Shown in pieces: positions 1 to 64,000 of a DNA stretch of 64,000 nucleotides. The stretch is from Trametopsis cervina (taxonomy: Eukaryota; Basidiomycota; Agaricomycetes; Polyporales; Irpicaceae). The stretch's first letter is position 1, and each line of letters starts with the position of its first letter. A program made the translations under genes and the position numbers. Under the pieces are notes generated by a model. It was not told the origin of the DNA. It saw only the letters and a list, made by a program, of their open reading frames with translations, and ran no database searches. The stretch is from positions 1 through 64,000 of the forward strand of contig MU278380.1 of NCBI GenBank assembly GCA_022385755.1, written 5' to 3'.

Positions 1-239
1 GTGGAACCCAGAGGTTTCTCCCATTGGTTGATAAGGCTATTTCAAATAGAACCTGGCTTACTCAGTAGATCACATGATTAGGTATTAGAGGTCTAGGGAG
101 TTTCAGGGGTCTTCCCTCACATGTATATAAGCCGCCCCTTCTGAGGGTATTGCCCCCCAGTCTTATCCACTCTGTTGATCCAGACTACTCTCTGCTTGCC
201 TACTCAGCACCTCACCACTCTCCAGCCCACTCCATAACC
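1..239 (+). promoter_or_regulatory. Promoter-like, possibly LTR-derived, sequence at the window edge
   Basis: This stretch has no convincing coding frame. It contains a good TATA box (TATATAAG at about 124-131), then a run of C after 150, a pyrimidine-rich tract, and CCTAAACCCTATCC-type sequence near 238-252. This order resembles the U3/R part of a fungal LTR retrotransposon. The left side is cut by the window edge, so no second LTR or target duplication can be checked. It could equally be the promoter of a gene lying to the right on the + strand, although none is seen there. Confidence 0.3.
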
Positions 240-2751
240 CTAAACCCTATCCTCAGGTTTAGACTTTATATTTGGTGAGTAACTAGTTTTGTTACAGCTG
301 GCACGAAGAGGCAGATTCTCTTTCGCTGCCTTGCCATACTGCTCACATGTCTTGCTGCGCTCTGCACCAAAGGATGTTAGTGAGTGCCATTAGCTAATAG
401 GTATCTACGTACTTGTATGGCCTTCCTTCCCACATGCGCCGCATGTCATAATTCGTGCGGCCTTCGTCACCGCTGCTACCACCGTAGTAGTGCCGCGTAA
501 GAGAGGTGCAGTGGACATGGCTGCCCTTGGCTGCACATCCACCACCGGGTAGAGCTCGCGGATGAGCATAACGAGCTCTGCGCCGTATTGATCGGCCCTG
601 CCCCACTTGGTCTCGCGCCGGATATCTTCGCCACTGTTAATCTTGTGGTGGTGGACGCAGTCGACAATCCGCCGAAGAGTCTCGTCGGGCATGACAAGAC
701 CGGGTCCTCGGTCCTCGTAGGTTCCTTCGCCGAACTGTGCGATCGTTTTCTCGATGCGCCAGTCGTCCAAAACGTCGCGCAGGTCCATGTCTTGACGGAT
801 GGTGTCGAATTTCCTGAGTCGGGAACGAGCCGGGATGTGAGCGGGTTTATCGATGGATGTGGCTGGATGGAGAGTGTCGATGGCGAGTCGATTGTGAAGA
901 TCGCAGCAGAGGCGAGCAAGAGGGAGGAGACAGCGCTGGCAGCCAAGAGGTTGGGAGGGGTCGCAGAGCAAGTGGTCTGAGACTGAGGATGTCGTGCGTG
1001 AGAGACAACAACACCACGACCAGAAAAGAAACTCACCAGCCTGATCAAAATTGAACGTAAGCGCCAGAGGTGTCTTCCTACACTTCAGCTTTCGGCGCTC
1101 AGCATTGATGAGATCGTCCATCGCCGCCTCCAACTTCCGCTCTTGCTTCTTCGGTTTCTTCGACTCAGCCTCTGGCCTCTCTGCATACCGCATTCGCCTA
1201 CTCTCTTCATCCTCGATCAAGACCTCCGCTGCAGTCCCACTGCCTCCTGCCGGCACTTCACCAGGGCCATCGACGTCAGACTCGCTATCGCCGTCTTCGC
1301 TACCTGAATCGCTGTGGTTATCGCCATCTAAAGGAGGGTTCGTGACAGGGAGAGGATGGATGGCAACAGGAGCGGGGATATTTCCGCGCGCAGAGGCAAT
1401 ACGCTTCGCTGGAGGGTTCTCTCGCTCCTTTCCCTTTCCCAGTCTTGCGGCGTCCCGCTTTCGCTTCTTCACTGCCTGCCCAAGCTCCTTCCGTTTTGCC
1501 GCCTTCTCTCTCTCCTCGTCAAAGTGCTTCGGCTCAACAAGAAAGATTCCTGTCGCCTCTGTCTCACGGCTACGTCCCCAGCGCCCGAACCGCTGCCAGA
1601 GCTCTATTAATGTACATGTAGCCCTAAATTGGATAACTAGTGAGACATCGGGTATGTCTATGCCCTGTGTGTGTATTAGCTTTGTTGTTACACATAATAA
1701 ACTGCCGCTTACCAAACCAAACGAGTCTGTGCAACATATCCCCCATATTTCTCCTAGTCTCAACTTCTCTACATGACCCCGCTTGAACTTCTCCGACATC
1801 TCGGAATGGAACCACACAATCTTGTGCCGCAGCTCTAATGGGAGTATATTCCGTAGAGCCCTTCCCGCGGAGACAGTTTCGGAGATAGTATTAGAAAATA
1901 TTAGGAATTTTGGTGGTGTAGTATTAGGAGGCTGCTGGAGTACAAAAGCAAGATCCTGGTATGAATTGACAGCGTACTGCATCTTGCGGATTGCTATATG
2001 AATATTTGGTCGGTCCGTTGACCGCAGGAGATATAATAATTTGTCCCGCCGCATCATCAGGATTTCGATCACGTCCTCCTTGACTGTAGCGGACAGCGTT
2101 GCAGAGGCTATTGCGAACAGCGTGTTCTTTAATACAACGTGCCGGAGACGGTTGATCATTCGATATTCCGGGCGGAATGTGCCCCATGTACTTATACAGT
2201 GTGCCTCATCGAAGATTACGCTGATGAGGTGTGCTACGAACGCCGGCTTCTTCAACAACTTCTCAAATCCACCGCCCTGCTTCATCAGCTGCTCCGGGCT
2301 CACTATAATCGCCCGATAAAGCCCGTCTTCAATGTCCTATAATAGCTGAGTAACACATCACATTCAGATACCATGTCGCTCTTACCCTAAAGTTCTGCGC
2401 AGTTGCAGACTTGGAATTGATGGAGATAGCTTTGATGCCAGCGCGGTGCAATTGATCCACGTTCTGGTCACCGAGTAGATTAAGTGCTGTTACGATGATC
2501 TGGATCCCTCGTGGTCGGAACAGCATTGGCAGCCAAAACGCCAGCGTCTTGCCGAGACCAGTCCCCATTTCTAACACAACGTCCTCTCCTCGTAGGATAG
2601 CTTGCCCGAAAAGCACTTGCACGCGGCAGGGTCGAAGGCCAAATGCTTGCTGACATTTTGCACGGATGGTATCGACATCAGGGACAGAGGAAGCAGCAGA
2701 CTCAGAAGATAAGCTCGAAGTCGTGTCGTTCCGCTGGTCCGAATTCGACAT
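240..2751 (-). CDS. RecQ-like superfamily 2 DNA helicase with C-terminal zinc knuckle
   Basis: ATP-dependent DNA helicase of the RecQ-like group. I read five exons: 2386-2751, 1713-2336, 1037-1664, 413-976 and 240-361. All splice phases agree, giving about 767 aa. Visible motifs in order are the Walker A variant MGTGLGKT, the DEAH-box stretch FDEAHCISTWG, the motif III-like SATLSAT, the junction-spanning CCTDSFGL|GIDIPDV (the 48-bp intron 1665-1712 is a multiple of three and sits in this motif), and motif VI QRFGRWGR. The ATP-binding and helicase domains are followed by a long acidic/basic linker. The C-terminus carries a CX2CX4HX5C zinc knuckle (CGACGKEGHTKRSKTC) that depends on the last splice at 362-412. 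No RQC or HRDC domain is evident. The start chosen is MSNSDQ, 11 residues inside a longer frame. The helicase call is firm. The last exon is less certain because it runs into promoter- or LTR-like sequence. Confidence 0.8.
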
Positions 2752-3181
2752 GCAGGATATCAGAAAACAACAGCTGATCACACGTCATGAATACTCTCAG
2801 CGTCTGAGTATATTTCGCGCGCTTATGATATTACTTCGCATACCGCTCTTCCGGCCGAGATCAATTCCTTTGATTACTGCTGTTATTTACCAGTCGTCGC
2901 AGGGAGGGTAGCAGGTTAGAGTTCAAAAAAAAAAGATCGCATCAAATAAAATAACACAAACAAACACGCATGTATTACTACTGAATCCCTCGAGACCTAG
3001 CACAACGTTACGCCCTGCTCTCCCGACCGCGGCGAATGGGTAGGAGTCTGGTTCTTTCTGGTTCCGCAGTCGTGGTAGCTCCCCGCACCGAGTGGTACCG
3101 TTAAACAGGCACCCATACGCGCTGCAACAATAGACTCTGAAGTTGAATGAATCGCGTCTGTCTGTGACTATTACGCCAAGG
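2752..3181. promoter_or_regulatory. Intergenic region between helicase gene and transposon
   Basis: There is no plausible coding frame here. It holds the 5' region of the leftward helicase gene. An A-rich run (about 2926-2935) is the only low-complexity feature. The left copy of the 8-bp duplication begins directly after it at 3182, so this is the pre-insertion flank of the transposon. Confidence 0.5.
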
Positions 3182-3189
3182 TGTGTATG
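3182..3189 (+). repeat. Target site duplication, left copy (TGTGTATG)
   Basis: TGTGTATG lies immediately outside the left inverted repeat. The identical octamer lies immediately outside the right inverted repeat at 9314-9321. Eight bases is the duplication length known for P, hAT and KDZ transposons. Confidence 0.85.
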
Positions 3190-3205
3190 CAAGGGGTGTG
3201 CACGC
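3190..3205 (+). repeat. Left terminal inverted repeat
   Basis: CAAGGGGTGTGCACGC. Its reverse complement matches 9298-9313 with one G/A-type difference. Further inward, the left end reads CCCGATATACC where the right end, read inward, has TTTGATACC. This suggests a longer ancestral repeat eroded by C-to-T changes. Confidence 0.85.
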
Positions 3206-3231
3206 GGTAAGCGCCCGATATACCGTGGGGG

Positions 3232-3270
3232 TGGCTGGGTGGCTCGAGGGTCGTTACGAGGATTTTCTGA
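3232..3270 (+). repeat. Subterminal direct repeat, left copy
   Basis: This 39-bp sequence begins TGGCTGGGTGG, has a central GGTCGTTAC and ends TTTTCTGA. It matches 9239-9277 at about 31 of 39 positions in the same orientation. Subterminal repeats are typical transposase-binding or structural parts of DNA transposons. Here the direct rather than inverted orientation is unusual. Confidence 0.65.
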
Positions 3271-3460
3271 ATATCATCTGTATTGACTATTTTTGGTCCT
3301 GGGAATGTCTATTGCTGCATTATAACACTACACAACGTTTGAGAGGGCGATAAAGACCGTTCTGAGCCTTCTGTTATGAAGATGGCAGGATGTGTGACTG
3401 TGACGCTAGTTACTAACGCCAAATTTTCCTATTGGAAGCTTCCTCTTGGACCCTGTCGAG

Positions 3461-6400
3461 ATGTCGGGGAAGAACACGGTAAATGTCGAGACACCGGTAC
3501 GTTTGCCTGCTGCGCGTCGTCTTATCACTGTACATCTCACAGGCATACAGACAGTACCGAACGTCCGACGCTGCACTCCTTGCAACAAGGACGTGATCCT
3601 CAGCTTCGGCGGCGAAAGGTCTTGGGAATCCCACTGTAACAGCAAGGGACACAAGGCGCAGGTATCAGCTCAGCAGTCTTGAAAACTCACGACGTTCTTC
3701 TCTGCAGTGCCCGCAAAATCTCGTTCCATCGCGGGGTCTAAGGTCCATGCGGCCTCTTTACTAGATACGAGCAAAAATGCAAAGGAACCCTTTGCGGTCG
3801 GTTCCTTATGCAATTCCCCCCGCTCATCCACGGTGAGTACATGCGGTTGCTTCTGGTAATATACTGAATACAACTGACCGAGTCACTTAGGACGGCAGAA
3901 CACATCCGCGGACATTACCTGTGTGGCTGCAGACGCTTCAACGGCTGGTTCTAAGCCTTCCGTTGGCCGTGCCTGTTGCTGAGCCGACACAGACCAATCC
4001 GCTAATAGATCTTACACGCTACGCACTCCCTACCGCTCTCTCTGGTCCAGTCGACATCGACGCCGCATGGGAAGACATCAATCACGCTCTGGACAACGCC
4101 GTAGGGTACAATCGGACACCACACGACCTGCAACAGTTTGTGATGCGTGGGCAGTATGGTATGGATGCAGTTTACAGCTGGCTCAGCAGCTGTGCCGAGT
4201 TCTTGGGCAGTGGCTATGCTGGCCTCCTCGAGCCTCGAGTGCTCAAGCTTTGCACTGCCTTGCAGTTATGGTGAGTTCTGCAATAGATCTCTTATGCTGG
4301 TTCTACTAAGACAGTTGCCAGTGGAGCTTCGGTAGGACCTGTAGGTTCGCCATCGCCATTGCGCCACATATCATACCTCCCCGACGAGGCCGCTTCCGAC
4401 AGTGACAGCGATATTGTCATTGTTGAGCATGCACCTTCAGCCTCACCTCCCGTCTTAATTCATTCGTCCCCCTTGCCACTACGTACACCTCGCGTGCAAC
4501 CCTCTGTTGCATGCCACGGCTTTCTCCTTCCTACTCCCTCTAATAGAACACCCTATGACGTCTACCCCTTTGCTCTCCACACTGCGCGCGCACTGCCCTG
4601 GACACTGCGTATCAGTCCGACGGAACTCCGTCTCTTTGCTATGACTTGCCACTGTACTACAACAACTCCTTCCGGAGTTTGTGCACAATGTGCCGGACTA
4701 GACTGAAATACACATGTGATGAGCATTCGTGACCGGATTCTTTTGGGCTATAAGGACGGATCCCCATACAGTCTACTTCCTGTCCCACAGCTTATCGAAC
4801 GTCTGCGGGAGCGCACGGCAGAGCTTAAGCACCTGAAACTACGGGGTCTCAATATCACGCGCAGTCTCGCATCAAAGACTACGGCTATTACGGACTCGAA
4901 GCGCATTCTTATGGCAATTGCAACCCATCCGATTCCTCGCATTCATGTTGTGTTGACAGTGGCTCGCAAGAAAGGACTGGGTGTCAATGGTCTGCTCAGA
5001 CAGCTTGAGCTTGCGCGGCAGAGCCTTTACAAACCGAAAAGCTACGTGGAAGAGGAATTCCATCAGATGGCCTTATTCTCAAGGCTTGGCGGTGCTCGAG
5101 TTGCGTATCTTGCGCAGCAATCATGTAACTTGCCCTCACAAAGAACTACGGACCGACACCTCGAAGTATTGCCACTACGAGCCTCGCCTGGGTACCCTAC
5201 TATGCAGGAAATGGAAACCAACCTCTCTCGGCAGTTCCGGGATGATGAGAACTACGACGAGTTTGCTGGGTTCACCGAAATTGCAGTCTCAATGCCCCTT
5301 GATGAGATCAAGATCGAAGAGCGATTACGATGGGATGCCAAGACAAATATGATCCTGGGCACAGGCCGCGAGCATGGCTCAGAACGGGTAGCCCTTGACT
5401 TTCGGTCACTTGCGGTGGCTGATACGGTGCTTGATGCTTTGATTCACAGTGATCCCGAAGAACAGGTTCATCTTGCGAAGGAGGTACAGATCTTCTTGGT
5501 TCATTGCAACTTGTTTGATCTCTGACGTGCAATTGCAGGCAACTGTTATTGCAGTACGCGTCCATGCACAAGGCCCACGGCTTAATTATGCCCGCCCATT
5601 TGTCGTTTCAGAAACATGCAAGCACGAAGCGGTGTCAAAGCACAAGTCTTTGATCCGCGGTGCACTGAACGCTCTCAAGCAGCATCAGCTCCCGACAACT
5701 TCTCTACAACTTCGTGTATATACTATTGACTCAGATGGTGACAGTAAACGACGGTTAGCTGCTGCTAGCCTTACTCTTGCACATCGGATGTCTGAGTCTT
5801 CACCACTCTATGAAATCCTCCATCGGCTCGAGCTTTTCAACCTCTACTGCGGCGAAGACGACCTCGTATCAAATATCGACTATGATCATATCTTCAAACG
5901 GCTACGAAATACCGGCTTACGTATCAAGGGTATCACCATTGATAATATCTTTCTCACGCCGTCAATCATCCGCCAACACCTTCTTGATAGCGGCCTTGAG
6001 GTTCGGAAGGTCGATACTCTGCTAGCACCGAATGACAAGCAAAATGTTCCTCTTGCGCAGGGGTTTCTGTCTGCCATCACAGCTCTTGTCGAGGATGGCA
6101 AAAATAAACCTCCTGCCTATCGCGAATCTCGTCGTGCCCTCCGTGCTCTTGGGTTTTTCTTTCATCATGCCCTAGTTACTTACACCGACATTCGCCTTAC
6201 CTTAGGGGAACAGCTGGAGCATTTGAGTGCCCTAGCGCACTGTGGACTTGCCTTGTATTCGCAGTTCAAAGGTGGATTCATCCCCGTGCAGCTCTACTTT
6301 GATATCATGACTATGGTCAAAGCCGCATATTTCAGTGTTGCCAAGACACAGGTGGCTAACCCGCACAGCAAATTCTGGCTCATTCTGTTGGGCACCGACT

Positions 6401-9120
6401 CGTTAGAGAAGCTGTTTGGCATTGTGCGCACCATGATCGGGAATGATACCAACGCCGATCAACTACAACTAGCATCTCGTCTCGGAAGTGCTTCCCTTTG
6501 CTCTCAGCTTCTTCAGTTGCATCCAGAATGGGATAAAGGACCTAACCGTCTGAAACTACGGCCAATGGAAGCAGGGGTTGTCTCACGAGATTATGATCAT
6601 ATCACACCAGCACTTTGGATCGGTGATCTCAGTGTTTCGAAGGTAGTTCTTTGGACAAGCTGGAAACGAGGAGCGACTATTGCATCTGAGGAGATGGCCA
6701 GGTGCGGAATTGCCACAACGTTCACGGAGATGCATCAAAACGGCCTCGACATCCTTTGCCCATTTCGAGCTGGAAGTACAGTACTTCTCGCAGGACTTAC
6801 AACGGGAGAGCGGGAGGAAGATGATGACGAGATCGATGTTCCTGTACTTGCCCCCGAAATGCCCGAAAACACCTCTGATCCACAACAGATGGCACCCGAG
6901 CAAGAGAGTATTAATGAAGAACTTGAGCCAGACCTCGAGGACATTGCCAGCGCAGATCCGAACACGAGCTTGCCTGATGAATGCACAGCCACACATGATG
7001 CCTTTGTCGACATTGGTTCCGGGAAGAAACGACACAAAGGCACTGTCCTTAAGATCTACTCGTCTGCGCTCTCTGTCAAAAACTCAAAGGATCGATTGAA
7101 ACGAGTATGTGGCTTATCAACGTTTAATAACACCTCCTACATGTCCATGTCATCATCTCCCGAAGATCTCGACGCCCCAACGACAGCTATCGAGGACCCT
7201 ATTGCGACACTTGTCCGGTGCAATGCTCAGATCTGGCTTGCACTGGGAATCATTGTCGAAATCAAAGTCAACAATGTTCGTGCCTCTTCGCTTCCCACGG
7301 CACAATTGTGCGAGCCGAATGTTCGTTTACGTGTTCAAGTCATGAAGCTCGCAGTTGTGAAGGGTATGATAGAGGGTGACATAGTCGAGCCCTCATCTGA
7401 CGTGCTAGAGGTTGAGGACAATCCCGATGCAGAGCAATGGGAATGGGTTGGTACATATGAGGTCCTGTCCGGCCAAACGTCATCGCGCGAGCTAGATGGG
7501 CGGTTCGTTGAGGCTGTAAACCCGTCTACTGCCTTCTCGTCTCAGCTTGGAAAGGGAGATGAACAGACATACCGCATGTCATCAACCAGTCTGCGAACAA
7601 TTGCCACACTGCTGTTTGAGCGTGTACGCGAGAGCGATGAAGCTAATCAGCTGCCGACAATCAAACTGTCAGATACGTTTCCGTATCGATCACTAAAAGG
7701 TGAGTCTTCCGCGGTGTCACAGAAAACAAACGACTCACGATTGCGCTCAGGTCAAGCCTGTTTTCTGTGTAAGACCGAGGGCGAGTCCGACATCTCCTAC
7801 CAAGATCAATTCCGCTGTGCTCGTTGTCCTATGTTATCCCTCGGAACAGGACCAAAGCTATTGGAGCATATGGGCGCACATATCCTACACGATCAAGTAT
7901 TCCTCGGTGCGCAGGACCCATGTGGCCTGTGCTTGAGTATCAGCGCGTGCTGCGCGGTTCGTCTTGGTAAAGGGACAAGTGGGGCGGAGATTGTTGATCT
8001 AGAGCAGTCGCGCTGCCCCAACCTTTTTAAGATTTCACTCGGTGCTGCGCGGAAATCAACACTTAACTCACCGTGTTCAAATGCCCCTATGCATTGTCCA
8101 CTCTGCCCAATGCCATCGAACGCCGTGTGGCGCTACAATCTGGCTAGTCACCTTCGACAAATCCACAAAGCAAACCCGGACCTATATCGCGACCTGTGGG
8201 TCATTGAAGACAACGAACGCGAAGCTATGCTGCAAAAGTATAACGCAGTCCCTCGTAATCAGGGAAAGAAAAAAGCTAAGGACACACCGTCACGTGCGCT
8301 ATCAGTCTCCACTGGGCATACCTCGTCCATTGTGATAAGGTATGTGATTTGTTTGTGAGGTGCATAGACGACAAACTCAAAATATACTACAGAGACATCA
8401 ATCCGAACAGCGTGCCAATCTCCTTTGGAGATTGGGATGCAGACGAAGAATCATCTGCGCATACCATTCCCGAAGTCAGCATTCGAAAAAGAAAGCATGA
8501 TAGCACTGACCAGCAACATGCTGCGCTTGGTAGCGCGCCCGAAAAAGAGCACGAACTGGCGGCTCAACACACTACGCCCATCCCTTTGTACGAGACCACC
8601 GGTACGTCCCATGCTGCCTTTATAACACTCTCTTGACCTTGCTGCACAGCAGTAGCAGAAAGTTGCAATCAGCCCGATCTGCTCGAGCATCAGAACGACA
8701 CCTCTATGGCAGAGGAATCAAAAGCATCACCTGTACAATATCCTGACGAGAGCGAAGTCCAGTTGCTCTCGGCTCAAAACCACCTGCAAACCGATGATAG
8801 CCACAATATTGATGATATGTATTACTCACCACCGTTGTTACAAAACAGCAGCAATCCGCCTGGTAAAAACGACACCGCCGAGCTTGATATCGCCGAGACG
8901 TTCTGTTCCTGCGGAGGCGATGAATCCGGTGACATGGTTGAGTGTGACAAGTGCGACGGATGGGTGAGTAATTCGTACCTGCTCAATTACACTCGCTCAT
9001 TGACCACTGCACTAGTTTCACTTCGAATGTGTTGGACTAGCACAGGCACCCTCAGCTGAGCGCAAGTGGTTCTGTCCTGGCTGCGCCTCAAGAAAGCGAA
9101 AGCGACGTCGTCGGTACTAG
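3461..9120 (+). pseudogene. P-element-like transposase with zinc fingers and PHD finger, probably inactivated
   Basis: Exons I read: 3461-3496, 3551-3661, 3708-3832, 3891-4270, 4322-5483, 5539-7699, 7751-8339, 8393-8601, 8650-8963 and 9016-9120. In order, the product has an N-terminal U1-like zinc finger (CX2C then RSWESHCNSKGHKAQ). Next is a region starting PLDEIKIEERLRWDAKTN that resembles the first catalytic block of P/THAP9 transposases. Then comes YDHIFKRLRNTGLR, like the P-family HxxKxxRN segment, and LGTDSLEKLFGIVRTMIGND, like the P-family LFxxIRxxGGxND block. A CX2C/HX3H finger and a C2H2 finger (CPLC to HLRQIHK) follow. A complete C4HC3 PHD finger is formed across the last intron, and the tail is RKRKRRRR. 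There are two lesions: a TGA at 4704-4706 inside an otherwise continuous frame, and a phase mismatch of one base between exons 2 and 3, as if one G was lost at the donor near 3662. Hence pseudogene. Confidence 0.75.
8908..9105 (+). other. PHD zinc finger coding segment of the transposase
   Basis: The Cys4-His-Cys3 pattern is read as CSC, CDKCDGW, HFEC and CPGC. It is split by the intron at 8964-9015, exactly after the Trp codon, and all eight ligands are present. PHD fingers of this class usually read histone H3 tails. This one lies at the extreme C-terminus, just before a basic nuclear-localisation-like tail. Confidence 0.8.
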
Positions 9121-9238
9121 GATCACGGAGCGCTCGACGCGCGAGGCTCTATTCCGAGGCTGTGATGTAATAATATCAAACATATGCCTAATATAGCAGT
9201 CGTATGCCCATATATGGAGCGTGAGAATTGATGGCAGC

Positions 9239-9277
9239 TGGCTGGGTGGGCCAGAGGTCGTTACTAATATTTTCTGA
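9239..9277 (+). repeat. Subterminal direct repeat, right copy
   Basis: Same orientation as 3232-3270 and about 79% identical. It lies 20 bp inside the right inverted repeat, against 26 bp at the left end. Confidence 0.65.
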
Positions 9278-9297
9278 CCTGGTATCAAATATTTTCT

Positions 9298-9313
9298 GCG
9301 TGCATACCCCTTG
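9298..9313 (+). repeat. Right terminal inverted repeat
   Basis: GCGTGCATACCCCTTG, the inverted partner of 3190-3205, followed at once by the right 8-bp duplication. Confidence 0.85.
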
Positions 9314-9321
9314 TGTGTATG
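9314..9321 (+). repeat. Target site duplication, right copy (TGTGTATG)
   Basis: Identical to 3182-3189. It is part of a slightly TG/TA-rich local sequence, so a chance match cannot be wholly excluded, but it abuts the inverted repeat exactly. Confidence 0.8.
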
Positions 9322-10027
9322 TGTATCTTTTCCCAGCCCGTATGATGTATGCCAAAGCTGTACCTAGAGGGCGCGCCGAAGTGGGCGCTGGATGTATGAC
9401 AATGAGGCTCGGGGGGTAGGTCATCTGGCTCTAGCCCAAATGACAGCTGCATGGGAGGACGTGAAGCAGCATTTACGTGGATTGAGTTCCCAAACCCAGT
9501 GAGCCTTGCCATTCCCTCTGCATCGACGACCCGCTGTTATTGGAGATAAACTAACCCTATGGCACAAACCCCTGATAACAATAGCTCAACACCCGGTTCT
9601 CTTTCTCTTTCTCAGTCGAATGGGTCCTTCAGATGTACAGTATATACTCTCCCCTTATTCTTTTCAAGCACTGTTTCGTAGCAAGAAAACAAGGATCTTC
9701 CGTCCATCCTACCACTCGATATTCTTCACTTCGCAGCGGATACCTCTCAGTGATCCATTCACAAGCTCGGCGGCCACCAGGGCGGAAATGACGGTAGCTG
9801 GAATCCAAAAGCAAGCCTCTGCGCCGTGCTTTTGGGTTAAGATGGTCCGCCAAACGTTGAGTCGGACACAGCCGTGATTCAGTGTCCATATATCAAGTGG
9901 GGCATCCCACGACCATTCCTTCCTTCAAACCTTGTGACAAAAGGCGGAACCATGATGTCTTTGGTGGGCAGTGCGCTCGTTTGCTTATCTCTTTCCTTCC
10001 GCTCATGCTGCATTCCCCCCCTCTGTG
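9322..10027. promoter_or_regulatory. Intergenic region upstream of the first DUF6535-type gene
   Basis: About 700 bp without a convincing gene. The short frames present have no recognisable domain or splice consistency. It presumably contains the promoter of the gene at 10028. A TATATACT stretch near 9642-9650 is the only TATA-like element noted. Confidence 0.4.
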
Positions 10028-13011
10028 ATGATAGGACGAACTCGAACTCCAGCAGAAGTTCCAGTACGACATCCAACAGCGTTCAGCACGTATGATGGAA
10101 CTGCATATTCAGGGGTACGGAACACCAGCGAGAGTGAATATCGCGGAGCAAATGCATATCAAAGCCCACCCAGGGAAGAGTCTCGCATGTTCGACGCAGA
10201 GCAGATGGGTATGGCCTCTGGAGAGTTTCGCTTTCGAGGTCTATCTACGACTGAAACTCCGTGGGCTCGCAATATGCTTGGCGAACAGGATCGTCGTGAT
10301 CAAGAGCATCGCAACGCGCAGATAAAAAATCACCAAGGTGCACTTCCTGAATGGTCTGAACTGGCTAACGCTCTGGGAGCGCATGACGAAGAGAAGATCA
10401 GAGGTTGTCAGGAAGACATTGACTCCCTGTTGACATTTGTAAGTTTGATACACCAAGGATAAGGTCCTATTCGAGACTAAGCTATCCTTGTTCAGGCTGG
10501 GCTTTTCTCGGCTGCTGTAACGGCATTCAACATTGAGTCATATCAGAATTTGCAGCAAGACTCGGGTGACCTCACCGCCAGCATCCTCATACATGTCTCC
10601 GAACAACTCGTCAACATGTCGGCTCCTGCTGACACTTCTCAGCCAGTAACCAACGTAGCCTATACCACACCTCCCTTTTCGCCGCCTCCTTCGGCCGTGC
10701 GAACCAATGTTCTGTGGTTCGTGAGTTTGACGGTCAGTCTATTCGCTGCATCGCTGTCGCTGCTGGCAAAGCAATGGCTTGGGGAGTATACTCGATCCTC
10801 AGGGAAACACAGCACTCCTGAGGAATACATCCGTATCCGCTATGCCAGGTATGGGGGCTTGAAACGGTGGCATGTCTTCGAGATCGTTGCTCTCCTACCA
10901 GTCCTTCTGCACACTGCCATGATACTATTCTTCTTCGGACTCGGCGAATTCCTGCTCAACATCAATTCGATTGTCGGAGCACTCGTCACCACCTGCGTAG
11001 CCGGCTGGCTCTTCCTCTTCGGAATCACCACCATCGCTCCCGCTCTTTCCCCAGACTGCCCCTACGTTACCCCTCTTGTGCAGCCCAGCATTCGCACGGT
11101 CCGGTATGTAGTCTGGCGCTTTTGGTCGCAGTTCATATCGCCAACTAGGACACTACGCAAATACGAGAAGTATCCTGGAGACGAAATGGGGGTTCGCCGA
11201 GACACAGAGTTGGATTTGCTTGCTTTGGTGGAAGCAGATAAATTATTCATGGACGACGGATTTTTCGACAAGGTCGTGCGATTGTGTCTGCGGCGGATGC
11301 CCGGCAAGGGTGTCGTATTCTTTGTGCGCCAATTTATCAAGCATCGAACGGGTCACGCCTCCAAGGATGGACCGCTGTTATCTGTAGACGATTTCTCTCA
11401 TCTGAGCACTCGGGCCCTAGTTGCAACAACGGAAATCCTGTCACATCATTTGGAGAGAGTGATGCGTTCTCACACGAAAGCCAGCGACATCGTCCATGAA
11501 TGGGCCCAAGACTCCTTCGATTATATCCTCACAGCTCTCGAACATTGTGACAAGGCGCCTCGTGATCCAGGACCCGTTGCCGTTAGCACCTCCAATCTTT
11601 TGGCAGTGCTGCTGACTTGCGGACGTCCCGCTATCAAGAAAGTGCTGATAATGCTGACGCACAAGCCGCGCGTACTATCACACTTACACTTACATAAAAT
11701 CCCTGTGGAATGTGAGTTGCCTATCATGGCTACATATTTTATTGTCACGTCCTAACCTGACGCATTTACTGGCAGCTATACCAGAGGCATTCCATTGTAT
11801 TGCAGAACTGGTCCAGGAGAAAGCGCTAGGATCTATTGACCTTTGTGCGACTTTATTACAATTCGTTGATCACTGGGCCGCCCGCCACCGACACCTTCCA
11901 AATAACCCGTTAGTAGATGTGCTCCCCTTCGAACAACTGGTAGATATTCTCCGCGATATTTCTCTCCACATTCAGGAGGAATATGGCCCAAACCTCGGCA
12001 CACTGGCACTCGGCCCAGCTGATCAGGACAAATTCCGGAATTGTAAGGGATTGCTGGGTGCCCTGTCCAGTATGGCTGAACGTCAGCTTTCTGACGATCT
12101 CGGCGCTGTACTGGATCTCGTTTGCGGAGGACCGTTGCTACCAGCTCCTTCCGCCCGTGCTTCTCAAGAGGGGTTCCTGTCTCTGCTGCCGGGGGCCGTG
12201 TCAATGACCCCACTACCGCTCCCAAACACACTGTTGTCGCTGCCTGAGGAGATTTCATCATCGTCACGGCAACCTACAACACTGCCGCAAGTTGATTCAC
12301 CAGCAGAGGGTACACTTTCATCGATTCCGGAGGAGTCCGTATCTGAGCTCGAAGAAGATTCAAGGATGGAGCGATATGCGACGGCTGGCTTCATTGATTC
12401 TCCGTCGTCGTTCGAGCGATCAGTGGACAGGACAAGATTTGCGCCGGACCTGTCCTTTGAATTCCTCCTAGTTCTCACCTCGGAGGACCTACAAGAGCCC
12501 TTCCATATGATGCCTTGTCCAGCACGAATATCAGACTTGGATGTCTCTGACGCAGATTGGGAAAACTTGGTGGAAGTGAGTGTTACATACTCGTTCGTAT
12601 GGATTGTTTCTTATGGGGGATTTGCAGGACGTGTATGATTTCTGGCAAAGGGGCGGTCAAGCGTACTTCAACGTTGGCGATCTTATGAGCATCTGGAACG
12701 ACATGTTTTTCTCAAGACGTGGGGTGGAACTAAAGCTCTTATTGGCACGCCATGACGACGATCCACACAGCCCTGAGCGAGCCAGTATGGATGACAGAGA
12801 GGATCAAGATTTGAGGTCGAGACAAGAAGACCCTGGTTCCTTCCGCATATATCTCAAGCCTCTGCCACAACCACAACAAATGTTCGAACGCGCATCGTCA
12901 AGAGCGTCGTCATCTCACGACTGGGTCATTCACGTTACACCGCCGTCAAGCCCTTCCTCCATCAACTCGCATATAATATATGGAAACGATCCAGATCAGC
13001 TGTCACCGTAG
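10028..13011 (+). CDS. DUF6535-type basidiomycete membrane protein, paralogue 1
   Basis: Four exons: 10028-10438, 10496-11711, 11776-12575 and 12628-13011, all in phase. The conserved DUF6535-like core begins near WSELANALGAHDEEKIRGC. Its helix LLTF|AGLFSAAVTAFNIESY crosses intron 1. Predicted membrane segments follow in exon 2: NVLWFVSLTVSLFAASLSLL, a segment around LLPVLLHTAMILFFFGLGEF, and VTTCVAGWLFLFGITTIAPA. The remaining half is soluble, helical and low-complexity. Function is unknown; families of this type are expanded in Agaricomycetes and often sit in variable regions. The protein is clearly homologous along its whole length to the gene at 14566-17585. The start is the first ATG in frame after which homology-compatible sequence runs on; an upstream start is possible. 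Confidence 0.8.
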
Positions 13012-13225
13012 ATGCTACCCACTGAGCATGTCTGATCCGTGTTCGTCTTTGCTTGCGGCCGCACAACCAGCTATATTAATGAAACAGCACACTCAGAGTG
13101 GACGTTTATACGTTCTTGCACGACTGAGGGTTCGATCGCCCTCTGTTTGACAACGATGATAAGCATATTGATGTATCTCAATAGTAGTGCCAGCGCAAAG
13201 GATCTTCCCGGCGGCACAAACTCTA

Positions 13226-14255
13226 CTAGTATGGCTTGAACTTGCGGGACTCTTTCAATTTCTCCACTTTCTCTTTGTCCTCCTCCCACTTCCGTTTGAG
13301 ATCCATGAGCTCTTTGTGCATGAAGTACGTAAGAAATCGCAGCACATGAAAAGCCGGTAGTAAACACACCTTTTCGTTTCTGCTCGTGTATTTGGAATGC
13401 ATAGAAGGCATCCTTCTCCTTTGGTTCCTTCTTGGCCTTCCTACTTCTCTTCCCGTGTCCCTCACGCTGGAATGTCTTGCTCGCAACTCGCACACCACCT
13501 CCAACCGTTTGTCCATAAGCTCCTCCGCGAGTGACAAGGGTAAAGCCATCATCGTCAACGACTGCTTCTCCTTTCCTATACTTGCTTTGCTGCTTCTTCT
13601 TCGCCTGCTCCCAGTCGAAATGTTCCATCCATGAATTCGCATGGGCCTTAACGACATCGAGCGGTGGCCGCATCGAACGGTAAACCGAGAGGTAATGCTC
13701 GAGACCCGACGGAACAGAAGTGTCCTGCGGCCAGGCTCTGGGCTTTGTCGGGGAGGCTAGCGCACGGGAAAGGGACGATTCATCTAAGAACACTACATGC
13801 GCCGACCTGCCTGTCTTTCTGAGGACTCTTGTTGTGCGTTCTGGAAGTGGTATTATTGGCGGCGGCGCCGCAGACGGTTTGCCTAGTTTTCGTTTCTTCC
13901 GTGGGTGCAGGTCCGCGTCCTCTTGCGCCTCCTCTGCCTCCATTCCTTCTCCATCGCTCTCGAATTCATCCTCTCCCTGCTCGATATGTGATCCTTCTGC
14001 CCAGTCTTCTCCGGCAAAGACCACCTTCTCCACTGTTCCACAGTGCTTGAACAGTTGCGTTAATTCTCGTTCTGTGGCGTCCGGTGGGACGTTCACCAAG
14101 AATAACGTACGTCCTTCGGGCAACCCTACATCCTTTGCCTTTCCCTTCTTCGAAGTAGTGTGAGCACGTGCATAGATAACATGTGTCACAGATGGAGAAT
14201 ACTGTATAGGAATGAGTGTGAAACCCGCAAGGGAGGAGGGCAATTTCGTAGACAT
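13226..14255 (-). CDS. RRP7: RRP7-like ribosomal RNA processing protein
   Basis: Nucleolar factor of the small-subunit processome (UtpC module in yeast), needed for 40S maturation. Two exons, 13370-14255 and 13226-13311, are joined at AAAG|AG. The N-terminal half holds an RRM-like domain (TLFLVNVPPDATERELTQLF), interrupted by an acidic insert around GEDEFESDGEGMEAEE and a KKRKLGK basic patch. The diagnostic C-terminus is present: DAFYAFQIHEQKRKE, then a lysine/glutamate coiled stretch ending ESRKFKPY at the stop. That terminal FKPY-type end is characteristic of RRP7. The gene lies leftward between two DUF6535-type paralogues and shares a 310-bp divergent upstream region with the second. Confidence 0.88.
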
Positions 14256-14565
14256 GACGGGCAGAGACAGAAAACACCAAAGACAGACGAACATTTATTG
14301 ATAGACGCCAGGATCAATGTATGATCGTACGGCGCCGCCACGTCGGTTCGTAGATTGAACGCTTGCCATCGCGAGGTCGCCACTTCGTTGTCCCAAGCTG
14401 GGGCACAAAGACAGAACGACTGACCGCTGGACTGCCACAACCATGTATCATCGAGATGTCGATATGTCTCTGGTGGCTATGGTACGCTGATAACATCTAT
14501 ATAAAGACGCTTTCTATTTCTGTCGCTTATCCCTCATCTTCAGGCTACCCTATCCTACCCCTGCC
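14256..14565. promoter_or_regulatory. Divergent promoter region between RRP7-like gene and DUF6535 paralogue 2
   Basis: A 310-bp spacer without a gene. On the + strand a TATA box (CTATATAAAG, about 14498-14507) lies about 60 bp before the start of the rightward gene and is followed by a pyrimidine-rich stretch. Confidence 0.6.
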
Positions 14566-17500
14566 ATGCGACGCCCCCAGCGAAAGCCAACGGTCTTCAG
14601 CGCATACTCTGGTTATACTGGACTTAGCAACAGTAACGAAGAAGATCGTGACGGACATCATGAATGGGCCGAACTGGCAGATGCCCTAGTAGAGCATGAC
14701 GAGGAACAGATAAGAGCGTGTCGAGAGAGCATCGATTCTCTGTTGACATTTGTGAGTCTGTCTGCTGAGGTGTAGTTTTTTTATACCCATGAGTATACCT
14801 AGGCGGGTCTGTTCTCAGCCACGGTTACGGCCTTCAACATTGAGTCATACAAGACTTTACAGCAAGACTCAGGAAGCCTGACTTCCGATATCCTTCTGCA
14901 CGTCTCCCAGCAGCTTGCCAATATGTCTGCTGCTGTGCTCAATTCATCGGAGGTAGTAACTCAAGTGGCCTATACTGCCCCTTCATTTCAGCCGGCTCGT
15001 TCAGCTGTGCGGACGAATGTACTGTGGTTCTGGAGTCTAACTGTCAGTCTCTTCACGGCATCACTCGCCATCCTCGCTCGACAATGGCTCGGAGAATACT
15101 CTTCTGGAAACTATAGTAATGCAGAAGAATATATCCGCATTCGGCACGCCCGATATGAAGGCTTGAAACGATGGGGCGTTTTTCAAACCGTCGCTGTTTT
15201 GCCGGTCCTGCTGCACACCGCCATCATTTTGTTCTTCTTTGGGCTGGGCGGATTCTTGCTCAATATCAACACAATCGTCGGTGCGACGGTCACGAGCGTT
15301 GTGGCTGGCTGGCTGTTCCTATTTTCAGTGGCCACCATCGCCCCTGCTGTTTCTCCCGATTGTCCATACATCACACCGCTTGTGCAGCCAAGTATACGGT
15401 CCATTCGCCACCTAGTATGGCGGTTCTGGTCGCATTTCCAACCACTCTCTATCCGCACACTACCCAGATTGTCTAAGTACTACAGTTTTCCCGGAGACGA
15501 GATGGGCATCCGTCGAGACAAAAGTCTGGATCTGCCAGCCCTAATTGAAGCAGATAAGCTATTCATGGACGACGACTTGGTTGACAAAGTCATGCGCTTA
15601 TGCTTGCGACGAATTTCCGGCAGGGATGCCGTTCAATTCCTCCACGGATTCATGAGGCATAGGTTAGGTCGTTCATACTCCCTCAATGCCTCCCTTGCGT
15701 CCATTGACTTCACGAGGATAAGTACCAGGGCATTGGTGGCAACTATCGACATACTATCCTATCATCTGAGGCTTACCATGCGCTCTTCTACGAAAGCAAC
15801 TGATACCGTTCTGGACTGGGCACAAGAGTCTCTGGCCTATATCTTCGCCGCCGCTAAGCATTGTACCGATGTGTCTCGCGATCCCGGAGTCTCCATTTCC
15901 AGGAATACATCCGACATCTTGATGGAACTACTTAGCTGTGGACGGCCTGCACTTGGAAAACTCATAGAGATGTTGGTGTATCAGCGCGCCGAAATGAAAT
16001 ATATCCGATTTTCTGACATCTCAGCCGAATGTGAGCCATCTTTCAGCAATGTCTCACAGTCTTTCAGGCTGATGTCATCTTTGATCTGTAGTCTTATCAG
16101 AGGTATTGCACAGTGTTAAGGAATTGTCTAAGGGGCCGACGCCTCTGGTAGACCTTTGCTTCACCTTGCTCCAATTCATACACCAATGGGTCATTGTTTC
16201 TCCAGGCCTTCCAAGCAACATATTGTTCAATGTGCTTCCCATCGGTCAACTGACCGACACGCTTCGTGGCATGACACATGACCTTCTACGAGAATACTCA
16301 GCGAATCCGCATGCATTCGATATTAATGCACAGGCGCGAGCTCGAGCCGCTCAACACTGTTTGCATACTCTATCCAATATCATTCAGTGGCCAATCTCAA
16401 GCGATCTTCATGGTGCTCTCGAGCACATCGCTGGAGGTTTTGCTCCTCCCACCCCTAATCAGGCCCAGGCTCTGCTTGTGATGACAGGACCACCACCACC
16501 GCTCTCTCGTGCCTCCACAGCGACCGGCATGCAAATGCATTCATCCCCGAAAAGCATTTTAGTCACCCCACCTCCAACAACCAAACCGTTGTTGCCGACC
16601 TTGCCAGAAACAGCCACCCTAACAGTGTCATCTCGCACGACACCACTCCCACTACTAGAGACATCACCTCGACGACAACCGGTGACGCTGGCACAGCCGC
16701 CAGCACCAATATTGCCTCCAGCAGCACCCCCACAAGAACCTACCCCACCTCTAGCAGTATCACCACAAGAACCTATTTCGCCTTCAGCGACTCTAGTCTC
16801 AACAGTATCACTTCCAGCTGTTGTGCCGCCGCAACCGGGACGTACGCCATCCCCCTCATCTCATATCAATGTACCAACTGTGCGAGACTCCACAACTCAT
16901 CCTATAGAAGCGATGAATGCTGACTACAACTTGGACCAGGATGCTCTACAGTCCGAAGCAGTATTCGCTATGGCTGGTAATGAAACGTCGAGGGTTCCGC
17001 GTTCCTCTCAATTATCATTCGGGCGACCAGTAGACCGGACAAAGCTCATATCAGACCTTTCATTCAACATTCTTCGGGTGCTCACTTCTGATGACGTACA
17101 AGACCCCTTCAGATTAAAGCCATGTCCTAAAGCGATATCCGATTTGGATGTATCCGCAGTGGATTGGAAGAACTTGATACAGGCACGTGTAGTACACATT
17201 GATTATGTATCTGACAGCTGAGGCAAAGTTTCTGTAGGATCTTTATGAGACCTGGAAACGAGGCGGCCAGATACGGACCGACCTCGATGGGCCTCTAAGG
17301 AAGTGGAATGATGCGTTCTTCTCGCAACGCGGCGTCGAGCTATGGTCAGCGCACTTCAGTCGTATCCAGAGCAGCATCGATGGCTCTTATACAAACGAGA
17401 ATAAGGGAGACGATGAAGCTGGGCTTACGCTGAGACCCGAAGAAGACGTAGATTTCTTTGGGATATATCTCAGGCCTCTGCAGAGAAACCGTACATTTGA

Positions 17501-17585
17501 GAGGCAACTGTCTCAAGCTTCGTCCTCTACTGCTTTGTCTCTAAACATCCAGCCTCCTACACCATCGTCGGAAATGATGAAGTAG
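14566..17585 (+). CDS. DUF6535-type basidiomycete membrane protein, paralogue 2
   Basis: Four exons at the same positions as in its paralogue: 14566-14751, 14803-16030, 16092-17182 and 17238-17585. The third intron (17183-17237) starts with GC (CAG|GCACGT) instead of GT. The reading through it, LIQ|DLYETWKRGGQ, matches the paralogue's LVE|DVYDFWQRGGQ, so the GC-AG intron is well supported. The N-terminus MRRPQRKPTVFSAYSG is shorter than in paralogue 1. Membrane segments are conserved (NVLWFWSLTVSLFTASLAIL, LLHTAIILFFFGLGGFLL, VVAGWLFLFSVATIAPA). Exon 3 carries a Pro/Ser/Thr-rich linker (about 16490-16860) that is longer than in the other copy. Function unknown. Confidence 0.8.
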
Positions 17586-17749
17586 GCTCATCTTTCAAGT
17601 TACTCCAGAATAACAGACAGGACGACGAAACCTATATTTCATTTGTACTATAAATACATCCTACATGATCTTACAACTTCAGCTTTACATTTCTATTTGA
17701 CTCGTATCAATCTCAGACCAGTTTGGTAACCTACATTGCGTGAACGAAA

Positions 17750-18460
17750 TCAGGCAGTATAGGCAGGTGCATCATAGCCAGGAGGTGCTTCATCCGGGAT
17801 AATGGTCGCTGCGGATGGCCCTGCGGTCGTTGATGGCGTAGAGTAGCCAGCTGAACAGTGTAAAGTATTAGTCGACTGCGACACCACCGCGTGCGGATCA
17901 CATACGCAGTCCCTCTTCTTCATCAGCGCCAGCCCTCTTCATGTAGATTGCACGCTCTCTCGTCTTCTCGAGTACACCGACGAATTCGAATAGACCCTTG
18001 TCATTCAGCCTGATCTCAGCCTTCGTACCATTGGTCAAACCGCCTTCGGCGACGGGCTTGATCTCGAGGACAAGAAAGTTCTGACCAAAGAAGGGTTGCT
18101 CAAATTTGGTGGATAAGATAGTCGCGAGTGGAATAGATAATGAATCCAAGCCTGCTACGGCTGTGGGCGGAGCATTGTGTGCAACAAACACCAGCTGGCG
18201 GAGGGAGTCTTTAACAAGCTGATGCTTTCATGATCAAAGAATGATAACAATAAACGTACTCGTTGATCTGTCAGCCAAATCCTGCCGCTGCTACTCAGTT
18301 TCTTCTCCCCTCCAGACCCTCCAGCGGTAGAGGTCGCTGTTGGCGGCGCATTCGGAATCGAAAGCGACAGATCTGCAGCTGGAACGATACGTATGATGAG
18401 CTCGTGGGGAAGAGGAACCGGTGAGCGGCTGGCATCTAGCATTGCCCAGTTCAAAGCCAT
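17750..18460 (-). CDS. WBP2-like GRAM-domain protein with PPxY motif
   Basis: Three exons: 18260-18460, 17906-18218 and 17750-17850, 204 aa, in phase. The N-terminus MALNWAMLDASRSPVPLPHE is the conserved opening of WW-domain-binding protein 2 relatives. The GRAM/PH-like domain follows (RIWLTDQR|LVKDSLRQLVFVAHNAPP, later PFFGQNFLVLEIKPV and EIRLNDKGLFEFVGVLEKTRE). The last exon contains PPGYDAP, a PPxY ligand for WW domains, as in animal WBP2. The likely role is adaptor binding of WW-domain ubiquitin ligases or transcriptional regulators; this is inferred from the family. Confidence 0.85.
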
Positions 18461-18601
18461 GACGATGATTATTATAAGCAATCGAATATTGTGGTGGAAG
18501 TTGTATAATGTGTACCGTAGATTGCGGAGAACAGCGTCCCATCTGGCGGGCCGAGCGCCGAGTGGGCAGTATAATGTTGCTAATTTCACGTCTTCTACTA
18601 T

Positions 18602-18685
18602 GGCTACCTGGCGCAATGGTAGCGCGTTTGGCTTCGATTGCCTAACGGTACCAAAAGGTTGCAGGTTCGAGTCCTGCGGTGGTCA
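18602..18685 (+). tRNA. tRNA-Arg (anticodon TCG) with 12-nt intron
   Basis: A complete cloverleaf can be drawn: acceptor GGCTACC/GGTGGTC, D stem GCGC/GCGC, anticodon stem TTTGG/CCAAA, T arm GCAGG-TTCGAGT-CCTGC, and discriminator A. The anticodon TCG is at 18634-18636. The intron TTGCCTAACGGT (18638-18649) is at the canonical position after base 37. A T run (18686-18690) serves as the Pol III terminator. A sequence-identical gene lies on the other strand at 21444-21527. Confidence 0.85.
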
Positions 18686-18825
18686 TTTTTGGTGTATTTT
18701 TCTTCGTATCCGTCCTGTTGGCCATCCACTTTACCCAGTCAAGGCTGCAACTGGTCGTCTGTGAAGCTTTGTCCGGTGTCTCTAATACTGGCTGTCATTA
18801 TATTTGAATACAATATGTTATAGTA

Positions 18826-21368
18826 CTACAAGGCCCTTGGTCGATGTAAGCTGCTCGAAGAAAAGACATATCCCAACTCTGCTCTATGAAACTCGCATGG
18901 CATCCTCCCAATGGCGACACCCTCCCCTGAAACTAGCCGACGAACTTCCATCTCGTGCTCTTGCTCAAGCACCCCTCCTTCACTTCCTTTGCGGACTTTG
19001 TAAACCCTTATGCAAGGCTCTTCCGTCACCTCATCCAGGAAATGCAGAGACCCGCAAACGCCTTCACCAAATCGATGAGGGACGAATTCGTCGTCGTCTG
19101 GGTCTTCGGCGTCCTTCAAAAACGGATGAGATAGGGCCTCTTTCGGTGTGATCCTCCTTGTAGCTTCCGGGTGCATCAGTCTCTCGAGCAAATCAAGGGC
19201 GGCGTCGATGTCTCTGCTATACGACTCCTCTGAAGGAGCTTCCATGCGTGGCTGGGGAGTGGGAGAGCGCGATACAGAGTAGCGAGATGTGGATGGAGAA
19301 GAGGAGGATGGTGGGAGACGGGTATGTTGGCGGGATCGCGACTCCGCTGTGTAAGGGTAAAAACGCGCATCTGGAGATGGCGGGATACGTAAGTCCGGAT
19401 TGAGACGTTCCACAAAGTCTGTCCATGTCACGCCGCCAAAGGAAATCGAGGGAACGTTAGTCGCGAAGGTACGACCTGGACGAAAGTTAGTACGTATAAC
19501 TTAAGAAGACCATGTCATACTGACTGTGCAGAGTTGCTGTTTTCTCCATGCTCTTTTTGCCGATAATGGTAGCGATCTCCATGAGAGCCTCCACGTCGTC
19601 ACTTGACTGGAATAAAGGGAACTTTTTCGTAAGGAAGAATAGCAGTATCATCCCCGCAGACCACATATCAACCGCTATATTATGACAAGTGGTTAGCCTT
19701 GCCATGGTATGTGGGCACCTACACTACGTACCGCCGGACTGCAAAGCGCATTTGAAAAGCACTTCAGGAGCTCTGAAACCTCTTGTTCCGGCGCGATTCG
19801 CCTTACTTGGTGGTCTATGCTCAAATATTAGTACAACGATGACGCTGTGCGGATGATTGCACTTGCCTCCGGTCCTGTTCGGGATATCCTACTTTATCAG
19901 AAGGCATACTGCTCTTCAAACGAGCTTCTCGCTGTGCTTGCTTGATTTCCTCGGTCGTAATGTTGCAATCGTGCATGGAACGTATTTTCCCATGAGGAGA
20001 ATCTGCCGATGGAGGTGTGTGTAAGCACAGGCCTTGTGACTGTGTCTTTTCCATCCTCTGTCGATAAATGGGCCAATTTGAGCTTAGGTGACGGCAAGAT
20101 AAAAGCAACGTACGCATGCCAACCCGAAATCACATAGTGTTCCTACACCAGTGCGAGGGTCGAAGAGAAAATTCGCAGGTTTAACGTCGCGATGAATAAT
20201 GGCTCGTGCGTGTATATCGCGCAGAGCGCGAAACATGCACCGGAAGTATGACTTTATTCCCTCTAGCGGAAGGACACGATAGAAGTTCTACGCGAACGTT
20301 GGCCAGTGAGAAATATGATATAGAATAAGACAGGGTACCGCAGGGCATGCGTACCCTAAAGTCTTCGTTTCGATGGTAAGGCATTATGGCCACTACCTGG
20401 TCATTCTGCCGAAAGGCCGTAATGAGCTGCGAGATATGTCTGCAACTCCTACAGTCTTCCAGAATAGAAATCTCGTTCTTGATCCTCTCTGGTCCGCTTG
20501 TCACATATATGCGCTTGATCGCGACAAAGACCTTCCTTCCTTTTTGCTTTTTCGTGCTTTGGTAATAGGCAGATGAGGAAGGAGGATGAGAGCCCTGCCA
20601 CGCGCTGTTGTCCCATTTGGTATGGTATCCGAGGTCTATAGCCTTATAGACAGAGGAGAACGTGCCTGTGCCCAAGCGATCGACGATCTTGTAGTCAAAC
20701 GTGAGCTGTGGCACTGCTCGTTCCAAGTCTTCAATCTCGTCTTGGATCTCAGCTTGCTCGTCGGGTGGTTTGAACAGTATAGAATTCTCTTCCTCGTAAT
20801 CCTCAACGTCTCCAGTCTCGTCTTCTTCAATGTCCCCCGTTACACTCTCAAGATCGATGTTATCCTCCTCATCGACCTCCTGCTCGTCGCCATCATCCTC
20901 GTCCTCTTCGTTTGCAAGATAAATTACAGCTTCGTCCTCTTGCATGCCATCTTCCACTATTTCTGCCTCTTCGCTGTCCATGTCTTCATCCAAGTCAACG
21001 AATCCCGGAGGAGCCCTTGATTTTGTGGCAGTGGACCCTGAACGCTTAGAGCGGTCCGCATTGTATATCGTTGCAAGGTGCTGTTGATATTCATCTACAT
21101 CCGGCGCAACCTCTGCGTCTATTGCGTCATCTGAGGATGCTTGGGAGCGTGCATTAGTAGCGCGTCGATATGCCTCGACAAAGACGGTATTCTTGTAGTC
21201 TGACGAATGCACTTCGAGAGGGTTCGATGAGTGTTGTGAAAATATGTACGCGGTAGCCATATCGCTTGTTGGTGAAGGCCCGGTCATGTCGTGGGAGGCT
21301 GTTCTAACGCGAGGGCAGAACCTTGTTGTCTCGGGAGATTCCCTGTTGGAAGAAGAAGATGAGCGCAT
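18826..21368 (-). CDS. CDC7: Cdc7/Hsk1-type DDK serine/threonine protein kinase
   Basis: Catalytic subunit of the Dbf4-dependent kinase that phosphorylates MCM helicase to fire replication origins. Six exons: 20355-21368, 20114-20287, 19867-20057, 19732-19814, 19525-19674 and 18826-19475, about 753 aa, phases consistent. The kinase domain starts at YKIVDRLGTGTFSSVYKAID (glycine loop), with VFVAIKRIY (catalytic Lys), HRDVKPANFLFD (catalytic loop) and CDFGLA (DFG). An insert typical of Cdc7 follows before TRGFRAPEVLFKC, then VDMWSAGMILLFFL. A second insert rich in Ser/Pro (about 19200-19370) precedes RRITPKEALSHPFL. The N-terminus is very acidic. The intron after exon 3 begins GC (GGAG|GCAAGT), so it is another GC-AG intron. 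Confidence 0.9.
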
Positions 21369-21443
21369 TGTAGACGTGAAGTAGCCGCACGCGTAGAGCT
21401 GTCATGTGACCGTGACGACTTCAGGGTCAAAAGAAGGACAAAA

Positions 21444-21527
21444 TGACCACCGCAGGACTCGAACCTGCAACCTTTTGGTACCGTTAGGCAATCGAAGCCA
21501 AACGCGCTACCATTGCGCCAGGTAGCC
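21444..21527 (-). tRNA. tRNA-Arg (anticodon TCG), second identical copy
   Basis: Exact reverse-complement copy of the tRNA at 18602-18685, including its intron. The 3' side runs into TTTT on the minus strand (ATTTTGTCC). Flanking bases differ from the first copy, so only the gene itself is conserved. Confidence 0.85.
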
Positions 21528-22171
21528 TTGACAGTTCTCACGTCAGGGTCCAGTGTCAGGTTAACACAACACTTCCCCCAGGATCGCCACTAGGAATTTA
21601 CATAATCTTGCCCATGATCAGGCTCCTTTCCAGCACGTATCCCGCGTTGCAGAAGTCATCTCCTCGCTGTGATATATGATCCTTCTTACAGCACAGCTTG
21701 CTGGGCATCCCACTGCCGCGCATCGTGTCGAACACGAGGTTTCTGCCTCGCGAGGAAAGATCCTAATGCATCTGGTGATTCTTGTTTCGCGATATGGAAC
21801 TCTCAACCATTGTTCCCCGCTTAAGGAGAAAAAACAAGGCTCGGACGCGCCATCGCCGTGCGAGATGTACGTCAGGAATTTCTCAGACAGCGAAAAAGGG
21901 AACAATAGAGAGCCTCAGAGGGGAAAGGAGGCGAAGGACGGGCATCATCAGTAAATTCCGTCCGGGTCACGGTGGCAATCTCTTGCCTCATGGCTGCCTC
22001 GTTTCTCGCCCCTGGGCATTTTAATCTATAAAAGCCACCTACCTCCACTTTTTTCTCCTCAATTTCTTACAGCCATCTACAAGCACGTCGGGCCCAGCGT
22101 CGCAAGACTCCATCGTCTCTCCAGACTCCTCAAGACATCCTCAAGACACCCTCCCCACCACTCTTCTCACC
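21528..22171 (+). promoter_or_regulatory. Upstream region of the small gene at 22172
   Basis: No supported gene lies in this 640-bp stretch. A strong TATA box (TATAAAAG, 22027-22034) lies about 140 bp before the start codon. It is followed by a long pyrimidine-rich leader with CTTTTTTCTCCTC and repeated AAGACA/AAGACTCC words (about 22100-22150). This is the architecture of a strongly expressed fungal promoter. Confidence 0.6.
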
Positions 22172-22596
22172 ATGTCTTCCGATGAATCTATTTTGGTAGG
22201 TCTCAGTATTGCTCGGTATCGGTGAAGATGTTTTGACTGTTGTTATGTCCATCGAATAGCCTGGCGACATCGTCCTCGTCCAGCACGGCTACCATGGGAA
22301 GCAAGAGGGTCTAGTCGTCGGCTCCCACATCGACTACGCTGTAAGTCGCATGCTATTACGCCGTCTGGTATAGGCTGACTCAAGATCATGCACTAGGGTC
22401 GTCAAATTGTAGAAGTGCAGCTTGAACCTGGTTATGTTACCAACGCCTGGTGCGTATTTGTATTTGTATCTTTACAACTCAAAATAACTTCGGGCAATAA
22501 AGGCTCCCTACCGTCACCCGCGTCCGCAGGACTACGTACCTGGCTGCTCCTCCCCCACAGAAAGTGAGGACCATCGAGCGTCGTGTCTACTGGTGA
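22172..22596 (+). CDS. Small conserved hypothetical protein (83 aa)
   Basis: I do not recognise the family. Four exons, 22172-22195, 22260-22340, 22397-22449 and 22503-22596, splice in phase to 83 aa from MSSDESIL to IERRVYW. The middle part, GDIVLVQHGYHGKQEGLVVG, with two short beta-strand-like stretches and a glycine turn, loosely recalls a small SH3- or KOW-like barrel, but this is only a shape impression. No signal peptide or membrane segment is seen. Consistent splicing of four mini-exons, absence of stops and a strong TATA promoter argue that it is real. Confidence 0.65.
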
Positions 22597-23138
22597 TACA
22601 CCACTGCTCCGCGCGCTGGCCACAGTGAGCACGGACCCCGGATGCTTCATTTCATGACTATTTATTGTCCATTCATACTTGGTTCAACGGGACTGTACTA
22701 GCCCTCTTCCTTACGCTCAACACTAAACCCTTCATACCCACTCTCCCATCCACCTCATCACCAATCTCTTGGAGATGGAACTGTACATTACTTGGTTTTG
22801 AGCGGGGCTGTGAGATAATAGACCTCAGAGTGGGAGTCTGTTTGGATTCAGATGGGACCCTGGACTGTGTAATTGTAGAATTGTTGCTTCGAACAATAGG
22901 ATCTTGCTAAGAGTAACATTGATCCTTGTCGTCGTTGAGGATTGTGTGTATTTGGCTGTCTTCACTGCACTTTGTTGGTGGATGTTTGCGTCACCGCTCA
23001 CTAAGCTTCAATTATTTTCGGACGACAAGCCCCCCATATACCCGCCAACGTAATACGGGGAAACCGCACACTAATTACTCTTCAGCTTGAACACATGCAG
23101 TCACCTACGTGCGTATCGTCGTAGCCCTGCGCACACAG
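22597..23138. other. Intergenic region
   Basis: About 540 bp, with the 3' flank of the small gene and the 5' flank of the ubiquitin protease. Short open frames have no domain signature. An ATG at 23095 precedes the chosen protease start but would need an extra mini-exon. Confidence 0.4.
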
Positions 23139-25861
23139 ATGAACCAACAGGGTATATACCAACTCGTGTCTCGATTGATCTCCAGCACCACGTTCATCCA
23201 AGTCTACCCGTTTCTTGCGTTCTTCGTTATCCCTGCTGTCTTCCTCTGGCTAGCCTCATACAGACACACTTTTATCCGCCCACTCTCTATGGTCTTGGAA
23301 ATCCTATCGTCAGCGCTTCCCTGGAACTGGTCTTCGAGTCACTTGTCGTCCAAGCCTGTCTCTGATAGACAGCGAAATAAGTCCAGTAAGAGGCTCGTGA
23401 GGACACGCACACAGCAGCTACTCGCCAACGATGAGGCAGGTACGTCTGGGGGATGAAGTTGCTCAAGGCTTACCGTGCTCGTGTATTAAGCACCCTATCG
23501 CAGGTTCAAGCAGAGAGGAATGGGAAGGGGGGAATTATCCCGGGATAGTGAATATATCCGGCACGTACTGCTTCATGGATTCGACACTTCAGGTGAGTGA
23601 GAAACAATGGTCGAGGTATTTATGTCTCCCTTAATTTGTTCATACCAGGCAATGGCGTCGTTATCATATCTCCAGCCTCACATTGACGAAATCCACGCAA
23701 AAGCCGAGGAATTCGATGTACCAACACCCGTAGTGGATGCCTTGAGGAATATTCTACACAGTACGTATATCGCCACTTTGGACAGTATGGCTCTTGAATT
23801 CGTGTTCCCCAGCACTCAACACGCCCAGCCCCTCCCATCACTCCATTCGTCCCGTCGAGATGATCAATGCCCTCGCTCACTACTCTAAGAGTAGAAACTC
23901 GCTTTTCTCGTCTCGTGAGCACCAAGATGCGCAGGAGCTGTTTCAACTGGTATCGGAGGCTATCAAGAGCGAGGCTGGTGCCGTTTACAAGGAGGGTCTA
24001 CGCGATCGGGGTCTGGGCGGTTTCGCAGCGCCACAGGTCAACGGAACCTCGAATTCAGTTGCTACTTCGGGAGTAAAAGACTTGGACATCAACAAGGGGG
24101 TCTTTGATGGACTTACTGCGAACAGGAGAAGCTGCATGCAGTGTGGGTATACCGAAGCGGTCATGCACTTTGCATTTGATAACTGGCAATTGACGGTCCC
24201 CAGACAGGTGAGTTTGCACGCGATCTCCTATCCTCCTCCTCTTCTGACTTTGTTACGCTCGCTTCATATATGTGCTGCTAGGCCGTCTGCAATTTAGAAG
24301 AATGCCTTGCGGATTACACACGGATCGAGGTTTTAACGGATTGCATCTGCCGGAAGTGCTCTATAGTGGCTACGCTTGCGCACCTTCAAGAGGAAGCCGA
24401 TAAGCTTACGGAGGTGACTAGCAGCGACCCTGAACCTTCGTTATCGAAGAAGAAGAGGGCTCGCGATGCGCGGAAACTAGTCACCAGAGTGAAAGCAGCC
24501 TTGGACGAAGGCAGAATAGAAGAAGACATCAGGGGCGTGAAGTTAGAGAAAGTGTTTAGTAAAGCGTCGACGAAGCAAGCTATGATTGCGAGAGTAAGTC
24601 GGGCTCGGTTATATTTGCCTCGATATCACTTCGCCACTCACTCAAATACTCTTAGCCTCCACCTGTGCTGGCGTTACACCTGAATCGGTCAATGCATTTC
24701 GGACACTACGCGAGCAAGAACACATGCCGAGTGATGTTTCCAGATATTCTCGACCTCACACCATACACTACTTCGGGCAAGCTCTCAACAAGCCCCAGTA
24801 GTCCTATATCACAGCCTCCCCCACTTCCGCCTTTCCATCGGTCAACTACCCCCACGCCGGCTACCTATACGACACCCAGGACCCTTTATCGCTTGTCTTC
24901 GGTCGTGGTGCATTACGGTCAGCATTCCTTTGGACACTACGTCTGCTATCGTCGTAAACCTCGACCTCCTTCTTATGGTGCGAAACGATTTGCTCCTCCC
25001 AAGATGCAGTGCCCGTTCGGGTGCGACTGCAAGCAATGCGAGCGATACGGACCTGTTCGGGAAGATAACAACAAGCCTTCTCCTGGCTCACAACGCGGGA
25101 CTGGAGAAGGATGGCTGCGCATCAGCGACGATGATGTCCGGGAGTGTGGTATTGAAGGCGTTGAACAGGAGGGCTCTGGCGCGTTCATGCTCTATTACGA
25201 ACGGGTGACGGTGTACCAGAGCGACGTATACGGGAATGGCGTAACTGAGGCCAGGTCGTCAGAGGACACTTTGAAGGCCCCTGCAGCGAACACGGCGAAT
25301 GGGTCTACTTACTCTCTAGCTGTGTCGGTTATCGAAGCGGCTGCAAAGGCTGAAGAGGAGAGGGAGAGAGAGAAGGCCACAGCGAGCGTCAGCCTTTCGA
25401 GCTCTCCACCTAGAGTATTCGGGCCCAGGATTGTCAGAAGTGTATCAGCGACGCCATCTCAGCGGCTTGGATCCAGCCGTTCACCAGCTAGGACTCTTCC
25501 AACACAGGCGGAAGGACAAGAAATTGGAGAAGGTGAGCAGCCATCTCCCAAGCAGAATGGCGTTGCCAATGGGCACATACCACATGGGCCGTCTGCCATC
25601 GGGATAAAGGCGCAGTCTTTGGATAATGTGCTACGGCAGTCACCACAAGACCTGCATCCTGCATCGGTACGCCACTCTTCACCTTCCCCAACGCGTTCGA
25701 GTATACAGCCCGTATCTTATGCGACACCAGCATTAGCATCATCTATGTCCACACAATCAAACATCTCTGCATCCCCCATCGTCATCAAATCCTCTCAGCC
25801 CACACATCCCGCAGCACATAGACCGACGTCCCCTCCGCGCACAGTAGGATTGCGTGCGTAG
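23139..25861 (+). CDS. Membrane-anchored ubiquitin carboxyl-terminal hydrolase (Ubp1/USP30-like)
   Basis: Cysteine protease that removes ubiquitin. Six exons: 23139-23439, 23504-23592, 23649-23760, 23813-24207, 24282-24593 and 24656-25861, 804 aa. An N-terminal membrane span (FIQVYPFLAFFVIPAVFLWL) puts it in the Ubp1/USP30 group anchored in ER or mitochondrial outer membrane. The Cys box is VNISGTYCFMDSTLQ|AMASL with the catalytic Cys. The QDAQELFQLVSEAI segment and zinc-binding CX2C pairs (CMQCG; CICRKC) follow. The His box is VVVHYGQHSFGHYVCYRR. A long C-terminal tail, Ser/Pro-rich, follows the conserved WLRISDDDVRE and AFMLYYER. The start is the first ATG that opens the membrane segment. 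Confidence 0.9.
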
Positions 25862-26154
25862 AGACTGTTCCGCAAGATTGTACCACCACTTACTTATCAT
25901 TGATATACGAGGGATCTACGCTTGTGTCAAATGTATTTTTACTGTACGTTATGTGGGTGGTAATACGCAGTGGAAGGTATACACAATGGTTGTGTACAAG
26001 AACGAGAACAAAGATCACTACGAGGATACAATATAAGGTCAAACAAATGCACTGGCGGATAGCTGCAAGCATGAGTAAGTGCAGCGAGCGCATCCATCTA
26101 TAAAATCAAACGTGTCCTCCCGTAGGAGACTAGCCTCAACGCTAATGATCTCCG

Positions 26155-27678
26155 CTACCTCCTGACGAGAGGTGCTATCCATTGTCGAAGCACATCTCGT
26201 ATTCGTACCGTCGCCCATCCGTCATTGCCATCCGCATGAACACGAGTTTGTTCGTCCTCTGAACCTGTTGTGGCCGGGCTGGTATTGCTCGTGGGTTGCT
26301 CGTTCACTCGTTCAGCAATCCCTCTGAGGATGTCCTCTCCACTCTCTCGGTAAGCTCGTGATAACTCATCCTCCAACGTGTAGAGCGCTCGTCGCACAGC
26401 GTACGGTGCCATCCCATTGTACTTGCGTACCAATGAGTTGATCTCCCCAATGGCTGTGTCGTGGTATGCCCTCTCTCGTGCCTCCCACTCGGCGTCCCTC
26501 CACGAAGTGACATCTTCGAGAGAAAGCTTGGGGAGCAGGACGGCAGGCCGAGATAGAGTAAGCATGCGGATAGCTCGGCGAGTCCATGCCTGACGTATGA
26601 CGTCTCTCAGGCTATTCACAGTTGCATCAAGCTCTATTGAACGGTGAGTAACACTGCTCAATCCTGAGATAGACTGTGGACATACCTCCTTGGATCTCTA
26701 TCCACGGAGGAGCTGCACCGTTTCGCTGCACAATACGGTTAAGAAGGAATTCCTCCCTACCAATGAACGGATTACGCTCCTCCGAGAACTGTTGCAAAGG
26801 TTTGCCGCGGCCTTGAATATTGTTAAACCGACCCTCTTGACGTGCTCTCTGGCGAGATCGAATCAATATCACTGCAGCGACAGGAGATTAGGTAGACACA
26901 CCTCTATTCGGTCCTCGACCAGACCTGCCCAGCCTCTCAGACTGGTCGGATTAGCTCGACGTCTGCCAGTTGGCTCCGTCGTCCTTTCCCCCTTGACCCC
27001 AAGTCTGTAATCGAGTGTCGACTCCTTCGCACTCCTCAGCCGTCCAGCATGCTCGGATCTTTTCTTGGCTTCTCTGGCCAGTCTGCGAGCTTTGTCGTCG
27101 ATGGGCGGTGGCGGCATACCCCGAGTGGGAGGGGATGCCGGTATGTGACCGTATTTGATGGACGACTGAGCATGTGAGGGAACCGTGAATGTCGTTTGCC
27201 ATGGTTCGTGGCCTTCAATCGATGGGAGTAGGGGTACGTCTGCCAATGACTTCGAGCTTGCCCCCCAAGTAGTCTGCACAACAACCTCCTTCTCACCCTG
27301 TTCCACGGCCCCTTCCGCAAGAGTGGCTGCGACTACAGCGTCTTCGTTTACAAGCCTGGGCGGGGCTTTCTTGAGCTTTTCGTCGGCGGTTTGGATGGGC
27401 CCACTGCGTAAAGGCTTATACTTGTCCACAAGCATCCGCAAGACGGCATCTTGCATGCTTTCCTCACCCGTCCAGTTCTCGTGCTTAGTTTCGAGAGCAT
27501 TCAATCTATTTGCGCGCGCCGCCTGCTCTGCTTCCTCGGCCTCTTCATTCGCAGCATCCTGGAAAAGCTTCGCACTTGCACTCCGGCCAATATTAGAGTA
27601 GTCCCTTCTAGCGGACGGTAGAGAACGATTAAAAGTAGTAGTGCGATTGGTGCGGCTCAGGAGTTGTGCAGTGCGCAT
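26155..27678 (-). CDS. DUF1992 / DNAJC28-like mitochondrial protein
   Basis: Three exons: 26902-27678, 26686-26848 and 26155-26633, 472 aa, in phase. The conserved DUF1992 core spans introns 1 and 2: EDRIE|RARQEGRFNNIQGRGKPL, then NPFIGREEFLLNRIVQRNG and APPWIEIQ. The J domain found in some DNAJC28 proteins is absent. The N-terminus MRTAQLLSRTNRTTTFNRSL is basic, hydroxylated and free of acidic residues, as in mitochondrial presequences. The long middle part is low-complexity and proline-containing. Function is poorly known even in animals. It converges with the ubiquitin protease across a 293-bp spacer. Confidence 0.82.
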
Positions 27679-28001
27679 ATGCCCAGGCTCCTTCCCAGCC
27701 GTCGCGGTCGCTTGCAGGCCGGATCTCCAGTGCAGGTCAGATATTCTGCAAGCTATAATGCGATAGAGAATAATTACATAAGCTATCCCAAACGGGGAAT
27801 ATGATGGGCATGTAATAAGGTTCAGTACTGAGCTTAGATAATACTGATGCCATCGTATTCCTGATTGGGATATTCCACATAAAATAATGATTTCTACATA
27901 TCCTACACATTGTACCTTGCTTTTTAACACCCACATCTACACAGCAGAGGTAGCTTTTTATACTTACATCTAGCCCTTAATGTTGACACCTATGTAACAG
28001 A
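27679..28001. promoter_or_regulatory. Divergent promoter region
   Basis: A 323-bp AT-rich spacer between the leftward DUF1992 gene and the rightward P5C dehydrogenase gene. It contains a direct duplication-like pair of CTACATAT/CTACACATTGTAC words, but no clear regulatory site could be assigned. Confidence 0.45.
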
Positions 28002-30230
<2,229 letters not shown>

Positions 30231-30495
30231 GGCATGCACCTTTGTATTTCACAAGCATTGTCAGAAAGTAGAAAAATCGCAGTGTATCATAATGCTGAAT
30301 GGTAGATATCAAATGTAGCAATGTATGAATTTATCCCATAAACCAAAACATCTCGAATTCTATAGACGCGATTATGGGCGTCTGACAATTTGTGTCCTTT
30401 TCTCAGTTCCAGCCATCTCGCCCGTGCTCATATCATCGGGGCTTTACCGATAGGACACATTATATCGACCCTGTACTGCCAAATATCGTACTACC

Positions 30496-32565
30496 ATGCC
30501 CAGTAAGAAGAAGTCGCAGAAGAAAAAGCAGACTCAGGCAGAGGCGGGGACCTCGAATGGCACCGATGGCACCGAATCGTAAGTTGTACGTCGATGCACG
30601 AATAAATACTTGATCAATGCATATCATCTTTTCCAGGCCAGATGAGGAGATGCAAGTTGATTCCACAGAAGGGACCGCCCCCGAACCCGCTCCTGAGCCC
30701 GTCGATCCGCTGAAAGAGGCTGAGAAGAAGAAGGAGCTGGGGAACACGTCTTTCCGGGCGAAGAACTTCCAGGAGGCCATAGCATTTTATACAGAGGCTA
30801 TCGGTGAGTGTGCCACTCATCGACATGCTGAGCTCACCATAACGCGGCCTGCGTAATCCGTAGAATTCAACCCGCATGAACCGACCTACCTCACAAATCG
30901 CGCGGCGGCGTACATGGCAATCAAAAAGTTCAAACCTGCCCTTTCCGATTGTCAGCAAGCCGCAAATCTCCAGTCCGATGCACCCTCAGTGAAGACCCTC
31001 ACACGACTCGCGCGATGTCAGCTCTCGACCGGTTCTGCTGCACCTGCTTTATCTACCCTCCGAGCAGCCCTTGCCCTCGAGCCAAAGAACGACGCGGCAC
31101 TACAGCTACAGAAGAAGGTACTCGAGATTGAGGCCCATCTTCGGAACTTCGAGGGGGCGAAGGGACGGAAGGACTGGGGCCACGCACGGTTAGCGCTGGA
31201 TAAGTGCGTGCAGGGCATCGATGCTGAGGGCGGCGACATCCCGGTACAGTGGCGGCTATGGCGGATAGAGCTCGAGCTGGCTAGGGGCAATTGGGACGCT
31301 GCGGCCATCGCTGCAAAGTACGTCTCTTCCTTGGCACATGCACGACTTGGTTCACGAGATCACACAGCGATGCTCTGCGGTCAGAGCCCAATTCGCCCGA
31401 CGTCCTAACATCGCGCGGATTGTTGATGTTTCTGTCAGCGAAAACGGCGCAGGCGCTACAGCATGTGTCGAGTGCGCTTCGGTTTGATCCTGGACACGAG
31501 CCTGCCATGCGGCTACGAAAGCGCGTGAAGGACGTCGATAGGCTGAAGGACGAAGGGAACGCTGCGTTCAAGCTTGGACAGCTGCAAAGCGCGAATGAGA
31601 AGTACACTGAAGCGCTCGAGGTACGTCGAGTTCTGTCGGTGCTGGTGTAGAGAAAGCTTACTTACGTCTCTCACCGTAGCGGATTGGTTCGGACGATGCA
31701 GAGGGCAAGGGTGGCCACATACGCGCTATGCTACTCTCCAATCGCGCCACAACTCTATTGAAGGTCCGCACGAACTTGCGCAATTTTCTATCTCATGCAG
31801 GAACTAATTGTCTAACGTGAGATAGCTGGGACTCCATGATCAAGCACTGAAGGACACCGAGGAATCTATCTCATTAAATGACTTCGCGTTTAAGGTGTAT
31901 AGGACAAGAGCACGGATATACCTCCACATGGAGCAATACGACGCCGCGATAGCCGACTTCAAGACCGCCATGGAGCAAGCCGAATCAGAAGGAAGCGATG
32001 CGGACGTCCGGGCGCTGAAGACGGAATTGAAGAAGGCGGAGGTTGACCTGAAGAGGAGCAAAACGAAGGATTACTATAAGATCCTTGGTACGTGCCGTTT
32101 CTTCTACCGGGGTTACAACTATACACCCCTATCAATACCATACACTAACTACGACCTCCCACGAGCAGGCGTAGCGAAAGATTGTACAGAAATAGAAATA
32201 AAAAAGGCGTACCGAAAAGAGAGTCTGAAGCACCATCCGGACAAGGTACGTCACTCCCTTACTAGACATCCCCAAACAAGGACTTACCCGTTCGCCACGC
32301 CAGGGAGGCGACGAAGAGAAATTCAAGCTCATCGTCGAAGCACACACCGTCCTTTCCGACCCCCAAAAGCGCCGACGGTACGACCTGGGCGAGGACGACA
32401 GCGACGGCGCCGGCGGCGTCGACCTTTCGGACCTGTTCGGTGCCAGGGGGGGATTCCCGCCCGGGTTCGCATTTGGTGGCGGGCCTACTGGATTCGGCGG
32501 GTTCGGCGGCGGTGGAGGGTTTGGTGGTGGCGGTGGGCGGTATGGCCACTCGCACGGATTCTGAG
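30496..32565 (+). CDS. TPR and J-domain co-chaperone (DNAJC7/TPR2-like)
   Basis: Cytosolic Hsp70/Hsp90 co-chaperone. The lysine-rich N-terminus MPSKKKSQKKKQTQAEAG is followed by two blocks of tetratricopeptide repeats. The first begins EKKKELGNTSFRAKNFQEAI and continues NPHEPTYLTNRAAAYMAIKK. The second begins DRLKDEGNAAFKLGQLQSAN. A C-terminal J domain (KDYYKILGVAKDCTEIEIKK, HHPDKGGDEEKFKLI with the HPD triad) is joined across two introns. The end is Gly/Phe-rich (GGFPPGFAFGGGPTGFGG) and the stop is at 32563-32565. Domain order and length match DNAJC7, which passes clients between Hsp90 and Hsp70. Introns are 50-70 bp. Confidence 0.92.
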
Positions 32566-32995
32566 AATGGCCGTACTGTTAGTGCGGCACGTCGTTTCTC
32601 TGTGTCGATATCGTTGCTGTTCGACTCCTGCCATATGTTGTTGACTTCAGGGTTTAGAATGCGTTCTCAGTGCATACATTACTATATTCCTCAACTCACT
32701 CCCTTGCATGACATCACAAGACTGTGTGTTGTGTCATAAGGCTTATACAGCGAAACGAAGGTGAATAGAAGTACAGCTCTACGCCTATCCTGAAAAGACA
32801 GTGAGAGTCCAATGGGTGCAGCCTACATGCGCTTTAAGTTATATAATATGCTACATAATATACCAGAGTTCGTAGTGTCCTCATCAGGGTCGTGATGCGG
32901 AAGCCAAGCAAGCAACATATGCTTAGCCTCGGCAGCTGCTCGTGATGATAGCAGTTTTGTCTGCTAACTCCTCGTCACCTCCAATTCGGGCGAGC
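32566..32995. other. Intergenic region between convergent genes
   Basis: A 430-bp 3'-to-3' spacer, AT-rich around 32820-32870. No gene, repeat or RNA structure is recognised. Confidence 0.4.
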
Positions 32996-34438
32996 TTACT
33001 TCGAAGGCCCCAAAGGCGACAAACTTCCACGATAGTTGTACAGACTCACATCAAAGTCGTCAGCGTACGCAGACTTCCCTGACCCGGGTGTGCGCGGGGA
33101 CCTGTCATCTGGGTCGTCCGTCGAGGTGGGGACGTAGCGGTGCACGAGGGAGATGGAAGAGAAATCGGAGGCAGACTGCCCGCGGCTGATTTGGCGTGCA
33201 TGCACTTCCCGGACGTTGAGCACTAGGCGAGGGCCCTAGAACGATAGAGATGTTAGTTGACGATGTGGGGGATAGCAGGTGGGGCTTACCACCGCACCGA
33301 AGATGGCTAGGAGGAAGCTGGGAAGAAGATGTGAGACGTGGGTGTGGAGTGAGCGGGGAGGGGCTTACGGGAAGCCCAGGCCGGACAACGAGGCGGGGGC
33401 GACGGTGAAGAAGATTGCGTTCGCAAAGTCTGCAACTGGAGATGGCGGAACGGGTCAGATGCAGAAGTCCGGTAGGAGACTTCGGCGGACTTACGGAAGA
33501 TAAGCAAGAACGTCCATAGGTTATCCCGCACCAAGACCTGCAAGATGCTGGTGCGGAGCCACCCGCCCTTAGATGCGGTCAAGTACTTGTACATGACCAT
33601 CGCGAACAGGAGCGCCTCAAACAGGATTGACGACATACTGAGTTACCAAGCGTCAACGGAATCAGTCGACGAGCCGAGGAGCGGGGCTGGGCGCACCTGT
33701 ATGCGATAATTGTGGTGGGAAACGCGGCCTCGACGCAATGCTCCGTTGTCATTACGCGCGGGAGGCTGACGGCGAGACTGATGGACATGATGATGATCTG
33801 GGCGGCGAACGCGGGCACGAGAGCCTTCAGCGTGAGCTTGCTTGCTGTGTACATGGCATATACTGTTCAGGGAGAATCCCAGATTCAGATCAGCGAGTGA
33901 CGCGGAGTGGTAGCGGGGACAACGTACTTCGAAGCATGAGCAGGATCTCCACCGCGGCTTCGAGGAGTACCGCGGAAACGGCCTCCACAACGATCCATCC
34001 ATGGCATGTCAGAACATGGGAGTTGAGGATGCTGGGCAGCGTTGGCAGACAAGTCAGCGCTGATAGAGTCATCGCTCGGACGACCAACTTCATTAAACAC
34101 GCACATCAGCACCAACACGGAGTAATATCTCGTGAAGAGATAGAGTAACTTGAGAGGCTGGAACGGCGTTCTGCACACCACCAACAGTACGTCAATCAAC
34201 CAATCCATCCTCGCATTGTCTCGGGGAACTACACTGACTGCCATATATGTTCGACCTGTCCGATGCCATTCAATAAGAACTTGTTCTTGAGAGTGAGACG
34301 TGATAAGAGTGGACACGGACGCACTTCTTGGTCTGTGGTGATGCAGATGTCCCACAACAGGAAACAGAGCGCAGCGAGACGGCTGCGTCCTCCCTCTACA
34401 GACTGCATCACGCGCACCAGCGCCACTTGGTCAACCAT
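32996..34438 (-). CDS. DUF6533-type multi-pass membrane protein
   Basis: Basidiomycete-specific family of unknown function. Several short exons give: LLWDICITTDQEV, joined through introns to EHIWQ|TPFQPLKLLYLFTRYYSVLVLM, which is the DUF6533 signature; then a segment around CHGWIVVEAVSAVLLEAAVE; IYAMYTASKLTLKALVPAFA; IIIMSISLAVSLPRVMTTEH; SILFEALLFAMVMYKYLTAS; and a Ser-rich cytosolic tail ending SLSPLGPSK. About seven membrane helices are plausible. One junction, after YYSVLVLM near 34105, fits only with a GC donor or an unseen change, so that exon boundary is uncertain. The start codon (34438) is the first ATG giving the conserved LLWDICIT segment, and an upstream mini-exon is possible. Confidence 0.72.
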
Positions 34439-35747
34439 CTTTAAACACAGACAGGTCTTGAAGTCAGGGGGCGAAGGAGGTGTACCGCCCAGGAAGCAAT
34501 TAGTCGTTCAAACACGCGTGAAAGGGAAGGAAACGAGGTCGTCGAAGGGGATGGAGAAAGGAAGAAGCCCGAGTCATGAGCGAGGCGGTCCAAAAGGCTC
34601 GTGCAGTCGCGCTGAAATATATGATGGTGCTTGCGCAACGCGTACGGGCGGCGTGCTATTAGCGGAGGCTTGAAACTTTAAACACGCCGAGGCTGAGGCC
34701 TGCAAGGTCAGGGCGGCCGCGGACTAGTACGGCCTATGGTCAGTGACCAGCGAGCGACTTCCGGTGTTTGCTGTGCAGACTCAGGGGGCTAGTGGTATTC
34801 GATCAGCCCCCGATAAGGTCTGTTTCAGGTTGGGCCATGCAGTCCGCTGGCCATAGCGTAGGAGACGAATAGATAGCTTAGGGTGCGATAAGATTTGAAC
34901 CGTCCGTATTGCTTATACGTACTGTTGTGAACGCGTTTGCTAGTGGATTGAAGCCCGAAGGTACCACCGGGAGGTCTTTTGTATAGTTGTCCACTCGCAA
35001 AACCACCTAAATTAGCACGCAAGCTGAGACGTACGCGGCGACAACATACCTCCGTTTGGCTCCGTCGCGCACAAGCGGGAGCTGCGTAACCTCGGGGGGC
35101 ATTTGCACAGATTGAGGCAGTTCTACCATCTGTTCCATTGCGAGGACGGTGCCGGATAAATATCATGGTTGTGATCAGTTACGCTGGGGGTTGTATGCAG
35201 TAAGGCTGTGTGACCTGGACCAACTGACCGCAGCTTGAGTTCCATCGTAAGCACGAGTTAACCTGGCACTAGGTATGTGGTGGCTGTGCTCCGTCCGTCA
35301 ATTGTTTGGGCGTTGCAGGATCAGATGGCCAAATTGAACAGGTGCAATAATGGTGGACAACATTTGGCGTCGAGCGGCAGATGTCCGCTATCATACCAGA
35401 TGCATCCCCGGATAGCCGTACAGAGTTTCGCGGTCAAGAGCAAGGGGCAACTACAGGGAGACAGAACACTGACAGAACTGTCACGGTCAAAGTCACGGAT
35501 TGATAACAAACGTGTAACACTACAGTATACATCATGTCCGGTAACAAATCAAGTACATCCAGAGTGCAGTAATGTCATGAGGATCGTCACAGTCGTCAAA
35601 GGCAATGAACAGAGGGGGGGCGTGAGTGTGGTATATCACAGGGGTCCAAAGGGGTATGAGCGCAGGAGATATCGCGGTGTACAACGAAAGCGGGAACGAC
35701 AGCAAGAACAACGACGTACGGAGAGACGATGAAAGGGAATGTTCAGA
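34439..35747. other. Long gene-free region
   Basis: About 1.3 kb with no supported gene. Open frames on both strands lack domains. A tempting small spliced reading on the minus strand (about 34878-35138) fails on phase. It presumably holds the 5' region of the DUF6533 gene and the 3' flank of the BTB gene. Confidence 0.4.
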
Positions 35748-36668
35748 TTACACAGTGGCAGGGAGTGAATCGATGCTCTGCTTCAGCTGGTCAAAGAACC
35801 AACCAGCCTGGAGTATGCTGCCCGCACACCGCTCGCACCCCGCCCGTGCGCTCTCAGCGAGGAACCCCATCGAGAAGATCTTCGCCGTCGTCGGCCTCAC
35901 CTCCAGCTCTTTCCTCGCCCGCGCTTCAAAGTCCTTCCACCACCGCGGCGGGATGAACTGCCCGTAATGCGTCCCGTTGCACATCGTGCACTTCACGTCC
36001 TCGTGCAGCACCAGCAGCTCTTGCGCCGCAGCAGCTCGCCGCTTGTGCATGTTCAGAAGCTCCTGGAACGAGTACGCGCTTAGGTGCTTCAGGTCGTCTG
36101 TCAGCGGGCATTCGAGAAGGTTCACGTTGAGTGTGTGCTGCGCTGCGATGGCCGCTTCCTCCTCGAGGTCGAACCGGCATGCGATGGCGTACACCCGTAG
36201 CGGCTGTTTCTCTATGAACCGCGGGGAGACGAGGAGGGCGCGGAGATGGTTGATGGACGCGGTCACGTCGTACTTGCATGCGGCCTCGAGCACTTGTGCA
36301 AGCTCATCGAGTGTCGCTAGGTCGGGGTTGGGCACCGGGTAGATGCACGACAAAAGCTTGTCGAGGACGTCGGCGTTCTCAGACACCTCGACGAGTGGCA
36401 CGTCGTGTGCAGTGTTCGTGGGCTGTGGTAGCGAGAACATGTCGCTGAAGAACGGCGAAGAGGCGGCGAGAATGCAGCGGTGGACGCGGAAGTCGGTCGA
36501 ATTGGGTGCTCCCGAACGCAACACCAGGTCAGCGTCCGGTGCGGAGAAGTGCGTAGAGGCCACGGTGGAGTGCGCTGAAGCCGAGAAAGAGTGCTGTGAG
36601 GTCGATGAAAGATGCGTTGAGGTCGACAAAAAGTGCTCTGAGGTCGAAGAGAGGTACGCTGAGGTCAT
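35748..36668 (-). CDS. BTB/POZ domain protein
   Basis: Intronless gene of about 306 aa. The start chosen is MTSAYLSSTSEHF; 12 more codons in frame lie upstream (36704). A low-complexity N-terminus of repeated S-T-S/H units is followed by the fungal BTB fold: DADLVLRSGAPNSTDFRVHR, CILAASSPFFSDMFSLPQP, VPLVEVSENADVLDKLLSCI and YPVPNPDLATLDELAQVLEA. The helical C-terminus has a CX2C-type pair (CTMCNGTHYGQF) and CERC, possibly metal-binding. BTB domains dimerise and often recruit Cul3 ligases. Large families of this kind exist in Agaricomycetes with unknown targets. Confidence 0.85.
   Translation of the reverse strand: MTSAYLSSTSEHFLSTSTHLSSTSQHSFSASAHSTVASTHFSAPDADLVLRSGAPNSTDFRVHRCILAASSPFFSDMFSLPQPTNTAHDVPLVEVSENADVLDKLLSCIYPVPNPDLATLDELAQVLEAACKYDVTASINHLRALLVSPRFIEKQPLRVYAIACRFDLEEEAAIAAQHTLNVNLLECPLTDDLKHLSAYSFQELLNMHKRRAAAAQELLVLHEDVKCTMCNGTHYGQFIPPRWWKDFEARARKELEVRPTTAKIFSMGFLAESARAGCERCAGSILQAGWFFDQLKQSIDSLPATV
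36557..36668 (-). repeat. 21-bp minisatellite inside the BTB gene N-terminus
   Basis: About five degenerate copies of a roughly 21-bp unit related to GTGCTGTGAGGTCGATGAAAG (+ strand) encode the S-S-T-S-x-H repeats. The period is a multiple of three, so copy-number change keeps the frame. Confidence 0.6.
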
Positions 36669-37504
36669 GGTTGGGTGTAAAGGTCTTGGTATCACGGATA
36701 CCAAGGTTCAAGAGTGGGGTAGGGCGCGAAAGAGTAGCAGGCACAGTAGCGGTGGCAGATTGCACAAACGGAGGGTATTTAAGCAACAAAGGGCTGCCTG
36801 AGCCTCTCTGACTGTGCAGAGGAAATGCTATGGAAGAGGGAACTGGAAAGGGTCACTTACAGGGGCATCCGCGTTGTCTTTGAGGCACTATATAGGCTCC
36901 CATGGAGATGTGAGGATGACCGGAAATTCGCCATCCAATCATCGCGAGTCAACCTCGCAAGTCTCTTCTAAACTTCTCTGCGGAGACCCAAGACAAGCGC
37001 AACAATCGAGGCTGACAACCAACAAGAATGAGCTGAAGCGAGATGAGTGGCTGACAGGAGGCATCCGTGTTTGGGCCGCCCAGCTGACGTTCTGTCCGGA
37101 TTGTATGCTGTCCATTTCTGCGCCATTGGGAAAGCAGCTGACAAGCTCAGACGGAAAGGGTGTGCACAATGCAGAATACGGATGGGGTTCAGGACGAAAC
37201 CATTCTCTTTTCATTCTCAGGGACGCACTGCAATTGCTGCAAGGCGCTAATACATGCAGCCTCATCATATTAATTCTTGATTAAATCTAGACTTGTTCTG
37301 TATTCACTCATGCCGTATACCTCCTGGTTACGACACCCACGGCTACAGCGACCGCTCGATGTACAGTATACTATATTCTCCCACTGCACCCTGGATGCCT
37401 AACCGGCAAGTGATCAGGCTCACTCAAATGGTGGCTGGTATGCTGGGGTTCGCGTCGTTCATGATACGGTAAATAAGGGAGAACAACACTGTAGAGCACA
37501 ATCG
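36669..37504. other. Intergenic region
   Basis: About 840 bp between the BTB gene start and the 3' end of the PPIL4-like gene. An open frame on the + strand (36814-37284) has no recognisable content and is not called. A TTTAAAT-like TATA candidate for the BTB gene lies near 36776-36783. Confidence 0.4.
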
Positions 37505-39032
37505 TCATCGCCTGTACCTATCCCTACTCCTACTTCGTCTCCGTTCGTGACCTCTGTCTCTGTCGTGCCGAGGAGGAGACCGCCGTCGATCTCTCTCATG
37601 CTCGCGATCTCGTCGGCTTGGAGGACTCCTGCTGCGGCTCTTTCGCTTGCGGTGTCTGTCAGAAGGCACATCGAAGACCATATTATAGTTTCCGCTGTAG
37701 CCACCCGACTCTTCTCTGTACCGGCTTGTAGCTTGCAGATCTTCGCGCCCGCCAAAACCACCAGGAGCTTTACCTTTGCGAGGGCCCATTCGTACGTCGT
37801 TCGACCATGAGTTGTTGTTGAGACGAGCCACAGATTGTGAGCTGAATCACAGAACAAGGGTCAGAACAGCGTTATGAGACCAAAGTTGGAGACTTACAAG
37901 TCAACCCATATTCGTCGATCATCAACCAGTACGTTTTGCATCTTGAAGTAAGCCTATAGACGCGCAAAAGTCCAGTTACTGGGATGATCATCATGGGATT
38001 CCTGTGTCACACACCTGTTCGGCATCTTCACGCTTGTCGAACTCAATGAACGCGTATTGTAAGGAATCTCCTGTCTTTTTGTCACGGATGACCTGGCAGC
38101 TCATGATTGTCCCAAAGCGGGAGAATATGAGTTCGAGATCTTCGTCTCGCGTGACTGGATTGAGCTTGCACACGAACAACACGTTTTCCGGAGGCCTCAC
38201 GTTTGCGAACGGGAGGTCCCCAACCATTTCGAGGGTCAAAGCCGACGCCTGGGCAGCCTTCTTCCTGCGCTCCTTCTCAGCCTCCTCTTCCGGGAGAGTG
38301 GCAAGGGGGTCTTCATCTTCAGCAATGCGAGTCGAGTTGTCTGGAGGTTTCGTAGGTATAGTGTCTGGTACTACGAGGCCAGATGGGTCCGGGAAAGGGT
38401 CGTCTGCGACGCGTTCATTTGATAAACAGTCAATCGTTTGACCGAGTATATGCGTACATACCAAGGATCTCCACATGCCGAATCCTAACGTCCTTGAACG
38501 GTCTGCCCTCTTGATCAACAAACACCTCGTTCAACTTATCCAGAGTTTCCAGACCCTCGACCACGTGCCCAAATACAGCATGCTTGCCGTCCAAGTAGTC
38601 GATGTTGTCGCCTAGAGTGATGAAGAACTGGCTTCCGCACCCGCCCTTTGTTCCATCCTCGAGAGCAGGTGCCACAGCCATCGACACCGTGCCCTTCTCT
38701 TTGTGCTTAAGCTTGGGCACAAATTCAGGGGTGAAATATCGCGAGGCACTGGCCCCTCCGTTTGATCCTATATGCGACCATATAGACTCGCCTCCAATCC
38801 CTGTGGCTGTTGGATCGCCTGCTTGGGCAAGGAAATCTTTCGAGACTACATGACAGAGTTGAGTCAAGGCAGACGAACAAGAAATAACGCGTACATACCG
38901 TTAAAGAACGCATGCAAGTTGTAATAATACACTTTGCATAACTTCAAGAAGTTCTCGCATGTCTTTGGGCAAGCCTCTACTTCCAAGTCAATCACAATGT
39001 CGCCCAGAGATGTCTCCAGAAGAACGGACATC
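37505..39032 (-). CDS. Peptidyl-prolyl cis-trans isomerase-like 4 (cyclophilin plus RRM)
   Basis: Nuclear cyclophilin of the PPIL4/Cyp6 type, associated with splicing and RNA polymerase II transcription in other eukaryotes. The start [20 protein letters not shown] is the conserved family opening. The cyclophilin domain continues through [34 protein letters not shown] and [30 protein letters not shown] linker [20 protein letters not shown] leads to the RRM ([36 protein letters not shown]). The C-terminus is rich in Arg/Ser/Asp (about [20 protein letters not shown]), ending at 37505. Introns separate the N-terminal exon and the linker. Confidence 0.92.
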
Positions 39033-39286
39033 GTTCACCGCAATCAGTTGGCCTCTCTTCTTAGCACGAGCCGAGCTGGGGCTGCAGCACAGACGTTCTA
39101 CGTTCCAATGTTGAAGGACTGCTGAAAGCCACGGGGGATGATAGCAAGCAGTAAAGCGCCCACAGGCGCGCCAGCGGCAACGCGCGACTTCTCTATTGAC
39201 CACTCTCACTTCTCCTCGTCGGTCCTTACTTCGCGGCACCCTCGCCTAACCGTACGCACAGCACGACATAAAAGCTAGGCAAAGAA

Positions 39287-40674
39287 ATGTCAAAACGCGG
39301 CGCATCGCCTCCCCCGCCGGGGGGTGCACTCATCAAGCGCGTGCGGTCCTCCTCGCCACAGACGAACCAAATTGCGATTTCGTCCACGAACAACGAGCGG
39401 GACCAGGCCCTCATCCGCACTGTGAAGCGGACAAGTAGTCTGGAGGCACCTATTATCAGCTTGTCGGGCTCGCATGGGGTGTGTATATGTTTTGTGCTTT
39501 TTGCGGTGCGGTGCTGACGATGTGTAGGGGGAAATTATGTCTTGCAGGTTCGACCCCTCGGGGCAGAACATTGCTGCCTGCTCTGCGGACCGAGGTGTCT
39601 GTGCGTATTTCTCTCCTTCTTGTGCTCTCTGATTGACGGTCTAAATGTGATGCGTTTAGCACTATGGAAGACATACTCTCCCAACACCAATTACGGCCTC
39701 CTCTCAAGCATGCACAAAGCCCCCATCATGGACCTTCAGTGGTCGCTCTTCTCTCCCATGCTCTACACTGCCTCGGCGGACCACACGCTGAACATTACAG
39801 ACCTGACAACGGGCACTCGTGTGCGCAAACTGCGCGCGCACCGCGGCATCATCAACGCGCTCGACCGGACTCTGTCAGGCTCAGCGGGGACTGAGCTGCT
39901 CGTGTCCGGTTCAGATGACGGAACAGTGCGTGTGTGGGAGGGTGGAGACGAGGGCAATAAGCAGCCTGTCGCGGTCTTTGAGCTCGGGTGTCCTGTTACA
40001 GCTGTGTGCTGGAGTGCGGACGGCGCGAGCATATACGCGGGGGCACTAGACAACGAGATTCACGTACGTCGTTCCTTCTGCATGCCAAAAATATGACGTT
40101 GATTGCGCTACCCCTGCAGGTGCTTGATTTCCGCAAAAACGAGCAGGTGTCGACGCTCTCGGGGCATACCGACACACCGACCTCGCTCTCCCTCTCCCCG
40201 AATGGCGCGTATCTCCTCTCGCCCTCCCTGTCCTCCCAAACTATCATCCATGATATCCGACCATTTTCGCCGACTCCCAACCGAGTACATCGTGTGCTTA
40301 TTGGCGCGCCCGCTGGGTTCGAGAACACGCTCCTCCGGGGTGCCTGGAGCAGAAACGACGACGGGAAACGGGTAGGTGTAGGAGGAGCTGATAGGACGGT
40401 TTGTATTTGGGACGTGGACTCAGGGAAGGTGCTCTACAAGGTGGGCTTAGTCGTTTCTCGTCATTGTTCATGCTTTTTGACGTTAAACTTGCGTCTAGCT
40501 TCCGGGACACAAGGGTACCGTGACTGCTGTCGATTTCCATCCCAAGGAACCTATAAGTACGGTGCACACCTCACAAACTTTCACGGTTGAACCTGACGTT
40601 GTTTCGCAGTTCTGACTGGCAGCAAAGACGGAACTATGCTGCTTGGCGAGATTGAACCCGCTATTGCCGTGTAG
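39287..40674 (+). CDS. WD40-repeat U5 snRNP 40 kDa-like protein
   Basis: Component of the U5 snRNP/PRP8 module of the spliceosome (human SNRNP40 relatives). The N-terminus MSKRGASPPPPGGALIKRVR is family-typical. At least seven WD units follow: IISLSGSHG|GEIMSCRFDP, SLWKTYSPNTNYGLLSSMHK, APIMDLQWSLFSPMLYTASA, LLVSGSDDGTVRVWEG, CPVTAVCWSADGASIYAGAL, LSGHTDTPTSLSLSPNGAYL and GGADRTVCIWDVDSGKVLYK, then LPGHKGTVTAVDFHPKEP. The gene ends at GEIEPAIAV. Five or so introns of about 50 bp interrupt it. It lies divergent from the PPIL4-like splicing cyclophilin with only about 250 bp between starts, an arrangement compatible with shared regulation. Confidence 0.9.
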
Positions 40675-40935
40675 GACTGTTGTGACTCTATTCATCCGTG
40701 TGTCCTACAAAACCCTTGGTGGTGTTTCCTCCGCATGGCACAATCATGCATTCCATTGAGTACGTATATACTGGTACAGTGTAGATCCTTGTAAAAACGT
40801 GGTGCGTGGCGGGTCTATGATACAGGTGATTTGAAGAGCAAGCAGAACCGGACAATTCATTAAATTTCGAAAAATGTGGACAAGACAGCGAAGGAAACAA
40901 GAAATGCAGGTGCGTTATCGTGTCACAGCAGAGGC

Positions 40936-43185
40936 TCAATCTTGGCCAGGGAAATAACGGTCGGTATGGAAGCTCACAAGCGTAGACATAAACTGTTCCA
41001 TGTACCACCACTGTGTCGGCACACCATTCTTTCCAGGCGCACCTTTCTTGGCCGACTCCCGGTTTTTACCCTTCCCACTGACGTCCGAAGGCTCATCCTC
41101 ACCATCTTTCCGGACAAGCTGGACCCACGTCGCCGACAAACCCATGCCGACGGTGAGTTTGTCGCACGTCGCGGGATCCAGCAAGACGCGGATTTCATCT
41201 TTCCGAGGATCGAAAGCGCCTGCAGGGGCCGGTTCAACGGGAGTCTCACCCTTCACTGGGATCGGCACGACGTCCCCGCGAGAGTGTTCTTGAAGGACAG
41301 GAGAGAGAACGTCCGAGGCGGTGTGGTTGCCGACCTTGACCCAGGGCGCAAGGACCATGTATGCGAGCTTGCTCTCCAGCTCAGCCTCCACCTTCGCGGC
41401 CTCGCGGTCCTTGCCGCTGCCCTTCGCTTTGGGTGCGGCCTTACCCTCAGAGGACTTGATGACCTTCGCGATGCGCCTCGTCGAACGCTCGACGATGCCC
41501 GTCGTATGGGTGTTAGTGAGCTGGTCAGCTGTGTCCCCGAGGAGATCAGACAATGTCGTGTCCTTCTGGATCGTCCATTCGTCTATGGTGGCCTTTGAGG
41601 GGTTATCTCCCGGAGCAGCAGCATCTTCGGTGCCCCAGTTCGCAGTGTCTCCGCCCCATGCGCCTGCAGCACCAGCACCCCAGCCTGAGTCGTCCATTCC
41701 CCATGTGCCTCCCCAGCCAGTGGCAGCCGGGTCGACTTCAACGCCATTGACGTCGACGTTGTCAGTAATGGCATCTTTGAGCATAGCATCTTCGACAGGC
41801 ATGTCTCTCGAATCGATCACGATGACATCCTCGTCGTTCGTGGTTTCCTCGACTTTGCGTTTCTTCGGGTCCGGTTGTTCGATTTCGTCCTCGCTCTCCT
41901 GCTCCTTCGCGTCAGCCTTCTGCTCCTTCACGTCAGCCTTCTGCTCCTCAGCGTCAGCTTTCTCCTCGATGTCATCCCAGAATGCGAACGTATTGGCCAT
42001 GCTCCCGAAGCGGTCCTTCAGGCCTTTACTGATCCCATCCTCCAACGCCCTCGCAACCACAAAGGTAGCCGGGAGCTCTGCCTGCGCCTGCTCACACACT
42101 GTGAGCCCGCGCTGGAGACCTCGCGATATCTCTGGTTCTGGGAAGACATTGTTCTGAATGAGGAACCGCATGAAGAACGCCATCAAGATGGGGCACTCTT
42201 CGCTTTTCCGTTTATCCCTACGTGTCTTTGCGTGAGTGTGTGGAGTCGATCGCGACAGTGAAAACTTACCATGCCAGACCTCTATCCCTCCAGTGAGCAG
42301 AGAACATGATCTTCAAGGTTGTCTCGGTCTGATATAGGAACTCCTGCACCCGTTCATCCTTTCTCGCGATCCGTTGCTCCTTGATCAACTCACGCTGAGC
42401 ATCATCGGGTTTGGGCTTGGCGGTATTTTCGATGGCCCCTGGCTGGTCTGTGGCGGGATTGTAGTTATCTATTTTGCCGACCACCACGTCCTTCCCCTCT
42501 CTGAAGTCTTCTACTTCGTCTACGTCTTCGTCGTCGTCGGGTTCTGCGGCCAGTTGTTGATTCTTCTTTCGTTTACTAGGAGGAGGTTGGATGGACGTGA
42601 TCAAGCCGATGTAGAGTCTGATCTATAGAAAACATGGTCAACACGGAGATGATGAAAGAGATCGATCAACTCACCTGATCCCAAAGGTTAGTGAGAGGAG
42701 AAGTACTCGGAGGCCATGCTCTAGAGTTCTTGAACTCTTGGCTGGCCTGTCCGAGCCTGTCGAATTCAGACAGCCGGCTATATACAACTAGATCAGCGAA
42801 TGTGTCTCCCAAGGCATAGAACAAAGACATACGTATCCACTGCAAAGCGATGCAAATGCTCATGCTGTTTCCACTCCTCATGCCACAGCATCTTCCTGAC
42901 ATGGCCGTCCGCAGTGAGCGTCGTCGCCGTGGTCATCTTCTTCTTGCCCATCCTGCGCTCCTCGGGTGTAAGATCGTGTCGCACGCGCAGTCTAATTGTC
43001 GGTACACCAAGTCCGTCCACCTCGTTTTCCTTGCTTTCTTCCGGGTCGATTGATACAGCGATCCCGAGCGGTTTGAACTGCGAGAACGGTATGAGGGTGA
43101 CACCAGGCGGGGGCGTGGGGAAGGGGGGGAATGAGAGGTAGTCTTTCACGACCACCATCGGCTCGTCTGGCTCGTCTGTCACCAT
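40936..43185 (-). CDS. Uncharacterised conserved acidic protein, possibly Arb1-like
   Basis: I do not firmly recognise the family. Exons join as HRFAVDT|RLSEFDRLGQASQEF, then LTNLWDQ|IRLYIGLITS and HWRDRGLAW|DKRKSEECPI. The start used is MVTDEPDEPMVVVKDYLSFP. Visible parts: an N-terminal region with EEWKQHEHLHRF; a basic nuclear-type patch PPSKRKKNQQ; a conserved block MRFLIQNNVFPEPEISRGLQ followed by CEQAQAELPATF; a low-complexity stretch of KADAKEQ/KADVKEQ heptad-like repeats; a second basic patch PKKRKVEE; a Trp/Gly-rich part (TGWGGTWGMDDSGWGAGAAG), which in RNA-silencing proteins can bind Argonaute; and a conserved C-terminal region. The hNVFPE block recalls fungal Argonaute-binding Arb1 proteins, but this is an impression only. 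Confidence 0.6.
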
Positions 43186-43875
43186 TTTTAGCGATGTAGT
43201 GTTCGGGTAGGCTGAAACGCGAGAACGTAAGATGGGGATTGGGGACCGAGATCGTCTGGCTGTAGGGTTCTGGTACGAAGATGAGGATCCTTATATGTCG
43301 GGCGATGCCGAAGCGGCGAACTGTGCTTGGGCCACACGGTTTGGCCTGCGCAGCGGCCATGTCTTCCCAGGAGTAGATAATAACACAGGATGTTCGTGGA
43401 GACTCTAGAAAGCGGAGACTAGAAAGATTCTTCTCCACGATACTGTACAGTACAAAGACAACAACAAGGACTGCTGATAATTAACGTGACAAACGCGTGA
43501 CAGGTACGCGTTACTGCACGCGTTCAGCCCTGTCGCGTATTCGCGTAAGTGATTATATCGACTTTGTCGCATCCTGTGTATACACTTTGTCGCATCCTGT
43601 GTATACACTTTGTNNNNNNNNNNNNNNNNNNNNNNNNNNNNNNNNNNNNNNNNNNNNNNNNNNNNNNNNNNNNACTTTGTCGCATCCTGTGTATACACTT
43701 TGTCGCATCCTGTGTATACACTTTGTTCTAGTATAATGTATAGTAGGTATGTTATTGTCATATGAACATACGAATATCTGTAGCCAGATAACACGAACTG
43801 TATGTCTCATTAATACCGACACAACCGCCAAGCAGTAAATAGAAAGCTCACGATATGTCCTGCACACCCTAGAGC
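43186..43875. other. Intergenic region with minisatellite and assembly gap
   Basis: About 690 bp between two leftward genes. Apart from the 23-bp repeat array and the N gap, no gene is seen. Open frames that run through the N gap merely translate the repeat. Confidence 0.7.
43561..43727 (+). repeat. 23-bp tandem repeat interrupted by a 60-base N gap
   Basis: The unit is ACTTTGTCGCATCCTGTGTATAC. Two full copies plus ACTTTGT precede the gap, and two full copies plus ACTTTGT follow it, all identical where readable. The unit ends in the palindrome GTATAC. N occupies 43614-43673. Perfect copies on both sides suggest that the gap hides more copies and that its true length is unknown. Confidence 0.9.
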
Positions 43876-45432
43876 TCATGAGACGACTTTCCGCTTCTTC
43901 TTGGGGTTATCGTCCTCCATCTCAACATCATCGTCTCTTGCATCACTCTTGGCGTGACCCAAGCGCGATCTCGGCGATCGCTTCGTACTCGAAGACCGCG
44001 CATCTAGTTCAGCCACCAATTTACTGACGCTGCCTTGCGCTTTTCCTCGACTCAACGACCTGGCCTTGGATTTCTCGCCTCCCCCACGCGTCGGTGACGC
44101 TGATGCCTTTCTCGTCAAGTTTGCCTCCACGTCGGAGTCGTCGATCAATGCCTTGCTCTTAGGCGGCCTTCCTCTGCGTTTCGGCGCAGGCGTGATAGTT
44201 CCTGTGGATTCTGTTCCGTCCTCCTTCTGTTGATCCTCCGTCTTGCGCTTCGGGGGCCTGCCTCGTCGCTTAGGCGGTGCCGATGTTGGTGTTTGCACGA
44301 CTATCTTCTGAGCTTTGTCGCCGATAGATCCGACATGGCTGACATTATCTCCTGCATCCACGTCCATTTTGTCCTCGCCTTCATGCTCTCCTCCCTCCTT
44401 CGCTTTGCCTTTGTCCTTCGCTTTGCCTGCGGCGACTTTCTTCTTTGTGGGCTTCCTCGCTTTCTCCTTGCCCTTCCCAGTGATTTCTTCTACTCCGCTG
44501 TCTGTCTCACCCTCGCTATCGTCATCATCGGACTCCTTATATACTGCTTTCTGTACACGTTTGCGAGTCGATGCACCCCGGGGCATTCGAGCCCGAATTC
44601 CGTGACAGTTGAGACGCAGACATGATGTCAGTTTATCGTCCAGTGGCGTAGAGTCTGCACGGAATCTGGCGCGTTTGATGTCCGTCTAGACAAGTAAATC
44701 AAAAAGAGAACATTGGTCAGAGAAACGAGGACCTACCGTGTGCTTTCCCTCATAACACCAACCTTCTGGAGGGCCCTGACTACCGTCGCCTTCTGTCGTC
44801 TTGCCGCAGCATCCCCAAAGAGTCTCATACTCTGTCCATTCCTTTGTCTTCCTTGCCTCTCCTGTCCGCCCGACTCTCTCTACTTCTGCGCTCTCATCAT
44901 CATGGGGCACCAGGCAGCTACGATCGTCATTTTCGACGTCAGTAAAGTCTTTGTGGCACCGCACGCAGTGAAGTTTCGGCGGGGGAGTCAGTGTATTGAA
45001 GAACGCGCATAAGGACTCGAGAGTGGTCGTTGATGCCGAAGGAAGCTGTTCGAGCACATAGGAGTGCAGTGTCTTCGCAGGGATAGATGTCACAAGAGTG
45101 GTGATGGACTCTGAGGTTGGTAGAAGAGCCGGTTGAGGCGGCTCAGTCTGGACGGGTGTAGGAAGGACTACAGGCTCGGAAAGTTGACGCGTCGAAGAAT
45201 AACTTGAGTTGTTTGCGGTTGTGGGCGCAAGTGAGGCCACGGAATTGGGCCCTCGCGCAACAGAGGCCGAGCCGATGGAAGGCGACGGTGTGCGCAATTG
45301 GTTCACTTGTACGTCTTTGCGGACTTCCGGTAGCTCTGTCTCAGGTGCAGGTGGTGATGAAGGTAGAGGTATGTCAGCGGGTGTAGGGGTGTCGCTGAGC
45401 TGAGTCTTCTTCGTGAAGAATCCAAAGACCAT
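43876..45432 (-). CDS. Zinc-binding cysteine-rich plus double AT-hook protein
   Basis: Two open frames that look like separate genes join through a 51-bp intron (44686-44736): exons 44737-45432 and 43876-44685, both multiples of three, 501 aa. The N-terminus is Ser/Pro-rich. A cysteine/histidine cluster follows: CVRCHKDF, CLVPHDDES, WGCCGKTTEGDG, GWCYEGKHT|TDIKRARF and CLRLNCHG, a possible zinc fold continuing over the intron. The C-terminal half has KPTKKK and KGKAK basic stretches and two AT-hooks, KRRGRPPKRK and KRRGRPPKSK, ending PKKKRKVVS (SV40-like NLS). This suggests a nuclear protein binding AT-rich DNA. The exact family is not recognised. Confidence 0.75.
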
Positions 45433-46112
45433 CTTGACGTGAGTGTTGGGTAATTATGTGCGAGATATTGGGTATCACGTTAGCGACGCGTAGATATAAG
45501 GCCTGCTGCCGAACACGCGGAAATCACGCGTTTGCGTGGCCGTAGAGAGCAAGAAAGAGGTGAAAGTGCTCGTGCTGAGCGTGCTGCATTGGCATGCCGA
45601 GCACGAGCCCGTACCATCGTGGGAACTATCGCTGAATGTGTGGCGCTGATTGTATGCGCATCGCTTCCTAGACAACTTCTGTACGCACAGCCTACGAGTT
45701 GCTTCCAGGTACTAGATACTTCTCACTTATGATAAATCGTAAGCATCTTATTACTCGTACGCCCAAGGGAGTCAGACGTTTTCATGAGACCTGCATGCGA
45801 GCATATACTAACAAGAGTTTCGATCTAATAATTCTCAATCGATTTCGTGCGAGTCGAGTCATTCATCTGCTTGAGCTGGCAGGTTAACCCCTTACTGGTC
45901 GATAAGGGAGTTCACAAGGTGCGTTCAAGGACAACCAATTGGGCACAGTTCGTATGACAGATATGCTCCATATTTATTCATGACATAATACATAATAACA
46001 CAAACGAGAAGTCGGAGTAATTGTGAGTTCGCACTGAACTGGATAGCAGAACAACGTACGTTGAAGAACAAGATCATGGAACACAATGATGCCCTTGAAA
46101 CGTGAGAGTGAT
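45433..46112. other. Intergenic region
   Basis: About 680 bp. It holds the promoter of the zinc/AT-hook gene and the 3' flank of the RBM42-like gene. No coding frame with recognisable content is present. Confidence 0.4.
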
Positions 46113-46923
46113 CTAGTATGGCTTGTGCCTGTTCTTCTTCAACTCCTTCTCGAGTTGCTTGGCCTTGCGATGGCCGATCTCTACCGAATTGATATTGTTA
46201 TCCGCTTTCTTCAGTTTGACAGGCCTGTTACCAACGTACTTGCCTAGGGATTCAGAGGTCAATACTAAATTACTAGTATGAAAACTATGTGCCGCACCAT
46301 CCATCTCCTTCCATGCTTTCAAGAAGTCCTCGGGATCAGAAAAGGCCACAAAGCCGTACTTTGCCTGAACGTGGTGCGTTAGAAGCACGTTGGGTCGCAA
46401 AAAAAAGGATTCATTCACCTTTCCACTGAGCCTGTCACGAATCACCCTAGCCTTCTGGAATGAAGTGTACTTATTGAATGCGTTTGATAGGACGTCGTCA
46501 GAAACATCATTACTGAGGTCTCCAACAAACAAACGGAACCAGGCTAGAAAAGCTATGTGAGGGTGATGTCAACAAGTAGAATGCAGATCACATACATGGG
46601 TTCCATTCCAGCAATGTTTGGTCTTCCCAGACTTTGCCTGCACCCTTGCGCAGCACAGTCGTCCGCTTCCCTCCCTTTGCGAGCTTCCCCCCTGCGCCCC
46701 CACGCTTGTCAATCATCGATCCAGGAACATATACACTCTGCTGTGCTAGGATTCCGACATCGTATTCGTATGCGTTTGCAGGTACAGGGGCCTGATGAGC
46801 AGAGCTTGATGAACCGGGGATCGCGTACATAGGACCTTGATACGGCTGGTGATACGGGTTCACATCGCTGCTGCCGCTCGCATATTGCTGTGGGTAGTAG
46901 CCCTGCGATGAATAATTGTCCAT
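46113..46923 (-). CDS. RBM42-like RNA-binding protein (single RRM)
   Basis: Start MDNYSSQGYYPQQYASGSSD, with a low-complexity Tyr/Gln/Ser N-terminus. Then comes the conserved pre-RRM segment (RTTVLRKGAGKVWEDQTLLE, WNP), joined over an intron to SWFRLFVGDLSNDVSDDVLS. The RRM has RNP2-like LFVGDL and RNP1-like KYGFVAFSD. It ends with HRKAKQLEKELKKNRHKPY. The WEDxTLxEW-DP-type motif before the RRM and the lysine-rich end are features of the RBM42/Rbm42-like family, linked to pre-mRNA splicing (U4/U6.U5 tri-snRNP in some species). Two or three short introns interrupt the RRM. Confidence 0.88.
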
Positions 46924-47327
46924 GTCTTAGCGCGGTCTTCGAGGATAATAGGCTCAAAAACGTGAGAGTGTTAGTGGTAGTCGTGGTCAAAGTGACGATC
47001 CAAGGCAAGGGTTCCAGGCGCACGCCAGCGCTCCCCAATCACGTGATAGATCTCAGATCTGCCTAGGACGGTGCTCGCTGCCACAAATTGTGCGGACATC
47101 ACCAAAGGTCGCCCCCGCCAACCCCTCCTCAAGGTCAGTACGCCGAATTTATGCTACTAGAGGATGCAGAGGTGCTCTACATGCCATGTCGACTCGAATG
47201 AGCCCCAGAAGCGCGGTGGAATGAGATGGATGTCAAGCCACTTGTGTGGATGACCCAACCTCTGCTTCTACACAATCCTCTCGGCATTCCAGGTTGAATA
47301 GCTCAAGCTCACATCTTTTATCTACAG
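46924..47327. promoter_or_regulatory. Divergent promoter: RBM42-like gene and RPL5
   Basis: A 404-bp spacer between divergent starts. It has no open frame of interest. The stretch before RPL5 is pyrimidine-rich and ends ATCTACAG just before the ATG, as in fungal ribosomal protein genes that have either a 5' intron or a start placed after an acceptor-like CAG. Confidence 0.5.
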
Positions 47328-48473
47328 ATGCCCTTCGTCAAGAAAATAAAGTCCGACGCTTACTTCTCGCGATTCCAGGTCAAGTACCGTCGTCGAAGGG
47401 AGGGCAAGACTGACTGTGAGTCTAGAGTAAATGGCACATGAACGAGTCACTGACCTTCCCGCAGACTATGCTCGCAAGCGTTTGATTACGCAGGCGAAGA
47501 ACAAGTAGTACGTGCTGACAGGCAGTCCCACTTCGCTTTGTCCTAACGGTCTTTGCAGCAACGCCCCCAAGTACCGTCTTGTCGTTCGCTTCACCAACAA
47601 GGAGGTCATTGTCCAGATTGTCTACGCCCGCATTCAGGGCGACTTTGTCCTCACTGCCGCTCGCTCGAAAGAGCTCCCGAGATACGGCATTAGCCACGGT
47701 CTCACCAACTGGACGGCTGGTACGAGCTATGTTACCTTAACCGTGGATACATTCTAATATTTTTGGCACCTAGCTTACGCTACTGGTCTCCTTGCTGCTC
47801 GTCGCGCCTTGACCAAGCTCGGCATCGCGGACAAGTACGAGGGTGTGGCTGAGCCCGATGGCACAATCGCCCTGATTGAGGCACTTGACGATGAGGACGC
47901 TCCCCGGCCGTTCAAGTGCTTCCTTGACGTTGGTCTGAAGCGCACATCGACTGGCTCGCGTGTTTTCGGTGCCCTTAAGGGTGCCTCGGACGGCGGTATC
48001 TACATCCCCCATAACGAGAAGCGTTTCCCCGGATACGACACAGAGAGTAAGGAGCTCGACGCTGAGGTGCTGAAGAAGTACATCTTCGGTGGACACGTTG
48101 CGGAGTACATGGAATCTCTTGAGGAGGAAGATGACGAGCGGTATGTCGATCTCTTAGTTCGGTTCTACCTATTAGACTCATCCCACCCGACAGATTCAAG
48201 AAGCAGTTCGCTACTTACCTCGCAGATGGTATCGGCTCAGAAGATATCGAGGAACTTTACACTAATGCCTACGCCGCTATCCGTGAGGACCCCACATTCA
48301 AGCCCACGGACAAGACAACCGACTGGAAGGCGGAGACTCTTAAATACAAGGTTCACCGTCGCACACACGCCGAGCGCAAAGAGGCTATCCAGGCCAAGAT
48401 CGAGAAGTTCCAGTCCTCAGGTGGTGCTGCGGCCGAGGAGGCAGAAGAGGAGGAAGAGGAAGACGACGAGTAG
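47328..48473 (+). CDS. RPL5: 60S ribosomal protein L5 (uL18)
   Basis: 5S rRNA-binding protein of the large subunit. Five exons: 47328-47415, 47465-47507, 47559-47719, 47774-48140 and 48194-48473, in phase. The start [20 protein letters not shown] is family-typical, and [18 protein letters not shown] is formed across intron 3. [20 protein letters not shown] and [18 protein letters not shown] are signature segments. The C-terminus is an acidic EEEEEEDDE tail, longer than in yeast. The gene is intact. Confidence 0.96.
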
Positions 48474-48739
48474 ACGTTGTTCAGCATTTTCTCCTCTGCA
48501 TTATTATCATGTTTTGTATTCGTCCACCTGCTTTCCCGCGCATTATGACCCAAAACAGGCTATGTCTATGCCGTTTGCACCACGCATCTTATCGCAAACA
48601 TGGATCTATGAGAGTAACATACACTACAACAAACTAAACCAAGCCAGAGAGTATTAACAGCCACAAGCGTGTCAAAGACACGGAGGCCAACAAGTACGAT
48701 ACAGATTAGTGTACAAGCGATTAGCAGTCCTCCGCCCTT

Positions 48740-51700
48740 TCATGCAACAGGTCCACTCCGTAATTGATTGACCAGATTCTCCCAATAAGTCCAGTCTCCA
48801 CCGTCAACTTCTGGCATAGGAACACCGAAATTTATCGGCGCAGGGAGCAATCCAGACATATCACTGATGCCAGGGGTGGCCCACGGCAGGCTCTGACCGC
48901 CTGCAAGTCCATCTGACGACAGAACCGAGCCTCCGCTGAAGACGCTGCACCACTGGTCAAGAAGCGACTGAGCGGCACTCTCGTCTTCATGACCAGGGCT
49001 TCCGCTGACGGAGACCGACTCTGAGCGCTGCAGGCTCTGGACTGTAGGGATTGTCGAACCCGACCCCGAGGGGTTGGAGAATGAGGGCGAGACAGCGTAG
49101 GAAATCGGAGACGCCATCTGCGGCGAACCGTTACTGGGGAACGTCGGTCCCGCAACTCTGGGTGCGCTCATGGTAAACCCTGAGCGTGGAGAAGAGTTTG
49201 ACAACTGTAGGAGAAGCTGGGCTTCGTTATGTGGTTTGTCGCCTCCCGATGGTGACGGCATGGTAGAGAGATCCTCAGCCTTCGGCGATCCTTTGAGGAT
49301 GTTCTGGAACTTCGTCTTCAGGAACTGGATTATCGTCAGTTCGCGTTTAGTCGTATGATCGATATCTCGATCGTGGTCCTGAACGAATCCATCCACGATC
49401 ATATTCATCGTCTCTGCATCCTTACCCTTGGGATAGAGTACGAGATAAATTCCGCTGATCATGGCAGCTTGGAACTCCCGATATGCGCTGGTGACTGGAT
49501 CCCTTACTTCCTTCAGAGCAGAAGACGAGCCGAGGAACCGGCGCCGTATACCAAAATCTTGCATTGCACACTCGAAGCAAGCTTTCCGGGACCGAAGGTA
49601 CTTCTCCGAACTGAGACGACGTAAGAGGAACGGCCGATGTAGGGTGATGCGAACGAAGAGGATCTCTGTAACAAGGAGAAATCGATGAGCAGGGATATAG
49701 AAATGGGTTTCGTCCATAGAAGTGTCCGGGTCGAGAGCATAGTATGGTGGGAGGGACTGTGTGAACTTGACCAATTCGTCGTCTAAAGCAAGAACCTCAT
49801 GATAGTGTCGTGGCGAGTTAACCCTCTGGAAGAAGTGTGATATCCTCCCCATAATGCCAGCTAGTGTGTGTCTCAGTACGATAAAGGTCATCCTCGTCGG
49901 CGTTGCTAGTGGGAATGGTCCACGAGTTAGGACATTGTTCTCGTCTTCCACGTTAGAGGGCGGAAGCGTCGAGGTATAATCGTCCTGTATCGCAGATGGT
50001 CGGCCCAAAACGAGAGCGTAGGACCGATCAGCATGATATAAATACGACCTACACCCAAATCAGTGCGCGAAATTTGAGACTTCACGGGATACCAACCATA
50101 TTCTGCGACGGTGTTCCACCTGGAATGGATCAAGACCCTGCTATAGGAATGTCAATAAAACCATACAAGCGATATGTCATGGCACTTACCAGTGTGCCAC
50201 AGTCCCGGTGTAGTCCCAATGCTTGAGCAGTTCTAACGGCAGCACCGAGTTGACTCCAGCACTCTGTCATCTTCCTGTCAAACAGAAGAAAGCGTGCGCT
50301 CTACGTCGACCATAAGTGTCGCTCAGATGACAGCTCAGTAGATGACCTACTAGTAAGCGGGTGATAACGACCTCCAAGCAATCAGTATGGATGGCAGCTG
50401 CGATGAGTAGCGACCTTCGAGCTAGAAGGATGGTGAGCACTGTGGGGGGACTGAGATCTTTAAAGACATACAACACCAGTAATATCGTTGGGATGTTAAT
50501 CTCCGGGTACGTTGGTCACCCGAGATGTGTTCGGGGGCCAGTCTAACCGATATCGCCAATATAACAAACAAGAGAGGGAGGAAGCGGAACTCGTTGGGAT
50601 TAATGGCGGCGCCTTCACTGTATATTGAGTTGTAACCCGCGCGAAAGGTCTTTTCAGAAAGCGGATACCGAGTCCAATTTCTGCATACAGATAAGCTGAG
50701 GAAAGATGGTGGTGAGATTATGACGTACATTCCCGCGAAATACACATCTATGAGCTTATCCGTAAGGTTGCGCGGGGGAAGCTCGTGAAGCAGTTCAGAA
50801 ATCTTGTGAGGGGAAACGCCACATTCCTGAACAAGTGCTTTCAGGTTATCGGCAGGAGAGGTATCAGAGGCGGCCAATAACGCCTTAGCCTCCGTCTTGA
50901 AAATGTCGGAGGGCAGTTGATCAACGGATAACGAGTGAGATCTCGGGTCATGTTCAGGAGTATTGGGAGTGTCGACCATATGTTCCAGCTACATCATCAT
51001 TGGAAGCCGTCCACGATATACCGCATGCCTTAGCTCACCTTCTCCAACATGGCAGACGCTGCCACGCTTCCGGAAGCTGCATTACCATACCATCTACCGC
51101 TCTCAAAAATACCTCCGCTGACATCCTCGTCATCTGCCTGGGAAGCCTTGTCGTCATCGATCCCAGGAGTAGTTGAGCCATGACGATCAGAGTCATTCAT
51201 ATGCGAGATAGACTGGCCGCTATTCCAGTAGTCGGGAAGCGCTGCAGCAAGCACTTGCTCTACTCGAGAAAGTCGGGCATGCAAATCTTGATCTGATTTC
51301 CCTGGGGTGTAAGGCTGACACAGTTCAGGAACCTTGCGGGCGATACACTAACGAGGGATTGAACTTCAGTGAATAATTCAGGACCGGGCATAAAGAGTAG
51401 GGTAAAGGTCTTGTGGCAAATGATATTTACATGTGAACAAGGAACCTGGCGGTCGCACTGGGGTAATGTGTGAGTGGGGCGGTATCTGTGAAGGACTTGG
51501 CGCTGACCTTCTGTTTCCTACGATGGCATTCACCGCACGAATAGCTGTATACAGATAATATAGATGTGAGCGTCTCGAATACGATAGAACGTCAAGTACA
51601 AGAAAGGTGCCGTAAAGATGACCAATGAAAATCTGTGTCATGACTTGCGTAGTATGCCCGTCCGTGGGACAAAGCGCTATGCCCCCCCTGTCAAATCGTA

Positions 51701-51945
51701 CACCCCATCTGAAGCATAGACAGCTTTGTAGTTCCCTCCGGCAATAATTCCATCATCATGAAGATGTCGACCATATCTGAGACGGGCAGGTGTGCGCACA
51801 ACTTGAGAACGAAAGGGACATACCTCACACGTGTGCGAGCTTTCTTCGTTGTCCTACCACTATTATCATCGTCGTCAGCCTTTCGCCGTGAACCAATCTG
51901 GGGTTCAGGTGTATCTGCTGGGGTATTCTGAGATGTCTTGACCAT
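48740..51945 (-). CDS. Zn2Cys6 fungal-specific transcription factor
   Basis: Nuclear gene regulator. The N-terminal exon (51824-51945) ends KKARTRV; a 279-bp intron follows. The binuclear cluster is then built from two mini-exons and the start of a third: 51508-51544 (CGECHRRKQK), 51431-51457 (CDRQVPCSH) and an exon from 51347 (CIARKVPELCQPYTPGK). Together these give CX2CX6CX5CX2CX7C with all six cysteines. A linker/coiled segment LHARLSRVEQVLAAAL follows. The middle homology region is spread over several exons (LIDVYFAGM, WTRYPLSEKTFRAGY, LGL-type helices, HRFLLVTEILFVRITLHRPF, AYREFQAAMISGIYLVLYPK). The C-terminus is Ser/Pro/Gly-rich with an acidic/aromatic end, possibly activating. The regulated pathway cannot be told from sequence. 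Confidence 0.87.
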
Positions 51946-52271
51946 ATCTCTTGATGTCAACTTGGTATAGGGGTGCAGACCGAGTTCAGCACATCGAGTG
52001 TAGGGAAGTGACAATCCGGGGAAGGAGAACACAGACAGGCACTTTGTTCTAGACCTGAAACAAAGCGGGAGAGAGGAACGAAGATTACAGTTAAGACACC
52101 GCTTACTGTATTTCAAGCCTTTGACTCGAATGCACGTGAATGCGCGTCTACACGTGAAATGAGCGCATCGTATGTGAGCGCTGTGACCTCCTAAACAGTT
52201 GGCCACAACGTTGAATATTGTTTGCAGCCCGTGCTCACATTTCATCTCTTTTATGCAGTGAAATTGCACCT
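51946..52271. promoter_or_regulatory. Divergent promoter: Zn2Cys6 factor and MED17
   Basis: A 326-bp spacer between divergent start codons. No gene or clear TATA element is seen. Confidence 0.5.
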
Positions 52272-54572
52272 ATGGACACCGACACTATAACAGAAGAACC
52301 CTCATGGAAGAAACTCAAACTTTCCTTGGAACGCCCCTACAAAGACGATGACGGTGAACCGATCCCTGTGTTGTTCGACATCCTGGCGGATGGCCAACAT
52401 ATCTACGAGCCGTAAATATCGCTTTCATTGCATTCCGCCTTATACTGCCCCAGTATTGGGTCGCTATCTTCAGTCCGCACGATTCTTCACGTTATAGCTG
52501 ACCATGTTTCTAGACGGGAGGATCCCACTTCGAAAATCGGGAAGAATTTAGCTCGCATATTCCAGGAAAAGGGCCACGACTTCTTTGACAAGTACTTGCT
52601 GGGCTCTTTTGTTGAAAAAGATGAAGCAGATGAAGAAAAACCGAAGGAATCTGATGATAACGTTCAGCCCATGACACCAGAGGAGCTGTTCAAAATGCGC
52701 ATGGAGATTCTCCCTCAGCTTCAGTGAGTGTAGCCATTCCGAGTCGGACGACTTGGTGGGATTTACTAAGCATAGCGTAGCACTTGGTGAAATGACACAA
52801 GCACGAGACTTGCTGTCTCTACTGTTGGCGACGCCAAGCCGCGCTCAGATACCAGGTATCACTCAACCACTTCAGCCTGCAGCTCCGACACAGCCTTCAA
52901 CCTTGAAGGCTGCGAACGTCACGAAGCCGCCACCAATCCAATCTCTCCAAGCCTTCAATGCTCAACTCGTAGTAGGTGGCAAAGACCTGGCGCTTCGGAA
53001 AGCAACGGATCTATTGAAGTTCGCCGCCGAAAATGTAGAAAAAGGTCGAGCCAGAAGCGAAAGATACTGGGTTGACGCATTGAAAATGAGACGAGGGAAC
53101 TGGGGTCTGATACCAGCGCCGCTACCACTCGGATCGTCAACTGCGAGGGGTGCTGATAAGACTGCGAAAGACTTCCTTGTCTCATTCAGCCTCGAAGAGT
53201 GTGAGCATGCACAGTACCATTTATTCTAATAATACCTCCAATCATTCTCTCAGCACCCAACGTATTCCGACGGAGAGCGATTGGTCGCATACCAACTTTC
53301 GACACCAATACTGGTGTCCTCGAATATCCCCTCCGGCAATACACTTGCCTTCAGGTCTCTATCATAACCACCGACTCCGACGGAATACGAACCACGCACA
53401 GGAATAACATGACTGAATATGACGAATTCGATCTGGAGCAATCTCTCCGCGGTGCTCAGGCAGAAGTTGTACAGCAGGAGATATTCTCCGCTCTGATTCG
53501 GGAAGCCAGCAATCTGAATACTGCCTCTGCGCGTGTCTCAGAGCGTCTCATTGTAATAGACGCAGCACAGGCGACGGAACTCGCGTTCGAACTCGTCCGT
53601 GTCGCTCGTTCACCAGCGGCAGCCCATAGTTTACTGATATTGATCATTTTAGGTTGAAAGTGGCTCGGTAGTCCATCAAGAGGACGCTGGTACCGGCTCT
53701 CTGTGTGATTTAATTTTTTCCGCCCTCCACATCCTCCTCCTCCGCGCGCACACCCACACTAAGAATCAGCGTCTTGGGCAAGTCGGCGTCGTGCAAGCGA
53801 ATCCTTCGCAGATTGTCTCACAACCACCGCCTCCAATCCTGCAACCCGTTGTAGACCTGTTACAATACCGTGTCTTTTGTGATCGGGTGCACCTGGAACT
53901 ACAAAAAATTGTGCATGGTCTACACCATGCCGACGTACCGGTGGAGTGTCGCAGGAATATCGTGGGAGAGAACGGTGCCCAATTGGTTGAGCTGTTGACG
54001 AAGGCGGAAAAACCCCAACGGATTGGAGGAGAGACATTGCTGCGTATCGACAATAGGTTCGCCAGGATTTGCAATGGTACCGCACCCCGACTAACCGCTT
54101 GTCATAGACATTCCATACGTTTCACCTACTCGTCACCCTCGTCGCTTACAGCACATCTCCCGCAAGCCACTCTGGCTGTTTCTTCTATCTCCCAGCTAAC
54201 ACAACTCCTATGGGATGAGGTCGGTAGCTGTCTTCTGCAGAGAGTGTGCGAGATTGGCGAAGAGCTCTCTGAGAATGTGCATGGAACATGGTTTGTCGAC
54301 CTCCTCACAGGGCGCACAGTTGGCCGTTGGGAAGGCAAAGCTTTGTATGTCATTCACTTTGACGCCTCACTTCCCTTGCTAACGACTGGTGAAGAAATTT
54401 CCTCGTGACTTTTACGGAGAATTCGTCTCTGACGTGTACTGCCACCAAGCTCGAGCGAGGAGAGTACCAACCTTACACCGCGAAAGAGATATATACTGCC
54501 GAAGACCATCCGGGCACGCCGCTGCTGCAATGGGCACGTCAAATCATCGCGGACTCTGTATCAAGGTCATAG
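52272..54572 (+). CDS. MED17: Mediator complex subunit 17 (Srb4-like)
   Basis: Head-module scaffold of the Mediator coactivator. The start is MDTDTITEEPSWKKLKLSLE. Exons continue with REDPTSKIGKNLARIFQEKG and TPEELFKMRMEILPQLQ. The strongest family block is VVGGKDLALRKATDLLKFAA, then SERYWVDALKMRRGNWGLIP and GADKTAKDFLVSFSLEE. Later exons read RRRAIGRIPTFDTNTGV, then SLRGAQAEVVQQEIFSALIR and LLLRAHTHTKNQRL. The last exon (GTPLLQWARQIIADSVSRS) ends at 54572. Length and order match fungal Med17. Introns are about 50 bp, and one or two boundaries in the middle are approximate. Confidence 0.88.
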
Positions 54573-56106
54573 TTTTGGTCATCTAGTATCTTGAATAGAA
54601 TGGGTATAGTAGTCTCGTTGTAATCTGTATTGAGTATCGAGTATGCGTTTTGAATGTGTGAAGTGTCGTTATATACAGTTAAGCTACTCATTATTTCTCC
54701 GTGATCTCATATTGACATCGAAAACTTGTTATAGGCCTCACTGTAGTTACCTTTTGCATGCAAAAGCCCCGGTGGCTATGAATATATGCTGCAGCCGTTG
54801 CTCGTGAGCAGAACAGGCCGTTACGGCGTTCAGGCGATTCATAAGCCCCAGCAATAATGCATATTTCCAGCAGAGCTGATCATGTTGAACTTGTGGGATA
54901 TAGGTTTGCCTTGAATAAACCGACCACACAGCGTTGCATACAAGGACTTAATAGCTCGAGGCGCTATAAGCTACAGCGGACATTTGTGAAACGTTATAGA
55001 CATTAAAGCAAGGTACAAGCAACACATCGCAGTCATCTTTGACTTCTGGCCACTTAATGACAACGCTGATTTCAACAGCAATACCAAGCAGGAACTTAAA
55101 GGTGCAAAACGAACACGACGTTCCGGGATCAACGACTGGGGATGCTTTGTGAGTGCATCAGCGCGGTGAGTGATTCTGCCAGTGGTAGTACACAAATTGA
55201 CTTGCTAGGGCTCTCATCTTCACAGCTTCCAGTGTCTCGCTTATCAACTGCTGCGACCATCGCGGGTTTCACGCAATGCTCTGCTTCCACGATCTAGCAA
55301 ATTGCCGGCATTGCTCTAATGTCATGTGGTGCAAGTGGCTCTTGAAGGGTTATGGCTACCGATGGAAGAAGTATACAGTACGAACAAAATTCGTGCGTAA
55401 TTGATTGCGACCACGCAGGCCGTCGTCGTTACAGGGGGTTCGGGGTAAAATAGCGCCCGACCCCTCGCACAGTACTACGGCGAAATCGTCTGCAATATCC
55501 CAAAGCAAACCTGCCAATATTGTACACTCGTTATGTCGATCCTCTCAATCTCCAAGGTACGCGTATCAGGTACAGGCCTGGAAGCGTCTGCTCGGTAGCG
55601 AGTGCGATGACCGCAATCCGCGCTTTCCGGGGAGGAAAGAAAAACCACGATTGCCACAATGTTGCATACAAACATCCCGCCCTAAGATGTCGTAACGGAT
55701 TTTCCAAATTATCACCGAGTTCTGATGATGCGCTCCTCGAGTTCTGCCTGCACAGTTTTGCCCACCTCGCTCACGCTCACCCAACAGCAGGAAAGTTTTC
55801 GCCGCAATGCGAAAGAAAAAGTTGATTCCGTGCACTGAAGATATGTGCGTGCAGTCGGGTAGCTATAGGTCTTCTCCTCAAGTCATCTTCTGTATCACCG
55901 TGATTTTAGGCGCATGATCGCAGTGCACGGTGCACATGCAAGCACACTGCTAACCCACAACTATTCGGCCATCGAAAGGTAAACGAGGGCAGTTGGGACA
56001 TCGTATTAACCATGTCTTCTACAGCTGCTACCAGGACAAAAAAGAACTACAAGAGAGCGGAGATGAGTATGAAGGCTCACTATCATAATATCCAAGCTAC
56101 AGTAGG
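54573..56106. other. Long gene-free region
   Basis: About 1.5 kb between MED17 and the DUF6534 cluster. Frames here are short, with no domain, and cannot be linked by introns into anything recognisable. It may include decayed sequence. Confidence 0.4.
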
Positions 56107-57838
56107 TTATACATCAACAAACGAGCGATCATACATATTCATAGAACTTTGAGAATTTGATGCCTTTTGATCTACGTCCCGCATCTCGATGGTCTCAACA
56201 TCGACGAAGACCTGTTGACCAGACTGGAGTGATGTCAGCTGAACACATTACAAACCCGCGTATCATTGGTTCTCACCTTCTTCCCGTTGATCAGGTTAGG
56301 TTGCACACGCACCGAAGGGCCACCTATCCGACCGCTTGATGATGCCACACCTTCCGTTGTTCGCACGACACCGTTGCTATAGCCCCAGCCCGCGCGGGAG
56401 TTGAGACTTGACATCAGGGAGTTGGTGTAGAGCTTCGCGAGTGGGAGATTGAAGGCCAAGTGGAGACCCGTGGGCTGCAGTTCACGTAAGTATCCAGCAC
56501 ATATTCCCAAGAGATCCGGGGGGAGCGGATGGGACATCCCGGTACTCACCACTGACACGAACAAGATGAGATCGGTGATGGCGCACAAGGAGGTCACCAT
56601 GCCCGTTTGGACAGTCACTAGAATGGAGCGCAGTGTCAGGCATGCGTTAAAATTGCAAGGTAGCACACTGCTTACAACGGATGATTCGGTCGATAGCGTC
56701 GTCCGAGCCTGTGAATCCAGTTTTGTGCTTACGCTAGGGAGAATAACAACCGTTAGTTCAGGTAGCAGATTGAGTATAGAGCTACGAACTAAGTGCCACA
56801 CCAGCGAGAGTGTGATGAGAGTGTCTGCGAGGGCCGAGAATGCTAGCCAGACAATGACAATCGCTTGGAATTTGATGAACTCTGCGAATTCAGGAACCCT
56901 AGTAGGCTTATGGTAAATGTGGGCAGATACGGACGGCCAGACGTTTGCTTACATATGAACAGCGATCGCGGTTCCAATGCCTCCGCCTGGATATAAGGCG
57001 CAATGAGTCGGGGGTGGAAGCAGTATTTCGGAGAGTAGAGACGTACACCACTGTGCGATCGAACAAAATGCAATCGCAGTGACCAGGTACCAGTTACTGG
57101 TCAAAACCTTGACCCTCCACGCGAAGAACATCTGTGTCATGATCGCGATAATTGCCTAAATAGCGGTCTGTCAGGTCGAGTAATAGTGTGTAATCGCGTT
57201 GCGTACCGTCATGATAGGATCTGAAAGGCGGTGGAATAGATCAGCGTGGGCACTCTTATACAGACGCAAGCGATGAAGCTGGCTGTACCTATAGATGACA
57301 CTGCGAGATGTTCAGTTCAACTGGAATCATTGTCACCAGAAAACACTTACAATAATCCGAAATCTGAAGGGCCGTGAGGTCGCCTGGGAGATGGTCAAAT
57401 CTTATTGGGAGACAAGAATGTATAAAACTCAGGCATACCATACTTCTGTACCAGTGGGTTCCAAACCAGCGCAATGTCGAAGCCAGTATTAAGGGTGTCA
57501 CAGAGAAAGAGGAAGCCAATCTGTAACGATGAGTGACAACGATCAGGAAAGACGAAATGGGTCGAAGGAGTGACATATACGAACGAATATCTTCATCCAA
57601 CGCTTGTCACTGACACATCATTTAGTCGTGTGGACTCCGTGTCGCAGTCGTCAAGGATGCTCACCGTTTATATACAGTGAAATAAAGATATGTCTGGGTG
57701 ATCATAATGCCATAGAGCAAGACATTGAAGACCATGCCCATGAAGATAGGGCCATAACTGCAGTATACTTTGTCAACGAAAGTGTCCTCAATATCTAAGG
57801 TAAACACCGTACATTACCAGCGCGGGCGACTGTGCCAT
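56107..57838 (-). CDS. DUF6534-type membrane protein, paralogue 1
   Basis: Basidiomycete multi-pass membrane protein of unknown function. It has many short exons. The first (from 57838) reads MAQSPALVI, joined in phase to YGPIFMGMVFNVLLYGIMIT, then QTYLYFTVYKR|DKRWMKI. Later come helices including a FIKFQAIVIVWLAFSALADT-type segment and LITLSLVWHLVRS, then a conserved block FNLPLAKLYTNSLMSSLNSR followed by AGWGY. The C-terminal cytosolic tail includes GQQVFVDVETIEMRDVDQKA, made by the last splice. A TATA box on this strand (57965-57970) lies about 130 bp before the start. Homologous along its length to the two next genes. Confidence 0.8.
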
Positions 57839-58942
57839 GGTGCTCTACGCCGGGACTACCTCCGTGAGGTCACGTTTTACCGACTGAGAAAAGAAGGTGG
57901 TAGCGGCGGCGTGGCGCTAGGTAGGAGGTAGGATGAAAGGCACGATGCGTTTGACATGCGGGGGTATATAAGACAGTGCTGAATAACGTTCACCAGGGCA
58001 GAATTGGTGGGAACGGAAGAGGAGATATTCCAGCCTGTCATCAGAAGAGATTCAGCCAGCTTTCATTATGCAGTAGGTAACGGCGCGACTAACTCGAAGA
58101 CCAATGAGAGATTGTCTCATGAACGTATCATTGACGCAGTCAAAGAAGTTTAGGGCGGTCGAAGTGCCGGAAAATCTCAGCATGCGAACATTCGATTAGC
58201 AAGCACTGCGGTCTTCTCATCTCATCTGAAGGAAGGGCCGAATCAAGGGAGGGTTCCCCAGTGACGGAGGTCTCGTCCGAGTGGAGTATTGTAGGCAGAT
58301 AAGTGCCGGACGCACGTCGTTCATTCCGCTGATCCTCGCTCTTGACTGCATTGACTATCTAAGGGTCGAACTCGAGGCCTGTCAGTTGGACTGTGCTCGG
58401 AGCGCTGCAGGAATGCCTTCCCACCAGACAAATACACTGCCTTGTCACTGGAGACGTCGTTGTGCGATGCAGTGCCTCCAAGCTGAAGTTGCCAGTTTTG
58501 GTGGGGGCGGTGGACATGCTGGCAGCGCGGCAGCATGTCAAGTGTCTGCACATGATGATGCCACCGTGACTTGCAAACAGTTTTCGCATGTCGTATGGTA
58601 AGTAGAGCGTCCGAGCCAGGAATTGTTCACGGTTGTCCGATCTCGGGGATAGGTAGGTCGCCCCGACCACTCGGACGGCTGAGTTTCTAAATGAGGGTTG
58701 AGATGGCGTAAATATCAGCGGTAGACCCTGTCCAGACGACACTCATCATTCCTTGACCGCAAGGCAGGCTACGTTGCAATCGCACGCACGCATTGACAAC
58801 CTTAACATGGGTGAGAAGACACGGCGCTTGGTGCCGCATTCGTCCGAAGGGTATTCTGAAACTGTAACTTGTGGAACTTCGAAATATAGAGCTGACTGCC
58901 GACTGTACAATATTATCCGTTGTAATACTATCTCCCCCTGAG
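57839..58942. other. Spacer between DUF6534 paralogues 1 and 2
   Basis: About 1.1 kb. It contains the TATA-bearing promoter of paralogue 1 at its left end. The remaining part has frames on both strands without recognisable content. Confidence 0.4.
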
Positions 58943-60698
58943 CTAGACGTAATTGTCCGCGGAGTACGCCTGTGGGTGCACTCCATTAGCTACTTTCGTG
59001 TCTTTATCCAAGGAGGACATTTCGAAGCTCTCGTCGTCGACGAAAACCTGCCGCGATGTTTCGACCCCAATAACAACCTGTTGGGATGACTTCGAAAGAC
59101 AGGGTTGATCAATATCTGGGCGGACCCGCTCTGATGCGCCGACGCTCACCTTCGTATGGTTGCCATTCGAGCTCCCGTTGATAACTGTCACTCGATTCCC
59201 GTCTAGCGCTACAGGTTTGTGCGTCTCTCTCTGAAGGCCATGGTCATGCGTCGATACTCCCCCTGTGGAGTAGCCCCAGCCAGCTCTCGAGTTGAGACTG
59301 GACATCAGCGAGTTCGTGTGCAACTTCGACAGCGGGAGGTTGAAAATCAGGTGGACGCCGGTAGGCTATGTTGCCATTTGTGAGTTTGGGGGCGCTCACG
59401 AAGTGTGGCTGTGACTTACGCTCGCAAGGTAAAGAATCAGATCCACAAGAGCGCAGACAGTTGTGAGCATACCCGTCTGAACGGTCACTGAGTGCGCAGA
59501 AATTAGTATGGTGGCAGCGCGTTCATTAGTGACTGCGTACATCGGATGATGCGATTGATTGTATCATCTGTCTTTGCGAACCCCGTCCTATTCTTGCGCT
59601 ACAATGAGAAGTAGAGGTACATAGTGAGTGGGGCCCCATATGACATAGAGTGATACCTACTAGATGCCAGACTAGGCCGAACATGATCAATGCATCTGCA
59701 AGAGCGGAAAACCCAAGCCAGATAATGACGATGACTTTGAATTTCTGGAAAGAAGAAAATTGCGGTACTCTTACGACAGCCAAGACAATCAATAAGTCGT
59801 ATGAAAAAGTGAGTAGTGACTTACATGCCGACCGCAATTGCTGTGCCTATGCCTCCACCTGCGATGTTTTCATGAGTTCTACAAGTGAGCGTCCGCCCAT
59901 GTCAGAACGTACAGAATTGCGCGAACGAGCATATCACAATCAAAACCACTGTCGGATAATTGGTTGTAAGAACTTTAATTCGCCAGGCGAAGAACCACTG
60001 CACAACGAGGGCGATTATAGCCTGCCCTGCTTGTAAGTGTCATCGTCAGGTTTTCGATCGCGAATTACTCACTGTCATTGCAGGGTCTGCATAGCAATCA
60101 TCAAACACAATGAGTCGTTCGTTATGGCAGGCACGGATCAGTGGACGGACCTGTTCGCGCAACTAAAAAAGGAAAATATCAAGGTTAAGAAACGTAACTC
60201 GCATTGTATCTACGAGCCACTCACTCCAAGTGGCGTTGTTCAAGACAGATTGGTCGCCTATATGATGACACAGAGTTTGACGACTGATTTACAAGAAAAT
60301 ACGACTTGACTTACCATACTGGCTAATTAGAGGTACGTATGGCAGCGCAATATCGAAGCCGGTGTTCAGTGTGTCGCAGAGCACCAGAAACCCGACCTGA
60401 TAGCATACATGCGCGCGTAAGACAACAACGGGACTGACTTCCTTCGCTTCGACGTACCAAAAGTTTCATCCAGGCTTTGTCGCTACAAGACAGGTTTTAG
60501 ATATTTTTATGTGATGGTTGCGTTCCACTCACCGTTTGTAGGTGTTAAAATACAGATATGTTTGAGTGAGCATGATCCCGAACAACAAAATGTTGAAGAC
60601 CACGCCAATATAGATAGGGCCCCATCTGCACGAAGTTAGCGTCTTCTATGATACAGATGCGCTGAAAGGAAGCCGTACGTCAGTGATGCGACACTCAT
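58943..60698 (-). CDS. DUF6534-type membrane protein, paralogue 2
   Basis: First exon MSVASLT is joined at a 5' intron to WGPIYIGVVFNILLFGIMLT, then QTYLYFNTYKR. Recognisable later parts are SFQKFKVIVIIWLGFSALAD followed by ALIMFGLVWHLV, and FNLPLSKLHTNSLMSSLNSR followed by AGWGYSTGG. The C-terminal tail (QQVVIGVETSRQVFVDDESF to ADNYV) parallels that of paralogue 1 and ends at 58943. Intron positions match those of the other two copies, supporting tandem duplication. Function unknown. Confidence 0.8.
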
Positions 60699-61982
60699 CC
60701 TGCCCGCTTAAATAGAATAACCCTTGCAAAGGGTGTCCGCGCACTAACGTGACAAGGCTGAAAAGAGCGGACGCAACGCAGGAGGAGGGAGTGAGTCGGG
60801 TCAAAGTCTCACGAAAGGCGCAACATAGATGCAAGGATTATATGTGGCCATGCATGCTCGCGGCGAGGACAGACAATCCCCGGATGCGCGGCAGCTGCCA
60901 GAATGTACTTCGTTGTCCACTTTTCCGAAAACCTTCTTCAGTATCTGTGATAGGATGAGGGGAGTTTCACATTTTGATCATACCCTGCACTCACTAGCAC
61001 GGGCCCTTCGACAACATGAGGCTTTCTCCCTTGTGCCGCTGCGCATTTGCTGCGTTGTCTGGCGTGGGCCATTGGCATCAATTTATCGCGGTGACGGTTA
61101 TGCGGCTATACTCCCTCGGTCTTCCATACTGGCACAGGTGCGTGATCGCCGGCATAGGGTCTCGCGAATTACTGTTTGTGCAGCAGATCGCCCGGCACGT
61201 CTAATAGCAGCCCTGTACTTCAACGGGTGAAGACATACAGCATGCGCGTTCGCTATGTAATCCCGGCACCTCGTAATCTGAGCGGCTTCAGGAATGAGGT
61301 ACCGGGATTGATGAGCGTACGTACATCCGATGTAACGATGGTCCTATCGCCGACAGTTCACTAGACTCGACAGCAAAGCCAGACAGTGGAGGGGCCACAT
61401 TTAGTGGTATGTGTCCGGTCTGTTGGTGGTGTCAGTGCGCCCTAAGGAGTAGTGCAAGCAGCAAGTACACGAACCTCCCTTGGAGTTCATCCTCATCATG
61501 CTTGACTGCCGAAGCATGCGCAGCCGTTGTCTTGGCTATGAATTGTGTGCTGACAATGGCAGCCGCGGATGACTTGCGGCGTAGACGACCCCATCACCAG
61601 GGTTATCGGCTATCCTGGCTCTCGATGTAACTCGCATGAGGGATTCTTCTGCTGCGCCTTCTGCCAGTGGTTGTGGAACAAGTTGGACCGGTAAGTGCCG
61701 AGTGATGGCTATTCCCATTTCACTTCGTTCTCAGATTGATGGCCTCCAACTACGCCATGTCAATCTCGTCTTACAACGTTCAACGCTAACTCGTAAAGGA
61801 ACCTCAATAAATCCACCACGACCCTGATACCTCACAACCCTGTAGAAACAATAAACGTTTCCACGCATTGATCGGAATGTGTGTCTGATGTAAGTGCTAT
61901 CTACACCAGTCGCCCTCCAATCTGACCGGCTATCTGACTCCTAAGCTAGAGAGAATGGTACAACAACATACAATGCATTAAT
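60699..61982. other. Spacer between DUF6534 paralogues 2 and 3
   Basis: About 1.3 kb without a supported gene. Open frames near 60829-61230 have no recognisable domain. A weak TATTTAAG element on the minus strand near 60708-60715 may serve paralogue 2. Confidence 0.4.
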
Positions 61983-63714
61983 CTAATTATCTAGAATGTC
62001 TCGCGGGAGTGAAGGTCTAGTACTAGACGAGCTACGGTTTTGAAGAGTCAATTCGATCCTTTCAATAAAACTCTGCTTCGTCAAAGATTCGAACCGTGAG
62101 TTTGCAATCAGCGTATTTCGAAACAGGATGGTTTGGCTAGCGTTCACCTTTTGTTCGCTTGAACGTTGGGACCATTGCTGGTTCTCACCTAACGAAGTGG
62201 CTCGTGTGTGTGGCACATGAAGTTGAATGTCTTCGCTTGTCTCGTCCAGCGAGCGGCCGTATCCCCACCCTGCGCGAGAGTTCAAGCTAGCCATCAGCGA
62301 GTTCGTGTACAGCTTTGGCAAAGGCAGGTTGAAGACAACATGCAACGCCGTGGGCTGCAGTGGACATGTGAGACTTCATTCGACTTGGATTTCAACGTCA
62401 CACTTACTGTTGCTAAGAAACAGATGAGGTCGACGATGGCACATATTGCTGTCACCATCCCTGTCTGCACAGTCACTACACAAGACACCAATGAACATGT
62501 GTCAGATGCTGAGGGATGCACACCTACGTCGCATAAGGCGCGTTATCGCGGCGTCCGTGCTGGCGAAGCCTGTTTTGTGTTTTTGCTAAGAGGTATCAAT
62601 GGTCAGCACTCCATATCAGATAGCACATTACAGCCAAGTTTACCAGATGCCAAACCAGCGTGATTGTGATGATCGTATCCGTAAGAGCTGAGAAAACCAG
62701 CCAGATAATGACAACCACTTGGAATCTTTGAAATTGCATGTACGCCGGGACGCTAGGAAATGTGAGTCTTTCGATTGACCGTCCCGCAAAGTGGAAATGA
62801 AGCTGACTCACATCGTTATAGCGATTCCGCTTCCCAGCCCACCACCTGTGTATTTTTGTCAAATGGCTTCAGAAGTCGAATCTCTGACCGGTGGAAGCAT
62901 ACATACACCACTGGCATACCGAACAGAATACTATCAGAAGCACGAGTGGCCAGCTTTTGGTAAGAACCTTAATACGCCAGGCGAAAAATAACTGCACAAA
63001 AAGCGCAATGATACCCTTCCTCCTCGTTGAGTTCGATAGCAACGTCATCAGGAATATGGATGCGCTTACCGTCATCGCAGGATCTAACAGGTTCGCAGCC
63101 AGTTCAATCTTGAGAACTCTATACTGAACCATGGCATACACGTACCTGCCGCAGATACTAAACATGGTTCGGTCAGCGTCCTGCCGTACCATCGTGAGAC
63201 AGATTGAACGCTTACACCAGCTGGCGAATGCCAATGCGCGTTGGTTCCCTAAAGATACGCGAGTGGATTGAATGATACTTCGTATGCATTACACCTCAGC
63301 TCACCATGATGTCTGATCAGAGGGATGTAGACGAGCGCGACGTCGTACGCACAATTCAGAGAATCACACAGGAAAAGAATCATGACCTATTTTTCGGGGT
63401 CGGTACGCCTGCTCATCAACTTCCAGGAAGGGGGAAAACGTCACTGACAAAAATTTTCATCCGGAGCTTGTCTCTACAGAAATCGCTACTGTCAGTCTGA
63501 ACTATACAACCGTTGACGGCCGTCGCTCACTCAGTGTACACGGTGAAATACAGGAACGTCTGCATGATCATCACACCGTAGAGCACGACATTGAACGTGG
63601 TGCCGATGAAAATAGGGCCCCATCTAACCGAAAAGATGCTTGTGAGTCTCAACCATACAACATCATGAGAATGCGCAAACTCGTTACTGACATTACCTTC
63701 TCAAGGGAGGACAT
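61983..63714 (-). CDS. DUF6534-type membrane protein, paralogue 3
   Basis: First exon MSSLEKVI is spliced in phase to WGPIFIGTTFNVVLYGVMIM, then QTFLYFTVYTE. Further segments are MQFQRFQVVVIIWLVFSALT, DTIITITLVWHLV and FNLPLPKLYTNSLMASLNSR followed by AGWGYGRSL. The tail diverges from the other two copies: it lacks the QQV(F/V)(V/I)(D/G)VET segment and ends RDILDN in the same exon. Length, intron pattern and orientation match paralogues 1 and 2. Function unknown. Confidence 0.8.
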
Positions 63715-64000
63715 GAGCCAAGGCTCGGCCTTTGCAATTCAGCCCGAGACACTCTGGGCACTGGAAGATGTGTAAAGGTAGGGCGTCAGGACGGCGGAGG
63801 CCGCACAAAGCTCCAGGACTTATAGATACCCACGCCGAGAATGCGTAACGCTGCCTGACAAGGTTTCTCCGCGGCGGGGTGACAGCTTTCCCATCAACCC
63901 TTACCGAACCTATCAAAGCCCCACGAACTACTGGCAGCAGCTTCTGCTATGGAACTGAACTACAGAGCAGTGCGTTCAATCGTCCAGTCAAGCTCCAAGG
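63715..64000. promoter_or_regulatory. Upstream region of DUF6534 paralogue 3
   Basis: It contains a TATA-like element on the minus strand (TCTATAAG, about 63820-63828), about 110 bp before the start codon, comparable in placement to paralogue 1. The window ends here. Confidence 0.45.

What the first reader, a model, noticed from the sequence alone, without database searches (positions are those of the whole stretch)
3182..9321. Bounded P-element-like DNA transposon with matching inverted repeats and 8-bp target duplication
Seen directly: CAAGGGGTGTGCACGC at 3190-3205 and its inverted partner at 9298-9313 (15/16), each bordered outward by the identical octamer TGTGTATG. Between them lies one large multi-exon gene. 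Its product has segments matching P/THAP9-type transposases as I know them (PLDEIKIEERLRWD; DHIFKRLRN; LEKLFGIVRTMIGND). Together these define both the ends and the likely enzyme of a class II element in a fungal family that is normally annotated only as hypothetical protein.
Basis: partly seen in the sequence, partly recalled or inferred. Interest (0 to 1): 0.92.

Follow-up and report, generated by a model that had tools for sequence, protein, structure and literature searches.

The report
Fungal P-type DNA transposon
A wood-decay fungus carries a cut-and-paste jumping gene that is a distant cousin of the fruit-fly P element, with its ends and its target-site scar intact and with an added protein part that resembles readers of histone marks.

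The parts
3182..3189 (+). left target-site duplication TGTGTATG
3190..3205 (+). left terminal inverted repeat, 16 bp, begins CA
3232..3270 (+). left copy of 39-bp subterminal direct repeat (candidate transposase binding site, inferred)
3461..4676 (+). N-terminal part of the deposited gene model (P0001 residues 1-327, several exons; splicing uncertain)
3572..3652 (+). N-terminal C2H2-type finger CTPCNKDV...HCNSKGH, like that of relatives
4647..4691 (+). CxC...CxxC zinc-knuckle-like segment; its second half is spliced out in the deposited model
4704..4706 (+). in-frame TGA in a segment that 7 of 7 relatives examined have as protein
4719..5483 (+). exon: coiled coil, HTH region, first catalytic Asp (5301-5303, D498 of P0001)
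5539..7699 (+). exon: second Asp D624 (5734-5736), DxxHxxKRxRN (5878-5910), NDKQNV (6031-6048), D845 (6397-6399), Glu E848 (6406-6408), start of C-terminal extension
6997..7698 (+). small beta-barrel domain by prediction (only weakly Tudor/BAH-like)
7751..8339 (+). exon: Cys/His-rich, probably zinc-binding segment
8393..8601 (+). exon: linker
8650..8963 (+). exon: linker and first half of PHD finger (8904-8963)
9016..9120 (+). last exon: second half of PHD finger, basic tail RKRKRRRRY, stop TAG
9239..9277 (+). right copy of the 39-bp subterminal direct repeat (79%)
9298..9313 (-). right terminal inverted repeat, ends TG on the + strand
9314..9321 (+). right target-site duplication TGTGTATG

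Best explanation
A 6.1-kb class II cut-and-paste transposon (3190-9313) of the P-element type, inserted about 430 bp upstream of the probable start codon of a helicase gene. Its one gene encodes a transposase with a C2H2 finger, coiled coil, helix-turn-helix region, an RNase H-like DDE core (D498, D624, E848 of P0001) interrupted by a helical insertion domain, and a C-terminal extension with a small beta barrel, a Cys/His-rich segment and a PHD finger. Inferred mechanism: the N-terminal finger binds the subterminal repeats and the HTH the terminal repeats; a dimer pairs the ends, cuts them, and joins the 3' ends to target DNA 8 bp apart, leaving TGTGTATG on both sides. The PHD finger of this protein probably reads histone H3 tails and biases insertion towards gene starts. 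Most GTP-contact residues of the fly enzyme are not kept, so the insertion domain probably positions the ends without GTP or with another ligand. Shown here: ends, duplication, gene, homology, aligned catalytic residues. Inferred: binding sites, steps of the reaction, PHD target, cofactor change. This copy is probably damaged near its N terminus.
Against: Single copy here; TIR-like sites at up to 2 mismatches are no commoner than the control pattern (47 vs 58), so the ends rest on one insertion. In-frame TGA at 4704-4706 and uncertain N-terminal splicing. Single-sequence evidence is weak: the spliced window protein has no P-type Pfam match at E up to 10, one exon alone matched TNP-like_RNaseH_N at E 0.28, and 7 of 24 members match it, best E 0.015; PDB searches with the single protein, the full profile (only PHD-like rows among the 60 of 71 shown, apart from a few stray ones) and the core profile (none) did not find P. 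No THAP domain found. GTP contacts largely changed. Crude motif patterns for all four core motifs were met together in 33 of 122 family entries, many of which are fragments. The PHD half-motif was found in 29 of 122 and the cage tryptophan in 10 of these 29, so histone reading is not a family-wide certainty. Insertion near a gene start is one case.
Confidence: 0.92

Rival explanations
1. A separate superfamily, sister to P: same fold and catalytic core but different cofactor, DNA-binding head and tail, so it should carry its own name rather than be filed under P. (This overlaps with the best explanation on how it works and differs on membership.)
For: No THAP domain found; five of eight GTP-contact positions not kept; the P link is reached only by profile-profile and fold comparison; long C-terminal extension.
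Against: 8-bp duplication, CA..TG ends, structural match far above the next family, identical spacing of DxxHxxKxxRN and DxxExxFxxxR motifs.
Confidence: 0.25
2. A host gene (domesticated transposase) that happens to be flanked by repeats.
For: Single full copy found in this genome; relatives across Agaricomycetes; multi-exon gene.
Against: Identical 8-bp duplication plus 15/16 inverted ends close around the gene, 0 of 300 simulations; catalytic residues kept; variable copy number with similar paralogs in other species; a decayed fragment of a second family member on C26.
Confidence: 0.05
3. Another superfamily with 8-bp duplications found in these fungi (KDZ/Zisupton or hAT).
For: Zisupton and a Dileera element make 8-bp duplications (PMC12730594 passages); 8 bp is also typical of hAT (recalled).
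Confidence: 0.02

Closest known systems
Drosophila P element (transposase 6p5a/6pe2)
   Same: 8-bp target duplication, RNase H core with helical insertion domain, D-D-E aligned, DxxHxxKxxRN and DxxExxFxxxR spacing identical
   Different: fly: THAP domain, 31-bp TIRs, 11-bp internal inverted repeats, GTP cofactor (PMC7776569 passages); here C2H2 finger, 16-bp TIRs, subterminal direct repeat, GTP contacts mostly changed, C-terminal barrel and PHD
Zebrafish Pdre2 / THAP9
   Same: short TIRs (13 bp, CA..TG), subterminal repeats, 8-bp duplication (PMC10983969 passages)
   Different: keeps the GTP-interacting residues; subterminal repeats are inverted; no PHD tail known to me (recalled)
P elements of rust fungi (P-1_PSt, P-1_MLP, P-2_MLP)
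   Same: P superfamily in Basidiomycota; 8-bp duplications in the Melampsora copies (PMC3164196 passage)
   Different: Pucciniomycotina, not Agaricomycetes; their sequences were not at hand, so the relation is untested
KDZ (Kyakuja-Dileera-Zisupton) transposons
   Same: found in basidiomycetes; 7- or 8-bp duplications (PMC12730594 passages)
   Different: no KDZ profile match in 24 members
Rehavkus elements
   Different: an outgroup of MULEs, 9-bp duplications, arthropods and annelids

Membership tests
P superfamily | 8-bp target-site duplication | tested here: met
   TGTGTATG on both sides
P superfamily | terminal inverted repeats | tested here: met
   15/16 over 16 bp
P superfamily | RNase H fold with an insertion domain between the second Asp and the Glu, like P | tested here: met
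P superfamily | catalytic D-D-E homologous to D230/D303/E531 | tested here: met
   49/51, 46/46, 51/52 at aligned columns
P superfamily | THAP DNA-binding domain (usual, not universal: by my count 24 of the 120 proteins listed carry PF05485, many of the rest being fragments) | tested here: not met
   no PF05485 match; C2H2-type finger instead
P superfamily | GTP-contact residues of the insertion domain (a property of the studied enzymes; their number in the whole superfamily is not known to me) | tested here: not met
   D528 and V401 kept, F443 mostly Y or F; K385, K400, S409, D444, N447 not kept; in 30 P proteins S409 29, F443 28, N447 28, D444 27, K385 23 and K400 15 keep the fly residue; alignment is less certain there
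P superfamily | position in a P tree | not tested
   no tree was built; rust-fungus P sequences not at hand
KDZ | match to the KDZ profile (that Pfam holds one is recalled) | tested here: not met
   none among 17 families matched by 24 members at E up to 1
hAT | hAT C-terminal dimerisation domain (Pfam model recalled) | tested here: not met
   no such match in 24 members

The most novel reading that the evidence does not exclude
A clade of P-type transposases spread through mushroom-forming fungi that works without GTP (the nucleotide pocket is rebuilt around a PNDKQDV motif and a histidine) and steers insertion with a built-in histone-reading tail (barrel plus PHD finger): a chromatin-guided cut-and-paste enzyme in one polypeptide.
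Probability: 0.3. Interest if true: 0.8.

Novelty: new variant of a known kind. Interest (0 to 1): 0.6.

Why it matters
The P element transposase is described as unique among transposases in using GTP as a cofactor (PMC7776569 passage). A divergent clade with the same catalytic core but most GTP contacts changed lets one ask directly whether GTP is essential to the P mechanism or a later addition. The PHD tail offers a natural case of a transposase with a possible histone reader in the same chain. Practically, it gives a name, and for one copy defined ends, to a family of 122 distinct database entries (fragments included) that are now labelled hypothetical or by a stray domain.

Tried and rejected

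Papers: PMC12730594, PMC3164196, PMC7776569, PMC3985635, PMC6446971, PMC10983969: passages only. Others: search listings only. No paper describing this family in Agaricomycetes showed up in the listings of searches; most subscription journals and Repbase Reports are not held, so it may be in print.

Full report
What is there. The window is the start of contig C33 of a 29.4-Mb, 59-contig assembly. A protein 100% identical to the window's gene over the searched core is recorded as a hypothetical protein of Trametopsis cervina (P0001, 1683 aa), so the host is that fungus (a wood-decay polypore, recalled). At 3190-3205 and 9298-9313 stand 16-bp inverted repeats (15/16), flanked by TGTGTATG on both sides. 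In 300 simulated windows no pair of identical 8-mers adjoined inverted repeats this good. Just inside the ends is a 39-bp direct repeat, 31/39 identical, against at most 22 in 30 shuffles. In Drosophila P and zebrafish Pdre2 the internal repeats are inverted (PMC7776569, PMC10983969, passages); here they are direct.

The gene. A spliced model from 4719 to 9120 with GT-AG introns is open over 1380 codons. The deposited protein adds N-terminal exons from 3461. Between them, a TGA at 4704-4706 lies in a segment that 7 of 7 relatives examined have as protein; the deposited model avoids it with an intron that also removes half of a conserved CxxC. I read this copy as probably damaged at its N terminus, or as one that starts at 4719; I cannot decide which.

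The family. Two protein searches, one with residues 100-700 of the window protein (63 hits) and one with 21 relatives (76 hits, 17 of them seen before), together gave 122 distinct entries (P0001-P0122), fragments included. The source names are mostly hypothetical or uncharacterized protein; some say zinc finger PHD-type, one predicted protein, one beta-lactamase-related. The organisms named in the listings are, as far as I recognise the genera (not looked up), all Agaricomycetes, from Agaricales to Auriculariales and Cantharellales; about twenty entries from metagenomes bear no organism. The searches score only entries sharing exact words and were capped near 8000 candidates, so wider relatives may exist. 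By my grouping of names 25 species have two or more distinct members, and four same-species pairs are 90% or more alike, as expected of a mobile family. In the own genome the core protein and both ends match only this locus (lower bounds); relatives' proteins add one decayed N-terminal fragment with stops on C26 and a C2H2 finger on C5.

Mechanism, most likely. Shown: ends, duplication, enzyme homology, catalytic residues. Inferred from the P pathway: end pairing, cleavage, and joining at two positions 8 bp apart. Inferred from domains: finger and HTH bind the subterminal and terminal repeats; the PHD tail biases target choice. The insertion lies about 430 bp upstream of the first ATG (2751, minus strand) of a helicase gene (DEAD and Helicase_C domains; RecQ-like by my reading), which fits a preference for gene starts but is one case.

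Known or new. P elements in Basidiomycota were reported from rusts in 2011, with 8-bp duplications (PMC3164196 passage). An Agaricomycete clade with PHD tail was not found described in the listings of the ten searches named under Tried and rejected, which do not cover Repbase Reports or most subscription journals. I therefore rate it a new variant of a known kind. Whether it nests within P or is its sister was not tested.

Noticed in passing
window 4704-4706: In-frame TGA inside a segment that relatives have as protein; the deposited gene model splices around it and loses half of a CxxC motif.
   Followed up: partly
L029 (G000:C26:362000-371900), about 4690-5450: Decayed N-terminal fragment of a second member of this family (23-30% identical over the long matches, with stops); no ends found.
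   Followed up: partly
L030 (G000:C5:1000000-1009900), about 4577-4696 minus strand: A stand-alone C2H2 finger 38-54% identical to the family's N-terminal finger; host gene or relic unknown.
   Followed up: no
window 2982-3051: About 70 bp in the left flank is repeated at four other places in the genome (C15, C16, C2, C5; 81-89%), ending outside the element: a short dispersed repeat.
   Followed up: no
window 405-2784, minus strand: Helicase gene (DEAD and Helicase_C domains; RecQ-like by my reading) whose start faces the element.
   Followed up: partly
window 10481-11755 and 14803-16119: Two neighbouring DUF6535 genes on the same strand.
   Followed up: no
window 18602-18685 (+) and 21444-21527 (-): Two tRNA genes with equal scores in opposite orientation, perhaps an inverted duplication.
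   Followed up: no
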